Positions 1 to 64,000 of a DNA stretch of 64,000 nt are shown here, piece by piece. Every line of letters begins with the position of its first letter. Positions within the stretch are counted from its first letter, which is position 1. The notes below the pieces were generated by a model that ran no database searches, was not told the origin of the DNA, and was given only the letters and a program-made list of their open reading frames with translations. Position numbers and translations under genes: made by a program. Source of the DNA: Pedobacter montanisoli (GTDB lineage Bacteria; Bacteroidota; Bacteroidia; Sphingobacteriales; Sphingobacteriaceae); contig NZ_JALGBH010000002.1 in NCBI RefSeq assembly GCF_022809115.1, positions 1,181,543 to 1,245,542 of the forward strand. Direction: 5' to 3'.

Positions 1-1
1 A

Positions 2-913
2 CGGGCAAAAGCCGAAACAGGTTTACCTACCGCTGTTGAAGTAGCCAATGCCAAACACGTAGAAGAAGCTTTAGCTGCTGGCGTAGATATTCTTTGGATA
101 GGTGCCCGTTCTACCGTTAATCCTTTTACAGTTCAGGAAATTGCCGATGCCTTAAAAGGTCATGATGTTCCTGTTTTGGTAAAAAACCCGGTTAATCCAG
201 ATCTACAATTATGGATTGGTGCCTTAGAGCGTATCAATAAAGCTGGTATTACAAAATTAGGTGCTATACATAGAGGCTTCTCTTCTTTTGAAAAAAGCTC
301 TTTCCGTAATGAACCAATGTGGGAACTTGCCATTCAGTTAAAAACGCTTTGTCCTGAATTACCTATCATTAACGATCCAAGCCACATTTGTGGTAACCGT
401 GAATTAATTCCCTACATTTCGCAAAAAGCACTGGATCTGAATATGCAAGGTTTAATGATCGAATCACATTTAGATCCTTCGGTAGCATGGACCGATGCCA
501 AACAACAGCTTACTCCTGCTGCCGTTAACGAATTAATGGAGCGTTTAACTGTGCGTGAACCTGATTCTAAAAATGAAGCATTTGCAGATAAATTGACCGA
601 ATTGCGTAAGCAAATTGATAAGATAGATGACTTGTTGTTACAGAAATTAGGTGAGCGTATGGCCATAGTTGAAAAAATTGGCGAATATAAGAGAGATAAT
701 CAAGTAACCATTTTGCAGGTAAACCGTTGGGATGAAATCAGTAAAAAAGGCGCTGCTTTTGCTAAAGCCTTGAAATTAGATACTGCATTTACAGAGAAAT
801 TTTTAGAACTTGTACACAGTGAATCTATCAGAAAGCAAACAGAGATCATGAACAACATGAACGAAGCGGCAAAAGGTATCGCTGCTGAAAATCATGCTGA
901 AGTAAAAGCTTAA
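2..913 (+). CDS. bifunctional DAHP synthase / chorismate mutase (5' truncated by window)
   Basis: The frame is open from base 2, so the start lies outside the window. The N-terminal part (through SHICGNRELIPYISQKAL) is the C-terminal half of a KDO8P-like class I 3-deoxy-7-phosphoheptulonate synthase, which joins PEP and erythrose 4-phosphate at the entry to the shikimate pathway. The last ~100 residues (TELRKQIDKIDDLLLQKLGERM...) are an AroQ-type chorismate mutase with the typical helical KIDDLL...R...V..IGEYK pattern, converting chorismate to prephenate. This fusion is common in Bacteroidota and allows prephenate feedback on the synthase (family knowledge). It lies directly upstream of aroA and aroC, so it is probably part of an aromatic amino acid operon. 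Confidence 0.93.
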   Translation, partial: RAKAETGLPTAVEVANAKHVEEALAAGVDILWIGARSTVNPFTVQEIADALKGHDVPVLVKNPVNPDLQLWIGALERINKAGITKLGAIHRGFSSFEKSSFRNEPMWELAIQLKTLCPELPIINDPSHICGNRELIPYISQKALDLNMQGLMIESHLDPSVAWTDAKQQLTPAAVNELMERLTVREPDSKNEAFADKLTELRKQIDKIDDLLLQKLGERMAIVEKIGEYKRDNQVTILQVNRWDEISKKGAAFAKALKLDTAFTEKFLELVHSESIRKQTEIMNNMNEAAKGIAAENHAEVKA

Positions 914-987
914 ACATTAACTATCAGGATATTTAATTTATGGAGAGGTTTAGGCCTCTCCTAATCTTACCTAATTTATTTCGTATA

Positions 988-2244
988 ATGCACAAAAACG
1001 CAGTTATATCATTTAAAGGGCCCAAACATATTGATGCGGAGATCTATTTAACAGGTTCAAAAAGCGAGTGCAACAGGGCTTTGATTATCGAAGCATTGAG
1101 CAAACAGCTTGTTAAAGTAGAAAATCTGTCTAACGCGGCAGATACTGTAACCTTACATCAGGTCTTGAGCAAATTAGAACATTCAACCGCACAAGAACAG
1201 ACTATTGATGTTGGTCCGGCGGGTACTGCAATGCGTTTTCTAGCCGCCTACCTTTCTGCCAAAAATGGTAATTTCCTGTTAACAGGAACTGAAAGGATGA
1301 AACAGCGGCCTATTGGTATATTGACCGAAGCTTTAAATGAAATTGGTGCCGATATAGCATATGAAGAAAAAGAAGGCTTTCCGCCTTTGAAAATTAAAGG
1401 GCCATTGGCTCAAAAAAAGAATCATATCCAAATTAAAGGCGACATCAGTAGTCAGTATATTTCTGCTTTACTGATGCTTGCCCCTACTTTACCTTTAGGT
1501 TTAACTTTAGAGATTGAAGGCGAGCTAACTTCTAGACCTTATGTAGAAATGACCTTAGCTATGTTAGCTGAATGTGGCATTTCTCATGAATGGAATGAAA
1601 ATCTTATTGTTATTCAACATCAGGATTTTAAGCCTGCTACGCTTATTGTAGAGCCAGATTGGAGTGCTGCTTCTTATTGGTATAGCATTGCAGCTTTAGC
1701 TGAAAATGCCCGGATCAGTTTACCACACTTGCGCAAACAAAGTTTACAGGGAGATAGCCAGATCAGTATTATCATGGAAATCTTTGGTATCAATACTTAT
1801 TCTACAGCTAATGGCATTGCTTTTACAAAAGATCAGGAAATTAAAAATACATCAGCAATATTAGATCTAAAAACCTGCCCTGATTTAGCGCAAACCATTA
1901 TTGTTGTAGCTGCTACCTTAAGGCTTAACCTATCGTTTACAGGTTTGGAAACGCTAAAAATAAAAGAAACCAACCGGGTAGCTGCTCTGCAAAATGAGCT
2001 GGCTAAAATTGGTGTAAAGCTCCATGAAAATAATCTTATCTATACTTTAGACTGCTCTGCTCTTTCTTTTCCTAAGAAAATAACTGTGGCTACTTATGAA
2101 GATCATCGTATGGCCATGGCTTTTGCTCCTTTGGCTTTATTAATTGATGAAGTAGAAATCGAAGATTATAGGGTAGTTGAAAAATCTTATCCTTATTTTT
2201 GGGAAGACTTGAAGAAAGCGGGATTTGAAGTAGTTAGTACTTAG
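988..2244 (+). CDS. aroA: 3-phosphoshikimate 1-carboxyvinyltransferase (EPSP synthase)
   Basis: A 418-residue protein that transfers enolpyruvate from PEP to shikimate 3-phosphate. Family motifs are in order: GSKSECNRALI at the N terminus, GPAGTAMRFLAAYL, SRPYVEMTLAMLAECG, KETNRVAALQNELAKIGV and EDHRMAMAFAPLAL near the end. The open frame extends upstream to 940, but the ATG at 988 places the start just before the conserved VISFKGPKHIDAEIYLTGSKS segment, and the upstream residues do not resemble the family, so 988 is preferred. It follows the DAHP synthase/chorismate mutase gene by 74 bases and precedes aroC by about 100 bases, as expected for a chorismate operon. Confidence 0.95.
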   Translation: MHKNAVISFKGPKHIDAEIYLTGSKSECNRALIIEALSKQLVKVENLSNAADTVTLHQVLSKLEHSTAQEQTIDVGPAGTAMRFLAAYLSAKNGNFLLTGTERMKQRPIGILTEALNEIGADIAYEEKEGFPPLKIKGPLAQKKNHIQIKGDISSQYISALLMLAPTLPLGLTLEIEGELTSRPYVEMTLAMLAECGISHEWNENLIVIQHQDFKPATLIVEPDWSAASYWYSIAALAENARISLPHLRKQSLQGDSQISIIMEIFGINTYSTANGIAFTKDQEIKNTSAILDLKTCPDLAQTIIVVAATLRLNLSFTGLETLKIKETNRVAALQNELAKIGVKLHENNLIYTLDCSALSFPKKITVATYEDHRMAMAFAPLALLIDEVEIEDYRVVEKSYPYFWEDLKKAGFEVVST

Positions 2245-2346
2245 TAAAAAGTATTTAGACTATTACAAATCTTCTAAATTATAAAAACAACATTAATACA
2301 TCTAACTACTAAATACTAACTACCAAAACAATCAATATTATAAAAA

Positions 2347-3444
2347 ATGGCAGGCAACTCATTTGGACAGCTTTTTCGCATTACTACTTTTGGTGAATCG
2401 CATGGAACTGCAATCGGCGTAATCTTAGACGGTTGTCCGGCCGGGCTAAACATTGATTTAGATTTTATACAAGCCGAACTTGATAAGAGAAAACCTGGAC
2501 AATCAAAAATTACTACTCAACGTAAGGAAAGCGACACTGTACAAATTCTTTCGGGCATTTTTGAAGGAAAAAGTACTGGCACTCCCATAGCCATGCTTAT
2601 TCCTAATGAAGATCAACGTAGTAAGGACTATGGTCATAATGTGGATGTTTATAGGCCAAGCCATGCCGATTATGTGTATGATGCTAAATATGGTATCAGA
2701 GATCATCGTGGCGGAGGGCGTTCATCGGCAAGAGAAACTGCGGTAAGAGTAGCGGCTGGTGCTATTGCCAAATTATTACTAAAAGTGTATAACATTGATA
2801 TTTTTGCCCATGTTACCGCTGTAGGAAAAATTAATGCGCCAAATATCGAACTGAATAATATTGATGAACTTCTTAAGATAAGAGAAGAAAATATTGTTCG
2901 CTGTGCCGATCCTGCTACAGCCAACGAAATGATTGAATTTATTGACAGCGTTCGTAAAGATGGAGATACTGTTGGCGGTAAGGTTAGCTGTATTGTAAAA
3001 GGTTGTCCGGCTGGTTTAGGTGAACCTGTTTTTGACAAATTGCATGCAGACTTAGGTAAAGCAATGCTAAGTATCAATGCCGTACATGGTTTTGAATATG
3101 GTTCTGGTTTTGAAGGTACCGAATTACGAGGTTCTGAGCATAATGATATTCCTCTTCCTAAATCGGCTGATGTTAACCAATTTAAAACCGTTACCAATCA
3201 TGCAGGGGGTATTTTAGGTGGCATTTCAAACGGAATGGATATTACATTTAAAGTTGGTTTTAAGCCGGTGGCTACCATTATGCACAACCAGCCTACCATT
3301 AATGCTGCCGGAGAATTGGCTGAAATAAAAGGTAAAGGGCGTCATGATCCTTGCGTTGTACCAAGGGCTGTGGTTATTGTAGAAGCGATGGCTGCTTTGG
3401 TTATTGCTGATCATTTGTTAAGGGACAAAACTGTAAAATTGTAA
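2347..3444 (+). CDS. aroC: chorismate synthase
   Basis: A 365-residue enzyme making chorismate from EPSP with reduced FMN. Diagnostic segments: [18 protein letters not shown] at the N terminus, the [15 protein letters not shown] region, [36 protein letters not shown], and a C-terminal [20 protein letters not shown]. Length is normal. The start at 2347 gives the family's usual MAGNSFG beginning. It is the last shikimate-pathway step and completes the trio with the two genes upstream. Confidence 0.97.
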
Positions 3445-3454
3445 ATTCGTATCT

Positions 3455-4072
3455 ATGCGTAATTTCTTGGTTGTATTCTTTCTATTTCTTGTGTCAACAG
3501 TACAAGCCCAGAATTTCAAAACCGAAACTGAACAACACAGGATCAAATACAAAGAAGATTTTATTACGAATGAGCATTCTCCTCTAAAAGAAGCTGATTT
3601 AAAATACCTTGATTTTTTTGAGGCAGACCCTACTTATAAAGTGATTGCGAAGGTTAAATTGCTGAGTAATGAAAAGCCTTTTAAAATGCCTACTTATGCC
3701 GGAACTACTGCTGAATACATCAAATATGCTGTGCTAAGCATGCAGGTGCATAACCAACCTGTACAGCTTACACTTTACAAAAACGTTGCTTTGTCGCAAA
3801 ATCCGGTTTATAAAGATTATTTATTCTTGCCTTTTACTGACCAGACCAACAATAAGGAAACTTATGGTGGTGGCCGTTACATGGATCTGAAAACTTCGGA
3901 TATTGTAAAGGGTAAAATAGAAATAGATTTTAATAAAGCCTACAATCCTTATTGTGCTTATAGTGATGGTTACCGTTGCCCTATTCCGCCAGAAGAAAAC
4001 GATCTGTCTCTAGCTATAAAAGCGGGAGAGAAAAAATATACTGGAGAAAAGAAGAAAAGGGATTTGAAGTAG
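3455..4072 (+). CDS. DUF1684 family exported protein
   Basis: A 205-residue protein with an N-terminal hydrophobic signal (MRNFLVVFFLFLVSTVQA, predicted cleavage after AQA). The mature part carries the DUF1684 signature: repeated aromatic/GTT..Y segments (PTYAGTTAEYIKY), YGGGRYMDL, then DFNKAYNPYCAYSDGYRC and PIPPEEN. The paired cysteines in YCAYSDGYRC are a hallmark of the family. The molecular function is not established. It begins 10 bases after aroC, so it may be co-transcribed, but no functional link to aromatic synthesis is implied. Confidence 0.85.
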   Translation: MRNFLVVFFLFLVSTVQAQNFKTETEQHRIKYKEDFITNEHSPLKEADLKYLDFFEADPTYKVIAKVKLLSNEKPFKMPTYAGTTAEYIKYAVLSMQVHNQPVQLTLYKNVALSQNPVYKDYLFLPFTDQTNNKETYGGGRYMDLKTSDIVKGKIEIDFNKAYNPYCAYSDGYRCPIPPEENDLSLAIKAGEKKYTGEKKKRDLK

Positions 4073-4085
4073 TTTTTTAATTTAA

Positions 4086-4111
4086 GATGCTGAAACGAGT
4101 TCAGCATGACG
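4086..4111. repeat. palindromic repeat, family B
   Basis: ATGCTGAA and TTCAGCAT arms (8 bp, perfect) around a short ACGAG loop, followed by GACG. Same element, in either orientation, at 4513, 4713, 9377, 19706 and 28587. Confidence 0.85.
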
Positions 4112-4154
4112 TAGAGGGCGTTCAACATGACGCATTAATTAAAGGTGCTGAAGT

Positions 4155-4201
4155 GTCAACATTGAGCTTCCCGATTTAATTCGGGACAAGTTGTCTAAAT
4201 G
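4155..4201 (-). repeat. palindromic repeat, family A, long form
   Basis: Family A outer arms with an internal CCCGA/TCGGG hairpin. Near-identical to 4561-4609. The short form elsewhere lacks the internal hairpin. Confidence 0.75.
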
Positions 4202-4512
4202 TGGTCAATATTAATTTGCCTCATAGTACGTGCCCTTCTTTTACCGTTACCCTGAACTCGTTTCAGGGCCTATCTGACTAATGTTCCTTTTCGCTTGCCG
4301 CCGCTAGGCACTTACTTTTTGTCCGCAAAAAGTAACAAAAACTCCCGGCTGCTTATTTTTCTTTTGATGTAAGTGAACAGGCCAATTGGTGCTTGCCGAA
4401 AAATAAGAGGCCGGAAAGGTGTTTAACGTAGGGACACTAAGATGCTAACTCGGAGTGAAGTGAAAGGCTACGAAGTAATTCATTCCAGCGTCTAATATTT
4501 CCTCGAGTGTGA

Positions 4513-4538
4513 GATGCTGAGACCAGTTCAGCATGACG
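4513..4538. repeat. palindromic repeat, family B
   Basis: GATGCTGAGACCAGTTCAGC then ATGACG. Two bases differ from the copy at 4086. Confidence 0.8.
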
Positions 4539-4560
4539 TATTCGTTAAAGGCACTAAGCT

Positions 4561-4609
4561 TGTCTACATTGAGCTTCCCGATTTAATTCGGGACAAGTTT
4601 GTCGAAATG
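4561..4609 (-). repeat. palindromic repeat, family A, long form
   Basis: Second long-form copy. Read on the minus strand it begins with CATTTCGACAAAC, has the CCCGA/TCGGG hairpin in the middle, and ends in CTCAATGTAGAC. Confidence 0.75.
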
Positions 4610-4662
4610 TAATCTTTCTTTTAAAACATGCATTCTTTGCGCCTTTTGTGGTTAGTATCACA

Positions 4663-4699
4663 AAAAAGCGTTACATCAGTATTTGATGTAACGCTTTTT
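4663..4699 (-). terminator. intrinsic terminator, usable in both directions
   Basis: A perfect 16 bp stem (AAAAAGCGTTACATCA with its complement) and 5-base loop, with A-tract on the left and T-tract on the right. It lies 100 bases beyond the stop of the minus-strand E1 gene and is most likely that gene's terminator. Confidence 0.85.
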
Positions 4700-4712
4700 A
4701 GTTTTTTATTAA

Positions 4713-4738
4713 GATGCTGAAACGAGTTCAGCATGACG
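4713..4738. repeat. palindromic repeat, family B
   Basis: Identical to the copy at 4086 over the GATGCTGAA...TTCAGCATGACG element. Confidence 0.85.
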
Positions 4739-4798
4739 AACTAACTATTCAATAGGCTTCGACAGGTTCAGCTTGACAACCACTTTTTGCTGCTTATG

Positions 4799-7222
4799 TT
4801 AAAACAAATTCGGATATTTTGATGGGTTCGAATCTGAAATCATTGCATAAACTGCTTCAATGATATCATCAACCGAAGGTTTGGTAAAATAATCTCCATC
4901 TGAGCCATATGGTGGTCTGTGCGCTTTAGCAGCCAAAGTTTTAGGTTGCGCATCCAGGTAATAATAACCTTTCTGTACTTCTAATACTTGTTGTAGAATA
5001 AATGCTGAAGCTCCTCCAGGAACATCTTCATCTACGATCAATAACTTATTGGTTTTCTGTAAAGATTTGACAGATAAGTGTTCTGTATCAAATGGTAATA
5101 GGGTTTGTGGATCGATAATTTCGACCGAAATGCCCAATTGCTCTAATTCTTCTGCTGCCTCTTGTACCAATCTTAAGGTAGATCCGTATGAAATTACGGT
5201 AATATCTGTACCGCTTTTTACAATTTCGGCCTTGCCTAAAGGTATCGTAAATTCGCCGACATTATCGGGTAGTTTTTCTTTTAAACGGTAACCGTTTAAA
5301 CACTCTACTACCAGAGCTGGTTCATCTGATCTGAATAAAGTATTGTACATACCCGCAGCTTGTGTCATGTTTCTTGGTACACAAACGTGCATTCCTCTTA
5401 ATGAGCTTAAGATCATGCCCATTGGCGAGCCTGAATGCCATATCCCTTCTAAGCGATGTCCTCTGGTACGTATAATAACTGGTGCTTTCTGTCCTGCTTT
5501 TGTACGGTATGATACTGTTGCCAGATCATCGCTCAGTACATTTAGCGCATACAATAAATAATCTAAATACTGGATTTCGGCAATGGGTCTCAATCCTCTT
5601 AAAGCCAAACCTATACCCTGCCCTGCAATAGTCATTTCTCTGATACCTGTATCTGAAACGCGAAGCTCACCATATTTGGCCTGTAAACCGGCAAATCCCT
5701 GGTTAACATCTCCTATATGACCTAAATCTTCTCCAAATGCCAATAAACGTGGATCGCGGGCAAAGTTCGTATCGAAACAAGCGTTGAGTACTTCTCTACC
5801 GTCGATCATTTTAGCATTTTCGCCATAAACAGCTGGTACTACCGCTACATCTTCAGGTTTTTCTAAACTTTCGGTATGCAACTTAGAACTGTAAGCTTCT
5901 TCAAATACATCTACATGGTCTGTGTACCATTTTACCAATGCTTTTCTGTCGGCATTATCCATATTCAGGCTTAGCCTTATGGCTTTTCTGGCCGCTGCTA
6001 CTACATCTCTGCGCAATGCATCGGGCGTAGCCGCCAATTGCGAAGCTATTTTAGTTAAAACATGGTTGCCATTAGCCAGGTTATTGATCAATTTGATCAC
6101 CTCGGCCTGTTCTTGTCTAATAATATCCAAGAACTCGTTCCATGCTTCTTTCTGTGTATCTTTAACGAATTTTTTAGCTGTTTCTTCTAATTCGGTTATT
6201 TCTTCATCGGTTGCAACAGCAGATTCTATCATCCAATTGCGCATTTTCAGGATACAATCGTGCTCACGCTCCCACTCTAATCTGTCTTTATCTTTATAAC
6301 GTTCGTGCGAGCCTGATGTAGAATGTCCTTGTGGCTGCGTAAGTTCTGTTACGTGGATCAGTACGGGTACGTGTTCTGTTCTGCAAATATCAATGGCTTT
6401 CTGGTAGGTTTCGCATAAAGCCGGATAATCCCAACCTTTTACCCTGAATATCTCATAGCCATTGGTACCTTCTTCGCGTTGAAATCCTTTTAAGATCTCT
6501 GAGATATTTTCTTTGGTAGTCTGGTATTTAGCTGGAACTGAGATGCCATAACCATCATCCCATACAGAAACGGCCATAGGAACCTGCAATACACCTGCTG
6601 CATTGATAGATTCAAAGAATATTCCTTCGGATGTAGAGGCATTGCCAATGGTACCAAAGGCTACTTCGTTTCCGTTAACAGAAAAATTCTTTAGGTAATT
6701 GAGTTCTTTATTTTCTCTGAATAATTTTGAGGCATAGGCTAATCCTACTAATCTCGCCATTTGTCCGCCGGTTGGCGAAATATCTGATGAACAGTTTTTC
6801 ATGGCGGTTAGATCTTTCCATGAACCGTCTTCATTTAATGAACGGGTAGCGAAATGGCAATTCATCTGGCGGCCTGCCGATGCCGGATCTGCTTCTACAT
6901 CGGGGTTTGCATATAATTGCGCAAAAAACTCTTTTATGGTAGATATGCCTGCGGCAAATGCAAATGTTTGATCTCTGTAATAACCTGACCTCCAGTCGCC
7001 TGCTTTAAATGCTTTAGCCATTGCGATCTGGGGAACTTCTTTTCCATCTCCAAAAATACCGAACTTGGCCTTTCCTGTAAGTACTTCTTTTCTGCCCAAC
7101 AAACTGGCCTGCCTGCTTTCAAAAGCTATGCGATAATCATTTAAAACAATCTTTTTAAAATCGTCGAAACTTAGTTCTGAGGTATCTATCTGGTTGGTTA
7201 TAAGATTTCCGGTTACTATCAT
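4799..7222 (-). CDS. 2-oxoacid dehydrogenase E1, alpha/beta fusion (branched-chain type)
   Basis: An ~807-residue thiamine-diphosphate enzyme of a 2-oxoacid dehydrogenase complex, most like branched-chain 2-oxoacid E1. The N-terminal alpha half contains the decarboxylase core (ISPTGGQMARLVGLAYASKL, NASTSEGIFFESINAAGVL, SVWDDGYGISVPA) and a substrate-loop region with QGHSTSGSHERY. From about residue 470 the beta half follows (LAFGEDLGHIGDVNQGF, DTGIREMTIAGQGIGLALRG, transketolase-type pyrimidine and C-terminal domains, DPQTLLPFD). The two subunits are separate genes in many bacteria; the fusion is frequent in Bacteroidota. The frame extends 6 bases further to an ATG at 7228; both starts are possible and 7222 (MIVTGNLITNQ) is a preference only. 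No E2/E3 genes are in view. Confidence 0.88.
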   Translation of the reverse strand: MIVTGNLITNQIDTSELSFDDFKKIVLNDYRIAFESRQASLLGRKEVLTGKAKFGIFGDGKEVPQIAMAKAFKAGDWRSGYYRDQTFAFAAGISTIKEFFAQLYANPDVEADPASAGRQMNCHFATRSLNEDGSWKDLTAMKNCSSDISPTGGQMARLVGLAYASKLFRENKELNYLKNFSVNGNEVAFGTIGNASTSEGIFFESINAAGVLQVPMAVSVWDDGYGISVPAKYQTTKENISEILKGFQREEGTNGYEIFRVKGWDYPALCETYQKAIDICRTEHVPVLIHVTELTQPQGHSTSGSHERYKDKDRLEWEREHDCILKMRNWMIESAVATDEEITELEETAKKFVKDTQKEAWNEFLDIIRQEQAEVIKLINNLANGNHVLTKIASQLAATPDALRRDVVAAARKAIRLSLNMDNADRKALVKWYTDHVDVFEEAYSSKLHTESLEKPEDVAVVPAVYGENAKMIDGREVLNACFDTNFARDPRLLAFGEDLGHIGDVNQGFAGLQAKYGELRVSDTGIREMTIAGQGIGLALRGLRPIAEIQYLDYLLYALNVLSDDLATVSYRTKAGQKAPVIIRTRGHRLEGIWHSGSPMGMILSSLRGMHVCVPRNMTQAAGMYNTLFRSDEPALVVECLNGYRLKEKLPDNVGEFTIPLGKAEIVKSGTDITVISYGSTLRLVQEAAEELEQLGISVEIIDPQTLLPFDTEHLSVKSLQKTNKLLIVDEDVPGGASAFILQQVLEVQKGYYYLDAQPKTLAAKAHRPPYGSDGDYFTKPSVDDIIEAVYAMISDSNPSKYPNLF

Positions 7223-7244
7223 ACACAAAAATTTTATTTCGGCT

Positions 7245-7252
7245 CAAAGATA
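7245..7252 (-). promoter_or_regulatory. candidate -7 box for the E1 gene
   Basis: TATCTTTG on the minus strand matches the Bacteroidota TAnnTTTG -7 element, 23-30 bases upstream of the start codon. No clear -33 TTG was seen at the usual spacing. Confidence 0.45.
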
Positions 7253-7334
7253 CGATTCTTAAAGTTTATGGATGTATTTAGAGGGCAAATAATATTTGGC
7301 TCGCAATTTGTTCTGTCTTTTTAAAATAAAATAT

Positions 7335-7342
7335 TAGCTTTG
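7335..7342 (+). promoter_or_regulatory. candidate -7 box for the DUF1573 gene
   Basis: TAGCTTTG fits TAnnTTTG, 17 bases before the ATG at 7360. A TTTG at 7307-7310 could be the -33 element, although the 24-base spacing is slightly long. Confidence 0.5.
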
Positions 7343-7359
7343 TTTAAAACCTAAACATT

Positions 7360-7752
7360 ATGAAAAAGATAGTTTTAATTTTTGCTTTGATACTCGGGAT
7401 TGGTGTAATAGCAAAGGCTCAAAATAAACCTGCCGAGTTTAAGTTTGAAACTGAAACTCACGACTTCGGCAAAATTGCACTTAACAAACCTGCCTCTTTT
7501 ACTTTTAATTTTACCAATGAGGGTGATCAACCTTTGATCATTTCTAATGTAGAAACCACTTGTGGCTGTACCGTTGGCGAGTACACCAAAACTCCGGTGA
7601 AAAAGGGCGAAAAGGGTTATGTTAAAGTAACCATTACCAAAGGTGGTGCTCCGCTTCCTTTTAACGGCACGGTAACTTTAACTTCAAATGCACGTACCAC
7701 TACCAAGGTATTGTATCTTAAAGGTGAAACGGTAGCCGAATCGAGCAAGTAA
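7360..7752 (+). CDS. DUF1573 domain exported protein
   Basis: A 130-residue protein with a signal peptide (MKKIVLIFALILGIGVIAKAQ). The rest is a single DUF1573 immunoglobulin-like domain: FETETHDFGKI at its start, FTNEGDQPLIISNVETTCGCT in the middle and a terminal VLYLKGETV strand. The TTCGCT cysteine pair is a family hallmark. Function is unknown; such proteins are abundant in Bacteroidota envelopes. It has its own promoter-like box and a strong terminator, so it is probably monocistronic. Confidence 0.9.
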   Translation: MKKIVLIFALILGIGVIAKAQNKPAEFKFETETHDFGKIALNKPASFTFNFTNEGDQPLIISNVETTCGCTVGEYTKTPVKKGEKGYVKVTITKGGAPLPFNGTVTLTSNARTTTKVLYLKGETVAESSK

Positions 7753-7777
7753 ATTTTTACAAAATATTTAAACTTTT

Positions 7778-7808
7778 AAACCCCGTTATTTAACGGGGTT
7801 TTTTATTT
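7778..7808 (+). terminator. intrinsic terminator after the DUF1573 gene
   Basis: An 11 bp perfect stem AAACCCCGTTA / TAACGGGGTTT followed by a T-run. It ends only about 10 bases before the next start codon. Confidence 0.9.
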
Positions 7809-7811
7809 TTG
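7804..7811 (+). promoter_or_regulatory. candidate -7 box very close to the aminotransferase start
   Basis: TATTTTTG matches TAnnTTTG and ends 6 bases before the ATG at 7817. If it is used, the transcript would begin at or next to the start codon. It overlaps the T-tract of the preceding terminator, so the match may be accidental. Confidence 0.35.
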
Positions 7812-7816
7812 CTCTT

Positions 7817-9013
7817 ATGCCAAAAATCTCAGAAAAAGGGCACCAGATGCCCGCTTCTCCTATTAGAAAATTAACTCCTTTTGCTGATAAGGCAAAAGCC
7901 GACGGTAAAAAGGTTTTTCATTTAAATATTGGTCAACCAGATATTGCTACGCCTGAGGTGATGCTCAATGCCGTAAAGAATATTGATTTTGATGTGTGGG
8001 CTTATACCCCTTCTGAAGGTACTTTAGCTTACCGCACCAAATTAACTGAATATTACAATAAGTTAGGTTATAACATTACGCCTGATCAGATCCTGGTAAC
8101 CGTAGGGGGTTCTGAAGCGATCACCATTGCTATGCAAACTTGTGTAAATGAAGGCGACGAGATCATTATTCCTGAGCCTTTTTATGCCAATTACAATGGT
8201 TTTGCTTGTATGAGCAATGTGGTGGTTAAACCTATCTTATCTTATATTGACAATGGTTTTGCCCTACCTCCTATTGCCGAGTTTGAGAAACTGATCACCG
8301 AAAAAACCAAAGCTATCATCATTTGTAATCCGAATAACCCAACTGGTTATCTGTATTCTAAAGAAGAGCTGGAGGCTTTGAAAGCCCTTTGCTTAAAGTA
8401 CGACCTTTTCTTGTTCTCTGATGAGGCTTACCGCGAATTCTGTTATGATGGCAGGGAGTTTATTTCGCCTATGCACTTAGATGGTTTGGATGAGAACGTG
8501 GTGGTAATGGATACGGTTTCTAAACGTTATAGTGCTTGTGGTGCGCGTTTAGGCTGTTTGATTACCAAAAACAAGGAGGTAATTAAGTCGGGATTGAAGT
8601 TTGCACAGGCTCGTTTAAGTCCGGGTATGGTTGAGCAGATTGCCGGTGCTGCTGCTGTTGATACACCTGATAGTTATTTTGAGGCTGTGAGCCAAGAATA
8701 TACTTTACGCAGGGATACGCTTGTTGGTCGTTTAAACAAGATTGATGGTGTGTATTGCCCTAATCCGGGTGGTGCTTTTTATGTGGTAGCTAAATTGCCT
8801 ATTGATGATGCTGATGCTTTTTGTCAGTGGATGTTGGAGCATTTCTCGCATAACAACCAAACGGTTATGATGGCGCCTGCCACTGGTTTTTATTCTACAC
8901 CGGGTTCTGGTAAGAATGAGGTACGCATGGCTTATGTACTTAACGTTGATGATTTAAATGCGGCTATGGATTGCCTTGAGATTGCTTTACAGCAATATCC
9001 GGGTCGTGCGTAG
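7817..9013 (+). CDS. PLP-dependent aminotransferase (aspartate aminotransferase type, class I)
   Basis: A 398-residue fold-type I aminotransferase. Visible family features: NIGQPDIATPE near residue 40, GGSEAI at 97-102, the NPNNPTG motif at 171-177, SDEAY at 201-205, and the PLP Schiff-base lysine in DTVSKRYSACGARLG (about K236). These place it with aspartate/aromatic aminotransferases; the exact amino acid substrate cannot be read from sequence. The start at 7817 gives the MPKISEKG...MPASPIRKL N terminus usual for Bacteroidota homologues. A second ATG lies at residue 11. Confidence 0.9.
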   Translation: MPKISEKGHQMPASPIRKLTPFADKAKADGKKVFHLNIGQPDIATPEVMLNAVKNIDFDVWAYTPSEGTLAYRTKLTEYYNKLGYNITPDQILVTVGGSEAITIAMQTCVNEGDEIIIPEPFYANYNGFACMSNVVVKPILSYIDNGFALPPIAEFEKLITEKTKAIIICNPNNPTGYLYSKEELEALKALCLKYDLFLFSDEAYREFCYDGREFISPMHLDGLDENVVVMDTVSKRYSACGARLGCLITKNKEVIKSGLKFAQARLSPGMVEQIAGAAAVDTPDSYFEAVSQEYTLRRDTLVGRLNKIDGVYCPNPGGAFYVVAKLPIDDADAFCQWMLEHFSHNNQTVMMAPATGFYSTPGSGKNEVRMAYVLNVDDLNAAMDCLEIALQQYPGRA

Positions 9014-9039
9014 TTTTGCTTATTTTTATAAAAAGAAAT

Positions 9040-9066
9040 CCTCAGATTTAGTTCTGGGGCTTTTTT
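9040..9066 (+). terminator. terminator after the aminotransferase gene
   Basis: CCTCAG / CTGGGG stem (one G-T pair) with an 8-base loop, followed by a C and a T6 run. Confidence 0.7.
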
Positions 9067-9184
9067 GTTTTAGGGGGGTAAATGGGTTAATTGCTTAGAG
9101 TGTATTGTTAAACTGTTGAAGGGGATAATTATATAGGACACTTGTTGAATTGGTTAATTGTTGAACTGTGTAATTGTATCATTT

Positions 9185-9402
9185 CGCCTCATTGGCCGGC
9201 GGGGCCTAGTCCTTTTTGATGGCAAAAAGGACCAAAAACCACCGACTGCGCCTGATGCTACAAGGTATCTGCTTAGGGCAGTTGTTGCAAACCGCATCAG
9301 CCAAGGTCGGTATTACGCTAAACGAAGATGTTTTACGGCTATCGCAAAGAATATAGCTAGTAGCTTTAAATAACTCCGTCATGCTGAACTTGTTTCAGCA
9401 TC
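9185..9402. repeat. ~218 bp direct repeat, left copy
   Basis: Aligns without gaps to 19514-19731 with 7 mismatches seen by eye (about 97% identity), in the same orientation, offset 10,329 bases. It starts at CGCCTCATTGGCCGGC, includes a CCTTTTTG...CAAAAAGG hairpin, and ends in a family B palindrome at 9377-9402. It contains short overlapping open frames but no recognisable protein. The two copies bracket the accessory island. Confidence 0.9.
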
Positions 9403-9458
9403 TTTCCCTCAATAGTTTAATTAACCACAAAAGGCACAAAGAACACATGGTTGTATTA
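9377..9458. repeat. family B palindrome plus shared downstream tract
   Basis: CGTCATGCTGAACTTGTTTC then AGCATC, followed by TTTCCCTCAATAG and TTAACCACAAAAGGCACAAAG. The same arrangement recurs at 28587-28668. Confidence 0.8.
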
Positions 9459-9523
9459 TTTAATTGGTTAATTGAAGTAGCTACGAGACCATAAAGAAAA
9501 TAAACAAAGTCTTGTAAAATGAA

Positions 9524-10366
9524 TTAAGTCTTGCTCATTTCTGCCAAACGCTGTATGCTAAGTTCTTCGGCCAAATCATAAAAACTCTCTGTAAGTTCCA
9601 AAAACCTATAGGGAGATTGCCCTGCCAAACTAAAATCGTCGTTATAGCGGGCCTCACGGTAGCTTTTCATCATGGTATGGAGCAAAGCTTCTGTTACGGG
9701 ACTGCCCATAAAATGTTGCAGGGGCTTTTCTGAGAAACACGCACACACATAAAATAAGCGCTTAAGGTTACGTATATCCGTTTTATAGCCCATGTATACC
9801 CAAATCATTGCTACGCAGAGCTGTTCGCAGGCATGGTACAACAAAAACACGCTTGCCTTTTCCTGTCCGTTTTCCATTGCCTGCACTGCTGCATTTATAA
9901 ATGTCCTAGCCATTTCGCTACGCCGCTGCCAATGCGCATTAGCCCGATTGGCCTGTTTCTTGGAATTTGGCCCCTGTACCTTTGGTTTGTCCATTAGGCC
10001 ATTGGCACTATATAGCAAGGTGCCTTGATTAAGTATACTGGTAAAGTAGGCATTACATTGCTGTAGGTTACGGTTCAGTATCTCTTTACCATGGGCATTT
10101 ATGATCAGTTTTGCTTGTGGGTAATGGCGGTTGGCAAAATCCTGTATCTCGTTTTCTTTACTGGCGGTGCCCTCGGTTATTACCAAAAGGTAAAATATTT
10201 CTTGCTGTAGTTGCCCCTTTGCAGCAAATATGCTATTGCAGGCTTGTTGTTGCACAAAATGTGCGTACAGGTAAATCTGTAAGGGCTTAAACTTATCTAC
10301 AATTAAAGTGGTAAACGCGGCTAAATGTGCCTGCTTGGTGGTGGGGTTTAAAATGGCTGTTTCCAT
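9524..10366 (-). CDS. HEPN-domain protein with degenerate nucleotidyltransferase-like N-terminus
   Basis: A 280-residue protein. Residues ~155-275 form a HEPN helical bundle (ARTFINAAVQAMENGQEKASVFLLYHACEQLCVAMIWVYMGY...IRNLKRLF). The N-terminal ~120 residues (KPLQIYLYAHFV...IFYLLVITEG) recall the strand order of a minimal nucleotidyltransferase but lack the GS..D.D catalytic motif, so any such domain is inactive. HEPN proteins are often RNases or partners of MNT antitoxins (family knowledge), but the expected R-x4-6-H RNase motif is not evident: the usual histidine region reads GYKTDIRNLK. It is the first gene inside the island and has no obvious partner gene. Confidence 0.7.
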   Translation of the reverse strand: METAILNPTTKQAHLAAFTTLIVDKFKPLQIYLYAHFVQQQACNSIFAAKGQLQQEIFYLLVITEGTASKENEIQDFANRHYPQAKLIINAHGKEILNRNLQQCNAYFTSILNQGTLLYSANGLMDKPKVQGPNSKKQANRANAHWQRRSEMARTFINAAVQAMENGQEKASVFLLYHACEQLCVAMIWVYMGYKTDIRNLKRLFYVCACFSEKPLQHFMGSPVTEALLHTMMKSYREARYNDDFSLAGQSPYRFLELTESFYDLAEELSIQRLAEMSKT

Positions 10367-10503
10367 GGCTATTTGGTTTTAGGTGAATACAATGTTGTAT
10401 AAGCCTGGAAAAGCATACAGTAGCCTAAAAACTCCCCATATTATGAAACGAAATAAAATGAATCTTAAATTGTTTCTTCTTTCCATGCTCGTATAGATGT
10501 TAC

Positions 10504-10704
10504 GAGTTTTGCTTGGAGTAGAAATATAAAAGTGGGCTTCTACCTACCATAGCTTCAGTTTGGTTCTCACGCCTTATGTCGATATGGAATTACAGTAGAA
10601 ACCCACTCTTATTCGGAAATGCTAAAATAGCATAAACTACACAAGAATGGGCTATAAATCTACTGTTTTGCATCGACGGCGTGAGAAATGAAGCTGCAAA
10701 ACTC
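10504..10704. other. large nested fold-back element (structured DNA or RNA)
   Basis: At least six complementary segment pairs are visible: GAGTTTTGC 10504-10512 with 10696-10704; AGCTTCA 10551-10557 with 10689-10695; TTCTCACGCC 10564-10573 with 10678-10687; GTCGAT 10578-10583 with 10672-10677; ACAGTAGA 10592-10599 with 10659-10666; and apical ATGCTA/TAGCAT 10619-10633. A side hairpin GTAGAA/TTCTAC lies at 10518-10543, and 10531-10543 can alternatively pair with 10595-10607 (12 of 13). No open frame fits. Identity is unknown: a structured RNA or a fold-back mobile element are both possible. Confidence 0.6.
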
Positions 10705-10746
10705 TTATTTATAACCTTTTATATACTTCAAATATATTAAAAAGAA

Positions 10747-10774
10747 AATAACTAAACAAATTTGTTTAGTTATT
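10747..10774. promoter_or_regulatory. 28 bp perfect palindrome, likely operator of the XRE gene
   Basis: AATAACTAAACAAA followed by its exact complement TTTGTTTAGTTATT. It ends 28 bases before the ATG of the HTH gene at 10803, where an autoregulatory operator would be expected. Confidence 0.65.
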
Positions 10775-10802
10775 CTTTAGTAAATATTTCGAGCTTGGCT
10801 TG

Positions 10803-11024
10803 ATGGATTTAGAAAAATTTAAAATAGAATTAGGTAAAAAAATTGCACATACCAGAAAAAAGAATGGTTTAACTCAGCCTGAGTTAGGTGCTTTGTTAGG
10901 TAAAGATTTTCAAAGTATCAGCAGAATAGAGAATGGAAAAGTAAATATATCAGCACATTTCTTATATGAAATAGCAAAAGCTTTAAATGTTAGTGTTGAA
11001 ACTTTATTAGATTTTAAGAATTAA
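10803..11024 (+). CDS. small XRE-family HTH regulator
   Basis: A 73-residue protein that is essentially one Cro/CI-type helix-turn-helix: IAHTRKKNGLTQPELGALLGKDFQSISRIENGKVNISAHFLYEIAKALNVSVETLLDF. The ATG at 10803 is preferred to the TTG codon just before it. A perfect palindrome lies immediately upstream, suggesting self-repression. It is adjacent to a second, unrelated-sequence XRE gene and has no obvious toxin partner. Confidence 0.85.
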   Translation: MDLEKFKIELGKKIAHTRKKNGLTQPELGALLGKDFQSISRIENGKVNISAHFLYEIAKALNVSVETLLDFKN

Positions 11025-11053
11025 TTAACCAAATCTAAATGATGACTCAATAA

Positions 11054-11075
11054 AAGTCAATATTTATATTGACTT
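11054..11075. promoter_or_regulatory. inverted repeat upstream of the second XRE gene
   Basis: AAGTCAATAT, TT spacer, ATATTGACTT: 10 bp perfect arms, 31 bases before the ATG at 11107. The sequence differs from the operator at 10747, so the two regulators probably see different sites. Confidence 0.6.
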
Positions 11076-11106
11076 ATTTTCTATATAATATTTCCAGATA
11101 AGTCTA

Positions 11107-11352
11107 ATGAAAAAAGTGACTGTTAAAGAGTTTAAAATACTTTTAGCTCAGCGCATTAAGCAATTAAGAACGAAATCAAATCTTACTCAAGCAGAATTAG
11201 CCATTAAAATTGGATATAAGGATAAGCAAGTCATTAATAACTATGAGATAAACGGAGCCAATCCGACTGCCTATAATTTAGTACTATTAGCCAAAGCACT
11301 TGATGTTACAATTAATGAATTGGTGGATTTTTCAAAGTTAACAGGTAAATAG
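11107..11352 (+). CDS. small XRE-family HTH regulator
   Basis: An 81-residue single-domain Cro/CI-type DNA-binding protein: LAQRIKQLRTKSNLTQAELAIKIGYKDKQVINNYEINGANPTAYNLVLLAKALDVTINELVDF. It sits 82 bases downstream of another XRE gene on the same strand but with its own upstream inverted repeat. It could be a master switch for neighbouring island genes. There is no sequence evidence for its target beyond the adjacent palindrome. Confidence 0.85.
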   Translation: MKKVTVKEFKILLAQRIKQLRTKSNLTQAELAIKIGYKDKQVINNYEINGANPTAYNLVLLAKALDVTINELVDFSKLTGK

Positions 11353-12297
11353 CAGGTTGATATAAAATCATCACTTTTGAAAGTACAAACTGTGTAGTTG
11401 TATCATTTCACTTTATTGGTCGTCGAGGCTTAGTCCTTTCTTTGATAAGAAAGTACCAAATCCCGATAGCTATCGGGATAAAGCTGTATTGCCTTCCTTG
11501 CATTACAAGGGCAAAACTTTATAGACGAAATTAGCATGCTCCCTTCTCTAGGTGCATAAATGAAATTTACATTTCGACAGGCTCAATGTGACACTCAATT
11601 TTTAAAATATGTGCATCAGTTTTACCCTGTACTGCTTCGGAATCCAATAAGGCCAGTTAGCTGTACTTAGCAACGTAAAGTAATGAATAATTGGGTTGAT
11701 GGTTGAATTGGATAATTTTTGTGTTTCCTTGTTGCCAGTCTATAAATTCAAAATATGCAAATGAAGAACTGTGCTTGAATTTAGCACTAAACCCGCATTT
11801 GGCAATATCTTGTTATGCCTCGCTTTTGTATCTATCAAAATATTCATTCAATTTTTCGATTAGTCTGTCTGAACTTATGTCAAGACCAGCAGATGAAATA
11901 TTGAATGGGGAGTTATAATTGTTAATATTAGCGTTGTATTTTGAGCGTTGGGATATTTTTCGGGTAGCACACTATTACATTGGCTATTTTACATAATGCC
12001 ACATTATGTAACTTAGCTTCCACCGATTTGCATACTGGCATAAACGGAACGGTGGTGGTGGTTGGAGTGAAGTGGTTTTTTGCTTTGTTTTTTATGTTGG
12101 ACAGCTCTTTGCCACTGCAGGAACGAGGATAGCAATGTGCTGTGGAACATTGGCAAAAACAACGCAAAAAGTATGACAGTTGCAAACGGCGGCAATGCAT
12201 AGAAGACAGGCGAAGCGTTGGGCTTGTGCGGTTGGGTCTGGCTAAAGCCGTATTTTTTCTGTGTGTGTGGGAAGAGAGCGGGAAATCTAAAAAACAA
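11353..12297. other. non-coding stretch with decayed repeats
   Basis: No convincing gene. From about 11394 to 11460 it resembles the start of the ~218 bp repeat (GTATCATTTC..., GGCTTAGTCCTTTCTTTG), and CCCGATAGCTATCGGG at 11462-11477 is a perfect palindrome. A short family A element lies at 11570-11592 and a 10 bp TTACATAATG/CATTATGTAA hairpin at 11989-12011. Short open frames here are low-complexity and contradict each other on the two strands. Confidence 0.6.
11570..11592 (+). repeat. palindromic repeat, family A, short form
   Basis: CATTTCGACAGG then CTCAATGTGAC; one base from the commonest form seen at 19465, 19798 and 20283. Confidence 0.8.
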
Positions 12298-13383
12298 TTA
12301 AATCAAACCTTTTTCACTTAAAATATTCTGATATATACCAGTCAGATACGCATCACTTGCATTTTGAACTAAATGATTTATAAAACTTCTATAGGCTTTA
12401 TATCCTACGTATTTTTTTTTCATAAAGGATGATTTCCAATGTTGAAGATTGGTCTTAAATGACACCAAATCTGAAGCGTGGTTTAATATGTCGTGATCAT
12501 CAATGTATTCAATATATGTATTTCGCCACATGGTCAAAATATTTTTCTTAACAAAACTATTGTATCGAGTTTTTATATTGAATGTATTTTCCCAGCTCTC
12601 AAAATAATCAATCTCGTTATTATCTTTAGGTTCAATAATAAACTCCCAACTACCATACTCTTCTTCGAAAGAAGGCTCTTCAATAAAAGAAAATCTTGCA
12701 TTTATACCATTATAGTTTTTATATGGATAAAATGCTAATTTTCTATTTCCGACATTATCAATTAACACATTATCATCTCCTTTTGCAGGTCTCGAATTGC
12801 ACCAACCACCAATTGGTATCAAATTATTAAAATTAACTGAAGAAAAAGGAAAAATATCTTGACAAAGCCAATGATCTAAAGCTAAGCGGGCTTGACCTTC
12901 TAAGTTCAGAAATCCTTCTAAACCACAAATAGGACAAACCTCAATCTTATGATGTTTGATAAACTCATCAATTGATTTTCCAACAGTAATATTTACAAAG
13001 TTTGTAAATTCATGATACTTACTTGCTGTATTATACAAATAAGAAAATAGTTGTTTTATTGGCTGTCTAATTGAAGCTTCTATATCATTAATTGTTAGCA
13101 TTTCTAAAGCAGGATCATTACTACAGAGTCTTTCTATTTCATTACTATTTTGGAAAGCTGTAATTATTTTATCTCTTTCATTTTTTATCGTAATAAGTTT
13201 ATAAGCATCATATACAGCCTTGAACTTACTTTGCAAATCAGTATTCTGAAAAACTTGTATTGACCAATTAGGGAACAGATGATTCCCAAAGTTTACACTA
13301 TCTTCTATTTTCTTAAAAAAAGATTTAGGAATGCTATGCAAAACTACAATTCTAGTCTTTACCTTTTGTATGTTTAGAATCAT
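12298..13383 (-). CDS. HNH-type nuclease, putative effector of the hsdMS-AAA operon
   Basis: A 361-residue protein with an HNH-like core at residues ~150-235: CPICG (C150, C153), ALDHWLCQ with D170-H171, NFNNLIPIGGWCNSRPAKGDD (N187, C195, K201) and a trailing KLAFYPY. This is the treble-clef layout of HNH proteins partnered with ATPases such as PtuB of Septu, although the first cysteine of the second knuckle is replaced by glycine (GGWC). The flanking ~150 residues on each side are unrecognised. The start overlaps the ATPase gene by 32 bases, so the two are translationally coupled and probably form one complex. Nuclease activity is inferred from the motif only. Confidence 0.7.
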   Translation of the reverse strand: MILNIQKVKTRIVVLHSIPKSFFKKIEDSVNFGNHLFPNWSIQVFQNTDLQSKFKAVYDAYKLITIKNERDKIITAFQNSNEIERLCSNDPALEMLTINDIEASIRQPIKQLFSYLYNTASKYHEFTNFVNITVGKSIDEFIKHHKIEVCPICGLEGFLNLEGQARLALDHWLCQDIFPFSSVNFNNLIPIGGWCNSRPAKGDDNVLIDNVGNRKLAFYPYKNYNGINARFSFIEEPSFEEEYGSWEFIIEPKDNNEIDYFESWENTFNIKTRYNSFVKKNILTMWRNTYIEYIDDHDILNHASDLVSFKTNLQHWKSSFMKKKYVGYKAYRSFINHLVQNASDAYLTGIYQNILSEKGLI

Positions 13384-15115
13384 TATTATCTTCTGTCAAT
13401 TCAAAAATTTTTTTAAAAATAAACTGCTTCTGACTAGATTCTCCATAAAAATCTACAGCATTCCTCAACTGATCCAATGAGCCCGTTTTAATAAGCTCCT
13501 TCATTTCTTCAAAAGATTGAGCTGATATCATTTGAGTCTTAAAAATATTCTTTAAAATATAATCTACTCCTGCACCATAAGTGTTAATTCCTAACTGTGA
13601 GGCCTTTTTAACTTTCAACTTGTTAGTATCTTGGTCTTTATCAAAAAATAAAACATTATTAGGCAAACAATCCGAAATTACAAATGGCGAATGTGATGTT
13701 AGTAATATATCTTTTAAATAGTGAATATTATAGCTGCTATTTTCATTTGTTTTATTATTACTAGCAGTAATACTATCATTTAACATTTTAATGAACTTAG
13801 CTCTCCAAGAAGGATTAAAGTGTGTTTCTGGTTCATCTAATAATAATAAAGCACGTTTAGATTTCAACAATAAGCAAATACCCATTGTATGTAATAATTG
13901 GTGTTCTCCGTCGGAAAAATTCCTTAGTAATAAGGATTTTTCTATTTCAGAATCTTTCATTTTTTTTATAATCATAAAATCAAGAAAATGAAAAACATCA
14001 TCATTTGGCCCGCCTGTTGGAATTTTACCATCAGTGTAATAACCTTGAGAACGATAAACTTCTTCTTTAGTACTATCATCTAAAATATGATTATTCAATT
14101 CATACAATAATCTAAAAGCTTGGAATAAATTAAATGAATCGCCAAAATGTTCTTCAAAGGCTTTTTTTGTTGGATTACTTTCATTTTCATAATCTTTTCC
14201 TACATAAAAATCTAAAACAAGACGTTCTTTATTAATGAACCAAGAAGTAGCACATCTCTTAAATCTATCAAGTTGTTCATTTTCTAAAATCGTTAAAACA
14301 GACTTCTCTTCTATATTTAAATTACTATCGTTTCTGATTTCATATTTAAAGTTTTTAAGATTGATATGCATTCTAAAGCTTTCTAAACACTGAATTCCTA
14401 TTTCTTGCTTTAGCGGTTTTAGGGAATCTTTATTTTCAAGTAATAGACAGGATAACAAAACAGCCTGACTCATTGCATTATCAATGTAAATCAAACCATT
14501 TTCAGGTTCATCATAGCGGGCAACACCTTTTTGTGTATATTGCTTAAACTCGTCTAAATGAACTAGACGAGCCTTAATAAAAGGTAAACTTAAAATTTCG
14601 TTTTCACCAGAAGAATAACCAATAACATGATCTGGAAGATATGATTTTCCGGGTGTCTCGATATCAAGTTTCAAATTAGGAATTAATGAGATATTTTGTC
14701 CTGCCTCTTGGTCGAAAGGATACTTTCTAATCTCCATTTTTGGTTCTTCCCCTGTCTTCTTTGAAATTGTTACCTTATCAAAGTTTTTTATAGTATAAAT
14801 ACTTCCCTTTTTCTGACCTATAAGGTATTCTAAAATAAAAGCATCAGGAGTACAGACTTCTCTTTTAAAGTTTTTCTTGTCCCTTATAGTATCAGGAAGA
14901 TAGCGAGCAACACAAATTTCTAAATGATAAAAAATATTGGCTAGAGCTTCCAATACATTTGATTTTCCACTACCATTTAATCCTGCAAAACAAAATGGTC
15001 GAAATTCTTCCATTGCTTTTGTTTCATCTAGAGAATGGAAATAAATTTCAAAGTCTGAATGCAGACTTCGAAAGCTTTTTTCCATTTGTCCAATTTTTAG
15101 GGATAAAAGTTTCAT
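13352..15115 (-). CDS. restriction system-associated AAA/ABC-type ATPase
   Basis: A 587-residue SMC/ABC-like ATPase: Walker A GLNGSGKS at 45-52, a signature-like SDGEHQLLH at 401-409, Walker B LLLLDEPETHFNP at 423-435 and an H-loop TSHSPFVISD at 473-482. A long helical insert separates the Walker motifs, with an extra YSSGENE at 167-173. It resembles the Bacteroidota family described as restriction system-associated AAA ATPase and is also PtuA-like. Its ATG overlaps the hsdS stop as TAATG and its end overlaps the HNH gene, placing it in one operon with both. It could sense foreign DNA and gate the nuclease (inference). Confidence 0.8.
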   Translation of the reverse strand: MKLLSLKIGQMEKSFRSLHSDFEIYFHSLDETKAMEEFRPFCFAGLNGSGKSNVLEALANIFYHLEICVARYLPDTIRDKKNFKREVCTPDAFILEYLIGQKKGSIYTIKNFDKVTISKKTGEEPKMEIRKYPFDQEAGQNISLIPNLKLDIETPGKSYLPDHVIGYSSGENEILSLPFIKARLVHLDEFKQYTQKGVARYDEPENGLIYIDNAMSQAVLLSCLLLENKDSLKPLKQEIGIQCLESFRMHINLKNFKYEIRNDSNLNIEEKSVLTILENEQLDRFKRCATSWFINKERLVLDFYVGKDYENESNPTKKAFEEHFGDSFNLFQAFRLLYELNNHILDDSTKEEVYRSQGYYTDGKIPTGGPNDDVFHFLDFMIIKKMKDSEIEKSLLLRNFSDGEHQLLHTMGICLLLKSKRALLLLDEPETHFNPSWRAKFIKMLNDSITASNNKTNENSSYNIHYLKDILLTSHSPFVISDCLPNNVLFFDKDQDTNKLKVKKASQLGINTYGAGVDYILKNIFKTQMISAQSFEEMKELIKTGSLDQLRNAVDFYGESSQKQFIFKKIFELTEDNNDSKHTKGKD

Positions 15116-16518
15116 TAACTTAACAAAATTTTGTTCTTATTAACATCAAATTCCTGATGGATTTTACCATTACTTTCTTTCAATAATCTAAAAACTATAT
15201 ATTTTGCTTTATCATATTGCTCTATATTCGAAAAACCTTGTAATGCTAACTTATCTATTAATTTCTGACGATAAGCAACATCTTGCATTATCTCCTTTAT
15301 ATCGTTTTTCTCATCAGGTAAATCTAGATTTATAGCATTAATTAGTGTTTCTAATTCACTCTCAATATCAATTAAAGTTCTGGGACTTAGATATTGATTA
15401 AAAAGGCTTCTCAATAGACTTTCAGTTAAAGAAGTAAAATCTAATAATTTGTTTTTAATTGACTGTATCTTCTTGTACTTGTATTCAAACTCGTTCTGTA
15501 AATCTATTGGGACATCTTTTATTTTAAGTTGTTTGATTATACTTAAATTAAGTGCATCCATTATAGCTCCTCTACTTCTGGCTACTATTTGCTGTTTTAT
15601 GTAAGGATTTGAATGAAATGAATACGATAGATAATAAGAATTACATTTTTTTTCATCGAGAGTGATAGCAACCAAATGTTTTGTATTAATGGCTAATCCA
15701 ATATTTTCTGGAACAACAGCAGATCTACCCACAGTTCCCATAATTGATATTAATACATCTTTACCGTAAACTTTAAAATTTTTTAATTTTTGATATTCCT
15801 CTTTTGAGATAAATCTCTTTTTATTCCACCTAAAGACATTATCTACAACATTATCAATACCAAGTACAGCGACATCTCCTTCTTCTTTAAATTTGTCATG
15901 AGTAAGAGAGCTTCCAAAGGGACCAGTTCTCATACTTCCCTTTTTTTCACTTCTATAATCTTGTAATTCTACTGTTTCCCAATTTTTAAAATCTTTATTT
16001 TTATTACCAAATAAACTGTTGTAATATGAAAGAAGCATATTATCTAATTTTAGAATAGTATCACTTCTTTTTTCAGTGAGTTTTTCAACTTTATCTAAAA
16101 TAGTTACAATTCGATTTTGTTCTTCTATGTTAGGAACATCAACTTCTACATTTTCTAAATAGCTTTTAGAAAGATGTCTTATTGCTACACCTCTAAATCC
16201 TCTTTCTAAAATACTTGTATTAGCTTTCAAAAAATAGAATATGTATTTTATGTTTATTTCAGTTTGTGTTTTTTTTATTTTTGTTACAAAACAGTCTGTT
16301 GAAGTACTAAAGACTCCTTCATAATGATGTATACTTGGATTTCCTCCTGTTCCGAAAATCAAACAATTATCATCATAAATTGCCTCATTAATCCATTTAT
16401 TTTGAATTTGACTAGATGTAAAGAAAGCATATTTTCCTTGTTGCAATCCTTCACTAGCCTTAAAAGTAGATTTTTGCAACCAATCCAATATAGATTTTAA
16501 TTTAATCTTTTTCATCAT
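15115..16518 (-). CDS. hsdS: type I restriction-modification specificity subunit with C-terminal extension
   Basis: A 467-residue HsdS with two target-recognition domains separated by the usual helical spacers. TRD1 ends in SYLENVEVDVPNIEEQNRIVTILDKVEKLTEKR; TRD2 contains MRTGPFGSSLTHDKF and AVLGIDNVV, then VPIDLQNEFEYKYKKIQSIKNKLL. It sets the DNA target for the HsdM methylase. After the second spacer there is a further ~90-residue tail (from TLIDIESELETLINAINLDL) not part of a standard HsdS. ATG 16518 is used, which overlaps hsdM by 17 bases; a TTG lies two codons earlier. The tail may bind the downstream ATPase or nuclease (inference). Confidence 0.88.
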   Translation of the reverse strand: MMKKIKLKSILDWLQKSTFKASEGLQQGKYAFFTSSQIQNKWINEAIYDDNCLIFGTGGNPSIHHYEGVFSTSTDCFVTKIKKTQTEINIKYIFYFLKANTSILERGFRGVAIRHLSKSYLENVEVDVPNIEEQNRIVTILDKVEKLTEKRSDTILKLDNMLLSYYNSLFGNKNKDFKNWETVELQDYRSEKKGSMRTGPFGSSLTHDKFKEEGDVAVLGIDNVVDNVFRWNKKRFISKEEYQKLKNFKVYGKDVLISIMGTVGRSAVVPENIGLAINTKHLVAITLDEKKCNSYYLSYSFHSNPYIKQQIVARSRGAIMDALNLSIIKQLKIKDVPIDLQNEFEYKYKKIQSIKNKLLDFTSLTESLLRSLFNQYLSPRTLIDIESELETLINAINLDLPDEKNDIKEIMQDVAYRQKLIDKLALQGFSNIEQYDKAKYIVFRLLKESNGKIHQEFDVNKNKILLS

Positions 16519-18055
16519 ATCCAATCAAATCTTTAAGCTCTTGCAAATCATTGTTTATTTCAACCTCTAAAGCTAGAATCGCTTTTAATATTTCTTGTGG
16601 TGGATCATATTGCTGTTCTTCATAATCAAAATCTTTGTATCTATTAAAACTAAGATCAAAATCATTCTTTTCTATCTCACCAAAAGGAACATAAAAATGC
16701 TGCCTACGTTCCTTTTTTGCTTCGTCATCTATTTTATTATCATAAAATTCGACTGCTCTAGGTAAAGGATTGTCACTTAATTTTTTGCGATTGTCATCTA
16801 AACTATATCCATCTGTTTCTAACTCATAAAACCAAACTTTTTGAGTAGAAAAATCTTTGTTTTTAAATCCCTTTTTAGTAAATACCAAAATAGACGTTTT
16901 TACACCTGTATAAGGTTTAAAAGCACCACTTGGCAAAGAAATAATAGCATCAACTAAACAGTCTTTTAATAAAATTTCTCTTAGATTTTTATAAGCATTA
17001 CTACCTCCAAACAAAACACCTTCAGGAACTACTACAGCTGCTTTTCCTTCTATCTCCAAAAGTTGAATTATACGTTCTAAAAACAAGAGTTCAGATTGTA
17101 TATTCTGTTTTTGCCGTTTTCCATCTTTATCAAATTTAGGAGGGTAAACCCTATCCAATATCATACTTATATCAAGACTATCTATTCTTCCCGTAAAGGG
17201 TGGATTAGCCAGAATTTTAGTGTATTGGGTATTACCTTCCTCTTCATCAAATTTTTGTGATAAGGAGTCAATATGTTTAATATGAGGTTCTTTGATATTA
17301 TGCATCATTAGGTTCATCATACCCAAACGAATCATTGTGGTATCAATGTCATAACCATAAAAAGTGCCTGTTGTTAACTTCTTTGCTTTTTTAGAGTTAG
17401 GTTTTATGGCATTCGCTGATGTTCTTATCTTAAACCCATCTGTATCTGTCTGCCACTCTTCTTTACCTGAATTTTGAGAAATAATATATTGATAGGCTCC
17501 TACCAAAAAACCAGATGTGCCACATGTAACATCACATATTTTATCTTCCAAAGTAGGTTTAAGCAACTCACACATAAAATGAATAATATGTCTAGGTGTT
17601 CTAAACTGTCCATTTTTTCCAGCCTCACCTGTTTGTGACAAGATTAATTCATAAAAATCTCCCAATGTATCTTGAAAAATCTGCCCTTCATTTCTTTCTT
17701 GTTCCGCTGCTTCATATATATCATTAATAACGTCTATCGCCGCTCTTAATAAAGACGGTTTTGTAATTTCAAACTTAGCACCTTCCATTGCCTTAGTAAA
17801 AGGCTCGTGTTCATTGTTAATTGTTTTGAGGTGTTCAAAAATATCAGACATTGTCTTTGGCAAATCAATATCAGCACATTGTGTATAAAAAGACCATTTA
17901 TATGAATCTTCTTCAACTAAACCAACATCTTCAGCTCTACGCATAAAAAGCAAATAAGATATTTGTTCTAATGCTGTTAAAGGATTGGAAGTGCCTGCTG
18001 CCCAAAACATATCCCAAAGATTACTGATTTTAGTTTTTATTATTGAATTCAACAT
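16502..18055 (-). CDS. hsdM: type I restriction-modification DNA methyltransferase subunit
   Basis: A 517-residue N6-adenine methyltransferase. The N-terminal helical HsdM domain (NLWDMFWAAG...QISYLLFMRRAED) is followed by SAM-binding motif I (DVTCGTSGFLVGAY) and the catalytic NPPF motif (ILANPPFTGRID). Length is normal. With HsdS it should protect host DNA. It lies 27 bases after a small XRE gene and overlaps hsdS, so the operon reads XRE-hsdM-hsdS-ATPase-HNH. No hsdR is present within the window on either side. The gene is visibly more AT-rich than the core genes, consistent with transfer. Confidence 0.93.
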   Translation of the reverse strand: MLNSIIKTKISNLWDMFWAAGTSNPLTALEQISYLLFMRRAEDVGLVEEDSYKWSFYTQCADIDLPKTMSDIFEHLKTINNEHEPFTKAMEGAKFEITKPSLLRAAIDVINDIYEAAEQERNEGQIFQDTLGDFYELILSQTGEAGKNGQFRTPRHIIHFMCELLKPTLEDKICDVTCGTSGFLVGAYQYIISQNSGKEEWQTDTDGFKIRTSANAIKPNSKKAKKLTTGTFYGYDIDTTMIRLGMMNLMMHNIKEPHIKHIDSLSQKFDEEEGNTQYTKILANPPFTGRIDSLDISMILDRVYPPKFDKDGKRQKQNIQSELLFLERIIQLLEIEGKAAVVVPEGVLFGGSNAYKNLREILLKDCLVDAIISLPSGAFKPYTGVKTSILVFTKKGFKNKDFSTQKVWFYELETDGYSLDDNRKKLSDNPLPRAVEFYDNKIDDEAKKERRQHFYVPFGEIEKNDFDLSFNRYKDFDYEEQQYDPPQEILKAILALEVEINNDLQELKDLIGYDEKD

Positions 18056-18082
18056 GTTTGTTTTCTTTTTATGAGTTTATCA

Positions 18083-18280
18083 CTATTTACTTGGATTTAA
18101 TAGCTCCCTCACATCAATTTTTAGTAGTTTCGCTATTTCTGCTAGAGTTTCTACAGAAGGTTGCACTTCATTGGTGCACCAACGAGAAACCGTACTTGCA
18201 CTTTTACCCAGTTCTTTAGCTAACCATTTACTGGTTTTTGATTGTTCCGTCAATACAATTTTTAGCCGATTGATTTTCAT
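18083..18280 (-). CDS. XRE-family regulator of the restriction operon
   Basis: A 65-residue single HTH: LTEQSKTSKWLAKELGKSASTVSRWCTNEVQPSVETLAEIAKLLKIDVRELLN. Similar small genes precede type I restriction operons in Bacteroidota and probably act like controller proteins that delay expression of the system in a new host (family knowledge plus inference). It is the first gene of the minus-strand operon. A CGCA-TATTG-TGCG inverted repeat lies 16 bases upstream, at 18297-18309. Confidence 0.85.
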   Translation of the reverse strand: MKINRLKIVLTEQSKTSKWLAKELGKSASTVSRWCTNEVQPSVETLAEIAKLLKIDVRELLNPSK

Positions 18281-18296
18281 ACGATGCTATTTAATA

Positions 18297-18309
18297 CGCA
18301 TATTGTGCG
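18297..18309. promoter_or_regulatory. possible operator for the XRE-hsd operon
   Basis: CGCATATTGTGCG, 4 bp perfect arms, between the candidate promoter and the ATG of the XRE gene. Further upstream on the minus strand a TTTG-N19-TAAATTCG pair resembles a Bacteroidota promoter with one mismatch in the -7 box. Confidence 0.4.
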
Positions 18310-18371
18310 AATTTAATGTTATTAATTATACAAACAAAGCATTGGAAAGGGATTTTTCATTAAGTACTAAT

Positions 18372-18406
18372 TTGCAATAAACCCCTAATTTCTTCTCTTA
18401 TTGCAA
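18372..18406. repeat. inverted repeat upstream of the hsd operon
   Basis: TTGCAATAA and TTATTGCAA arms (9 bp, perfect) 17 bases apart. A second IR, GGGATAT/ATATCCC, follows at 18447-18478. Role unknown. Confidence 0.4.
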
Positions 18407-18522
18407 TCAAAAACTTAATTCTTTCGAATACAAAAATGGATTTATCGGGATATAGATATTAACATAAAATCATATCCCTTTGTAAGCAATATCGATTATA
18501 GAAAAAGCTAAGCACATAAAAA

Positions 18523-18544
18523 GCAGCAACCCTTCGGTTACTGC
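18523..18544 (-). terminator. terminator of the 188-residue gene
   Basis: GCAGCAACC / GGTTACTGC hairpin with one internal mismatch and a 4-base loop. On the minus strand it is followed by a T-run. It lies 36 bases beyond the stop at 18580. Confidence 0.7.
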
Positions 18545-18579
18545 CTTTACAAAAAATGCATCTACCCTCAAAAAAACCA

Positions 18580-19146
18580 TTACTCCATCACTACTTCTTC
18601 TGTATACACGTTCTGCGGAGTGTCCGTCATCTCTACCACCATACGGGTACCCGCTACAGGTGTATGGGCAATAGTAGCGGTGTACAGCCAATCTAATTTG
18701 AGCGTACTCTGTACCGCCATCCCCTCTTCTATCAGGAGGTCGTCTGTGTCGTACAGGCTAACTTTTACGCTTGTTACGGCCATGATATCGGTAATGCGGC
18801 AGGTAATGGTATCGCCGATAGCCCCGGTGTACTTGCTCCAATCGGCAAGGTGCAGCACGGGTGGAGTAAGGAAATCTCTAAAGGCTACGTTGTAGGCCGT
18901 TTGGTTTGCCTTGGCCTTTGCCTGGTAGGCTGCTTTGGTTATCGGGTCGCTGATAACGCTCATTGCATAGGAACTTGCTTTGGCAAAGAGAAATCTTTGT
19001 TTCATCTGGTTTTGGGTGGGTAGTTTGGTTGTGGGCTTGGGCCTAACTGCCATTACCGTTACGTTGCCTCTCTGACGAAATACCATTGTACGGCCAAATT
19101 TGCCACTGGCTCCCTCAATTACGGGGTTGTTCTTGTTTACTGCCAT
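18580..19146 (-). CDS. hypothetical protein, 188 residues
   Basis: Not assigned to a family. The N terminus is glycine- and basic-rich (GASGKFGRTMVFRQRGNVTVMAVRPKP), followed by a helical segment (QNQMKQRFLFAKASSYAMSVISDPITKAAYQAKAKANQTAYNVAFRDFL) and a C-terminal beta-rich part with alternating hydrophobics (TITCRITDIMAVTSVKVSLYDTDDLLIEEG). There is no signal peptide or transmembrane segment. The gene has an ATG start and its own terminator. It lies between the restriction operon and the right flanking repeat and is more GC-rich than hsdMS, suggesting a different origin. Confidence 0.6.
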   Translation of the reverse strand: MAVNKNNPVIEGASGKFGRTMVFRQRGNVTVMAVRPKPTTKLPTQNQMKQRFLFAKASSYAMSVISDPITKAAYQAKAKANQTAYNVAFRDFLTPPVLHLADWSKYTGAIGDTITCRITDIMAVTSVKVSLYDTDDLLIEEGMAVQSTLKLDWLYTATIAHTPVAGTRMVVEMTDTPQNVYTEEVVME

Positions 19147-19464
19147 GATCTTGAAAACATTAATTTAACAATCGGTTAATTTACAGATGCTAAGCTCTGC
19201 AAGTTAAAAATGGAAAACAAGCTGTTGGGGTTTATTGGTCACTTGGTGTAACAGCTTGGAAGACGAAAATTGTATAATCACTTATATATCAATATTTTAA
19301 TTGTTTAAAAATGAGCACTTGGATGCATTTGTTGTGTGGTTGTTGTGCAAAGCTTGTGTGGTTGTTGTGTGATTCTTGTGTTGAGGTTGTGTTGGGATTG
19401 GGTAATTGGTTGATTGGCTGATTGGTTATTCGTTGAATTGTGTAATTGGTTAATCGTAGAATTG

Positions 19465-19487
19465 CATTTCGACAAGCTCAATGTGAC
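19465..19487 (+). repeat. palindromic repeat, family A, short form
   Basis: CATTTCGACAAG then CTCAATGTGAC, preceded by TTAATCGTAGAATTG exactly as at 28529-28541. Confidence 0.8.
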
Positions 19488-19513
19488 ACTTAGTATATAG
19501 ATTTTTATTTTTT

Positions 19514-19731
19514 CGCCTCATTAGCCGGCGAGGCCTAGTCCTTTTTGATGGCAAAAAGGACCAAAAACCACCGACTGCGCCTGATGCTACAAGGTATCTG
19601 CTTAGGCCAGTTGTTGCAAACCGCATCAGCCAGGGTCGGTATTACGCTAAACGAAGATGTTTTACGGCTATCGCAAAGAATGTAGCTAGTAGCTTTAAAT
19701 AAATCCGTCATGCTGAACTTGTTTCTGCATC
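19514..19731. repeat. ~218 bp direct repeat, right copy
   Basis: Same orientation as 9185-9402, with 7 differences noted. Its 3' family B palindrome carries a T-for-A change in one arm (GTTTCTGCATC). It marks the right side of the accessory island. Confidence 0.9.
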
Positions 19732-19797
19732 TAACACTCAAGGAAATAAACAAACCCTCGTAAAACGAGTTCAGGGTAATGTGGAATATTCAGTTTA

Positions 19798-19838
19798 CAT
19801 TTCGACAAGCTCAATGTGACAAATAGGCTCAATGTGAC
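19798..19838 (+). repeat. family A repeat plus partial second unit
   Basis: A complete short-form element to 19820, then AAATAGG and another CTCAATGTGACAG half. Confidence 0.75.
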
Positions 19839-19913
19839 AGTCAATTTTTCTAAATAAATATATTTAGCGTTAATCAGTATGAAAGATAGGTACGCTCTTG
19901 GTGCAAAGTCCTG

Positions 19914-19921
19914 TAACTTTG
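19914..19921 (+). promoter_or_regulatory. candidate -7 box for the HTH gene at 20008
   Basis: TAACTTTG fits TAnnTTTG. The overlapping CAAAGT (19904-19909) and ACTTTG (19916-19921) arms could be an operator. Confidence 0.35.
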
Positions 19922-20007
19922 GTATTTCAGAATATAAAGGCTACCTTCAAGATAATTAACGGGATACCCCTATTCCTATTATTTATTCATTATTACCAAA
20001 TAAGATT

Positions 20008-20304
20008 ATGAAAAAAAGAAAAGGGTACTATCTTCTCTCTCATGAAGAATTTACGCTCTTGCAAACCGCTGTAACTCAATACATGGAAACTTCTGCGTAC
20101 ATCAGAAAGAAATTATTGCAAAAGGAGCTTTTAACTACAAAACAGGTTGCAGAAAAGTATTGTGTTAGCCGGCAGACCCTGTACCGTTTCCGAAAGGCTG
20201 GCATATTGTTGGCTATTGTAAAGCATGGCAGTTATTATTTTGATGCGGATGAGACCAGGGAGTTCTTTTTAAGGTATAGGGGCATTTCGACAAGCTCAAT
20301 GTGA
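20008..20304 (+). CDS. excisionase-like helix-turn-helix protein
   Basis: A 98-residue protein with a MerR/excisionase-type winged HTH at residues 43-85: LLTTKQVAEKYCVSRQTLYRFRKAGILLAIVKHGSYYFDADETREFF. Such proteins are typical of Bacteroidota mobile islands, where they act as recombination directionality or copy-control factors, though here no integrase is nearby. The last seven codons (GISTSSM) and the TGA stop are supplied by a family A repeat at 20283-20305, so the native C terminus was probably replaced by repeat insertion. Confidence 0.75.
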   Translation: MKKRKGYYLLSHEEFTLLQTAVTQYMETSAYIRKKLLQKELLTTKQVAEKYCVSRQTLYRFRKAGILLAIVKHGSYYFDADETREFFLRYRGISTSSM

Positions 20305-20305
20305 C
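20283..20305 (+). repeat. family A repeat overlapping the end of a gene
   Basis: A complete CATTTCGACAAG / CTCAATGTGAC element. The stop codon of the preceding gene is the TGA inside TGTGAC. Confidence 0.85.
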
Positions 20306-20487
20306 TGATGAGAGATATTGGATGTGTGATTTGAGATTTTAGATATTAGAAAAGTTAGAGGTTAGAAGTTAGATTTTGTTAGATTTTCAACTTTGATCTT
20401 TCAGACCTCGTTGCTCGTTTTTCGTTTTTGAACTTCCTGCTTGGGCTTTAGGCTTTCTGCTCTGGGCTTTGTGCTTTAGACTCTCAA

Positions 20488-21117
20488 CTACCCATTAACG
20501 CCCATGGCATACATGATAATGTTTACCGCAAATTTGGTATTGTCTTCTGCCAGGAAGCGTTTGTTGCGGAAATCATAATCCCACTCGCAGCCATAGTCTT
20601 TATTGCTGTACAGAACGCCTATTCTATTGTTAATGGTAATTGCTTTGAGGTAATCGTGCACCAGGTCATCGCCCCAACCGTTGAGTTCAAAAGAGGTGGA
20701 TGGTGGTCCTTTTTCGAATTTAAAAAAGGAGTTATAGATGGGATGGTTGTTCGGTATTTTTTTGAGTGCGCTGGCCCCAAAAAGGTTGTTCATCTGGGTT
20801 TCGAACGATCGGGCAAATAATCCGTCTATATCGTGGTTGCAATCGTCAACAAAGACAAAACCGCCATTGTTTACATAGGTTTTAAAATTGGTTGCTTCCT
20901 GCTTACTGAACTGTACCAGTTTATGTCCGCTTAGGTAGCAGAATGGGTACTTAAAAATATCGGCACTGCTCAGTTCTATGATCTTTTCTTCGGGCTCAAA
21001 CGGAATGGTGGTGTATTCTAAAAGCGAATTCAAGACATTTGCCGGCATACGCTGATCGGTATCCCAGTCTCCTGAAATATATTTTATCCGGGCAAATGTG
21101 AACTTGGCGCTTTGCAT
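20488..21117 (-). CDS. DUF4159 domain protein
   Basis: A 209-residue protein matching DUF4159: FTFARIKYISGDWDTDQRMPANVLNSLLEYTTIP at the N terminus, YLSGHKLVQFSKQEATNFKTYVNNGGFVFVDDCNHD in the middle, and GCEWDYD near the end. The fold resembles a class I glutamine amidotransferase-like Rossmann domain without an evident catalytic triad. No signal peptide is visible, so it is probably cytosolic. It is transcribed divergently from the MoxR gene 152 bases away. DUF4159 genes are commonly found beside MoxR/DUF58/BatA clusters, which suggests a shared envelope or stress role. Confidence 0.85.
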   Translation of the reverse strand: MQSAKFTFARIKYISGDWDTDQRMPANVLNSLLEYTTIPFEPEEKIIELSSADIFKYPFCYLSGHKLVQFSKQEATNFKTYVNNGGFVFVDDCNHDIDGLFARSFETQMNNLFGASALKKIPNNHPIYNSFFKFEKGPPSTSFELNGWGDDLVHDYLKAITINNRIGVLYSNKDYGCEWDYDFRNKRFLAEDNTKFAVNIIMYAMGVNG

Positions 21118-21269
21118 CGACCTAAATTAATTTCATTTTATATAAAAACCATTTTTTAATGGGTTTATGTTGTAATTTTTTTGATATTCTTTAAAAGTTC
21201 TTGATTTTTCATATCTAGATGCGCTATATTGAAATACCAATTTCTGTTAACCTAAAAAGATTTTAGCAC

Positions 21270-22268
21270 TTGGAAACTTCAGCAAGCAAGGTAAACCACC
21301 TGATAGAAAAGGTCTCTTCTTTAAAGAGCGAGATACAAAAAGTTATTGTAGGACAAGACACGATCATTGAAGAGATGCTCATTGCATTAATGGCCGGCGG
21401 CCATTGCCTTTTGGAAGGTGTACCGGGTCTTGCCAAAACCTTAATGGTGAGAACGATGTCGCAGGCGCTTGACCTGTCTTTTAGGCGCATACAATTTACC
21501 CCGGATCTGATGCCTACTGATATTATAGGGACAGAAATTTTGGAGGAAGATCATAGCTCTGGCAAACGTTTTTTTAAATTTAACAAAGGGCCTTTGTTTG
21601 CCAATATTATTTTGGCCGATGAGGTGAACCGTACGCCTCCTAAAACACAATCGGCCCTGTTAGAGGCCATGCAGGAGTTTGAAGTTACTTATGCCGGACA
21701 AACGTATCCTTTAGACAGACCATTTTTTATTCTGGCTACGCAGAACCCTATTGAGCAGGCTGGCACCTATCCTTTGCCCGAAGCACAGTTAGACCGTTTT
21801 CTGTTGTATATTAAAATAGGTTACCCTAGTGCTGCCGAAGAAAGCAAGATCCTGAGCAGTACCACGGGTGCAAAGCAGGAAAAGGTTAATGCGGTAATTG
21901 GTGCTGAAGAAATTAAGCAGTTGCAAAAACTTACCCGTGAGGTGAGCATAAGCGAGGATCTGGTTACTTATACCAGTGAGCTGATACGTGCTACAAGACC
22001 TGATACTTCTGGTGTTGCTTTTGTAAAAGAGTGGGTACGTTGGGGCGCAGGTCCTCGTGCCGGACAGGCCTTGATCTTAACCGCCAAAGCCAGGGCTCTT
22101 TTTAAAGGGCGCTATGCAGTGACCTTAGAAGACCTGCAAACCATGGCTTACCCGGTATTGCGCCATAGGGTGCTCATGAATTTTAAGGCTGATGCCGAAA
22201 ATGTTTCGGCAGATGATACCACCAGAGAATTGTTAAAAGTCATCACAAGACCTCAAAACAGTATTTAA
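21270..22268 (+). CDS. MoxR family AAA+ ATPase (TTG start)
   Basis: A 332-residue AAA+ chaperone-like ATPase: Walker A GVPGLAKT at 50-57, Walker B with ANIILADEVNRTPPKTQSALLEAMQE, sensor ATQNPIEQAGTYPLPEAQLDRF. The start must be the TTG at 21270, because a TAG lies two codons upstream in frame and the next ATG is inside the ATPase core. MoxR proteins work with vWA-domain partners to insert cofactors or remodel proteins (family knowledge). The partner here is the DUF58 gene, whose ATG overlaps this stop as TAATG. First gene of a likely five-gene operon. Confidence 0.93.
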   Translation: METSASKVNHLIEKVSSLKSEIQKVIVGQDTIIEEMLIALMAGGHCLLEGVPGLAKTLMVRTMSQALDLSFRRIQFTPDLMPTDIIGTEILEEDHSSGKRFFKFNKGPLFANIILADEVNRTPPKTQSALLEAMQEFEVTYAGQTYPLDRPFFILATQNPIEQAGTYPLPEAQLDRFLLYIKIGYPSAAEESKILSSTTGAKQEKVNAVIGAEEIKQLQKLTREVSISEDLVTYTSELIRATRPDTSGVAFVKEWVRWGAGPRAGQALILTAKARALFKGRYAVTLEDLQTMAYPVLRHRVLMNFKADAENVSADDTTRELLKVITRPQNSI

Positions 22269-23155
22269 TGAGCAGGCTTCTTGACCCTAAAATACTGATG
22301 GCCATTAAACAGCTATCGCTATCGGCCAAAACCACGATTGATGGCTTTATGAATGGTATCAATAAAAGTACGCTAAAGGGTGCCGGCATGGAGTTTAGCC
22401 AATACAGAAGCTACCAACCGGGCGATGACCTGAGGTCTTTGGACTGGAAGATGTTTGCCCGTTCTGATCGTTATTACATTAGGGAATCGGAAATAGAAAC
22501 CAGTATTTCGGTAAGGTTGCTGATTGATGCGAGCGCTTCTATGAACCACCATGATGGCGATTTTACTAAAATGGAGTATGCCAGGTACGTGGCGGCTTCT
22601 TTGGCTTATCTGGCCAATTTGCAGGGCGATGCCATTGGTTTATATGTTTTTAAGCAGGACCGTATTTTTTCAATGGCTTCGAGACAGGATTTTCAGCATT
22701 TATCTCGCTTGTTTTACCAGCTTGAACATATTGAACCTCAAGGTAAGTTTACCAAACCCATACATTACAACGAGATTTTTGCCGGCGGACATAAAAGGGA
22801 GCTGCTGATCTTCATTACTGATTTTTACCAGCAGGATCATGAAATCATCAAACTGTTAGATACGCTTTCATCGCTTAAGCACGAGATCATTGTTTTTCAT
22901 GTGCTTGCTAAAAATGAACTTGAGTTAGATTTTAAAGGTTATTCTACTTTTGAAGATCTGGAAACTGGCGAAACCATACAGATCGATCAGGCCAAAGCCA
23001 GAGCAGCATACCAAGAGCGCATGGCTGCGCTTTTAAAAAACATCAGAACAGCCATGTTAGACCGAAAAATCTATTACAGAACTTTATCTACCGATGAACC
23101 GATAGACCAGGCTTTGAGAGATTTTTTAAATCAACGAAATAAATTAAATAATTAA
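22268..23155 (+). CDS. DUF58 domain protein (vWA-like)
   Basis: A 295-residue protein with the DUF58 core GMEFSQYRSYQPGDDLRSLDWKMFARSDRYYIRE followed by a von Willebrand A-like fold with a MIDAS-type DASAS. There is no membrane segment. DUF58 proteins are regular partners of MoxR ATPases. It overlaps moxR by one base and is followed two bases later by the BatA-like gene. Confidence 0.92.
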   Translation: MSRLLDPKILMAIKQLSLSAKTTIDGFMNGINKSTLKGAGMEFSQYRSYQPGDDLRSLDWKMFARSDRYYIRESEIETSISVRLLIDASASMNHHDGDFTKMEYARYVAASLAYLANLQGDAIGLYVFKQDRIFSMASRQDFQHLSRLFYQLEHIEPQGKFTKPIHYNEIFAGGHKRELLIFITDFYQQDHEIIKLLDTLSSLKHEIIVFHVLAKNELELDFKGYSTFEDLETGETIQIDQAKARAAYQERMAALLKNIRTAMLDRKIYYRTLSTDEPIDQALRDFLNQRNKLNN

Positions 23156-23157
23156 TT

Positions 23158-24540
23158 GTGCAGTTTTTATATCCCATAGGTTTATTTGCACTTGCAAGCT
23201 TAGTTATTCCCCTCCTTATTCATCTTTGGCAGGTAAAGCGGGGAAAAACTTTAAAGATTGGAAGTATTTCTCTATTGGGCGAAAGTGCTGCTTCTAATTC
23301 GAGAAGTTTACGCATTAATGATTGGTTGCTTTTTGTATTGCGATGCTTTCTTTTGATCTTAACTGTATTTTTATTGGCCAAGCCGTATCTCACTGCTAAA
23401 CCATTATCTAAACAAGGTGGCTGGATCTTGCTACAGCAACAAGAATTTGGCAGCACTTATGCAGCACATCAAAAAACCATTGATTCGCTACTGGGCAAAG
23501 GCTACCAGATCCGTAATTTTGGCTATGGTTTTAAAGAACTTCATCTAAAAGATACCGCAAATAAATTTAAGGATAGTGTTGCTTTAAGTCCGGTTTCTTT
23601 ACTTAAACAGGTTAATCATCTGTTACCTAACCGTTATCCTGTATGGCTATTTACTTCAAAAAACAAATGGCCTTTGGATGATGAGCTGCCGGTACTGCAT
23701 CTTCAGTTACATTGGAAAACAGTTTCTTTAAAAGATTCTCTTTCTCATTATTATAGCGAGTTTTTAGGTCGTAATTATCAAGCTACCGTAGTTCCTTATG
23801 CCATTGCCTATACGCAGGTAAATGGTCAAAAACCCGCAGCTTTAAATGTAATGATCCATCCTGCAGAAAGTGAGGATGCAAAATATGTAAAAGCAGCCTT
23901 AGCAGCCATTGGCGATTATACCGGACAGGCAATTATTTTTCACAGCGCTTCGCAAAACTTTAACGCGCTGGATGCGCTGTTTTGGTTAACTGATGAACCA
24001 ATCAATGCCAGTTTGACCAAGCAGCTCAAGAAAAACGGGGTCTTGTTTCAATATGCAAATGGCAAGATCAGCAATGAGCGTAGTTTTATGGTATTTAACC
24101 AACAGACCTACGGCGAGACCCAACCTGTTAAAATTTTTAAATCTATTGCGCCAAAGGATACAGATCATAGCGAAGTCTTATGGAAAGATGGCTTTGGCAA
24201 GCCTCTATTAACCTTAAAACAGGATGATCTTTCTGCTTATACCTTGTACAGCAGGCTTAATCCAAAATGGACAGACCTGGTATGGAAAGCTATTTTTGTA
24301 AGGTCTATCTTTCCCATAATTTACGCTGAAAAGCCACCGCAGTTTGGTTTTGAACCGAAGGTTAATGCAGGTTTTGAAGGCCAGGAACCTGTGCTTTCTT
24401 TTAACGATACCAAAGCCACAAAACCTATTCTTTCTGCACCACAGTCTATGGACCGATTTTTATGGATACTGGCCCTAATTATTTTAATTGTTGAACGGTT
24501 TTTATCTTTTAAACGCAAAGCTCATTTGAAACAGGCATAA
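23158..24540 (+). CDS. BatA-domain membrane protein (GTG start)
   Basis: A 460-residue protein beginning with the BatA N-terminal module: QFLYPIGLFALASLVIPLLIHLWQVKRGKTLKIGSISLL, then a second membrane helix at ~55-78 (DWLLFVLRCFLLILTVFLLAKPYL). A long extracytoplasmic region follows and a C-terminal helix (FLWILALIILIVERFLSF) returns to the membrane. The start is GTG at 23158, two bases after the DUF58 stop; no ATG precedes the conserved region. It probably anchors the MoxR/DUF58 complex at the inner membrane (inference). Confidence 0.88.
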   Translation: MQFLYPIGLFALASLVIPLLIHLWQVKRGKTLKIGSISLLGESAASNSRSLRINDWLLFVLRCFLLILTVFLLAKPYLTAKPLSKQGGWILLQQQEFGSTYAAHQKTIDSLLGKGYQIRNFGYGFKELHLKDTANKFKDSVALSPVSLLKQVNHLLPNRYPVWLFTSKNKWPLDDELPVLHLQLHWKTVSLKDSLSHYYSEFLGRNYQATVVPYAIAYTQVNGQKPAALNVMIHPAESEDAKYVKAALAAIGDYTGQAIIFHSASQNFNALDALFWLTDEPINASLTKQLKKNGVLFQYANGKISNERSFMVFNQQTYGETQPVKIFKSIAPKDTDHSEVLWKDGFGKPLLTLKQDDLSAYTLYSRLNPKWTDLVWKAIFVRSIFPIIYAEKPPQFGFEPKVNAGFEGQEPVLSFNDTKATKPILSAPQSMDRFLWILALIILIVERFLSFKRKAHLKQA

Positions 24541-24541
24541 A

Positions 24542-26677
24542 ATGATAGATGGTAAAGCATATATAGGGCATTTGAAAAACCGGAAAAGGATGATTGAACT
24601 TTTCCGTGCACTTGCATTGAGCCTAGGTATTGCTTTGCTTATAGGCAGTTTGTTTAATTATTGGCATGGCGAACCTATATACTGGGTTTATTATCTGGTA
24701 TTTATCTTAGCTGCAATTGTTTTTCTAAGCTTTCATCCTATCTGGAAAATAGATGAGAAATACATTAGCCGTTATTTAGACAACCAGTTTCCACAGCTTG
24801 AAGACAGCAGTGCCCTGCTGTTAAAAGAACCCAATGAACTGGGCCTGCTAGAAGGTTTGCAAGTGGCTAAAATAGTACAGCATTTACCCTTGCAACAAGT
24901 TTTTAAGCCTATATCTTCTAAAATATTTATTGCGCTGGCCTGGCTAATTGCAGGTGCAGGTGTATTTATGTTGCTAGAGCATGTGCCTTCGCTACGATCT
25001 TCTTCTTTAAAGGCTGAGCAGGCACCCAAGCACAAAGTTTCTGTAGAAAAAGTTTTACCACAAGTAGCCAGTTACCATCTCTCTATTGTGCCGCCTACTT
25101 ATACAGGCAATGCCCCACGTGAGCAGACCCAATTTACCTTAAAGGTAGAAACCGGTGCTAAAGTAAGTTGGAACATTCGTACCAATAAGCCTGTACAATC
25201 GTTTTACATGATCTTTAACGGCGAGGAAAAATTTAAATTAAATCCTACAGGGGCTAATGCTACTGAATGGTCTTTCTCTAAACAATTGGATAAGCAGGGG
25301 TTTTACCAGTTAGAGTTAGATGGTGTTAAATCTGATCTTTACCAGATTGATATTATCCCTGATTTTCCGGTAAACATAAAGATCTTGCAACCTAAACCAC
25401 AAACCGTTATAGATGTGGGTATGCCTACGCAAATTGACCTTAAAGCTTTGCTAAGTGATGATTATGGCATTACAGAAGCTTTTATTTCGGCTACCAGGGC
25501 CAGTGGTAAAGGCGAAAGCGTAAGTTTTACCGAAAAGAAAATCAATTTTAACGTCTCTTTTAAAGGTGCCAAGTCTTTAACGCTCAACAAGCATATTGAC
25601 CTGAAAAATTTGGGGATGAAACCTGGGGATGAGCTTTATTTCTTTATTCAGGCTAAAGACAATAAAGGTCAGCAAAGTAGATCTGATGTATATACGGTTT
25701 CTATCGTAGATACGGCCGAATTGATGAGCATGGCTGGTATGACTTCTGGCGTGAATTTGGTTCCCGAATATTTTAGGAGCCAGCGACAGATTATTTTAGA
25801 TACCGAAAAATTACTGGCTGAAAAGGCTTCGATAGCTGTAGAGGAATTTAAAAAACGTAGCAATACTTTAGGGATAGACCAAAAGTTGTTGCGCTTAAAA
25901 TATGGTCAGTTTTTAGGCGAAGAAAATGAAACCGAAATTGGCGGCGATCATGACGACCACAATGACAATGATGGCCATGATCATGGTAAACAGGATACGC
26001 AACCAGAAAAATTTGGCGATGTGCAAGCATTGATGGATAAATATGCGCATAAGCATGATATTGCCGAGGATGCCACGTTTTTTGAGCCTGAAATAAAAGC
26101 GCAATTAAAAGCCGTACTTAACGAAATGTGGAGCGCCGAACTCAAATTGCGCACTTACGCACCTGAAGATGCGCTTCCTTTTGAATACAAAGCGTTAAGG
26201 CTGCTCAAAGATTTGCAACAAAAATCGAGGGTTTATGTAGCCAAAACTACCGTTAAAACTGCAGCTATAAAACCCGAAAAACGTTTAACGGGCGAATTAA
26301 AGGAGATTACCGCACCACAGCAAAATCTTCATTACGAACTAAAAGACCATACCAAAGAGGAACTGAAACTGTTGTTGGCTTTATTAGATCTGCATAAAAA
26401 CGGCAAGCCTTTTTCTGCTAATGATCAAGCGCTCTTGCAAAGTGGTGAAAAGCAGATCATCATCGCTACTGCCAGTCATCCTGCCAGTTATTTACCTGCT
26501 CTAAAGAGTTTAAGGAGATTGAGCGCACAAAAATTGCCTGCATTGAATGATCTAAATACGGTATCTAATGCCATATACAATCTTATTGGCACAGGTACAT
26601 CATTGCCGCAAGCACAAACAAAGGGATTGAGCAAAAAATTAGCTGAACATTACTTTAACCATCTTAAAGGCTATTGA
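24542..26677 (+). CDS. large membrane-anchored protein (DUF4175-like) of the MoxR operon
   Basis: A 711-residue protein with three hydrophobic helices near the N terminus (residues ~19-38, 47-64, 127-147) and a large soluble remainder. It includes a beta-rich segment starting YHLSIVPPTYTGNAPREQT and extended helices. Residues ~468-480 (HDDHNDNDGHDHG) form a His/Asp-rich linker that could bind metal or simply be flexible. The layout matches DUF4175-like proteins of MoxR clusters; the family call is moderate. It begins one base after the BatA-like stop and is followed immediately by the next membrane protein. Confidence 0.7.
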   Translation: MIDGKAYIGHLKNRKRMIELFRALALSLGIALLIGSLFNYWHGEPIYWVYYLVFILAAIVFLSFHPIWKIDEKYISRYLDNQFPQLEDSSALLLKEPNELGLLEGLQVAKIVQHLPLQQVFKPISSKIFIALAWLIAGAGVFMLLEHVPSLRSSSLKAEQAPKHKVSVEKVLPQVASYHLSIVPPTYTGNAPREQTQFTLKVETGAKVSWNIRTNKPVQSFYMIFNGEEKFKLNPTGANATEWSFSKQLDKQGFYQLELDGVKSDLYQIDIIPDFPVNIKILQPKPQTVIDVGMPTQIDLKALLSDDYGITEAFISATRASGKGESVSFTEKKINFNVSFKGAKSLTLNKHIDLKNLGMKPGDELYFFIQAKDNKGQQSRSDVYTVSIVDTAELMSMAGMTSGVNLVPEYFRSQRQIILDTEKLLAEKASIAVEEFKKRSNTLGIDQKLLRLKYGQFLGEENETEIGGDHDDHNDNDGHDHGKQDTQPEKFGDVQALMDKYAHKHDIAEDATFFEPEIKAQLKAVLNEMWSAELKLRTYAPEDALPFEYKALRLLKDLQQKSRVYVAKTTVKTAAIKPEKRLTGELKEITAPQQNLHYELKDHTKEELKLLLALLDLHKNGKPFSANDQALLQSGEKQIIIATASHPASYLPALKSLRRLSAQKLPALNDLNTVSNAIYNLIGTGTSLPQAQTKGLSKKLAEHYFNHLKGY

Positions 26678-26679
26678 TT

Positions 26680-28467
26680 ATGGGATTTGGTACATTTGTT
26701 ATTGGTATCTGTATGGTTTTACTTGCATTTCTTATCTACAAGGAAATCAAGAGAACTCATCGCCATTGGTTAACAGGACGGATCGTGGTTAGTATTGTTA
26801 TGATTGCCTGTTTTGCCTTTCTTATTCTTCCTCTTTCATTTGAAACCAGCCTGCAAAACAAAAAGGGTCAGCTTAATCTTATTACCGATGGGGTTTCGGC
26901 AGATAGTCTGGCTAAAATTAAAGGCATAAAGTACTATACAGATCCTTTATTGGCTGATCAATTGAAGCAAAAAGCTGATTTTATTCCTGATCTGGCTTAT
27001 TATCTGATCGAGCATAAGGATGTACAAAATATTGAGGTATATGGATATGGACTTGCAGCAGATGAACTTAAAAAATTAAAAAATTATAAAATTACATTCC
27101 ATCCGTCAGCAATGCCTTATGGCATTATTAGTTGCAACTGGACCGAAAAACTGCATGAAGAAGAAACTTTTACGGTACAGGGTTCTTTTCACAATACTTT
27201 GAACAAAGCCATTCAACTTAAATTAACGGGTTTTGGAACCGCTTTAGATTCGGTTATGCTCCCTGCTCAAAAGCTGAGTAATTTTAACCTGAACCATCAA
27301 ATCAGGCAAAAAGGGAAAGCGCTATTGGAACTTATCGCCCTAAACGGCAAAGATACTTTAACCAAAGAGATTATACCCGTACAAACCATAACCAGAGTAC
27401 CTTTAAGGGTATTTATGCTTACCTCCTTTCCGAGCTTTGAATATAATTTCCTTAAAAAATGGCTGTATGAAAATCAGTACCCACTTATGGTTAGGAGCCG
27501 GATCAGCAAAGACAAATACAGTGTTGATTTCCTGAACCGCAACAGCTCAACCATAAACAGCATACAGGCTGGCTTACTGGAAAAGGAAGATGTGCTCATT
27601 ATTGACCAACAAGAATTGGAGAATATTTCTCCTGCCGAAAAAAGAGCTATTGAACAGGCGGTTACAAAAGGTATGGGCTTGATCATTTGGGCAGATCAAC
27701 CAGGCGCAAATACGGCCTTAATAAACAGTTTTAAATTAACGACCCTACAGGTACAGGATAAACTGACCAATTTGTTCGTTCTTGATCGTGAGATGGCCCT
27801 AGCTTCTCTCCCATCTAACCAGCAACTTTATATCAGTCCTTCGTCTCGTCAGCAAGCGGTAATTGCCAGTAAAGAACAGCATCTTGTTGCTGCCGAAGAA
27901 TTGTACGGCAATGGTAAAATTGTGGCAACGACCTTGCAAAATAGCTATCAATGGATGCTTTCGGGTCAGCAGCGGGATTATGCTCGCTATTGGTCTGAAT
28001 TGATCAATGCTGCAGCACGTAAACAGGAACCAGGCATTACATTGCAAACCCATGATTATAGGCCGGTAGTACAGCATAGGCTCCTGTTCCAGATAGAAAC
28101 TGCTGATACAAATGTTCCTCTAATACAATATGGCGAAAAACACCTGGCTGTTAAACAGAATCTCTTATTTCCCAATAGTTGGGAAGCACAAACCTGGCCC
28201 TTAAACTCTGGGTGGCAAACGTTAAGTGTTAACCAGCGTGATTTTAATTTCTTTGTTTATGGTAAAGCGAATTGGAAAGCGCTTCGTCAGTATGAACTGC
28301 TGGAACAAAATCTGAATTTTGTTCGTCAGCACCAAGTTGAGGTAGCTAATACTCAGGAAACAACGACCGTTTATAGGCATGAGGTTTCTAAATGGTGGTT
28401 CTTTATTTGTTTTGTCTTCGCGATTGGGTTTTTATGGTTGGAGGATAGGGTTTTTAATAGGGGTTAG
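26680..28467 (+). CDS. membrane protein with glutamine amidotransferase-like domain
   Basis: A 595-residue protein. The ATG at 26680 comes two bases after the previous stop (a TTG at 26674 is less likely). Two N-terminal helices (4-24 and ~33-53) and one near the C terminus (WWFFICFVFAIGFLWLEDRVF) frame a large extracytoplasmic part. The segment around RVFMLTSFPSFEYNFLKKWLYENQY...EDVLIIDQQELENISPAEKRAIEQAV resembles the GATase1-like domain of other MoxR-operon membrane proteins. No catalytic residues are evident. It completes the tight moxR operon. Confidence 0.75.
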   Translation: MGFGTFVIGICMVLLAFLIYKEIKRTHRHWLTGRIVVSIVMIACFAFLILPLSFETSLQNKKGQLNLITDGVSADSLAKIKGIKYYTDPLLADQLKQKADFIPDLAYYLIEHKDVQNIEVYGYGLAADELKKLKNYKITFHPSAMPYGIISCNWTEKLHEEETFTVQGSFHNTLNKAIQLKLTGFGTALDSVMLPAQKLSNFNLNHQIRQKGKALLELIALNGKDTLTKEIIPVQTITRVPLRVFMLTSFPSFEYNFLKKWLYENQYPLMVRSRISKDKYSVDFLNRNSSTINSIQAGLLEKEDVLIIDQQELENISPAEKRAIEQAVTKGMGLIIWADQPGANTALINSFKLTTLQVQDKLTNLFVLDREMALASLPSNQQLYISPSSRQQAVIASKEQHLVAAEELYGNGKIVATTLQNSYQWMLSGQQRDYARYWSELINAAARKQEPGITLQTHDYRPVVQHRLLFQIETADTNVPLIQYGEKHLAVKQNLLFPNSWEAQTWPLNSGWQTLSVNQRDFNFFVYGKANWKALRQYELLEQNLNFVRQHQVEVANTQETTTVYRHEVSKWWFFICFVFAIGFLWLEDRVFNRG

Positions 28468-28533
28468 TTGGTTGTTGGTTTGTTGGTTAATTGGTTAGTT
28501 GTGTAATTGGTTAATTGGTTAATTGGTTAATCG
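28464..28533 (+). repeat. imperfect short tandem repeats of TTGGTTAA type
   Basis: Units of 8-9 bases (TTGGTTAA, TTGGTTAG) with variants such as TTGGTTTG. A degenerate version lies at 19395-19455 before the same family A element, and looser ones at about 9143-9175. Confidence 0.7.
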
Positions 28534-28541
28534 TAGAATTG

Positions 28542-28564
28542 CATTTCGACAAGCTCCTTGTGAC
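28542..28564 (+). repeat. palindromic repeat, family A variant
   Basis: CATTTCGACAAGCTCCTTGT then GAC; the second arm differs from the common form. Confidence 0.7.
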
Positions 28565-28586
28565 AATCTTAGTGCCTTAAGCAGAG

Positions 28587-28668
28587 CGTCATGCTGAACT
28601 CGTTTCAGCATCTTTCCCTAAATAGTGAATTAACCACAAAAGGCACAAAGAACACAGTTGTATTATTT
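28587..28668 (+). repeat. family B palindrome plus shared tail
   Basis: Matches 9377-9458 through CGTCATGCTGAAC, GTTTCAGCATCTTTCCCT and TTAACCACAAAAGGCACAAAG. Confidence 0.8.
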
Positions 28669-28684
28669 TATCGAGTGTAAATTA

Positions 28685-28728
28685 CATTTCGACAACTTGT
28701 CCAGAATTAAATCGACAAGCTATGTGAC
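28685..28728 (+). repeat. family A, degenerate long form
   Basis: CATTTCGACAACTTGTCCAG, AATTAAATCG, then ACAAGCTATGTGAC; a decayed version of the long form at 4155 and 4561. Confidence 0.65.
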
Positions 28729-28872
28729 AGTATAGTTTTTGATTTTTTATGATGCAGAAATCAACTTTTCAATAAAAATTGGCGATTGAAACTAAAATGT
28801 TATACTTCTTATAGCATTTTTATTTAAAGCTTTAACTATTTTGTGGTATTGCTAACCTAAACTAAAAAACCA

Positions 28873-30507
28873 TTGAAAAGAAAAGATTTCCTCTATCTAT
28901 CCGGAGTAGGAATGGGTGCTTTGCTTTTACCTGATCTATCGGCCTATGCCACACCAATAGATCCCGAGCAGGCGCTGGTCCGCGTAGATACCAAAATTAA
29001 AAAAGAACTTGCTGATGTGGCATTAAATGCGGCCAAATCAAAGGGTGCAACTTATGCAGATGTACGTATAGGCCGTTATTTAAACCAGTTCGTATCTACC
29101 CGTGAAAAGCGTGTTCAGGGTGTAGCCAATACCGAATCTTATGGTGTGGGTATCCGCGTGATCGCAAACGGATGCTGGGGCTTTGCAGCTACCAATAAAG
29201 TAACCAAAGATGGCATCGCCAAAGCCGCCGAACAAGCTGTTGCTGTTGCCAAGGCCAATGCAAAGATACAGGGCGATCCTGTACAGCTTGCTCCGCAAAA
29301 AGGCTATGGCGAGGTTAGCTGGAAAACACCAATCGAAATCAATGCTTTTGAAGTGCCGGTTAAAGAAAAGGTAGATCTGTTGCTAAATGTGAATGACGTT
29401 GCCATGCAAAATGGTGCCAACTTCGTAAACTCTGCTCTATTTGCCGTTAATGAACAAAAGTATTTTGCTTCTACAGATGGCTCATATATTGATCAGGATG
29501 TTCATCGTATCTATCCAACTTTTAACGTAACCAGAATTGACCGTGCTTCGGGGCAATTCAAAACCCGTAATTCGTTAAGCTCTCCTATGGGCATGGGTTA
29601 TGAGTATATGCATGCACGTCCTGAAGATAAAGTAGCTGGTATCGTTACCCGTTATAAAGGTCGTTACGATATGCTGGAAGATGTAAAGGCTGCTGCTAAA
29701 GTGGCTGCTGAAAAAGTAACCGCCAAATCGGTAGAGCCGGGTAAATATGACCTGGTTTTGGATCCTTCTCACTTATGGTTAACCATACACGAATCTGTGG
29801 GTCACCCTACAGAGTTAGATCGTGTACTGGGTTATGAAGCCAATTATGCAGGTACCAGTTTCCTTACTTTAGATAAATGGGAATCTAAGAACTTTAAATT
29901 TGGTAGTGATAAGGTTAACATCGTGGCCGACAAAACTCAGGTAGGTTCTTTAGGTGCTGTTGGTTATGATGATGAAGGTGTGAAATGTAAAAAATGGGAT
30001 CTGATCAAAGACGGTGTATTGGTAAATTACCAAGCCATTAGAGATCAAGCACATATTATAGGCTTAAACGAATCGCAAGGTTGCTGTTATGCTCAGGGCT
30101 GGAATGATGTTCAGTTTCAGCGCATGCCTAATGTATCGTTACAAGCGGGCAAACAAAAACTGAGCGTTGATGATATGATCAAAAATGTAGAAAAAGGAAT
30201 CTATATCATTGGCGATGGCTCGTTCTCTATTGATCAGCAACGTTACAATTTCCAGTTCGGCGGTCAGATTTTCTATGAGATTAAAAATGGTAAAATCGTA
30301 GGCATGCTCAATGATGTGGCCTACCAGGCCAATACCCGCGAATTCTGGAATTCATGCAGCGATATCTGTGATCAGAGCGATTACCGTTTAGGTGGTTCAT
30401 TTAGTGATGGAAAAGGGCAGCCATCGCAAAGCAGTGCAGTTTCGCACGGTAGTTCTACTGCCCGTTTTAATGGAGTTAATGTTATTAATACAGCAAGAAA
30501 AATATAA
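28873..30507 (+). CDS. TldD-type metalloprotease with Tat-like signal (TTG start), copy 1
   Basis: A 544-residue TldD/PmbA family protein. The zinc motif HESVGH begins at residue 306. The N terminus KRKDFLYLSGVGMGALLLP resembles a twin-arginine signal (KRK in place of RR) followed by a hydrophobic stretch, suggesting export, unlike cytosolic E. coli TldD. The start is TTG at 28873: no in-frame ATG precedes the mature domain except inside the hydrophobic segment. It is followed two bases later by a TldE-like gene and then by a second, closely similar TldD. TldD/TldE pairs act as peptidases with the active site in TldD. Confidence 0.9.
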   Translation: MKRKDFLYLSGVGMGALLLPDLSAYATPIDPEQALVRVDTKIKKELADVALNAAKSKGATYADVRIGRYLNQFVSTREKRVQGVANTESYGVGIRVIANGCWGFAATNKVTKDGIAKAAEQAVAVAKANAKIQGDPVQLAPQKGYGEVSWKTPIEINAFEVPVKEKVDLLLNVNDVAMQNGANFVNSALFAVNEQKYFASTDGSYIDQDVHRIYPTFNVTRIDRASGQFKTRNSLSSPMGMGYEYMHARPEDKVAGIVTRYKGRYDMLEDVKAAAKVAAEKVTAKSVEPGKYDLVLDPSHLWLTIHESVGHPTELDRVLGYEANYAGTSFLTLDKWESKNFKFGSDKVNIVADKTQVGSLGAVGYDDEGVKCKKWDLIKDGVLVNYQAIRDQAHIIGLNESQGCCYAQGWNDVQFQRMPNVSLQAGKQKLSVDDMIKNVEKGIYIIGDGSFSIDQQRYNFQFGGQIFYEIKNGKIVGMLNDVAYQANTREFWNSCSDICDQSDYRLGGSFSDGKGQPSQSSAVSHGSSTARFNGVNVINTARKI

Positions 30508-30509
30508 TT

Positions 30510-31826
30510 ATGGCCATATTAAGTAAAGAAGAAGCACAGGCAATTTTAAAAAAGGTACTTAGCTATTCTAAGGCCGATGCCTGCGAAGTAAGTTTAAATG
30601 GCTCTGATGGTGGTAACATTCGTTATGCCCGAAATGCTGTTTCTACTGCCGGACAAATAGATGTAATGAGTTTGGGCGTTAGTGCAACATTTGGCAAGAA
30701 AACGGGTACGGCCACCATCAATGAGTTTGATGATGCGTCTTTGCAAAAAGTAGTTAAAAGAGCGGAAGAGTTGGCTTTGCTCGCTCCCGAAAATCCGGAG
30801 TATATGCCACCTTTGGGTCCTCAGAATTTTGCAGAAGCATTAACTTATAATGCCAATACCGCAGCCATGAACCCCGATACCAGGGCAGATATGGTAGCCA
30901 AAAGTTTAAGTGTATCAAAAGCAGGTGGTTTAGATGCCGCAGGCTTTTTAGAGAATTCTACCCGTTTTAATTCTATTATGAATTCTAAGGGTTTGTTTGC
31001 TTATAACAAAAGTACCAATGTTTCTTTCTCGGTAACCATACGTAATAAACAGGGAACTGGTTCTGGTTATGTAGAGCAAGATTTCAATAACCTCGATAAA
31101 ATGGATACATTGGCACTGAGCAAAATAGCGGCTACCAAAGCCAATACTTCTGCTGGTGCAAAAGCCATAGAACCGGGTAAATACACCGTAATTTTAGAAC
31201 CTTTGGCTGCAAGTGATATGCTGGGCAATATGTTCAGAGGTTTTGATGCGCGAAATGCAGATGAGGGTCGTAGCTTTATGAGCAAGAAAGGTGGTGGCAC
31301 ACGTTTAGGTGAGCAATTGTTCTCTGAAAATGTAAATATCTATTCTGATCCGCTAAATCCTGAAGTACCGGGCTCTACTTGGAGTGGTGATGGTTTACCT
31401 GTTACGAGAACGCAATGGGTACAGAACGGAGTGGTTAAAAACCTATCTTACTCGAGATATTGGGCAGCGCAGAAAAACGTACAGCCTTTGCCATTTAGCA
31501 GAAGTATTGTAATGGAAGGTGGAAACCAATCTTTGCAAGACCTGATCAAGAGCACTGAAAAAGGTATATTGGTTACCCGTTTCTGGTATATCCGTATGGT
31601 TGATCCGCAAACCTTATTGTTAACAGGGCTTACCCGTGACGGTACTTTTTATATTGAAAACGGAGAAATTAAATTCCCGATCAAGAATTTCAGGTTCAAT
31701 GAAAGTCCGGTGATTATGCTGAACAATGTTGAGGCTTTGGGTAAACCTGTTCGTACGGGTAGTGGCCTGATACCGCCAATGAAAATCCGTGATTTTACTT
31801 TCTCATCACTTTCAGACGCGATCTAA
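30510..31826 (+). CDS. TldE/PmbA-type partner protein
   Basis: A 438-residue TldD/PmbA family member lacking the HExxxH zinc motif, as expected for the TldE half of the heterodimer. Conserved segments include EPGKYTVILEPLAASDMLGNMFRG and a terminal PPMKIRDFTFSSLSDAI. There is no signal peptide, in contrast to both flanking TldDs. It begins two bases after tldD copy 1, indicating co-translation. If TldD is Tat-exported, this subunit would need to travel as a complex, or it stays inside (inference). Confidence 0.9.
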   Translation: MAILSKEEAQAILKKVLSYSKADACEVSLNGSDGGNIRYARNAVSTAGQIDVMSLGVSATFGKKTGTATINEFDDASLQKVVKRAEELALLAPENPEYMPPLGPQNFAEALTYNANTAAMNPDTRADMVAKSLSVSKAGGLDAAGFLENSTRFNSIMNSKGLFAYNKSTNVSFSVTIRNKQGTGSGYVEQDFNNLDKMDTLALSKIAATKANTSAGAKAIEPGKYTVILEPLAASDMLGNMFRGFDARNADEGRSFMSKKGGGTRLGEQLFSENVNIYSDPLNPEVPGSTWSGDGLPVTRTQWVQNGVVKNLSYSRYWAAQKNVQPLPFSRSIVMEGGNQSLQDLIKSTEKGILVTRFWYIRMVDPQTLLLTGLTRDGTFYIENGEIKFPIKNFRFNESPVIMLNNVEALGKPVRTGSGLIPPMKIRDFTFSSLSDAI

Positions 31827-31836
31827 AATAATATAA

Positions 31837-31942
31837 AGGAGGGTGTTAATTTAATGTAGTCATTCCGTACTCGATACGGAATCTTTCAGATTAGATCCTG
31901 AAACAAGTTCAGGATGACGAATACCTACTAAAACACCCTCTT
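31837..31942. repeat. long hairpin enclosing palindromic repeats between tldE and tldD copy 2
   Basis: AGGAGGGTGTT pairs with AACACCCTCTT over 11 bp (one G-T pair). The 84-base loop carries an ATTCCGTA/TACGGAAT palindrome and a family B-like GATCCTGAAAC/GTTCAGGATGAC element at 31894-31919. The right arm is followed by TCTTTTAC, so it may also terminate transcription. Confidence 0.6.
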
Positions 31943-31966
31943 CTTTTACACTTTAAATTCAAGACC

Positions 31967-33607
31967 TTGAAAAGAAGAGACTTTTTATATATGGCGGGGA
32001 TAGGTACTGGTGCTACCATGCTACACAGCGTACCTGTATTTGGCAGAATGATTTCTGTTGAAGAAGCCCTCACTCCTATTGATGTTGCGCTGAAAAAGAA
32101 AATGGCCGATGTGGTTTTAAATACCGCCAGATCCTTAGGTGCAAATTATGCCGATGTAAGGATTGGGCGTTACTTAAGCCAGGTTGTAGCTACACGTGAA
32201 AAAAGAGTGGACAATATTTCCAATTCTGAATCTTACGGAATGGGTATCCGTGTGCTGGCCAATGGAAGCTGGGGTTTTGCCGCAACCAACAAGCTGGATA
32301 ACGACAATATTGTTAAAGCCACAAAAATGGCAGTTGCCATTGCAAAAGGTAATGCCAAATTGATGGACGAGCCTGTTCAATTGGCTCCGCAAAAAGGTTT
32401 TGGAGAGGTAAGCTGGAAAACGCCGATCGCCATCAATGCTTTTGAGGTACCTGTTGCAGAGAAAGTAGATCTTTTGCTCAATGTAAATAATGAAGCGTTA
32501 AAAGGTGGTGCGAAATACATCAACTCTAATCTGTTCATGATAAATGAGCAAAAATATTTTGCTTCTACAGATGGTTCTTATATTGATCAGGATATACACC
32601 GTATCTGGCCAACTTTTACCCTGACCAAAATTGATGCTGCTGCCGGTAAATTTGAAACCCGAAATGCTTTAAGTGCCCCAATGGGTATGGGTTTTGAATA
32701 CATGAAACCTTTGGATAGCGAGAAAATAAAAGGTGGTCCGGTAACGTTGTACAAAAAGCGTTACGATATGATAGAGGATGTTCGTGAAGCGGCTGTACAT
32801 GTAGATGAAAAACTTAAAGCCAAACCTATTGCTCCGGGCAAATATGATCTGGTTCTAGATCCTTCTCATCTTTTCTTAACCATACATGAATCTGTAGGCC
32901 ACCCTACTGAGTTAGACCGTGTTTTGGGTTATGAAGCCAATTATGCAGGAACTAGTTTCCTGACCCTGGATAAATGGGAAAGCAAGAAGTTTAACTTTGG
33001 CAGTAAAGAGGTTAATATTGTTGCAGATAAGCTGGAAACTGGTTCTTTGGGTGCTGTGGGTTATGACGATGAGGGTGTGAAATGTGGTAAATGGGACATC
33101 ATTAAAGATGGTATCTTAGTCAATTACCAAACCATCAGGGATCAAGCGCATATCTTGGGCTTAAAAGAATCGCAGGGTTGTTGCTATGCCGATAGTTGGG
33201 ACAGCATACAGTTTCAACGTATGCCTAATGTTTCTTTACTTCCTGGCAATGTGCCTCTTTCGGCCGCAGATATGGTAAAAAATGTAGAAAAAGGTATTTA
33301 TATGTTCGGCAGGAATTCTTATTCTATTGATCAGCAACGCTATAATTTCCAATTCAGTGCACAACTGGCTTACGAAATTAAAGATGGCAAGATTGTAGGG
33401 ATGTTCAAAGATGCTGCTTATCAAGCCAATACGCAGGAGTTCTGGAATTCGTGCGTGCAACGTTGCGATAAGAACGATTACCGTTTAGGGGGTACTTTCT
33501 CTGATGGCAAGGGACAACCTAGTCAGGCTAGTGCGGTATCTCATGGTAGTCCTACTACTCGTTTTAATGGGGTAAATGTAATTAATACAGGCAGGAAATT
33601 AGGATAA
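31967..33607 (+). CDS. TldD-type metalloprotease with Tat signal (TTG start), copy 2
   Basis: A 546-residue paralogue of the gene at 28873, alignable end to end (shared TYADVRIGRYL/NYADVRIGRYL, KWESK.F.FGS, GYDDEGVKC, ESQGCCYA..W, GKGQPSQ.SAVSHGS). The zinc motif HESVGH begins at residue 307. The N terminus MKRRDFLYMAGIGTGA is a canonical twin-arginine signal (RRDFL). It again starts with TTG (31967). It has arisen by tandem duplication flanking the tldE gene, and both copies keep all visible catalytic residues. Confidence 0.9.
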   Translation: MKRRDFLYMAGIGTGATMLHSVPVFGRMISVEEALTPIDVALKKKMADVVLNTARSLGANYADVRIGRYLSQVVATREKRVDNISNSESYGMGIRVLANGSWGFAATNKLDNDNIVKATKMAVAIAKGNAKLMDEPVQLAPQKGFGEVSWKTPIAINAFEVPVAEKVDLLLNVNNEALKGGAKYINSNLFMINEQKYFASTDGSYIDQDIHRIWPTFTLTKIDAAAGKFETRNALSAPMGMGFEYMKPLDSEKIKGGPVTLYKKRYDMIEDVREAAVHVDEKLKAKPIAPGKYDLVLDPSHLFLTIHESVGHPTELDRVLGYEANYAGTSFLTLDKWESKKFNFGSKEVNIVADKLETGSLGAVGYDDEGVKCGKWDIIKDGILVNYQTIRDQAHILGLKESQGCCYADSWDSIQFQRMPNVSLLPGNVPLSAADMVKNVEKGIYMFGRNSYSIDQQRYNFQFSAQLAYEIKDGKIVGMFKDAAYQANTQEFWNSCVQRCDKNDYRLGGTFSDGKGQPSQASAVSHGSPTTRFNGVNVINTGRKLG

Positions 33608-33657
33608 GATTTAAGGTATAAAATTATTAGATATTCAATCTAAAATTAGGTATTGTA

Positions 33658-33720
33658 TATTTTCGCCTCATTAGCCGGTAGGTTTTGAGGGGAACGGAGA
33701 GGTTTAGGGCTATCGCCATT
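33658..33720 (+). repeat. truncated relative of the ~218 bp repeat
   Basis: TTTTCGCCTCATTAGCCGG matches the first bases of the right repeat copy, then diverges; GGCTATCGCC follows. The rest of the 33608-33873 gap holds no gene other than the candidate ssrA promoter. Confidence 0.5.
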
Positions 33721-33785
33721 GAAAATATAAAGTAATTATCCTAAATCCACGTTAAGTTAGACATCGAGATTTGGCATTTTATTTG

Positions 33786-33793
33786 TACCTTTG
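33786..33793 (+). promoter_or_regulatory. candidate -7 box for ssrA
   Basis: TACCTTTG matches TAnnTTTG about 80 bases before the mature 5' end, implying a processed leader. Confidence 0.5.
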
Positions 33794-33873
33794 TTGCCAA
33801 GAACAAGGGAAAAGGAGCTAAGATTAAGGATCTAATCTTTTAACTTATCAACTTTTGGCTTTAAACTTAAAAA

Positions 33874-34240
33874 GGGGCTGTTCTTGGATTTGACAGGGTG
33901 GCGCTAAATATGTAAGCATGCAGTGCGTTGTACGGTGAGCACTTTAAAGAGAACGTTCAAAACAATAATTGGCGAAAATAACTACGCCTTAGCTGCCTAA
34001 TTTAGAATTACGCAAGCTTTTGTCTCGCTAACTGCCGCATAGTTAGGTTAGCATCAGAGGCATCGATATAACCATGCTAGCTTTTGTAGAGGTACGATAC
34101 AAAAGCGAAACAAAGTACCTAAGGATGTTGTCAAGGTCGGTTTCCAGCCCGGCTCATCTCTAAAATCAATTGGAAAATAAGCACGTAGAAAGCATACTTT
34201 ATCACACAACTGGACAAGGGTTCGAACCCCTTCAGCTCCA
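33874..34240 (+). ncRNA. ssrA: transfer-messenger RNA (tmRNA)
   Basis: One-piece tmRNA of about 367 nt. The 5' end GGGGCTGTTCTTGGATTTGA and the 3' end GGTTCGAACCCCTTCAGCTC form the tRNA-like acceptor (GGGGCUG with CAGCUCC) and T arm. The CCA is not fully encoded (ACA follows). The tag frame at 33971-34000 reads GENNYALAA-stop, the Bacteroidota type. It rescues stalled ribosomes together with SmpB. A strong terminator follows. Confidence 0.97.
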
Positions 34241-34248
34241 CAAAAAAC

Positions 34249-34285
34249 AACCGCTTAACAATCAAAAAAGTTAAGCGGTTTTATT
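34249..34285 (+). terminator. ssrA terminator
   Basis: AACCGCTTAAC / GTTAAGCGGTT stem (11 bp, perfect) with a 10-base loop and a TTATTTT tail, starting 9 bases after the tmRNA. Confidence 0.9.
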
Positions 34286-34328
34286 TTACAATCTTACGAC
34301 ATCGCTATGTTAAGGTACTTAAGTCACG

Positions 34329-37300
34329 CTATAGTTTTTTAATTACTTTCTTGGTTTCTATATGGTTGTTTCCTATCAGCTTGATAAAGTAAGTACCTGA
34401 AGGATAAGCTACAAAGTTTAGAATTATTTCTTTTTGTGTGGCATTTAGTTGTTGTGTTTGCAATACCTTACCCCCTACATCTAGCACGCTTATTTTACTA
34501 TAATTACTTGTAAAAGCAATCGTTATTTTATCTGTGGTTGGATTTGGATAAAGTATAACATCTGATGCAGAAAGGCCAAAGTTTACATTTCTAATGCCTA
34601 AGTCGGTTGTTGTTCCATCCATATCAACTTGTATTAGTTGATAGTAATTGTTACCCTTTAATGGGTTTTTGTCAACAAAGTTGTAAAGCATTTGGCTTGT
34701 AATGTTCGATGTTAAATTTGAAGCCTGCACTTCGCCAATTTTTACCTTTTTTATATTATCACCACTACGGTAAATCTCAAAGCCTTTGTTGTTTTTTTCA
34801 GCAGCGGTTTGCCATTGCAATTTTACTACATTGTTTTCTGCCTTGGCATTAAAGGTTAACAACCTAACCGATAAGGTTCCCTGATAATTAACCACAAAGG
34901 GAGTAGCCGCCGTATTGTTGTTCCCGGCAATATCAGTACCTACATTAGCCATAATGTTAACCATTACGTTGCCATTGGCCGTAGGTGTAACATCAAAATT
35001 GTAAATTTTAGAGCCAATGTTACTAAAGTTACTTGCGGTGCCATTGTTTACATTAATATCGATAAGAACAAAATTGTACACATTTTCAGAAAAAGTAACA
35101 GTAAATGGTATAGGCGAGGTAGAAGTATTCGTACCATTTGCCCCAACTGAAGAGGTAATGACTGCTGTTGGTGCAGTGGTGTCTAAGGTATAGCTTTGTG
35201 CAAGTGCTGTACCCTGATTTCCTGCCAGATCTTGTACTAATACCTTTATTGTACCACTTGCGGTTAAAGTAACACCTACAAGGCTCCAGCTTTTAGTGCC
35301 AACAACACAGTTTGCATATGTATAAGTAGCGCCATTATTTAGCGATACCATGACCACTTCATCTGCAGCCAGATTAGCATTGAGCGTTCCAGAAATGGTT
35401 TGGGATACATTATTGGTAATAAAATCTAAATTGGATATACCTGTATCATTAGAAAAAACCATACTTGCTATAGTATTTGTTGGAGCGGTAGTATCTATTA
35501 TAATAGCTTTATTAGCACCTAATGAGTTTGCTGCGCCGGGGCTGGCCAAGGTTAGAACAGCATCATTACCAAGAGCATCTTTAATAGTACCTCCATTTAA
35601 AGCAAGTGCCGATGTTGAAACATAATCTAAATCCGAAGAAATATCTCCTGCCTGTACAGTATAACTAAAAATAAGGGTAGATGTGCCCGAGCCTGCATAA
35701 TAATAGCCTACACGATCAGTTGCACCAGTTTCTAAGGTCAGTTGTGGTGTACCATTGGTGGTATTTACATTAACAACATCCGAAAATTTTACTTCTATGT
35801 TTATCATAGCACCAACTGAATAGCTACCATTGGCTGTAGATGAACTTACACTTGTTACCGTAACAGGGGTAGTTACGTTTAAAGCAGCTGTGTTAGATGT
35901 TACATCTGGTGGACAAGTTCCGCTAACGATAACTCTATATAAGTAACCATCCATGGCCATCGTTGCACCAGCAATATTAAGTGTTGAAGAGGTGGCACCA
36001 CTATATGGTGCAATATTAGTAATATTTGTAAACCCCAATCCTTGATTTACCTGCCATTGAAAACCCGTTGCATTACTAGCTATTACAGAAAATGAAGTAT
36101 TTGTTCCTGTTACAACAGACCTTGAGGATGGTTGTGTAGCTATAGATGGCGCTCTATTTACCGTTAAAGCAACACTATTTGAAGTAGCAGCTGGCGTACA
36201 GCTCCCTGAGGCCATAACCCTGTAAATATAGCCATTCATTCCTGCTGCAGCGCCAGTAATGGATAAGGTAGCCGTAGTAGCTCCAGAATACGGTGCTCCG
36301 TTAGAAATATTTGTAAATCCAGTTCCCTGATCCACCTGCCACTGGTAACCCGTAGCGTTTGTTGCTGTTACAGAGAAAACAGTGTTACCACCCGCACAAA
36401 GGGTACTTACTGTTGGTTGTGTTGTTATGGCTGGCCCCGAATTTACCGTTAGCGTAGCTGCATTAGAGGTGGCATCGGGTGTAACCGTTCCGGTAACTAC
36501 ACATTTGTACTGGTAGCCGTTCATGGCCGTTGTTGCACCCGTAATCTTCATTGTTGCAGTAGTCACATTTGAATAGACCCCACCGTCAGTTAAATTGGTA
36601 AAGTTACCACCTCCATTAGTGCTTATCTGCCATTGGTAACCTGTGGCATTGTTTGCCGAAATAGAAAACGTAGTGTTTAATCCGTTGCAAACGATACTGT
36701 TTGAGGGTTGTACTGTAATGGAAGGCGGAGCTGTTACCGCAAATGCACAGTTAGTTGGAAGTGTATATAATGTTATATCTTGCAAATCCCATTTGGTTGC
36801 ATCAAATAAATTAGCTTTTAAACTGGCCAGCGATGTTGCAGTTGCATAAGTACAATTAAATTTTCCATTGTCTTTTTCTGCGCCATTTGTTCCTGGATTA
36901 ATGACCGGCATTATTGCATTTACCGTTCCTGTAAGACCGGGAGGCATAGAAGATCTGTTAACACTAAAACTAAACCCGCCGCTAACAATATTATCCCAAC
37001 CTGAATAAGAACTACCTGCACTATTACCTGATGGTACTTCACTGTTCATATGAATACCGGTAATAAAAGTAGGTGTTGTACTTGCACCCTGATAGGCTAA
37101 TACCTGATCTCCCGCCTGAGATAAGATAAATGAGCCATTTAAGATAGCACTGCCATGTGAAATTGTTTGTAATACAGGTGTTGACCCAGGTGCAGAAATT
37201 GTTACCTCAGTAAACTGAGCTAATGCGCTTGTCGCTGTCCAAGTAATAGTTCCCTCCGTTGTACCAAGTGCACTGGTGAGCGGATTCCAACCATTATCTG

Positions 37301-37508
37301 TAAAATTGATAACGGTAGTAGCCGAAATTCCACCAGCACGTAAGATTATAAAAGAGAATGAATTTGGTAAGTTTCCAGCGTCATTAGAATTATAACCGGT
37401 AAATGCTATGTCTCCCGCAACTAATGTAGTTTGGGCTTTAATAATTTGAAATTGTAATAACAAAAGTATCCAACTCCATTTTAATGCTTTAAGTAAGTTT
37501 TTTTTCAT
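34329..37508 (-). CDS. T9SS-exported multidomain Ig-repeat protein
   Basis: A 1059-residue secreted protein. Signal peptide at the N terminus (hydrophobic to about residue 25), then an ~230-residue domain starting VAGDIAFTGYNSNDAG. Three tandem Ig-like repeats of ~92 residues lie at about 261-540, each with GYQWQ or GFQWQ and an MNGY or MDGY strand. Then come a SwmB-like domain (YSVGAMINIEVKFSD...TPQLTLETG), further Ig-like domains (TVTFSENVYNF) and a C-terminal type A sorting domain (LYPNPTTDKITIAF...GTYFIKLI). Probably a cell-surface adhesin or structural protein; no catalytic domain was seen. Confidence 0.88.
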   Translation of the reverse strand: MKKNLLKALKWSWILLLLQFQIIKAQTTLVAGDIAFTGYNSNDAGNLPNSFSFIILRAGGISATTVINFTDNGWNPLTSALGTTEGTITWTATSALAQFTEVTISAPGSTPVLQTISHGSAILNGSFILSQAGDQVLAYQGASTTPTFITGIHMNSEVPSGNSAGSSYSGWDNIVSGGFSFSVNRSSMPPGLTGTVNAIMPVINPGTNGAEKDNGKFNCTYATATSLASLKANLFDATKWDLQDITLYTLPTNCAFAVTAPPSITVQPSNSIVCNGLNTTFSISANNATGYQWQISTNGGGNFTNLTDGGVYSNVTTATMKITGATTAMNGYQYKCVVTGTVTPDATSNAATLTVNSGPAITTQPTVSTLCAGGNTVFSVTATNATGYQWQVDQGTGFTNISNGAPYSGATTATLSITGAAAGMNGYIYRVMASGSCTPAATSNSVALTVNRAPSIATQPSSRSVVTGTNTSFSVIASNATGFQWQVNQGLGFTNITNIAPYSGATSSTLNIAGATMAMDGYLYRVIVSGTCPPDVTSNTAALNVTTPVTVTSVSSSTANGSYSVGAMINIEVKFSDVVNVNTTNGTPQLTLETGATDRVGYYYAGSGTSTLIFSYTVQAGDISSDLDYVSTSALALNGGTIKDALGNDAVLTLASPGAANSLGANKAIIIDTTAPTNTIASMVFSNDTGISNLDFITNNVSQTISGTLNANLAADEVVMVSLNNGATYTYANCVVGTKSWSLVGVTLTASGTIKVLVQDLAGNQGTALAQSYTLDTTAPTAVITSSVGANGTNTSTSPIPFTVTFSENVYNFVLIDINVNNGTASNFSNIGSKIYNFDVTPTANGNVMVNIMANVGTDIAGNNNTAATPFVVNYQGTLSVRLLTFNAKAENNVVKLQWQTAAEKNNKGFEIYRSGDNIKKVKIGEVQASNLTSNITSQMLYNFVDKNPLKGNNYYQLIQVDMDGTTTDLGIRNVNFGLSASDVILYPNPTTDKITIAFTSNYSKISVLDVGGKVLQTQQLNATQKEIILNFVAYPSGTYFIKLIGNNHIETKKVIKKL

Positions 37509-37738
37509 ATAGGTTAATGATATACTATCAAGTGTATCTATACTTTATTTTCATCAAAAAATAACGGAACCAAACCGTAGAGAATGAAGAGCGATTGCGC
37601 TAATACTATCATACGTATATAAATTTTTAATCAAAAACGGTCTTAAAACGAAAAGAGAGTTAACGTTAAAAATTTACGTAATTGAAGTTAAAAATTATTC
37701 TAATAAATTGTATGATAAACTCTTAAATTTTATGTGGT

Positions 37739-39517
37739 CTATACCGGAATAACAATCTGAATAACCGTACCTTCATTTTCTACACTGCTGATCTCGAAAT
37801 GACCGTGATAATAGCCCACTCTTTTTTCCATGTTATCGAGGCCAAAACCTAAGCTGGTTTGCAGCACATCAAAACCACAACCATCATCGGTAAACTGGAA
37901 ATGGTAACTATCGGTATATTTATAGAATTCTATGGTAACCAAATGTGCCTTACCATGCTTAAGAGCATTGCTGATGGCCTCTAAAGCAATAAGGTACATG
38001 TCATAGACCCACTTCTGCTCAATCCGTTCGGGAAAATCATAACAGAAAAGCTCAATCTCGGCATCATCCAAGCCAGCGTTCAGGATAGCAATCTGACTAC
38101 GTAAGCTGGAAACTAAGGCTCCTTCATCGAGCGCTTTGGGAAGTATCTTGTGGGAGATGTCACGAATATCGCTTGCCAGTTCGCTGATATTCTGTTTGGC
38201 CAATTTAGTATTCTTCATATCAAACAGGTGAATGATATGGGCAATTTTACTTCCTACATTGTCATGTATGATATTAGCAATGTTCCGGCGCTCCCGTAAC
38301 TGCACATGATTGATTGTTCGAAGTGAATTCTCCTTTTCCAAAATCACTTCTTTCATCAGCTCTGTATTTCTAAAAAATACTTCTACATAATTTCTTGACA
38401 ATACCACTCCAAACAGAAATACTTCGTACAGACTGGCAAATACCATCCAATTGCCTCCTAACGCATAGGGAATGAACTCAAAAGTTTCTAAGATCAGGGT
38501 ACCGCCCCATACCAACTGTGGAGCAAAAGCCAAGAGGGCATAAATTGCCTGATCTCTTTCTATCCTCAAATGCGTTACAGATGCCCAAAAAAGTACAATA
38601 ATCAACAGCATAAATAGAACATAACCCGAGATAAAGAGGTATCTGAAATCAGCATTGGGATAAATCCATAGCAAAGTTGCCGATAGCAGTACGATAAAAA
38701 GATTTACTATACACAAAAAATTAATCAATCTGTATTTGAAAAACTGATGTCCTTTTAAGTCTAAAAAACAGCAAAGGAAATAGCTTAATGCCACATACCA
38801 TAAAGCGCCGCTAAAAATCCGGGCTTCACTTAACAACAAGAGGTTTGGAAAGAGTAGGTGTTTGGCAAAATTCATCGTAATTACTACATAGCAGACTGTT
38901 AATAGTGAATAGCAGATGTAATAGGCATACAGGCGTTTTCGGGTCATCAGTAGCAGAATACCATTGATCATTAGCAAGAGAAAGGCAATACCGATGAAAA
39001 AGGCAACCAGTGCTATTTTGCTAGAAGACTGATTTTCCAGTTCGGTAAAACTGGTCAAACGAAAAGAAAATTCGAGAAATGAGGTCTGTTTTTTAATCTT
39101 CACCCAAAGGATCCGTTCTTCTCCGGGGCCTAATTTAAGCTCATAGGTAAGTGCACTCATGAAAGCTCCCCGTCCTTTGGTTCGGTCTCCCATTAGCACC
39201 ATTTGGTTCCCATCAAAAATGCTCAGGCTGTCGATATGATAATTATCAAAGCATAACCATTTAGCTACTTCTTTATGGGTGTCTTCGTTTTTGAACCTAA
39301 AATAACACCAAACCGCATCATCGCGGTTATAGCCCAGGTTAATCTTCTGATTTTCGACAAAAATTTTGAAGTTTTTCTGTTTAGCTTCTACCAATTGCCA
39401 TTTCGAATCCCGATCGATGGTGTAGGCTGCCAGCACAGAAATCTTTGGATGGGTAAAGGCCAAAGTCTTCGATAAACCCAGCAGTAAGAGGATACTAACT
39501 AAGCAGGTTATTCTCAT
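37739..39517 (-). CDS. 7TM-DISM sensor histidine kinase
   Basis: A ~592-residue kinase: signal peptide, extracellular 7TMR-DISMED2-type beta domain (residues ~25-165), seven hydrophobic helices (~170-390), then a HisKA_3-like dimerisation region with phosphoacceptor in NIANIIHDNVGSKIAH, and a HATPase_c domain (LEAISNALKHGKA, DDGCGFD, GFGLDNMEKRV). This is the NarX/LytS-like architecture that phosphorylates LuxR-type regulators. It overlaps the upstream response regulator gene by 23 bases when started at the ATG at 39517, and the two form a cognate pair. The ligand is unknown. Confidence 0.9.
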   Translation of the reverse strand: MRITCLVSILLLLGLSKTLAFTHPKISVLAAYTIDRDSKWQLVEAKQKNFKIFVENQKINLGYNRDDAVWCYFRFKNEDTHKEVAKWLCFDNYHIDSLSIFDGNQMVLMGDRTKGRGAFMSALTYELKLGPGEERILWVKIKKQTSFLEFSFRLTSFTELENQSSSKIALVAFFIGIAFLLLMINGILLLMTRKRLYAYYICYSLLTVCYVVITMNFAKHLLFPNLLLLSEARIFSGALWYVALSYFLCCFLDLKGHQFFKYRLINFLCIVNLFIVLLSATLLWIYPNADFRYLFISGYVLFMLLIIVLFWASVTHLRIERDQAIYALLAFAPQLVWGGTLILETFEFIPYALGGNWMVFASLYEVFLFGVVLSRNYVEVFFRNTELMKEVILEKENSLRTINHVQLRERRNIANIIHDNVGSKIAHIIHLFDMKNTKLAKQNISELASDIRDISHKILPKALDEGALVSSLRSQIAILNAGLDDAEIELFCYDFPERIEQKWVYDMYLIALEAISNALKHGKAHLVTIEFYKYTDSYHFQFTDDGCGFDVLQTSLGFGLDNMEKRVGYYHGHFEISSVENEGTVIQIVIPV

Positions 39518-40133
39518 GGGCAAATTTGATCAGTGTGCTACTGTTACTGATTTCCAGCTTCCTGTATATGTTCCGTCGATGGGTATCGACCGTGGTTTTG
39601 CTGACAAAAAGTATCTCACCAATCTCCTTACTGGTTAATCCTTTGATAATCAATCTAATCACTTCTTTTTCCTGTCTGGATATCCTAAACTTGTTAACGA
39701 TTGGTTCATCTATTGCCCGGTAAACATCTACGCTCCTACTATCCTTACCATTGGTTTGAAAACCGCTGGCTGATTTCATTTCAATAACCCTGACCAGTTC
39801 TTCTGCTGTCGTTTCCTTTTTAAGGAAAGCGTCCATGCCCATTCTTTTGGCTTTTTGGATCAGAAAATCCTCATAATAAGCCGTAAGGATAATCTTTTTG
39901 GTGTTTTTAAGTTGTTCTTTGAGTTCTTCCAATAATACAAATCCATCGGTTTCTCCAATATTCAGATCGCAGATAAACACATCTACCTGATGTTGTATGA
40001 GGTGATCCCTGCAGGCATCTGCACGGCTGAACCTAGTAATCCGATAGCTTTGATCAGCATTCTTCAGCAGCTCAGCGATCCCATTCAAAAAAAGTAAGTG
40101 ATCGTCACAGATGACGATTTGCTTTGGTTTCAT
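39495..40133 (-). CDS. LuxR/NarL-family response regulator
   Basis: A 212-residue regulator. Receiver domain with acidic D10-D11 and phosphoacceptor D56 (FICDLNIGETDG), TAYY switch region and lysine in FLKKE. The C-terminal LuxR HTH at ~145-205: ISRQEKEVIRLIIKGLTSKEIGEILFVSKTTVDTHRRNIYRKL. It precedes and overlaps the kinase gene, so the two are co-expressed. Targets are not known. Confidence 0.93.
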   Translation of the reverse strand: MKPKQIVICDDHLLFLNGIAELLKNADQSYRITRFSRADACRDHLIQHQVDVFICDLNIGETDGFVLLEELKEQLKNTKKIILTAYYEDFLIQKAKRMGMDAFLKKETTAEELVRVIEMKSASGFQTNGKDSRSVDVYRAIDEPIVNKFRISRQEKEVIRLIIKGLTSKEIGEILFVSKTTVDTHRRNIYRKLEISNSSTLIKFAHENNLLS

Positions 40134-40260
40134 GTAGTATTAGGTACTTTATCCTAAAACTAACAATAAGTTTTAAGAGCAGAAAATTTTAGCCCTCTTC
40201 AATGCTTAGGGCCGTTAAATATTTGTAGCTGCGCCTGAGCGCAGCTTTAAAAGTATAGGT

Positions 40261-41385
40261 TCAATCTTTAACTACCCGAACAGAAAAGCCTCGTTGGGGC
40301 GATTCTGATCCCAACCCTGTTATGTTTTTCTTATAAGAACTGAAGCCAAAAGCAAAACCGTTATTATAATATCCGTAACCATTGTTTGGGTTGTAGCGAC
40401 CTGCTCCGTCGATGGTAGAAGTCCACCATTGCCCATCTCCATAATAATTGAATACAGAAGCGGCATTGGGTTCTTTGTCGTATTCGTTGTCCCAAGCTCT
40501 TCCTCCTGGCAGGAAATTCAAGCCCGATTCATTGGTACCATTGCCTGCATATTCTCCATATTTTTTATCGGGAAGGTCCCATCCTGTTTTTCCTCTGATT
40601 TTTTCACCCGCTTCATATTTGCCCCCAAGTACTGCAATCAATGTTTCATATTCTTGTTTACTTGGCACATGCCATCCCTTTGGGGCCAAACCTCTTGGAT
40701 CCACAACGGCATGGAAGTTGTACAGCTTGCCATATTTCTTTCCGTTTTTTGCATCAAAATTCAAATAGGTAAAAGCAGGTGTATTGTTTTTGCAGAATTG
40801 CTGCCATTCGATAGGGGTTTTAGCCTCTGGGATTGGATCTCCGTTGTTAAAAGTAGCTACATCCAGGTTTCTGTTGCTCCAGATCTGGTTACCAACTTTA
40901 ACGGGGGCTTCTATTTCATCGCTTGCATTATAAATCTCTTTTAAGAGCGTGCTATTAGCCGAATTACAGCTCCAAACAAAATTTTGTGCAGGAGCACCGT
41001 TGCTCCTTTTCAAACATTCTCTCATCGCAATGGCATCAGCCTCTTCTCTGGTGGTGGCAAGTCCCCAACCAAAAGCTGTTCCTACTTTTCCATCAATTGT
41101 TCTGTAGGCTGCACAGCCTGTTCCTTCATAAGATAAAACCACGGTACAGTTACCGCCCTTACGCTTACATTCTTCAACTGCTCTGTTTTCGGCCTCACTC
41201 AGGGTTGCCTGATCAAAAGACCAGCCGTAATAAAAGCCATTGTTCCTGTCAATAGCCAGCGCTCCATACTTAGCTTTAACAGGGGCTTTTGTTGTATTTG
41301 CCTTAGGGGTTGGTTTCTTTTGTGCAAAGCCAGCTGAAGTGATTAAAATCAGTGCTAATGCTAAAATTATTTTTTGCTTACTCAT
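40261..41385 (-). CDS. exported DUF4189 plus FISUMP-domain protein
   Basis: A 374-residue protein starting at ATG 41385 (MSKQKIILALALILITSAGFAQ, signal peptide). Residues ~35-140 form a DUF4189 domain (YGALAIDRNNGFYYGWSFDQATLSEAENRAVEEC, GCAAYRTIDGKVGTAFGWG). The C-terminal ~200 residues are a fibrobacter-succinogenes-major-paralogous (FISUMP) domain: VGNQIWSNRNLDVATFNNGDPI, KLYNFHAVVDPRGLAPKGWHVPS, GGRAW and GFSVRVVKD. Surface-associated; function unknown. The open frame runs 24 bases further upstream to a TTG, which is unlikely because it would bury the signal. Confidence 0.88.
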   Translation of the reverse strand: MSKQKIILALALILITSAGFAQKKPTPKANTTKAPVKAKYGALAIDRNNGFYYGWSFDQATLSEAENRAVEECKRKGGNCTVVLSYEGTGCAAYRTIDGKVGTAFGWGLATTREEADAIAMRECLKRSNGAPAQNFVWSCNSANSTLLKEIYNASDEIEAPVKVGNQIWSNRNLDVATFNNGDPIPEAKTPIEWQQFCKNNTPAFTYLNFDAKNGKKYGKLYNFHAVVDPRGLAPKGWHVPSKQEYETLIAVLGGKYEAGEKIRGKTGWDLPDKKYGEYAGNGTNESGLNFLPGGRAWDNEYDKEPNAASVFNYYGDGQWWTSTIDGAGRYNPNNGYGYYNNGFAFGFSSYKKNITGLGSESPQRGFSVRVVKD

Positions 41386-41495
41386 AACTATTGGTTTGCT
41401 ATATCCCAAAATTGGGGAATTGCAGCATAAACTTCAATACTTATTTATAAGGATTTTACTATGACCAATGAACTTGTAATCCATCGTTTCTATGA

Positions 41496-42413
41496 CTATA
41501 AGCTCTCTTCTATCGTTTCCCATTTTTCTTTCAGCAATTGTTCTAATTGTCCAATTTCTTCGCTGTACATGGTTTTCTTTCGTGTTCCGAAATAGAGTGT
41601 ATTTTCAAGCGGTGTGCTTCCCTCCCATACCATCTTTATTTTTCTGGAAGCTATTGCTTCTGCACAAAGAAAATCGGGCACAACCGAAAATCCTGTTCCA
41701 TCGCTTAAACAACGGATAATGGAACTGATATTTGGAACAATGTAATTTGGGCTAAAATCGGGGTGTTCGCCAAAATGTCTTAACCAGAAATTCTTTAAAT
41801 GCTCCATATCGGCTGCTGTACTGTACCAAAGCTGTTGTTTCAACAAACTGGCCACATCTTTTATCTCTCCTTTTTGGATCAGTTCTTCTAACAACGTGGT
41901 ATCTGTCTTACTACCAGCAATCAATACAATTCTTTCTTTAGAAAAGGGTCTATACTGCAAATTCTGTTGATTACCTTTTTGCGGGGTAATAATCAGATCG
42001 AGCAAACCATTGTCTAAGTCGTGCTGCATTTGTGGGTATTCGCCAAACTTAATGATGAGATTAAAAGGCAAGTCAGCAATGTGTTCTTCTAAAGTATATT
42101 GAAAAGTTTCAAAGCACATACCTACGCTAATTGTTGCTCTTTCATCTTGCGAGCGTTTATGGAAATGCAGTTCGGCCGTTTCCAATTTCTTTAAGGGTTC
42201 GAGCAGGTAGTTGTATAAAATCTTTCCTTTTTCTGTAGGTACCATTTTTCTGGCCGAACGATCAAACAATTTATAGCCTGTAAAAGCTTCTAACGAGTTG
42301 AGGTGCAGGCTTACTCCGGGTTGTGAGACAAACAGTTCTTGTGCCGCAGCAGACAAGGTTCCTGTTTCATATATAGCTTTAAAAGTGCGAAGCCATTCTA
42401 AATTCCATCTCAT
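41496..42413 (-). CDS. LysR-family transcriptional regulator
   Basis: A ~305-residue LTTR: N-terminal winged HTH (LEWLRTFKAIYETGTLSAAAQELFVSQPGVSLHLNSLEAFTGYKLFDRSARKMVPTEKG) and a substrate-binding-like effector domain. The ATG at 42413 starts three residues before the conserved LEWLRTF; 42422 is an alternative. It is divergent from the quinone-reductase operon, with only ~100 bases between, and probably controls it and itself in response to an electrophile or quinone (inference from context). Confidence 0.92.
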   Translation of the reverse strand: MRWNLEWLRTFKAIYETGTLSAAAQELFVSQPGVSLHLNSLEAFTGYKLFDRSARKMVPTEKGKILYNYLLEPLKKLETAELHFHKRSQDERATISVGMCFETFQYTLEEHIADLPFNLIIKFGEYPQMQHDLDNGLLDLIITPQKGNQQNLQYRPFSKERIVLIAGSKTDTTLLEELIQKGEIKDVASLLKQQLWYSTAADMEHLKNFWLRHFGEHPDFSPNYIVPNISSIIRCLSDGTGFSVVPDFLCAEAIASRKIKMVWEGSTPLENTLYFGTRKKTMYSEEIGQLEQLLKEKWETIEESL

Positions 42414-42420
42414 ATCTATC

Positions 42421-42463
42421 ATTTTAATAATACAAATATACAATTTAAATTATTTTAATAATA
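42421..42463. promoter_or_regulatory. repeated ATTTTAATAATA boxes in the divergent promoter
   Basis: Two exact ATTTTAATAATA copies at 42421 and 42452, 31 bases (three turns) apart, and a related ATTTAAATAATA at 42496 just before the start of the oxidoreductase gene. They are candidate LysR sites, although the region is AT-rich and chance similarity is possible. Confidence 0.45.
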
Positions 42464-42511
42464 AAATAAAATGATAGAAATTTGCAGTATCAATAATTTA
42501 AATAATACAAA

Positions 42512-43123
42512 ATGAAAGTATTCATTATTAACGGCGGACAGGTCTTTGCACATTCAGGAGGTCAGTTCAACCATATGTTAACAGATTGGACAACCAAATT
42601 TTTGAATAAAAAAGGTTTCGAATACCGTGTTACTCATATTAACGACAATTTTAACGCCTTAGATGAAGCTGAAAACTTTAAATGGGCAGATATTGTTATT
42701 TACCATACTCCCATATGGTGGTTTCAGGTTCCTAACCGTTTAAAGAAATACATAGATGAAGTATTTACAGCAGGTCATCAGAACGGAATGTATGCCAGCG
42801 ACGGAAGAAGCCGGAAAAACCCAGCCATTAATTATGGAACAGGTGGATTAATGCATGGCAAAAAATATATGGTAACTACAACCTGGAACGCTCCGGATAC
42901 GGCATTTACATTACCCGGCGAATTTTTCGACCAGAAATCAATAGATGAGGGCGTATTATTTGGTTTTCATAAAATGAACCAATTTGTAGGTATGGACAGG
43001 ATACCGGGCTTCCATTTTCACGATCTGGAAAAAAACGCTACAACTGAACGTATAGAAAACTATCATCAGGATTATACCCAACATTTAGAAGAAGTATTCA
43101 TCCTTGAAGAACAGTTATCATGA
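42512..43123 (+). CDS. NAD(P)H-dependent oxidoreductase (MdaB-like flavodoxin fold)
   Basis: A 203-residue flavodoxin-fold quinone reductase: FIINGGQVFAHSGGQFNHML at the N terminus, HTPIWWFQVPNRLKKYIDEVF in the flavin loop and KKYMVTTTWNAPDTAF. MdaB-type enzymes reduce quinones by two electrons with FAD and NAD(P)H. The next gene encodes a YgiN-like quinol monooxygenase, the same pairing as mdaB-ygiN in E. coli, overlapping by ATGA. Divergent LysR control is likely. Confidence 0.88.
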   Translation: MKVFIINGGQVFAHSGGQFNHMLTDWTTKFLNKKGFEYRVTHINDNFNALDEAENFKWADIVIYHTPIWWFQVPNRLKKYIDEVFTAGHQNGMYASDGRSRKNPAINYGTGGLMHGKKYMVTTTWNAPDTAFTLPGEFFDQKSIDEGVLFGFHKMNQFVGMDRIPGFHFHDLEKNATTERIENYHQDYTQHLEEVFILEEQLS

Positions 43124-43404
43124 TTTATTTAACAGCTATTATCAAAGCAAAGCCGCAATATTTAGATGAGGTAAGAGCAGTTTTACAACGCATGGTAACA
43201 GAAACCCGAAAAGAAAAAGCATGCATACGGTACGATCTGCACCAGGAAACAACAGATGAAAACATATTTGTTTTTTATGAAATATGGGAAAGTAAAGAAG
43301 GACTAGATGCACACAATCAACAAGCTTACATTCTTGATTTTGGCCACATGGCGCAAGAAAAACTACAACAAGCTCCAACAATTTATCTAACTAAAAAAAT
43401 ATAA
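43120..43404 (+). CDS. YgiN-like quinol monooxygenase (ABM domain)
   Basis: A 94-residue ferredoxin-like ABM domain: YLTAIIKAKPQYLDEVRAVLQRMVTETRKEKACIRYDLHQ, then FVFYEIWESKEGLDAHNQQAYI. It probably acts on quinols produced by the adjacent MdaB-like enzyme or scavenges reactive quinones. Starts inside the upstream stop (ATGA overlap). Confidence 0.88.
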   Translation: MIYLTAIIKAKPQYLDEVRAVLQRMVTETRKEKACIRYDLHQETTDENIFVFYEIWESKEGLDAHNQQAYILDFGHMAQEKLQQAPTIYLTKKI

Positions 43405-43406
43405 CA

Positions 43407-44390
43407 ATGGAATACAGAAAATTAGGAAATACCGACTTAAAATTATCAGCCATTACTTACGGCGCATTTGCCATAGGTGGCAACATGTGGGGTGGTACAG
43501 AAAAGAAAGATTCTATAGAATCAGTAAAAGCATCTATTGATCATGGTGTTACCACATTAGATACTGCACCTTTCTATGGTTTTGGACTAAGTGAACAAAT
43601 GATAGGCGAAGCCATAAAAGGTTACGATAGAAGTAAAATTCAATTGCTAACCAAGTTTGGAATGGTTTGGGATGGCAGTAACCAGGGAAAAGGCGAGTTT
43701 TTCTTTGATGCAGAAGATGCCGGAAAGAAAATTCCTGTTTATAAATATGCTTCTAAGGCCAATGTAATTAAAGAAGTTGAAGAGAGCTTAAAGCGTTTAC
43801 AAACAGATTATATCGATTTATTGCAAATTCACTGGCCTGATCAAAGTACGCCTATCTCAGAAACCATGGAAGCATTGGAATTACTGTTGCAACAAGGTAA
43901 AATCCGTGCCGCAGGTGTAAGCAATTACAGCGTAGAACAGGTTACCGAAGCACGTAAAACTCTAAATATTGCCAGCAATCAGGTGGGTTACAGCATGCTG
44001 AACCGCGGCATTGAAAAAGAACTGGTGCCTTATGCCTTAGAACATAACTTAGGCATTATTGTTTATAGTCCGATGGAGAGAGGCCTGTTAACAGGTAAAT
44101 ATTTTAAAGATGGTAAACTGAAAGATAACGATCACCGTAATGGCTATTTTCAGCAATTTGATATGGTTAAAGTAAAAACCTTTTTAGACACCATTAGTCC
44201 GTTAGCAGAGCGAAAAAATGCCACACTTTCGCAATTGGTGTTGCGCTGGACAAGTTTACAACCTGCAATTACCGTTGTACTGGCAGGTGCAAGAAATGCA
44301 GAGCAGGCTATTGCCAATGCAGGAGCCATGAACATTGACCTTACGGCAGAAGAGTTAGCATTTATTGACACAGCGCTTTTAAAAGTTTAA
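43407..44390 (+). CDS. aldo/keto reductase
   Basis: A 327-residue (beta/alpha)8 oxidoreductase: MEYRKLGNTDLKLSAITYGAFAIGG, DTAPFYGFGLSEQMIGEAI (catalytic D and Y), QIHWPD with the conserved His, GVSNYSVEQV, and a NADPH-binding C terminus (VVLAGARNAEQAIANAGAM). The AKR11/AKR12-like pattern suggests a general NADPH-dependent aldehyde reductase. It starts two bases after the quinol monooxygenase gene, extending the redox operon. Confidence 0.92.
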   Translation: MEYRKLGNTDLKLSAITYGAFAIGGNMWGGTEKKDSIESVKASIDHGVTTLDTAPFYGFGLSEQMIGEAIKGYDRSKIQLLTKFGMVWDGSNQGKGEFFFDAEDAGKKIPVYKYASKANVIKEVEESLKRLQTDYIDLLQIHWPDQSTPISETMEALELLLQQGKIRAAGVSNYSVEQVTEARKTLNIASNQVGYSMLNRGIEKELVPYALEHNLGIIVYSPMERGLLTGKYFKDGKLKDNDHRNGYFQQFDMVKVKTFLDTISPLAERKNATLSQLVLRWTSLQPAITVVLAGARNAEQAIANAGAMNIDLTAEELAFIDTALLKV

Positions 44391-44455
44391 TCGCCCGAAA
44401 TATAAATTACAGATCATTAAATAACAGATCATTAAATATTTAAAACCCGAATGCC

Positions 44456-44946
44456 ATGTTGAACGAAAAAACAGCAGGTTTCACACGTGCCAACCATGTT
44501 GGTATTACGGTGAGCAATTTAGAAAAATCAATCGCTTTTTATGAAGCATTAACAGGAACCAAAGTTTCTAATATTGATGAAATAGGTGGCCAGAGAATGG
44601 CTAAAACCCAAGGATTGGAAGATACACGCATCAAATATGCCAATCTTCATTTAGATAACCTGAATATTGATATTTAGAATATGTAATTCCTGCTCCTGAA
44701 AAAACGTCTTACCAAAACAATCAGATCAGTGCAATGCATTTATGTTTCGAGGTAGATAATATAGATGCGGCTATGGCTCGTCTAAAAGCAATTGGGATAG
44801 AACCTGAGGGTGAACCTATTGTTTTTCAAGAAGAAGATGGATTAAAATCAGGATTTGGTACAGCGGTAGCTTATTTTCAGGATCCCGATGGAACCAATTT
44901 AGAGATTATTGCACCACAAGGACCTTTTAAACGTAAAAACAGTTAA
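44456..44946 (+). pseudogene. VOC (glyoxalase-like) family gene with a single-base frameshift
   Basis: The frame from 44456 encodes FTRANHVGITVSNLEKSIAFYEALTG...NLHLDNLNIDI and stops at 44675-44677. Adding one T to the T3 run at 44673-44675 restores LEYVIPAPEKTSYQNNQISAMHLCFEVDNID and continues without interruption to 44946 (YFQDPDGTNLEIIAPQ). Both halves together are a complete ~164-residue two-module VOC protein with the usual metal-site positions (H15 region, E near the end). Either a true pseudogene or a sequencing error in a homopolymer. Context: end of the LysR-linked redox set. Confidence 0.88.
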
Positions 44947-44970
44947 TTAAGCTACTTTAATAACAGCAAA

Positions 44971-45003
44971 CCCCATTTAATTAATGATTAAATAGGGCTT
45001 TTT
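44971..45003 (+). terminator. terminator after the VOC gene
   Basis: CCCCATTTAAT / ATTAAATAGGG stem with a short loop, then CTTTTT. Confidence 0.7.
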
Positions 45004-45088
45004 AATGTATTTTAAAGAGAGAAATTAGAAGCGCATGAAGAAAAATTTATAATTTAACGTTACGGTTAATTAAAAACTGTTTTACTGC

Positions 45089-46330
45089 ATGGAAAATTAC
45101 AGCATCGTAATTATGATCATGGCGCTGATGATCGTCACTTCTGCTTTAGCAGACCGCATAAAAATACCTGCTCCTGTTCTTCTTATCCTTACAGGCATTG
45201 CTATTGGTCTTATTCCTACTATGCCTGAAATTGCTCTAGCTCCCGAAATTGTGATGCTTATTTTCTTACCTCCCCTGCTTTATGATGCAGCTTTTAACAT
45301 TTCTTTTACCGACTTCAGAACCAATATCAACACCATTAGTAAGCTGGCCATAGGTTTGGTTTTTTTAACCACAGCAGGCATTGCAGTTGTGGCTCATTAT
45401 ATCATACCAGGTATGACATGGCCATTGGCATTTGTACTCGGTTCTATCCTTTCTGCTACCGATGCTGTTGCTGCCATTGGCATTACCAAGAATTTAGGTT
45501 TATCACACAAAACCATTACCATACTGGAAGGAGAAAGTCTGATTAATGATGCGTCAGCTTTGATTGCCTACCGTTTTGCTGTAGCAGCAGTTACAGGCGT
45601 AGCTTTTATCTGGTGGAAAGCTTCTTTGGATTTTGTACTAGTATTGGCAGGTGGTGCTGCTGTTGGTGTTGTTTTAGCATGGATCTTATCACATTTATTA
45701 CGCCTTTTCAGAACCAACGAAATGGTCATCATCAGTTTAATGTTATTGATGCCTTTTGTGGCTTATTTAATGGCAGAGCATTTTGAAGTTTCAGGAGTAA
45801 TTGCCACCGTTGTTCTAGGTTTAGGCATGGCAAAACTAAGTCGCAGCAAATTTCCCGAAAAATTAAAACAGCAATCCAGAAATTTTTGGGATGTAATCAT
45901 TTTTCTTTTGAATGGATTGATCTTTGTCCTGATAGGGTTGCAATTTCCCATTGTGATGAAACAAATACCTGACGGACAGTTACTTTGCAATATAGGATAT
46001 GCTGTCATTATAGGCATTATTGCATTAGCTATCAGGTTATTTAGAGTTTATTGGCAGCAATTTACTTTATTAAAAGCTTTTCAGGGTAAACGTAAAGTAA
46101 AGGAAGAAGCTCTGCTTAATTCGCGCACAAGTTTTATTCTTTCCTGGTCTGGCATGCGTGGTATTGTTTCATTGGCTATTGCATTAGGTTTGCCTACCAC
46201 GTTAAAAACCGGAGAGGCATTTCCTATGCGCAATGAAATTATTTTTCTTTCTATTGCAGTGGTACTGTTTTCTTTATTGGGACAGGGTCTTACGCTGCCC
46301 TGGATAGTAAAGAAAATGGGAAATGATTAA
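45089..46330 (+). CDS. CPA1-type Na+/H+ antiporter
   Basis: A 413-residue integral membrane protein with about 12 hydrophobic helices. Diagnostic segments: ADRIKIPAPVLLILTGIAIGLIP near the start, LPPLLYDAAFNISFTDF, GSILSATDAVAAIGITKNLG, GESLINDASALIAYRFAV (the CPA1 ND pair), and a terminal SWSGMRGIVSLAIALGLP. It exchanges cytoplasmic Na+ for H+ for pH and salt homeostasis. It lacks the long cytoplasmic tail of some NhaP proteins. Convergent with the MBL hydrolase gene, separated by three bases. Confidence 0.93.
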   Translation: MENYSIVIMIMALMIVTSALADRIKIPAPVLLILTGIAIGLIPTMPEIALAPEIVMLIFLPPLLYDAAFNISFTDFRTNINTISKLAIGLVFLTTAGIAVVAHYIIPGMTWPLAFVLGSILSATDAVAAIGITKNLGLSHKTITILEGESLINDASALIAYRFAVAAVTGVAFIWWKASLDFVLVLAGGAAVGVVLAWILSHLLRLFRTNEMVIISLMLLMPFVAYLMAEHFEVSGVIATVVLGLGMAKLSRSKFPEKLKQQSRNFWDVIIFLLNGLIFVLIGLQFPIVMKQIPDGQLLCNIGYAVIIGIIALAIRLFRVYWQQFTLLKAFQGKRKVKEEALLNSRTSFILSWSGMRGIVSLAIALGLPTTLKTGEAFPMRNEIIFLSIAVVLFSLLGQGLTLPWIVKKMGND

Positions 46331-46333
46331 TCT

Positions 46334-47374
46334 TTAGCTTTGCTCCCACCATTTGGCCCAGGTTTTTCCCAACTGATTCAAATTTACTTTCTCTCCTATT
46401 TTAGGCAGGGTTATAGCTAGTCTATTTGTTTCGGCCAGTAAAGATACCTGTTGTAAAGGTTCATACCAGGGATGTTGTGCAAGCTTAAATTTAGAGTGGT
46501 GTACAGGCATAAAATTCGCCGCCTTTAATTCCTGTACCTCTTTAATAATTTCATTAGGTAATGAGTGGATATAAGGCCAGTTTTCATTGTACTGTCCGCA
46601 TTCAAGCAAGGCTAAATCAAAAGGCCCAAATTGCTCTCCTATACTTTTAAAATGTGGTCCGTAACCACTATCACCGCCCAGAAAGATTTTTTTAGTAGGT
46701 GTTTGTAAAACAAAAGAAGTCCAAAGCGAAATGTTTCGGGCAAAAAGCCTGCCCGAAAAATGCCTGGCTGGTGTTAAAGTAATGCTAAAACCTGTTGCTA
46801 GATCAACACGTTCATACCAGTTCTTTTCGATCAGTTTAGTTTTATCCCAGCCCCAGTATTCAAAATGCTGCGCCACGCCTAAACCACAAATCACTTGATT
46901 TACTTTGTCTTTTAACAGCTGTATGGTTTTATAATCCAGATGATCCCAGTGATCATGCGAAATCAACAGTACATCAATATGGGGCATATCAGCAACCTGG
47001 TAATAATTGCTTCCTGCAAAGGCTTTTACAGAACCCGGTAAAGGTGATGCACTGCCACTAAAAACAGGATCAATTAAAAACTTCAATCCATCTACCTGTG
47101 TAAAATAAGAGCTGTGTCCAAACCAGATCAGTACATTCTCATCAGGTAACAAATTTTTAAGATCTGTTTTTATAAAAGGGATTGGATGCACAGGACTGGT
47201 TTCAGGATGTTTACCCAAAAAATTCCAAAGCACCTTTAACATACTCTGGCCTTCTGCCAAGGCCGGTGTAGGTTCCTGGTTTTGAAATTGCCCGTCTTTA
47301 TAATTAGAAAGTGTTTTAAAATAGTGTTTCCGTTCTGTATCAGGAAATTGACCCATCTTTTTCTTTAAACTCAT
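46334..47374 (-). CDS. MBL-fold metallo-hydrolase (NAPE-PLD/UlaG-like)
   Basis: A 346-residue metallo-beta-lactamase-fold protein: VLIWFGHSSYFTQVDGLKFLIDPVF, then the dinuclear metal motif SHDHWDHLD (H140-x-H142-x-D144-H145), GLGVAQHFEYWGW, and IFLGGDSGYGPHFKSIGEQFGPFDLALLECGQYN. The layout fits N-acyl-phosphatidylethanolamine phospholipase D-like enzymes; the substrate is unknown. No signal peptide. Confidence 0.9.
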   Translation of the reverse strand: MSLKKKMGQFPDTERKHYFKTLSNYKDGQFQNQEPTPALAEGQSMLKVLWNFLGKHPETSPVHPIPFIKTDLKNLLPDENVLIWFGHSSYFTQVDGLKFLIDPVFSGSASPLPGSVKAFAGSNYYQVADMPHIDVLLISHDHWDHLDYKTIQLLKDKVNQVICGLGVAQHFEYWGWDKTKLIEKNWYERVDLATGFSITLTPARHFSGRLFARNISLWTSFVLQTPTKKIFLGGDSGYGPHFKSIGEQFGPFDLALLECGQYNENWPYIHSLPNEIIKEVQELKAANFMPVHHSKFKLAQHPWYEPLQQVSLLAETNRLAITLPKIGEKVNLNQLGKTWAKWWEQS

Positions 47375-47525
47375 TTACTTTGTTCTTTTTAAAATGCAGA
47401 CCAGTTTTTATTCATCCTGCATTAGCGAATTGAATGTACAAAAATATCAGCTTGCAAAAGTCTATGCCTAAACATTTAACAGTTAAATGAAACTTCTGCG
47501 GTTAAAAATCCTCAATCTAATTCCT

Positions 47526-47533
47526 TATTTTTG
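47526..47533 (+). promoter_or_regulatory. candidate -7 box adjacent to the ABC-F start
   Basis: TATTTTTG ends 7 bases before the ATG at 47541, similar to the aminotransferase gene at 7817. The implied transcript would be leaderless or nearly so. Confidence 0.4.
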
Positions 47534-47540
47534 CAGCATA

Positions 47541-49448
47541 ATGATTTCAATAAACAATTTAAGTTTTTTAATTGGCTCAAGAGCCTTATATGACGAAGCA
47601 GACTGGCATATTAAACCCGGAGATAAAGTTGGTTTAATTGGGGCAAACGGCACAGGAAAATCTACGCTTTTAAAGCTGATCGTGGGCGATTACACGCCTA
47701 CTTCGGGCAGTATTTCTATGGCAAAAGATCTTAGGATCGGCTACCTGAACCAGGATTTGCTTTCTATAGACTCGCACCACAGCATTTTACATGTGGCCAT
47801 GGAGGCATTTGAACGTCAGAATAAGCTGCACGATGAGATTGAAGAACTTTTAAAAGTTATAGAAACCGATTACAGTGAAGATGTACTGAACAAGTTGGCA
47901 GAAAAACAACATGAGTTTGATGCTTTAGACGGTTATAATATAGAATACAGAGCACATGAGGTTTTGGCGGGTCTGGGTTTTAGCGATGAAGACCAGTTGC
48001 GTCCATTAAACACATTTTCTGGTGGATGGCGCATGCGGGTAATGTTAGCCAAGATCTTATTACAGGATCCTGACATCTTACTATTAGATGAGCCTACCAA
48101 CCACATGGACTTACCTTCCATTAAGTGGTTGGAAACTTATTTGGGCTCTTTTGAAGGCGCTATTGTGATCGTATCTCACGACAGATATTTCTTAGACCGG
48201 ATCATTAATAAAACTGTAGAATCAAGAAAAGGCAAGCTTACTGTTTATGCAGGTAATTACACTTATTATCTAGAAGAAAAAGCTTTGCGTTCAGAAATAC
48301 AACGTGGCGAGTACAAAAACCAACAGGCTAAAATTAAGCAGGAAGAGCGTTTAATTGAACGCTTTAAAGCTAAAGCGAGCAAGGCTAAAATGGCCCAGTC
48401 ACGTATGAAAGCGTTGGAGAAATTAGATCGGGTTGAGGATGTAGATGATGATAACCCTACGGTAAACTTCAGCTTTAAATTCTCCAAACCTTCTGGCCGT
48501 CATGTTGTGCGCTTAGAAAACGTGAGCAAAAGCTATCCTAACATAAATATTCTAGAAAATGCAGAAGCAATCATAGAAAAAGGGGATAAAATTGCTTTGA
48601 TTGGCGCCAATGGTAAAGGTAAATCTACCTTATTGCGTATTATTGCCGGCACCGAACCTTTTAGCGGAAAAAGTGAACATGGGCATAACGTTACTGAAAC
48701 ATTTTTTGCACAGCACCAGTTAGAATCGCTTCATTTAGATAATTCTATTTTAGAAGAATTGCAGGCCTTTGCGCCTAAACATACCGATACAGAGTTACGT
48801 GGTATTTTAGGTTGTTTTCTGTTTACCGGCGATGATGTATTTAAAAAGATAAAAGTGCTTTCAGGAGGTGAGAAATCGCGGGTAGCTTTGGCCAAATCGC
48901 TTACTACAGATTCTAATTTTCTGATTCTGGATGAGCCTACCAACCATCTGGATATACAATCTGTTAATATTCTGATACAGGCTTTACAACAGTACGAAGG
49001 TACTTTTATTACTGTATCGCACGACAGGTATTTCTTAGATAACATAGCCAATAAGATCTGGTTTATTGAGGGCGAAAAAATTAAGGAATATCCAGGTACT
49101 TATGCCGAGTTTGAAGAATGGGATGCCAAAAGGGTAAAACCTGCGCCAAAACCTATTCCCGTAAAACAGGAAGAAAGCAAACCTAAGGCTATAACTACCC
49201 CTGCTCCTAATGTACAGCAGCAACTTAAAAAGTTAAATGATCAGCTTAAAAAAGTTGAAGAAGAAATTTCAGTATTCGAGATAAACGTAAAGAAACTGGA
49301 AGCAGAACTTGCACGTGAGGAGGTTTTTAGTGACCCGAAGAAATTAGAAGAAGTAAATCTGCAATACCTTACCGAAAAAGAACTTTTAAACGCTGCTCAA
49401 AACGGCTGGGAAGAGCTTGCTTCTGAAATCATGACTTTAGAAGGTTAA
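47541..49448 (+). CDS. ABC-F family ATPase
   Basis: A 635-residue protein with two ABC modules and no membrane segment: Walker A GANGTGKST and GANGKGKST, signatures FSGGWRMRVMLAK and LSGGEKSRVALAK, Walker B LLLDEPTNHMD and LILDEPTNHLD, a linker of charged helices (about 245-300), and a C-terminal coiled coil (VQQQLKKLNDQLKKVEEEISVFE). ABC-F proteins act on ribosomes (translation factors or antibiotic-target protectors). The open frame extends upstream to 47487, but the ATG at 47541 (MISINNLSFLIG) fits the family and keeps the promoter box upstream. Confidence 0.93.
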   Translation: MISINNLSFLIGSRALYDEADWHIKPGDKVGLIGANGTGKSTLLKLIVGDYTPTSGSISMAKDLRIGYLNQDLLSIDSHHSILHVAMEAFERQNKLHDEIEELLKVIETDYSEDVLNKLAEKQHEFDALDGYNIEYRAHEVLAGLGFSDEDQLRPLNTFSGGWRMRVMLAKILLQDPDILLLDEPTNHMDLPSIKWLETYLGSFEGAIVIVSHDRYFLDRIINKTVESRKGKLTVYAGNYTYYLEEKALRSEIQRGEYKNQQAKIKQEERLIERFKAKASKAKMAQSRMKALEKLDRVEDVDDDNPTVNFSFKFSKPSGRHVVRLENVSKSYPNINILENAEAIIEKGDKIALIGANGKGKSTLLRIIAGTEPFSGKSEHGHNVTETFFAQHQLESLHLDNSILEELQAFAPKHTDTELRGILGCFLFTGDDVFKKIKVLSGGEKSRVALAKSLTTDSNFLILDEPTNHLDIQSVNILIQALQQYEGTFITVSHDRYFLDNIANKIWFIEGEKIKEYPGTYAEFEEWDAKRVKPAPKPIPVKQEESKPKAITTPAPNVQQQLKKLNDQLKKVEEEISVFEINVKKLEAELAREEVFSDPKKLEEVNLQYLTEKELLNAAQNGWEELASEIMTLEG

Positions 49449-49523
49449 TTCCTTCATTTCTACATCTGACCCTTAATTATGAATAAAGATTGTATATTTA
49501 AGATCTTTAAGCTTTTATAATTA

Positions 49524-50786
49524 ATGGTCAGATTTTTATTTTTTGCTTTACTACTTTTTACAGTACAGGGGCTTAAAGCTCAGAATCAGGTTTACGAGAA
49601 TAAAGTTTTTAAATCTAATCTGAAAACCGTTCAATGCTATAACAGCCAGAAAGAGCAGTCTTTTCCTATCATCAATTTAAAGAGTAACGAAACCATCACT
49701 TTTGCTTTTGATGATTTAGATGGCGGGCAGAAAAATTACAGCTATACCATAGAACATTGTACCTATGACTGGAAATCGTCCAGGTTAAATACAATGGATT
49801 ATCTCGAGACTTTTAAAGAAGATATTATTTTCAATTATAAATACTCCTTTAATACATTGGTAAAATTTACCAATTACCGTTTAACACTGCCTAATGATCA
49901 GATTAAACCTAAAATTGCAGGTAATTATATTTTAAAGGTGTATGAAAATAACAAACCCGAAAACGTGGTAATTACGCAACGTTTTTATATTAGCAATAAT
50001 ACGGTTAATGTGGGTGCAGAAGTTGTTCCAAGTACCGATGTTGCCAATCGCAACACTAAACAAAAGGTCAATTTCACTATTTTTCATCAGATACCTATTG
50101 CAAACCCCAACTCAGATATTAAAGCGGTGGTTATGCAGAACAATATTCCTTACAGTAAAATTGTAAATACCAAACCCTTATACATCAGACAAGGCTCATT
50201 GGTTTATGATGAATTAAACGCCAATGAATTTTGGGGTAGTAATGAATTCAGAAAATTTGATACCCGCAGCTTCAGGTACAATGCAGAACATGTTGCAGAT
50301 ATTTACCGGGACAGTATCCAGAATGTGATTTTATCTACAGATCTGGCCAATAAATCTTCAAGGTACAGCAACCAGTTTGACGAAAATGGCAATTTCTTTA
50401 TTAGAAATACTGATGGAAGGGATAACATAACAGATAGTGATTATGCGGCTGTTTACTTTACCTTGAGTGCAACGCCTCCAACAGCTGGCGGCACGGCATA
50501 CATTGTGGGTGCATTTAACAATTATGCTTTAACCAATGAGAACAAGCTTACCTACGATGAAGCAAAAGGCAGATTTCATGGCAAGATCAAACTTAAACAG
50601 GGTTTATATGATTTTAAATACATCTGGTTAGATGAAAATAACAAAATCAATGAAACAGCCTTTGAAGGTTCGTTTTTCGAAACAGAGAACAACTATCAGG
50701 TACTGGTTTATCACCGTAGGCCAGGTAGCAGATTTGATGACCTGATAGGTTTTGCCAATATCAACAATGTAAAAAATGCTAAATAG
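49524..50786 (+). CDS. DUF5103 / type IX secretion system plug protein
   Basis: A 420-residue exported protein (signal MVRFLFFALLLFTVQGLKAQ). It matches DUF5103: VYENKVFKSNLKTVQCYNSQKEQSFPIINLKSNETITFAFDDLDGGQKNYSYTIEHC near the N terminus, IRQGSLVYDELNANEFWGSNEFRKFDTRSF in the middle, and YNDFKYIWLDE-type strands at the end. The plug is a partner of the SprA/Sov outer-membrane translocon of T9SS (family knowledge). It fits with the T9SS cargo genes in this window. Confidence 0.88.
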   Translation: MVRFLFFALLLFTVQGLKAQNQVYENKVFKSNLKTVQCYNSQKEQSFPIINLKSNETITFAFDDLDGGQKNYSYTIEHCTYDWKSSRLNTMDYLETFKEDIIFNYKYSFNTLVKFTNYRLTLPNDQIKPKIAGNYILKVYENNKPENVVITQRFYISNNTVNVGAEVVPSTDVANRNTKQKVNFTIFHQIPIANPNSDIKAVVMQNNIPYSKIVNTKPLYIRQGSLVYDELNANEFWGSNEFRKFDTRSFRYNAEHVADIYRDSIQNVILSTDLANKSSRYSNQFDENGNFFIRNTDGRDNITDSDYAAVYFTLSATPPTAGGTAYIVGAFNNYALTNENKLTYDEAKGRFHGKIKLKQGLYDFKYIWLDENNKINETAFEGSFFETENNYQVLVYHRRPGSRFDDLIGFANINNVKNAK

Positions 50787-50811
50787 TTGGTGCACATCTC
50801 AACAATAAAAA

Positions 50812-50873
50812 AGGTTGTTTAAAAACCACTCCTGCTTAGTTTAAGCTCAATTAGTGTGATTTTTAAACAACCT
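50812..50873. terminator. long bidirectional hairpin between plug gene and mscL
   Basis: AGGTTGTTTAAAAA pairs perfectly with TTTTTAAACAACCT (14 bp). Inside, CACT/AGTG and GCTTA/TAAGC extend the structure. It lies between converging genes and can serve both. Confidence 0.65.
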
Positions 50874-50897
50874 GCCTTAAAAAGATCTCTGCTATTC

Positions 50898-51338
50898 TTA
50901 TTTATTCTTTAGCAAATCGCGAATCTCAGTAAGCAATACCTGCTCTTGAGTAGGTGCTGGTGGAGCTGCCGGTGCTGGTTCTTCTTTTCTTCTTAATTGA
51001 TTAATCCCTTTTACCATTAAGAATACTGCAAAAGCTAATAAAATAAAATTGATTGCGACTGTAATAAAGTTACCATAAGCAAAAACAACGGCATTTTCTA
51101 CAGCTTGAGCATCGGCTAAAGCCATTCCGTCTTTAATGCCGCTTGTTGGATCTTTTAAAACTAAGTACATATTACTAAAATCTGGCGAACCAATAATAGC
51201 AGAAACAATTGGCATTACAAGGTCTTTTACAACACTATCAACAATTTTTCCAAATGCACCTCCAATAATTACCCCAACTGCAAGATCCATTACATTGCCT
51301 TTAACGGCAAATTCTTTAAATTCTTTTACAAATCCCAT
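50898..51338 (-). CDS. mscL: large-conductance mechanosensitive channel
   Basis: A 146-residue channel. Start [45 protein letters not shown] is the conserved N-terminal helix and TM1 of MscL. The second TM ([23 protein letters not shown]) and a short helical tail ([12 protein letters not shown]) follow. It opens under hypo-osmotic stretch to release solutes. Confidence 0.97.
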
Positions 51339-51437
51339 AAGTAATTTCTGTTTAAATTTTTAAAACTCTATTTTAAAATAAACTCCTAAAAGTAGTTTAT
51401 AAAATTAAATTAATAAAAAAAATCTAAAGCATTTATG

Positions 51438-51445
51438 TATTTTTG
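51438..51445 (+). promoter_or_regulatory. candidate -7 box for rpoN
   Basis: TATTTTTG, 23 bases before the ATG at 51469, matches TAnnTTTG. No -33 TTG seen. Confidence 0.4.
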
Positions 51446-51468
51446 AAAACTTTAACCACTCGTCAGGT

Positions 51469-52944
51469 ATGCTAAAACAAAATCTTCAGCAAAAACTGTT
51501 ACAAAAACTTTCACCTCAGCAAATTCAATTCATCAAATTGTTGCAGGTACCAACTGTTGCTTTAGATACGCGTATCAAAGAAGAATTAGAAGAAAATCCT
51601 GCATTAGAAGATTCGAGCTTAATTTCTTTAGATGAACCTAAAGGCGAATATGACGATCTTAATGATGACAAACAGGATTATGACGAGAACAGTGGTGAAG
51701 AAAGTTCTTTAGATGAGTTTAATGTAGATGATTATCTACAGGATGATGATTCAAGCGATTACAGCACCTCTTTTAATAACGGCGATGATGATGACGATAA
51801 AAAGGAAACACCTATAGCGGTTGAAAGCACTTTTTTTGAAAGCCTTCAGCAACAATTGGATCTGGTACCTCTGTCTAATCAGGATTTTGTAATTGGCAAG
51901 CAAATTATTGGCAGTCTTGATGATGATGGTTATTTACGCAGACCCATCACATCCATGATAGATGACCTGGCCTTTTCGCAAAATGTAATTGTTGAGGAAG
52001 ATGATGTAGTAGAAATGCTTAAGGTGATCCAGAATTTTGATCCGGCGGGCATTGCAGCCAGAGATCTGCAGGAATGTTTAAGCTTACAATTAAAACGAAA
52101 AGACACTTCAAATCCCATCATTAAAAAAGCGATTGAGGTTGTTGAACATCATTTAGAAGAATTTACCAAAAAACATTACGATAAACTTGAAAAATCTGTA
52201 GGTATTAGCAGTGAAGAGTTAAAAGAAGTGGTTAATGAGATCTTAAAGCTTAATCCTAAGCCGGGAGACTCAAACCAGGTTACTACAAAACAGCTACAAA
52301 TTATACCCGATTTTCATATCAGCAATAACGATGGCACTTTAATTTTAACGTTAAATGCCCGTAATGCTCCTGAGTTGCGAGTTAGCCGCTCTTATATGGA
52401 AATGTTTGATCATTATGAGAAAGCCTCTCAAAAAGATAAAAAACTTAAAGAAGCAGTACAGTTTGTTAAACAGAAATTGGACTCTGCCAAATGGTTTATT
52501 GATGCTATTAAGCAAAGACAACAAACTTTATTGAAAACGATGAATGCCATTATGCATTATCAGTATGAGTATTTTTTAACCGGCGATGAGCGTAAGCTTA
52601 AGCCTATGATCTTAAAAGATATTGCTGATAAAATTGATATGGATATTTCAACGGTTTCGCGTGTAGCCAATTCTAAATATGTGCAAACAGAATTTGGTAC
52701 TTTTCTGCTAAAATCTTTCTTTTCTGAAGCTATACAAACAGAAAGCGGAGAAGAAGTTTCAAACAAAGAGGTTAAAAAAATTCTTGAAGACTGCATTAAC
52801 AAAGAGGATAAACGTAAGCCTCTTGCTGATGAGAAGTTAACAGAAATCCTGAAAGAACATGGTTATAATATAGCCAGAAGAACTGTTGCTAAATACCGTG
52901 AGCAGATGAATATTCCGGTAGCAAGGCTACGCAAAGAGCTATAA
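51469..52944 (+). CDS. rpoN: RNA polymerase sigma-54 factor
   Basis: A 491-residue sigma-54. Region I: LKQNLQQKLLQKLSPQQIQFIKLLQVPTVALDTRIKEELEENPALE. An acidic region II (DDLNDDKQDYDENSGEESS...DDDDDKK) follows, then the core-binding region and the DNA-binding end with the RpoN box ARRTVAKYREQMNIP. Transcribes genes with -24/-12 promoters together with enhancer-binding ATPases. Its stop overlaps the convergent PorP gene by 6 bases. Confidence 0.97.
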   Translation: MLKQNLQQKLLQKLSPQQIQFIKLLQVPTVALDTRIKEELEENPALEDSSLISLDEPKGEYDDLNDDKQDYDENSGEESSLDEFNVDDYLQDDDSSDYSTSFNNGDDDDDKKETPIAVESTFFESLQQQLDLVPLSNQDFVIGKQIIGSLDDDGYLRRPITSMIDDLAFSQNVIVEEDDVVEMLKVIQNFDPAGIAARDLQECLSLQLKRKDTSNPIIKKAIEVVEHHLEEFTKKHYDKLEKSVGISSEELKEVVNEILKLNPKPGDSNQVTTKQLQIIPDFHISNNDGTLILTLNARNAPELRVSRSYMEMFDHYEKASQKDKKLKEAVQFVKQKLDSAKWFIDAIKQRQQTLLKTMNAIMHYQYEYFLTGDERKLKPMILKDIADKIDMDISTVSRVANSKYVQTEFGTFLLKSFFSEAIQTESGEEVSNKEVKKILEDCINKEDKRKPLADEKLTEILKEHGYNIARRTVAKYREQMNIPVARLRKEL

Positions 52945-53919
52945 TCTTATTCTTGCTGTAATTTCATGAGAACCAGAGGTAATACTCTTGATCTCTGATG
53001 TGGTATAATCATAAGTATAACCCACACTTACCTTATTCATCACATCAAAACCAAATGAACCTGTAAAAGCATCGTTTTTACGGTAACCGGCTGCTAACCA
53101 AACCAGGTTCTTATAGCCTACCTTTAAATTTACGTCAAATGCTTTGGGCATAGGGTTTACATATTTCAGCATTACAGAGGGTAGCACTGAAAAGTTGGTA
53201 TTTACCCAAAACCTGTATCCAGCGGTAACAAAATAATGTGCGGCATCTTTACCTTCTGTGTACTCACCATCAAATGCAAGTTTATTTTTAATCATCTGCT
53301 GCATTGAGGCACCAACATAATAGCCCGATCCATATAAATAAATACCCGCATTTAAATCTGGTGTGTATTTATTAATTTGTTCTGAAGTTCCTACCACCGG
53401 GTCATCAGGTTCCTCAAATTTTAATGCAGCATTATCTAAACCAAGTCTGTTAACTCCTGCCCCAAAACCAACCGCAAGATTAGCCACATTTGCAATAGAC
53501 AAATGATAAGCATAAGTAAAATTTGCTGTTAATCTGGTCAAAGGTCCCGTTTTATCGCTCAAAAAAACCACACCTATTGCATGGTGCGATAAAGAAGACT
53601 GATAATCAAACATTTCATCTTTGGTTTCAGGATCATTAATTCCCAGATCACTCGCCGTATAAGTAGCCATATCTCCGCCAAAAGAAACAGGCATGCTCAT
53701 GGTTAAATAAGCTGTTTTGGGTGCACTCTCCACTTTCTGCCACTGGTTACGCAGCCCCATCCTGATGTCTATACCATTGTACATTCCTGTAACAGCAGGG
53801 TTAATTACCGACATATTTTGCTGGTATTGCGAATAATGGGGCTTTTGCTGTGCATATGCACTTAATGCAGCAGATAGTAAAACGACCAATCCTGTTAATC
53901 TGTATTTAATTCCCATCAT
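52939..53919 (-). CDS. PorP/SprF family type IX secretion outer-membrane protein
   Basis: A 326-residue exported beta-barrel protein with the PorP/SprF pattern: QQKPHYSQYQQNMSVINPAVTGMYNGIDIRMGLRNQW after the signal peptide, HHAIGVVFLSDKTGPLTR, LNAGIYLYGSGYYVGASMQQ and a terminal SVGYTYDYTTSEI. Such proteins sit next to type B T9SS cargo and help retain it at the surface. Its start overlaps the adhesin stop by 4 bases (ATGA-like), forming an adhesin-porP pair. Confidence 0.92.
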   Translation of the reverse strand: MMGIKYRLTGLVVLLSAALSAYAQQKPHYSQYQQNMSVINPAVTGMYNGIDIRMGLRNQWQKVESAPKTAYLTMSMPVSFGGDMATYTASDLGINDPETKDEMFDYQSSLSHHAIGVVFLSDKTGPLTRLTANFTYAYHLSIANVANLAVGFGAGVNRLGLDNAALKFEEPDDPVVGTSEQINKYTPDLNAGIYLYGSGYYVGASMQQMIKNKLAFDGEYTEGKDAAHYFVTAGYRFWVNTNFSVLPSVMLKYVNPMPKAFDVNLKVGYKNLVWLAAGYRKNDAFTGSFGFDVMNKVSVGYTYDYTTSEIKSITSGSHEITARIRL

Positions 53920-56900
53920 CTTAAAACCGTTACAGAACCTGTGTATCTTTTTCGCCCGTTATTAGGCTCAATAATGTAATAATAAACTCCAACAGGAACA
54001 TCTATCCCGTTAAAACGTCCGTCCCATGGCGTGGTATAAGGTTTGGCAAAGAATACCTTTTGCCCGTAACGATTAAATATGGTTACTGTGCCTTCTTTAA
54101 TTGTTTCTAAATATTTAATATTCCAGGTATCGTTTTTCCCATCGCCATTTGGACTAAATACATTAGGTATATCTGGATTTTCATGTACAAATACATTAAA
54201 AGTTTTATAGGTGGTGCATTTATCAGATTTTACTTCTAAAGTATAAGTAGTAGTTTTATCCGGACTTGCCACAGGATTTAGCTCTGTATCGCTACTTAAT
54301 CCATCTGATGGCGACCATTTATAAATAAGTTTGTTACCTGTTACCCCCACATTGAACTTTTTCTCTCCGCCCAGTATGATATGCATATCATCACCTTTTA
54401 TAATTTGTGGATTTTCATTTACTTCAATGCTAAAGGTCTTTTCATCCGTACAGGCATGGTCTGTGGTAAATACCACTTTAATATCAAATTTACCAGGCCC
54501 TGCTATTGCGGGACTAAACAATCCTGATGCTGACACGCCTTTACCTGTAAACACAGCATTTACAGGTACATTATTCTCATTATTAAATATCAGTTGTACC
54601 GGACTGTCATATTCACAAAGAGGTGGTACATTTTCAATCTTTACCACAGGTGCAGGATAAACTGTTACCTGTATAGGATTAGAAGTGGTATAACAGTTCT
54701 GACCTGAGTAAGCCACCATTACCACATTATAAGTTTCAATTTTACCTGTATTAGGATACTTATGGGAGAAAATCTGTCCCGGTTGCGGTTTGCTATATGC
54801 AACTGTTGAGGCTGTATTGTTTTTACCTGCTTTATAATCAAAAATCCATTCTACCCTTGTAATAGACCCGAAGCTAACTGAACTGTTTTGTTCAAATAAG
54901 ATTTCGCTATTGGTACAAAACGTTTGGTCTGATTTAGCTTTGATTTCTGTAATAAGTGGAGTTGCTCCATTAATTACTACTTGTTTGGTCAATGTTACCG
55001 AACAACCATTTAGATCTGTAGCTGTTACCTTTACCGTATATTTACCTACACTGTTATACTTATGCTTAGGATTTTGTAAAGTACGTTGTGAAAGGTCATT
55101 TGAACCATCGCCAAAATCCCATGACCATGCAGTGATATTTCCAGAAAGCACACGACCTTCAAAACTTACCATATCTGCCACACATGATTCAGGCAAATCA
55201 AAATCTACTGTTGGAGATAAATTAACTACGATGTCTTTTTCTATTGTTTGAGAACACATTCCACCGGTCGTTGCAGTCAGTTTTACTTTATAAGTACCTT
55301 CTTTAGTATAAACATGTTCGGGGGTTTCACTGGTAACAATAGCCGTACCATCGCCAAAATCCCATTGATAAGCTATAGCCGTATTTTGCGGAACCAGAGT
55401 TTTATTGATAAAAGTTAGTTTATTACCCGAACAGCCTATAGCTGGTATTTCAAAATCTGCAACCGGCAGATCTATAATCATAATTTTTTTGGTGATAAAA
55501 AGCGCACAGCCCGTTTCTGTGGTACCGTATAATTTGATTTCCTTTTCGCCGGGAGTTGTATAAGCATGCTTAGTATCTTTATCTGTTGAGATTTCACCAT
55601 CTCCAAAATCCCATTTCCAGTTCTGGGTTGTATTGGTAATACCTAATGACAGGTTTTTAAAATCGATTGAAGCGTTGATACAGGCAGCGGCAGGAAGAGA
55701 AAAATCAGGTTTAAACACATCAAATTTAGTAGAAATTACCTGTTCACTGGAACAATCTTTACCTGCAGGCGGAACTACAGTAGCCGTAAGTTCAAAGGTA
55801 CCTCCTTGCGCAAAATAACTGGCAGGAACATTATACTTGTATAAATAGTAAGTTGTACCATCAACAACATATGTGGTATAGGCAGGTGTATTAATGGTTT
55901 CTACTTTCTTACCATTATTTAAATTCCAAATGATCTTATCTGTTAGGAAAGGTAATTGCAATACGCTTTCAAAATCTGTTCCCGCACAAAAATTAGTTGA
56001 AGCAACGCTACTACCCTGCTCAAACATTTTAATATTTGAGCTAAGGTTTTTTAAATCTGTACCTGCTAAATAAGCATAAGATTCTACTGTACCATAGCCA
56101 TAAGCAATGGCTACGAAACCGCCATCTGCTTTTAATCTATGTTGCGCAGCCATACCGGTAACATCAATAACCGCATAACTGTAATCACTGTTAGGTATGG
56201 TTTTAAAACTCCCGTTAAAATTATTTCCATCTAAAGTAAAACCATTAATATCTGCTGTTTTGATAATGATGTTTAAGTAATAATTTATAATGTTGGTATT
56301 TACTCCTGTTACACTATTTAACTTTGAATATACCGTTATATCCTTCAATGTTTGCTCTATAGGATTCAATATGGTCATTTCCGGATCGCCGGGAAAAGGC
56401 TGATTGGGGGTTTGAATTGGATGATTATTAATATTACAGGTTTGTGAGGTCTGATATTGTGCTACAGCTATAGGATGATCAGACTTAATAACATTGGCTG
56501 TTTTTGAAGAAAATGTAATCATACTTCCCTTTGAATAAGGGTTTTTTAGTGTAATTCCATTTACAGTGCTTGTACTTCCGTTAATATTAACTGTGGTATT
56601 ATCTTCTGCTACTATTATCCTTATCACATCGCTGTTCCCATGTTCAGTATTGTAAAAGGGTGCCGAAACAAAGTTTTTACCCCATGAAGAAACCGGAAAC
56701 ATCTGCTGTAAAAGGTTATCTCCTCCACTTGGGTTGCGGCTACTTCCACTTTCACAAAATGCCGTCCAAGTACTACCAGAGAATACGGCAAAAGCTTTAC
56801 AGTTGGTAGATTTAATATAAGTTCCCGAAACGTCTCCTGAAGCTTGAAACTGATAAATTTCACCTTTATTTAAGGTCAACTGAAATGCCTGCCCCGCTTT

Positions 56901-57464
56901 GCGGTTTGCATTTGAACTGGTTTGTGTAGGTAATATTTCCAATTTAGTATTGTCTTCAATACTTACAATGGTAAACTGCGAATAAGGAGGTATATTAGCT
57001 GTACCGCCATTCTCATAAGAAAATGTATAATATTGGTTTTCTAAAGCTGATGTGGGCAAAACCAGTGTAGATCCCGTACGGGCATTATTAGATATAACCT
57101 CATACAGAGAAACAGGTTGAGTTGTAGTAACATGAACAGCTTTATTTTTTTCAACCTGGTCAGAAGTTCCTATATAAACATCAACTGTATTAGGGTTAAT
57201 AAAAACAGGTGTAACCACATTAGCAGTTACTGTGCCGCTGGCAATTACTTTTGTTCCAATCGTTACGGTATAATCGGTATTTACATCTGATGAGAGGAAA
57301 AGCGTCATCCTTGAAGCCAGACCATCTATATGCCCGGTATAGGCTAACCAGAAATCGGTGCCTTTATTGGATGTATATTGTGCAAACGCACCGTGTATAT
57401 TTAAAACAATAAAAAAGCTAAGAACCCAAAAGCCTTTGCACTTGCTAAAAATGCTATTAAGCAT
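53916..57464 (-). CDS. giant PKD-domain surface protein with gliding-motility (type B) C-terminus
   Basis: A ~1182-residue secreted protein starting at ATG 57464 (MLNSIFSKCKGFWVLSFFIVLNIHGAFA signal). The N-terminal ~500 residues contain an IgGFc-binding-like region (TSNKGTDFWLAYTGHID..., NYTVTIG-type strands), followed by several PKD domains (WKWDFGDGE, YQWDFGDGT, WSWDFGDGSND). The C terminus is the gliding-motility-associated CTD (NIPNVFSPNGDGKNDTWNI, IFNRYGQKVFF, GVYYYIIEPNNGRKRYTGSVTVLR), a type B T9SS signal. Likely an adhesin paired with the PorP/SprF gene downstream. A TTG at 57497 is less likely. Confidence 0.88.
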   Translation of the reverse strand: MLNSIFSKCKGFWVLSFFIVLNIHGAFAQYTSNKGTDFWLAYTGHIDGLASRMTLFLSSDVNTDYTVTIGTKVIASGTVTANVVTPVFINPNTVDVYIGTSDQVEKNKAVHVTTTQPVSLYEVISNNARTGSTLVLPTSALENQYYTFSYENGGTANIPPYSQFTIVSIEDNTKLEILPTQTSSNANRKAGQAFQLTLNKGEIYQFQASGDVSGTYIKSTNCKAFAVFSGSTWTAFCESGSSRNPSGGDNLLQQMFPVSSWGKNFVSAPFYNTEHGNSDVIRIIVAEDNTTVNINGSTSTVNGITLKNPYSKGSMITFSSKTANVIKSDHPIAVAQYQTSQTCNINNHPIQTPNQPFPGDPEMTILNPIEQTLKDITVYSKLNSVTGVNTNIINYYLNIIIKTADINGFTLDGNNFNGSFKTIPNSDYSYAVIDVTGMAAQHRLKADGGFVAIAYGYGTVESYAYLAGTDLKNLSSNIKMFEQGSSVASTNFCAGTDFESVLQLPFLTDKIIWNLNNGKKVETINTPAYTTYVVDGTTYYLYKYNVPASYFAQGGTFELTATVVPPAGKDCSSEQVISTKFDVFKPDFSLPAAACINASIDFKNLSLGITNTTQNWKWDFGDGEISTDKDTKHAYTTPGEKEIKLYGTTETGCALFITKKIMIIDLPVADFEIPAIGCSGNKLTFINKTLVPQNTAIAYQWDFGDGTAIVTSETPEHVYTKEGTYKVKLTATTGGMCSQTIEKDIVVNLSPTVDFDLPESCVADMVSFEGRVLSGNITAWSWDFGDGSNDLSQRTLQNPKHKYNSVGKYTVKVTATDLNGCSVTLTKQVVINGATPLITEIKAKSDQTFCTNSEILFEQNSSVSFGSITRVEWIFDYKAGKNNTASTVAYSKPQPGQIFSHKYPNTGKIETYNVVMVAYSGQNCYTTSNPIQVTVYPAPVVKIENVPPLCEYDSPVQLIFNNENNVPVNAVFTGKGVSASGLFSPAIAGPGKFDIKVVFTTDHACTDEKTFSIEVNENPQIIKGDDMHIILGGEKKFNVGVTGNKLIYKWSPSDGLSSDTELNPVASPDKTTTYTLEVKSDKCTTYKTFNVFVHENPDIPNVFSPNGDGKNDTWNIKYLETIKEGTVTIFNRYGQKVFFAKPYTTPWDGRFNGIDVPVGVYYYIIEPNNGRKRYTGSVTVLR

Positions 57465-57576
57465 ACAATAAAAATCAGTTAATAGTTTGTTGGGCAAAAC
57501 AATGAGCGCTATTTTTGCCTTATGCTAAAAACAGAAGGAATACCTGCAAAGACTTGTTACCGTTCTTTTTCTTAAG

Positions 57577-58032
57577 CTAAGAAAGCAAACTTTGCCTTGC
57601 TATAAATTCTAATTGTTTGTTGGCTATCAGCAGTTTTTCAGTTAACTCCTTGTTTTCTTTACGCAAGTTATATATTTCTATGGCTTTGTCAATATTAATC
57701 TTCAAATCTTCTAATATCCACGGTTTCTGAATATATCTATAAACTTCGCCTTTGTTAATAGCATCTATTACAGCATCAATATCTGTATAACCTGTTAAAA
57801 TCATTCTTATAGGGTCCGGATGTACCGCTAATATCGAAGCTAAAAATTCAACTCCGGTGGTTTTTGGCATCCTTTGATCAGAAATGATGACCTGAATATC
57901 TTCAGTTTCAAGTATTTTTTTGCCTTCCTCTGCAGATTCGGCCGTAAAAACTTTATACATTCTTCTGAAGGTAGCCATAAACGCACTTAAATTATGTGGT
58001 TCATCGTCAACGTATAGTATATTTGCGCTCAT
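57577..58032 (-). CDS. stand-alone receiver-domain response regulator
   Basis: A 151-residue receiver: ILYVDDEPHNL with D9-D10, phosphoacceptor D52 (IISDQRMPKTTGVEF), LTGYTD switch and K in YIQKPW. A C-terminal helix (KENKELTEKLLIANKQLEFIA) follows, without an output domain. Its receiver is closely similar to that of the hybrid at 63298 (shared DQ.MP.TTGVEF, HPDPIR, YRYIQKPW). It is divergent from the Rv1355c-like gene across a palindrome-bearing 111-base gap. Confidence 0.9.
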   Translation of the reverse strand: MSANILYVDDEPHNLSAFMATFRRMYKVFTAESAEEGKKILETEDIQVIISDQRMPKTTGVEFLASILAVHPDPIRMILTGYTDIDAVIDAINKGEVYRYIQKPWILEDLKINIDKAIEIYNLRKENKELTEKLLIANKQLEFIARQSLLS

Positions 58033-58083
58033 ATATTGGTAATAAAAAGTTAAAATTACCTTTTTAATGTTACTCTAAAAAAC

Positions 58084-58119
58084 TAATTTAGTTGTTTTAA
58101 TATTGTAACGACTAAATTA
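58084..58119. promoter_or_regulatory. divergent-promoter palindrome
   Basis: TAATTTAGT (58084-58092) and ACTAAATTA (58111-58119) are exact complements; GTT/AAC inside also pair, with one T/G mismatch. It is centred between the two divergent genes and is a candidate operator. Confidence 0.5.
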
Positions 58120-58143
58120 TTTAAAAGTTTATTTTTTTACTAA

Positions 58144-60474
58144 ATGTTTTCTAAAACTAAATCGGAAATAATACCCGGCTCGCTATTAGCTCATCTCCAT
58201 AATACCGATTTTACTTACACACCCGTTTTTTTCGATTTAAATATAGAAGAGCAAAAAGAAAATTTGCTTGATCTCTTAGAAAACAACAATCGTATTGAAG
58301 TATTTGACTCTATAATTGCACAGGTTTCAGAATATTTAAAATGTGTTAAACCTGGTTTAGCGCTCTTACCAAAAGCAGAGCTTGAAAAACTGGTTGAGCA
58401 AAGATTTGCCGAAAGATCAACCGATTATTATGGACTGTGGGTGTTCTATCCCTGGAATAATCGCCTTGTTCACCTTTTAAACGAAGAAGAATTTTGTGAG
58501 GTTAGAACTAACCGAAATAAGTATAAAATAACTTCAGAAGAACAACACACCCTGTCTCAAAAAAAGATTGGTATAATGGGTCTTTCGGTTGGACAGTCTG
58601 TTGCCTTAACTCTGGCTATGGAGCGCGGTTTTGGCGAGTTACGCATAGCCGATTTCGATTTACTGGATTTAAGTAATTTAAACCGTATCAGAACAGCAGC
58701 ACACAATATTGGTTTACCTAAAACTGTAATTGTAGCCCGCGAAATTGCCGAACTGGACCCTTACCTAAAAGTTACCTGCTTTCATGAAGGTATCACTGCT
58801 AACAATCTAGATGTTTTCTTAAACGGAAATGGCAAACTGGATTTGCTTATAGATGAATGCGACAGTTTTGACATTAAAATAAATGCCAGAAAAAAAGCTA
58901 AAGCATTAGGCATACCTGTATTAATGGAAGGTAGTGACAGAGGTACAATAGACATAGAACGTTTTGATCTGGAACCGCAAAGACCTGTGTTACATGGTAT
59001 GGTTGACCATTTAGATATGGACAATTATGCAAACCTGAAAACCATGGAAGAAAGGTTACCTTATATTAGTGCTGTTACCGGAATTGAAACGCTTTCTCCA
59101 CGTATGAAAGCTTCTGCTGTAGAACTTATGGCTACCATCTCTACCTGGCCGCAACTGGCCAGTGCTGTAACTTTTGGCGGTGGTGTTTCTGCTGATCTTT
59201 CAAGAAAAATATTACTTCATCAATTAGATATTTCAGGAAGATTTTTCCTTGATCTGGATGAACTGATCAGTGATCCTGATAAAACGGAACAGAAACAAGA
59301 TCATCAGGAGATTAAACCATGGTCTGTAACAGATATTGAAACTTATATTCAGGATAACAGTTTTGATCAGTATGTTCACAGTGGCATCAATTTAGAAGAA
59401 AAAGAGCTTGCCTTGCTTATAGAAGCAGCCCGTAAGGCACCATCAGGTGGGAATAACCAACCATGGAGGTGGCATTATCAAAACAGAACATTACACTTAT
59501 TTCTTGAAGAAAGTTCTGCTCAGGCTTATTTAGATCCTGCATTTATTTCTTCATATATCTCTTTAGGTGCTGCAATAGAAAATCTTTTGTTAACCGCAGC
59601 CACACTTAAGCTTAAAGTAAACTGGCAGTTTACACCTCTTTTGGCGCCTAAACACATTGCATTATTTAGTTTTGAAAGAGGTTTTGAAGCCAATGATCTG
59701 CAACTCAGCCTTGCTGCACAAATAACAAACAGACATACCAACAGAAAAATCACGCCTAAACAGTTAATATCTACAGATAAACTGGAATATTTGGGCGGAT
59801 TAGCAGAAGATATTGATGGCATCAGCTGTAAGTTTATTAGTGATACCGAAAAAATTGCACTCATTTCTAATATTGCTGCTCATTGTGATTTGTTACGTAT
59901 GTTTATACCTGAAGCATACCATGATTTCGTAAACAGGGAAATGCGATGGAATTTAGATGAGGTAAACTCTACAGAAGATGGTATAGGCATACATACCTTA
60001 GATCTTGGCAATACAGACCAGGTGGGCATCAAATTGGCTAAGGATGCAAAAGCGATACAATTTTTAAAAACGATAAACGGAGGAAGCGGATTTAAACGCC
60101 TTACCAGAGATCAGTTGATGGCCTCTTCGTGTTTAGGTTTAATTTCTGCAAGTGATATGAGTACTGTTTCTTACCTCAAGGCAGGTCTTGCTGCCGAAAG
60201 GTTATGGTTAGGTGCTACAGATATAGAAATACAGGTACACCCTTTAAATGTACCACTGATCTTCTTTTACAAAAATTCCATTGAAAATAATTTAAGTATC
60301 GATTCTTTTGAAAAAGAGAAATTATTTAATTTGGAAAGCGATTTAAGAGGTATTTTTGAGCTTGATGAGCAGCAGCAACCTATGTTTATGTTTAGATTAT
60401 TTATAGCCAGTTCTTCACCTGAAAGAACCATAAGAAAATCAACTTATAAAATATTTTCAAGTGGAAGAGAATAA
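58144..60474 (+). CDS. Rv1355c-like ThiF (E1-like) adenylyltransferase / nitroreductase fusion
   Basis: A 776-residue protein. N-terminal ~110 residues are unassigned; residues ~140-370 form a ThiF/E1-like Rossmann domain (KKIGIMGLSVGQSVALTLAMERGFGELRIADFDLLDLSNLNRIR, then KLDLLIDECDSFDIKINARKKA). The second half from ~410 is a nitroreductase-like FMN domain (LLIEAARKAPSGGNNQPWRWH). This matches the Rv1355c family. The E1-like loop reads GLSVGQS rather than GxGxxG and no CxxC zinc pair is visible, so substrate activation may be non-canonical. It is followed by a GNAT-like gene overlapping by 14 bases. Function unknown; possibly small-molecule signalling. Confidence 0.8.
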   Translation: MFSKTKSEIIPGSLLAHLHNTDFTYTPVFFDLNIEEQKENLLDLLENNNRIEVFDSIIAQVSEYLKCVKPGLALLPKAELEKLVEQRFAERSTDYYGLWVFYPWNNRLVHLLNEEEFCEVRTNRNKYKITSEEQHTLSQKKIGIMGLSVGQSVALTLAMERGFGELRIADFDLLDLSNLNRIRTAAHNIGLPKTVIVAREIAELDPYLKVTCFHEGITANNLDVFLNGNGKLDLLIDECDSFDIKINARKKAKALGIPVLMEGSDRGTIDIERFDLEPQRPVLHGMVDHLDMDNYANLKTMEERLPYISAVTGIETLSPRMKASAVELMATISTWPQLASAVTFGGGVSADLSRKILLHQLDISGRFFLDLDELISDPDKTEQKQDHQEIKPWSVTDIETYIQDNSFDQYVHSGINLEEKELALLIEAARKAPSGGNNQPWRWHYQNRTLHLFLEESSAQAYLDPAFISSYISLGAAIENLLLTAATLKLKVNWQFTPLLAPKHIALFSFERGFEANDLQLSLAAQITNRHTNRKITPKQLISTDKLEYLGGLAEDIDGISCKFISDTEKIALISNIAAHCDLLRMFIPEAYHDFVNREMRWNLDEVNSTEDGIGIHTLDLGNTDQVGIKLAKDAKAIQFLKTINGGSGFKRLTRDQLMASSCLGLISASDMSTVSYLKAGLAAERLWLGATDIEIQVHPLNVPLIFFYKNSIENNLSIDSFEKEKLFNLESDLRGIFELDEQQQPMFMFRLFIASSSPERTIRKSTYKIFSSGRE

Positions 60475-61171
60475 ACCAGAGATCACAGATTTATACTTTA
60501 AAGCGTTTAGAGCGGTTGAAGACAGGGCGTCCTGCATGAAATTTATTGAGGGGCATACGCATGTATTGGAAATATTTGGAATTACACAAATTACCTCTGC
60601 AAAAATAGATTGGGTATTAAATCCAGATGTATATGTTGTACAGGTTTCTGCAGAAGAAGGCGGAAAAGCATTAGGTGGTGGCCGTATTCACATGGCTAAC
60701 AGAAAGCAACCTTTACCCATTGAAGACGCTGTAGGTGAGATGGATAGCAGAATTTATGGCTTGGTAGATCAGCAGGTTGAGATCGGTATCGGAGAATTTT
60801 GTGGCTTATGGAATTCATGGGAAATTGCAGGGCTTGGTGTAGGAAGTATTCATTTAGGTCGTACTTTTATTGCTCTGGCGCATACTTTAAAGCTAAAAAC
60901 TTTATTGGGTTTATGTGCTCCGGCTACTTACCGCAATTCTTTAAGAGTGGGTTTCAGAGTGCTTAAAGAGCTAGGTGTTGATGGTAAGTTTTATTATCCA
61001 GCCGAAGATCTGACAGCTACCGGGTTAATTATTGAAGATCTGGAAAACCTGCCCCTTGCCGTAGAAGAAGAACGTTTGGCCATACAGAAATTAAGAACAA
61101 AAGAATTAACAAAAACAACCATAACCACCTCAAAAGGCAATGAAATAACTTTGCACTTCGACCTTCTCTAA
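60461..61171 (+). CDS. GNAT-like protein of unknown function (GTG start)
   Basis: A 236-residue protein. The GTG at 60461 starts inside the preceding gene. A beta-alpha arrangement with VYVVQVSAEEGGKALGGGRIHMANRK, EIGIGEFCGLWNSWEIAGLGVGSIHLGRTFIALAHTL and a final LLGLCAPATYRNSLRVGFRVLKELG resembles an acyl-transferase (N-acyl homoserine-lactone-synthase or GNAT) fold, but no acetyl-CoA motif is certain. It is translationally coupled to the Rv1355c-like gene and followed two bases later by a kinase gene, suggesting it makes or modifies a small molecule sensed by the downstream kinases (inference). Confidence 0.6.
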   Translation: MEENKPEITDLYFKAFRAVEDRASCMKFIEGHTHVLEIFGITQITSAKIDWVLNPDVYVVQVSAEEGGKALGGGRIHMANRKQPLPIEDAVGEMDSRIYGLVDQQVEIGIGEFCGLWNSWEIAGLGVGSIHLGRTFIALAHTLKLKTLLGLCAPATYRNSLRVGFRVLKELGVDGKFYYPAEDLTATGLIIEDLENLPLAVEEERLAIQKLRTKELTKTTITTSKGNEITLHFDLL

Positions 61172-61172
61172 A

Positions 61173-63275
61173 ATGAAAGTAGTTAAATTTATCATTCTCA
61201 TATTTTCGCTATTTTTCTTTGGAAAGAGCTTTGGGCAAAGCAAACTGCAACTCTATCCCCTTTCAGATAGTACAACTTATACCATAAATGATGTTATTGC
61301 ACACAGTGATAAATTTCATGGTGTGAGTTCAAACCTGTTGAATTTAGGATTAGGCCATAAGAATGTATGGCTTAAAATTATCAATCCTAAAGCCGCCGAC
61401 ATGGAATCTTTGCTGATTGACCAGTCGAGACTTAGTTATCTAAATCTTTATTTCGTAAAAGACCAAAAGGTAGTTAAAACCATAGCTTTAAGTGGTACCC
61501 AACTGGTTCCCTGTTCTAAAGAAATAGGAAATGTTAAGATTTTTAAGATCAATGAGTTTCAAGGAAATACAGATCTCTATTTAAACCTGATTTCTAAAGA
61601 AATCTTTCTGGCTCCTGTTATGCTCAACACAAAAGCTGAGAATACTGCCCTGCTCATGAACAGAGATGTTTATTTTGGTCTTTATACAGGTGCCGTACTC
61701 ATCATGTTTGTTTACAACTTATTTCTTTTTTTAAGTGTAAGAGACAAAAACTATTTCCTGTATATTTCTTATATGCTGTTTACCTGGCTAACCCAGATAT
61801 CTATTATGGGCTACGCTACCAAGTTTTTTTGGCATAACAGCAATTGGATGCACCAGCATTCAGTCGTTATTTTTTCTATACTAGGTTTAATTTTTGGTAT
61901 TTACTTTACTTTAAATTTCCTGAAAGTACAGCAATACATACCTAAACTGGCGGTATATTTTAAAATATTATTGATTGTTTCCATTGTTGTACTTGTTCTG
62001 TCTGTATCTACAGGTTCAAGTGTATTTTTTCCTATTATGCAGTTATTAACGCTTTTAAGCTGCATTTTGGCCTATATCTCTGCTATTATCATTTATTTTA
62101 AAAAGAAATACTCACCTGCACGTTATTATCTTATTGCCTGGTCTATTCTGATAATAGGTGTAATTCTGTTCCTGATTAAAGACTATGAGATTATACCCTA
62201 TAACAACTTTACTATCTATATGCTCCAGATTGCCACTGTGGTAGAAATATCACTGCTTTCTTTTGCACTTGCAGACAGTATTAACTTTGTAAAGAAAGAG
62301 AACGAAAGCATACAGAAACAGGCGCTTGCTACTTCTCTTGAAAATCAAAAGCTTATCCAGGAACAAAATATTATTTTGGAGCAAAAAGTTAAGGAGCGAA
62401 CAGAAGAATTAGAAGAGATCAATCACACTTTAAACCATACTTTAACTAACCTTAAATCTACTCAGTCGCAACTGGTAGATGCCGAAAAAATGGCTGCTTT
62501 AGGTCAGTTAACTGCAGGTATTGCACATGAGATTAACAACCCTATAAACTTTGTTACTTCTAATATCAAACCTTTACAATTAGATATTGACGATCTGAGA
62601 GAAATCATCAGTAAGTATGAACATCTGGATCCTGAAGGAGATATAACACAGCAATTAAAACAAATCAACGACTTTAAGAAACAAATAGATCTTGATTTTG
62701 TCAATAAAGAAATTACTTCTCTCCTTTCGGGGATTAGTGAAGGTGCGAAACGAACAGCCGAAATTATCAGAAGTTTAAGGAATTTCAGTCGCGTAGATGA
62801 AACGGATATGAAGCCTGTAGATCTGAATGAAGGTTTGGCTTCTACTCTGGTATTGGTACGGAACAATATTCCCGATAACCTTACCGTTATTAAGGAATTC
62901 GGCGTAATACCTAAGGTAGAATGCTTACCGGGAAAAATCAATCAGGTTTTCATGAATTTGGTTTCTAATGCCATACAGGCTATTAAATCTAAAAATGAAC
63001 CTGATGTAGAAGAGTTTTTAACTGTAAAGACCTGGAGCATTGATGACCAGGTATTTATCAGCATAAAGGATAGTGGAACAGGAATGACAGAAGAAGTGAG
63101 AAATAAGATTTTTGAACCCTTTTTTACCACAAAAGATATTGGAGAAGGTACCGGTTTAGGATTGTCTATTGTGTTTGGGATTATTGAAAAACATAAAGGA
63201 AACATAGAAGTTATTTCACAGCTGGGTGAAGGAACAGAATTTATTATTACCTTGCATACTAATCTACCAAACTAA
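61173..63275 (+). CDS. 7TM-DISM sensor histidine kinase
   Basis: A 700-residue kinase: signal peptide, DISMED2-like extracellular domain to ~165, a seven-helix membrane region (~170-370), a coiled-coil (NQKLIQEQNIILEQKVKERTEELEEINHTL), HisKA with the phospho-histidine in LTAGIAHEINNPINFVTSNI, and HATPase_c (FMNLVSNAIQAIK, DSGTGM, GTGLGLSIVFGI). Starts two bases after the GNAT-like gene, so co-transcribed, and is followed by a receiver-kinase hybrid 22 bases later. Confidence 0.92.
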   Translation: MKVVKFIILIFSLFFFGKSFGQSKLQLYPLSDSTTYTINDVIAHSDKFHGVSSNLLNLGLGHKNVWLKIINPKAADMESLLIDQSRLSYLNLYFVKDQKVVKTIALSGTQLVPCSKEIGNVKIFKINEFQGNTDLYLNLISKEIFLAPVMLNTKAENTALLMNRDVYFGLYTGAVLIMFVYNLFLFLSVRDKNYFLYISYMLFTWLTQISIMGYATKFFWHNSNWMHQHSVVIFSILGLIFGIYFTLNFLKVQQYIPKLAVYFKILLIVSIVVLVLSVSTGSSVFFPIMQLLTLLSCILAYISAIIIYFKKKYSPARYYLIAWSILIIGVILFLIKDYEIIPYNNFTIYMLQIATVVEISLLSFALADSINFVKKENESIQKQALATSLENQKLIQEQNIILEQKVKERTEELEEINHTLNHTLTNLKSTQSQLVDAEKMAALGQLTAGIAHEINNPINFVTSNIKPLQLDIDDLREIISKYEHLDPEGDITQQLKQINDFKKQIDLDFVNKEITSLLSGISEGAKRTAEIIRSLRNFSRVDETDMKPVDLNEGLASTLVLVRNNIPDNLTVIKEFGVIPKVECLPGKINQVFMNLVSNAIQAIKSKNEPDVEEFLTVKTWSIDDQVFISIKDSGTGMTEEVRNKIFEPFFTTKDIGEGTGLGLSIVFGIIEKHKGNIEVISQLGEGTEFIITLHTNLPN

Positions 63276-63297
63276 ATTAATACTTATATGAGTTCTA

Positions 63298-64000
63298 CTA
63301 CCGTAAGGGTTTTGTACATTGATGATGAAGAAAACAATCTTCAGGCATTTAGAGCCAGCTTTAGAAGGCAGTACGAAATTTATACTGCTATCTCGGCACA
63401 AGAGGGATTAGAAATCTTGCAGAACATTGAAATGCATGTTATCATTGCAGATCAGAAAATGCCCAACACCACAGGTGTAGAATTCTTTAAAAGTATTGTA
63501 CATACACACCCAGATCCTATCCGTATTTTACTAACCGGATATACTGATATAGAAGCTTTAGCTGATGCGATTAATCATGGAGATATTTACCGCTATATTC
63601 AGAAACCCTGGAACGATTTAGAACTGCATAATTCTATCAAAAATGCTTATGACGCCTATAAATCTAAAATAGATTTACGCAACAAAATGCAGGAACTTGA
63701 AAAAACCAATGACGAGCTGAACCGCTTTATTTATAGTATCTCGCATGAGTTAAGAGCTCCTTTGGTATCAGTTCTGGGTATCTTGAATTTAGTAAAGATG
63801 GAAGGTTTATATAATTCAAGCGGTGAGTACTGGGGCTTAATAGAAGCCTGCTCTAATAAACTGGACTACTATATCCAAAAAACGCTACAATATTATAAGA
63901 ATGCAAAAAATGTAGAAGAAAAGAGCGATATAGATTTTGAAAGTTTATTGAAAGAACTGATAGATCTGTACACTTATATTGACATAGAAACTGTATTTAC
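63298..64000 (+). CDS. receiver-histidine kinase hybrid (3' end outside window)
   Basis: ATG at 63298; open to the last base, at least 234 residues. N-terminal receiver: VLYIDDEENNL, phosphoacceptor D55 (IIADQKMPNTTG), LTGYTD and YIQKPW. A linker helix and a HisKA domain follow, with the phospho-histidine in FIYSISHELRAPLVS (about H153). A HATPase_c domain should follow beyond the window. The receiver is a near-paralogue of the stand-alone regulator at 57577. It lies 22 bases after the 7TM-DISM kinase, consistent with a phosphorelay. Confidence 0.9.

Follow-up and report, generated by a model that had tools for sequence, protein, structure and literature searches.

A TrzAS-like N-acyl amino acid synthase locus linked to a 7TM-DISM sensor kinase in Pedobacter montanisoli: a candidate synthase–receptor signaling module

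The window, i.e., the whole 64,000-nucleotide stretch of Pedobacter montanisoli DNA that was analyzed, ends in a cluster of genes for two enzymes and a set of two-component proteins. All five open reading frames that the preliminary description had listed for this cluster were found at their positions. The features of the locus are as follows:

52939–53919, minus strand: PorP/SprF (Pfam).
53916–57497, minus strand: large IgGFc-binding/PKD protein with a CHU_C type IX secretion signal (Pfam).
57577–58032, minus strand: RR1, receiver-only response regulator of 151 aa (Pfam Response_reg).
58033–58143, no strand: divergent intergenic region with a conserved ACTAATTTAGT near-palindrome, a longer exact copy lying at 58082–58099.
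58144–60474, plus strand: TrzS-like ThiF plus nitroreductase-type protein of 776 aa (NF005901; Pfam ThiF, Nitroreductase).
60461–61171, plus strand: putative TrzA-like N-acyl amino acid synthase with a GTG start (fold of the AlphaFold model, homologues).
61173–63275, plus strand: 7TM-DISM sensor histidine kinase with a periplasmic domain (Pfam 7TMR-DISM_7TM, 7TMR-DISMED2, HisKA, HATPase_c).
63288–64000, crossing the window end, plus strand: receiver plus histidine kinase hybrid, 359 aa in the contig (Pfam Response_reg, HisKA, HATPase_c).
Beyond the window, equivalent to 64357–64773, plus strand: RR3, receiver-only protein of 138 aa overlapping the hybrid gene (Pfam Response_reg alone).

According to the ORF coordinates, the trzA start lies 14 bases inside the end of the preceding trzS ORF and a single base separates trzA from the 7TM kinase ORF. 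The unit proved larger than first proposed, since the five listed genes are present but belong to a set of six, five of them in line and RR1 divergent. The two receivers, previously called close paralogues, were indeed 55% identical over 130 aa. The same six-gene set recurred in most of the fetched relatives, and hence the cluster lies far beyond chance. The adhesin-like type IX protein and PorP/SprF on the RR1 strand are lineage-specific neighbors. A PorP/SprF homologue followed RR1 on the same strand in 34 of 161 RR1-bearing loci (some genomes counted twice, and the window's own locus, L004, left out of the count because its retrieved piece ends before PorP/SprF), and all these loci came from Pedobacter, its congeners or Nubsella.

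The first enzyme, described before as an E1-like/nitroreductase fusion, is on sequence grounds a member of the oxazolone synthetase family Rv1355c/TrzS. The NCBIfam model of the Rv1355c family (NF005901, cut-off 476 bits) matched it with 763.5 bits over aa 21–770 of the protein and positions 7–717 of the 722 in the profile. In the sequence comparison, Asp240 was kept in 86/87 TrzS-like homologues, and Arg530 and Arg534 were each kept in 57 of the 59 oxidase-bearing ones; Asp240 and the FMN-site Arg were equated tentatively with M. smegmatis Asp217 and Arg540, by motif position and not by alignment. The best-covered Actinomycetota plasmid homologues, standing in for the characterized TrzS enzymes, were only approximately 31–33% identical over 85–87% of the protein.

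The ThiF fold could also speak for a ubiquitin-like or defense role, with the domain acting as a protein E1 as in the CBASS-type Cap2 systems, and PADLOC did return weak E1–E2 matches (best 36.7 bits). However, the E2, JAB and ubiquitin-like partners of CBASS/E1–E2 conjugation systems were not detected by PADLOC among the six cassette proteins. Together with the full-length Rv1355c family match, the TrzA partner and a ThiF–TrzA fusion carried by one locus (L276), this makes such a role extremely improbable; an E1-like conjugation/defense system was rejected on the NF005901 and PADLOC results.

The second enzyme, initially termed GNAT-like, gave no Pfam or NCBIfam match at E ≤ 0.1. Its AlphaFold model (pLDDT 91.8) had FeeM in the top Foldseek rows and matched FeeM 2g0b_A with Z 17.0 over 181 residues (rmsd 2.8), while the GNAT enzyme 1xeb scored within 1 Z of FeeM (Z 16.2) over fewer residues (145). 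Further structural matches were LasI (Z 15.7), TofI and BjaI (Z 15.2). The model points to the N-acyl-amino-acid synthase partner of TrzS, of the TrzA type and with a FeeM/LuxI-like fold. TrzA has this fold in common with FeeM and the LuxI-type AHL synthases, but its sequence identity to them is 6–14%, it has no Pfam match and GNAT enzymes in general reach almost the same scores over fewer residues; moreover, its presumed partner receptor is a 7TM kinase and not a LuxR protein. An AHL synthase proper was rejected because the lack of any Pfam match at E ≤ 0.1 includes the autoinducer-synthase family (PF00765).

Pfam searches of the cassette kinase returned PF07695 (7.5e-44), PF07696 (5.9e-7), PF02518 (9.4e-23) and PF00512 (3.4e-6), and the protein combines the 7TM-DISM bundle, DISMED extracellular domain, HisKA and HATPase of 7TMR-DISM kinases. 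In the model of aa 1–400 (pLDDT 91.3), the periplasmic part matched RetS (3jyb, 2xbz). The 7TM bundle and RetS-like periplasmic domain are shared with the RetS/SagS-type kinases of Pseudomonas; in contrast to these, the cassette kinase lacks a fused receiver domain and is the operon-mate of a lipid synthase. The phospho-His, N-box Asn and G1 Asp were invariant in 158/158 cassette kinases, the phospho-Asp, Thr and Lys in 172/172 cassette receivers, the phospho-Asp and phospho-His in all 108 hybrids of 350–375 aa, and the RR3 phospho-Asp in 85/85, all these counts taking in near-duplicate loci. RR1 ends in a QLEFxxRQxLLS-like tail with its Arg in 167 and its Gln in 164 of 172 sequences. Pfam found no autoinducer-binding or LuxR-type domain in any of the six window-cassette proteins, and receiver–GerE (NarL-type) regulators were present in some cassettes of other lineages.

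The divergent intergenic region was compared among relatives. The motif ACTAA(0-2)TTAGT occurred in 17 of 131 regions between RR1 and the first gene (two pairs being from the same genome) versus 0.32 expected by shuffling, and all 17 came from Pedobacter, Nubsella or a Sphingobacteriaceae MAG. The longer ACTAATTTAGT pattern had one exact match in its own genome, and no regulon was found with it: 15 genome matches with at most two mismatches were obtained versus 26 for the backwards control. A Bacteroidota promoter pattern was seen in 2 of 55 divergent regions in the forward direction and in none in reverse.

The distribution of the cassette was analyzed in 395 Bacteroidia genomes, the related ones among them not being independent counts. 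TrzA homologues were present in 75, and 73 of these 75 had the cassette kinase (at least 300 bits), in every case within 4.5 kb of TrzA; one of the two exceptions was cut by a contig end. A cassette-type kinase at this score was found in just 6 of the 320 TrzA-negative genomes. The threshold of 300 bits was chosen after the scores were known, and the scores overlap, with linked copies from 306 bits and unlinked ones up to 345 bits. Since the cassette genes from which profiles A1 and A2 derive belong to genomes also in the sample, the scores, though not the positions, are partly circular. The TrzA–kinase pair usually had a divergent receiver and a receiver-kinase beside it. Synthase and receptor kinase are co-inherited and adjacent, as expected of a synthase–receptor module.

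The preliminary description had made its idea of an enzyme product sensed by the kinases depend on Rv1355c-like genes being accompanied by these kinases in most genomes. This was the case in Bacteroidia, where an Rv1355c-like gene (E ≤ 1e-60) was present in 69 genomes and 65 of these had a kinase of at least 300 bits, but not outside the phylum, as the cassette kinase was absent from all four Actinomycetota plasmid loci inspected (13 records matched). In Rhodococcus, a neighbor annotated as 'hypothetical' matched the Bacteroidia TrzA profile (24.7 bits, E 1e-7). A phylum-wide draw of 326 genomes yielded 12 with TrzA, of which the class sample already contained 11; the remaining one, from beyond the class (G512), had TrzA, a 7TM kinase and a receiver protein, plus part of a ThiF gene at the edge of its contig.

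Both TrzA and the kinase were present in 74 of the best 80 of 575 relatives, a choice that favors close relatives and in which 13 repeat genomes of the other locus set (TrzS sequences shared); four of the six remaining loci end within 0.8 kb after TrzS. Type strains that carry the cassette include P. nyackensis DSM 19625 (L211) and P. nutrimenti DSM 27372 (L215). A TrzS-like gene without a nearby kinase, for which contig ends offer no explanation, was found at G227, G242, G321, L244 and L276. L244 is a second copy in a MAG that already has a cassette (L220). In G248, the TrzA–kinase block stands on a different contig from TrzS. The same gene set was also encountered in reshuffled order, TrzA preceding TrzS and RR1 lying at the opposite end of the cluster (L082, L134, L247, L249, L250).

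The tailoring slot was variable and held a ThiF-oxidase (FDO), ThiF on its own, or a methyltransferase of class I or of the ICMT type. Kinase and synthase were kept while the tailoring enzyme was swapped for a class I methyltransferase in seven genomes and for ICMT in one. Parsimony on the TrzA tree, several rows of which have long branches, gave 14 changes between ThiF-FDO and ThiF and 20 over all tailoring types, with L178, a contig-edge piece, counted as FDO-bearing; on the well-supported branches alone, the forced changes numbered 12 (FDO label), 15 (ThiF) and 3 (methyltransferase). L179, which has N stretches, and L185, whose kinase is truncated, are not in the tree, which therefore holds five of the seven methyltransferase genomes.

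These data bear on the possibility of mere vertical inheritance of an old cluster, its enzymes and kinases being functionally untied. Clustered genes can travel jointly, and the counts from related genomes are not independent. Nevertheless, the patchy presence of TrzA combined with near-constant co-retention of the kinase, the persistence of the same set in rearranged order and the repeated change of the tailoring enzyme leave this explanation improbable. The correlations between protein distances were less informative. With the kinase core and RR1 controlled, TrzA distance gave a partial r of 0.29 with the periplasmic part of the kinase and 0.35 with the 7TM part, and the RR1–TrzA partial r (kinase core controlled) was higher, at 0.41. 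Because the RR1 correlation exceeds those of the sensor parts and the distance-matrix permutations ignore phylogeny, the co-evolution signal is not specific to ligand recognition.

The enzyme chemistry has a precedent. The mycobacterial TrzA/TrzS pair (Rv1356c–Rv1355c) was reported in 2025 to make N-acyl tryptazolones (PMC12856293), so the proposal of the preliminary description is supported in part, and it is the kinase linkage, not the enzyme chemistry, that is apparently new. Two published findings count against an oxazolone signal: tryptazolones were reported to be more abundant inside cells, although their N-acyl tryptophan precursors were mainly in the supernatant (PMC12856293), and gene clusters of other phyla that include ThiF and nitroreductase gave N-acyl dehydrotyrosines, with no oxazolone observed (PMC12479983). 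Oxazolones undergo hydrolysis in acid or alcohol (PMC12856293). The M. tuberculosis TrzAS locus adjoins c-di-GMP genes (PMC12856293), and one Rhodococcus plasmid locus adjoins a GGDEF gene. In comparison with mycobacterial TrzAS, the Pedobacter cassette has a linked kinase, which the four inspected Actinomycetota plasmid loci do not. OxzAB of Pseudoalteromonas rubra and TyzABC of M. tuberculosis carry out the three reactions predicted for it, i.e., N-acylation, cyclization and desaturation (PMC10404671, PMC12856293), but the sections of these reports that were accessible mention no receptor kinase or receiver genes.

On this basis, the production of an N-acyl amino acid derivative by TrzA and TrzS is a well-supported prediction. 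By homology, TrzA would N-acylate an amino acid, probably an aromatic one, using acyl-CoA; the ThiF domain would then adenylate and cyclize the carboxylate to an oxazolone, which the flavin domain would desaturate with O2. Gene linkage suggests that the product is sensed by the linked kinase. Either this product or the N-acyl amino acid that precedes it may reach the periplasm of the same or neighboring cells and bind the kinase at its RetS-like periplasmic domain or in the 7TM bundle. Judging from the intact residues and the paralogy, the kinase would phosphorylate RR1 and its twin in the receiver-kinase, and the receiver-kinase may relay to RR3. The output probably differs by lineage, with NarL/LuxR-type DNA-binding regulators in some cassettes; in Pedobacter, the genes that follow on the RR1 strand are those of the type IX-secreted adhesin-like protein and PorP/SprF.

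Gene linkage by itself fits product sensing and production control alike. Under production control, the cue perceived by the kinase would come from the environment or the envelope, the relay would tune oxazolone synthesis, and the lipid would be an end product such as a membrane lipid, an antimicrobial or a redox-active compound. Operon-like packing and conserved linkage are equally expected there, and the induction of oxazolones by subinhibitory antibiotics in several proteobacteria, which ties them to stress, is in line with it (PMC12856293). Against it, Pfam detected no DNA-binding domain in the six window-cassette proteins, so operon control would need a further protein, though NarL-type regulators exist in other lineages; the kinase was also retained despite replacement of the tailoring step, which production control nevertheless allows too. 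We regard this alternative as possible but the less likely one, and consider it rather probable that the six genes form a synthase–receptor signaling module in which, in a LuxI-like manner, TrzA(S) makes an N-acyl amino acid derivative that the linked kinase binds as its ligand. As in LuxI–LuxR and other synthase–receptor quorum-sensing pairs, the synthase gene is bound to that of a presumed receptor. The cassette differs in its signal class, its receptor class and its interchangeable tailoring enzymes, its signaling is inferred, and Pfam revealed no LuxR-type ligand-binding transcription factor among the six window-cassette proteins.

What is new here, as far as the open-access literature shows, is the linkage of TrzAS-type synthase genes to a receptor kinase; no report of it was found in that literature, the search being limited and not proof of absence. 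We know of no established LuxI-type system in Bacteroidota. The chances seem about even that the cassettes represent a form of chemical communication new to this phylum and of a class of its own, in which N-acyl amino acids with an interchangeably capped carboxylate (oxazolone, saturated azlactone, possibly a methyl ester, which a 255-aa methyltransferase of the cassettes might form) are the autoinducers of dedicated 7TM-DISM kinases. The authors of the tryptazolone study named the physiological role of oxazolones as a major unresolved question and pointed to their likeness with cell–cell signals, signaling being possible (PMC12856293). The recurrence of the block across a bacterial class suggests that oxazolone-type lipids serve as signals, and the class-wide lock of synthase and kinase offers a direct, testable answer to that question, with the natural swaps of the tailoring enzyme as ready comparisons of ligand specificity. 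If the proposed module is real, oxazolone lipids would gain a function, 7TM-DISM kinases would gain a self-made lipid ligand, and the Bacteroidota would gain a lipid-signal system whose synthase has a LuxI-like fold.

The gene set claimed in the preliminary description was recovered with its open reading frames and domains as described, and a sixth gene was added beyond the window end:

57577–58032, minus strand: RR1, a receiver-only protein
58144–60474, plus strand: TrzS, the ThiF–FDO (flavin oxidase) fusion
60461–61171, plus strand: 236-aa TrzA-type protein, GTG start, overlapping the ThiF–FDO gene by 14 bases
61173–63275, plus strand: 7TM-DISM histidine kinase, separated from the preceding gene by 1 base
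from 63288, plus strand: receiver-kinase, running past the window end (359 aa in the contig)
beyond the window: RR3, a 138-aa receiver whose gene overlaps that of the receiver-kinase

Pfam and NCBIfam bore out the domain assignments; neither contained a family matching the 236-aa protein. The host genome is 3.29 Mb in size, and the ThiF domain of the fusion shares 94% identity with that of Pedobacter sp. UBA1951. The window also encodes a second, distant 7TM-DISM protein (38399–39424, minus strand; 596-aa frame), scoring 62 bits against the cassette kinase profile.

The ThiF–FDO fusion scored 763.5 bits against the Rv1355c family model (cut-off 476). Rv1355c is TrzS, whose partner is the acyltransferase TrzA (Rv1356c). 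The pair produces N-acyl tryptazolones, for which the ThiF domain performs an ATP-dependent cyclisation and the flavin domain an O2-dependent desaturation (PMC12856293); tyrazolones are the products of the related TyzABC and OxzAB (PMC10404671; PMC12856293). The predicted structure of the 236-aa protein (pLDDT 91.8) matched the AHL synthases LasI, TofI and BjaI with Z of 15.7 to 15.2 and the general GNAT enzyme 1xeb with Z of 16.2 over 145 residues, less than 1 Z below the top match, FeeM (17.0 over 181 residues). Moreover, ThiF and a TrzA-type acyltransferase form a single 632-aa protein, with no kinase nearby, in a Saprospiraceae MAG (locus L276:6409–8307). On the family match, the published TrzAS chemistry, the fold and this fusion, the two cassette enzymes are predicted by homology to be an oxazolone pathway. 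That the cassette makes some N-acyl amino acid derivative is, on the same homology, highly probable. The N-acyl dehydrotyrosines, with no oxazolone, reported from ThiF plus nitroreductase clusters of other phyla (PMC12479983) call for caution in assuming an oxazolone product. Two loci (L265:11439–12886 and L081), identical in their TrzS sequence, carry two tandem TrzA-type genes per cassette. On a Streptomyces plasmid (L280:6131–9045) a ThiF gene lies immediately before a ketoacyl-ACP synthase III gene; its product shares 44% identity with the ThiF domain of the window, and no FDO part was detected in it. This arrangement suggests that the same ThiF also serves a further pathway.

In the Bacteroidia sampled, genomes with the synthase genes nearly always had the kinase as well. 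Among 59 relatives, 22 matched TrzS strongly, and each of these had a 7TM match of at least 321 bits, the next-best 7TM paralogue reaching 280 bits; two more had the kinase but no strong match to TrzS (G028, with the TrzS tail at a contig edge, and G046, of the methyltransferase type). Across 395 Bacteroidia genomes TrzS (E ≤ 1e-60) was detected in 69, TrzA (E ≤ 1e-20) in 75 and the kinase (at least 300 bits, a threshold chosen after the scores were known) in 79. TrzA and the kinase occurred together in 73 of the 75 TrzA genomes, every pair at most 4.5 kb apart; the other two were G272, where the contig ends at TrzA, and G242. Six of the 320 TrzA-negative genomes had the kinase. Since linked copies scored as low as 306 bits and unlinked copies as high as 345, the two are not separable by score alone. 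Among the best 80 of 575 relatives, a set of named loci retrieved with the ThiF alignment (Pedobacter, Nubsella, Parapedobacter, Mucilaginibacter, Daejeonella, Sporocytophaga, Flavobacteriales and other MAGs), TrzA plus kinase was present in 74; in L276, the TrzA portion of the fusion did not enter this count. Four loci (L233, L237, L243, L253) end within 0.8 kb past TrzS. The true exceptions were L276 and L244, of which the latter is an additional copy in the same MAG as L220. This set shares 13 TrzS sequences with the other locus set.

The outcome named in the preliminary description as refuting, Rv1355c-like genes without these kinases in most genomes, thus did not occur in Bacteroidia, with the kinase in 65 of 69 TrzS genomes (not in G227, G242, G321 and G087, the last at a contig end), but did occur in the Actinomycetota inspected, where no kinase was present at four of four plasmid loci (13 plasmid records matched). 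The plasmid-encoded TrzS homologues there were about 31–33% identical where most of the protein was covered. One of the four loci, on a Rhodococcus plasmid (L279:2808–4546), has next to TrzS a gene annotated 'hypothetical' that hit the TrzA profile at 24.7 bits, and a GGDEF gene adjoins it. This resembles the trz locus on the M. tuberculosis chromosome, which c-di-GMP genes flank (PMC12856293). A full Bacteroidota-type cassette also lies on a contig labelled Azovibrio restrictus (L263, Betaproteobacteria MAG), probably through binning contamination.

The most informative comparison was that of genomes positive for the kinase and negative for TrzS. In seven (G046, G138, G171, G222, G363, G383, G414) ThiF was replaced by a 251–256-aa protein between TrzA and the kinase; these form one family (31–91% identity), and Pfam identified all four searched (L168, L183, L179, L182) as class I SAM methyltransferases. 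G313 had an ICMT-type methyltransferase (PF04140) at the ThiF position; ICMT enzymes methylate carboxylates. The oxidase half was missing in about a fifth of cassettes: 140 de-duplicated loci comprised 106 ThiF–FDO, 26 ThiF alone (342–408 aa, no FDO match anywhere within the fetched locus), 6 methyltransferase, 1 ICMT and 1 with none. Tailoring labels on the 139-row TrzA tree required 20 parsimony changes against a shuffled mean of 31.0, with 14 for ThiF–FDO versus ThiF alone and 5 for methyltransferase versus ThiF types; well-supported branches alone forced, label by label, 12 (FDO), 15 (ThiF) and 3 (methyltransferase). In G248 the TrzA–kinase block was separate from TrzS. These swaps point to a conserved core of synthase, receptor kinase and receivers, with a variable modification of the N-acyl amino acid. 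We infer masking of the carboxylate as the common theme, comparable to the lactone of AHLs. A caveat to this reading is that methyltransferases of Planctomycetota N-acyl tyrosine clusters are thought to modify the tyrosine side by C- or O-methylation (PMC12479983). Methyl esters of N-acyl alanine have been described from Roseovarius, the synthase gene not having been found as of that paper (PMC11580390).

The kinase N-terminus resembles a signal peptide in sequence, and its model (pLDDT 91.3) combines a 7TM bundle with a periplasmic domain matching RetS (3jyb, 2xbz). Counting near-duplicate loci, phosphorelay residues were invariant: kinase His, N-box Asn and G1 Asp (158/158), RR1 Asp, Thr and Lys (172/172), Asp and His of the 350–375-aa receiver-kinase hybrids (108/108) and RR3 Asp (85/85). 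RR1 and the receiver of the receiver-kinase, described at the outset as close paralogues, indeed share 55% identity, as would be expected of targets of one kinase. RR1 ends in a conserved QLEFxxRQxLLS-like tail (Arg 167/172, Gln 164/172), perhaps a docking or degradation peptide. We lean modestly towards the linked kinase sensing the N-acyl amino acid derivative; a kinase that responds to a different cue and adjusts production is the less likely alternative.

The last gene of the window-type cassette is a receiver without an effector domain. Some cassettes include a PAS/HisKA_3-type receiver-kinase, a receiver-GerE (NarL/LuxR-type) regulator, or both; the regulator lies beside the receiver-kinase and might give access to the regulon:

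L183:11374–12015, receiver-GerE regulator
L042:13902–14609, receiver-GerE regulator
L235:12336–12998, receiver-GerE regulator
L246:15552–16190, receiver-GerE regulator
L254:14627–15280, receiver-GerE regulator

In Pedobacter-like genomes the RR1 strand runs on into a CHU_C/IgGFc-binding protein and then PorP/SprF (after RR1 in 34 of 161 RR1 loci), neighbours that suggest surface adhesion or gliding as a candidate output in such genomes. The divergent intergenic region holds a near-palindrome conserved within this clade.

None of the individual parts is new, and oxazolones have already been suggested in print to act in signalling (PMC12856293); the open-access literature searched yielded no report of a class-wide synthase–receptor unit with exchangeable tailoring. 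With this cassette, the function of oxazolones becomes a question that can be addressed directly in Pedobacter strains that grow in culture.
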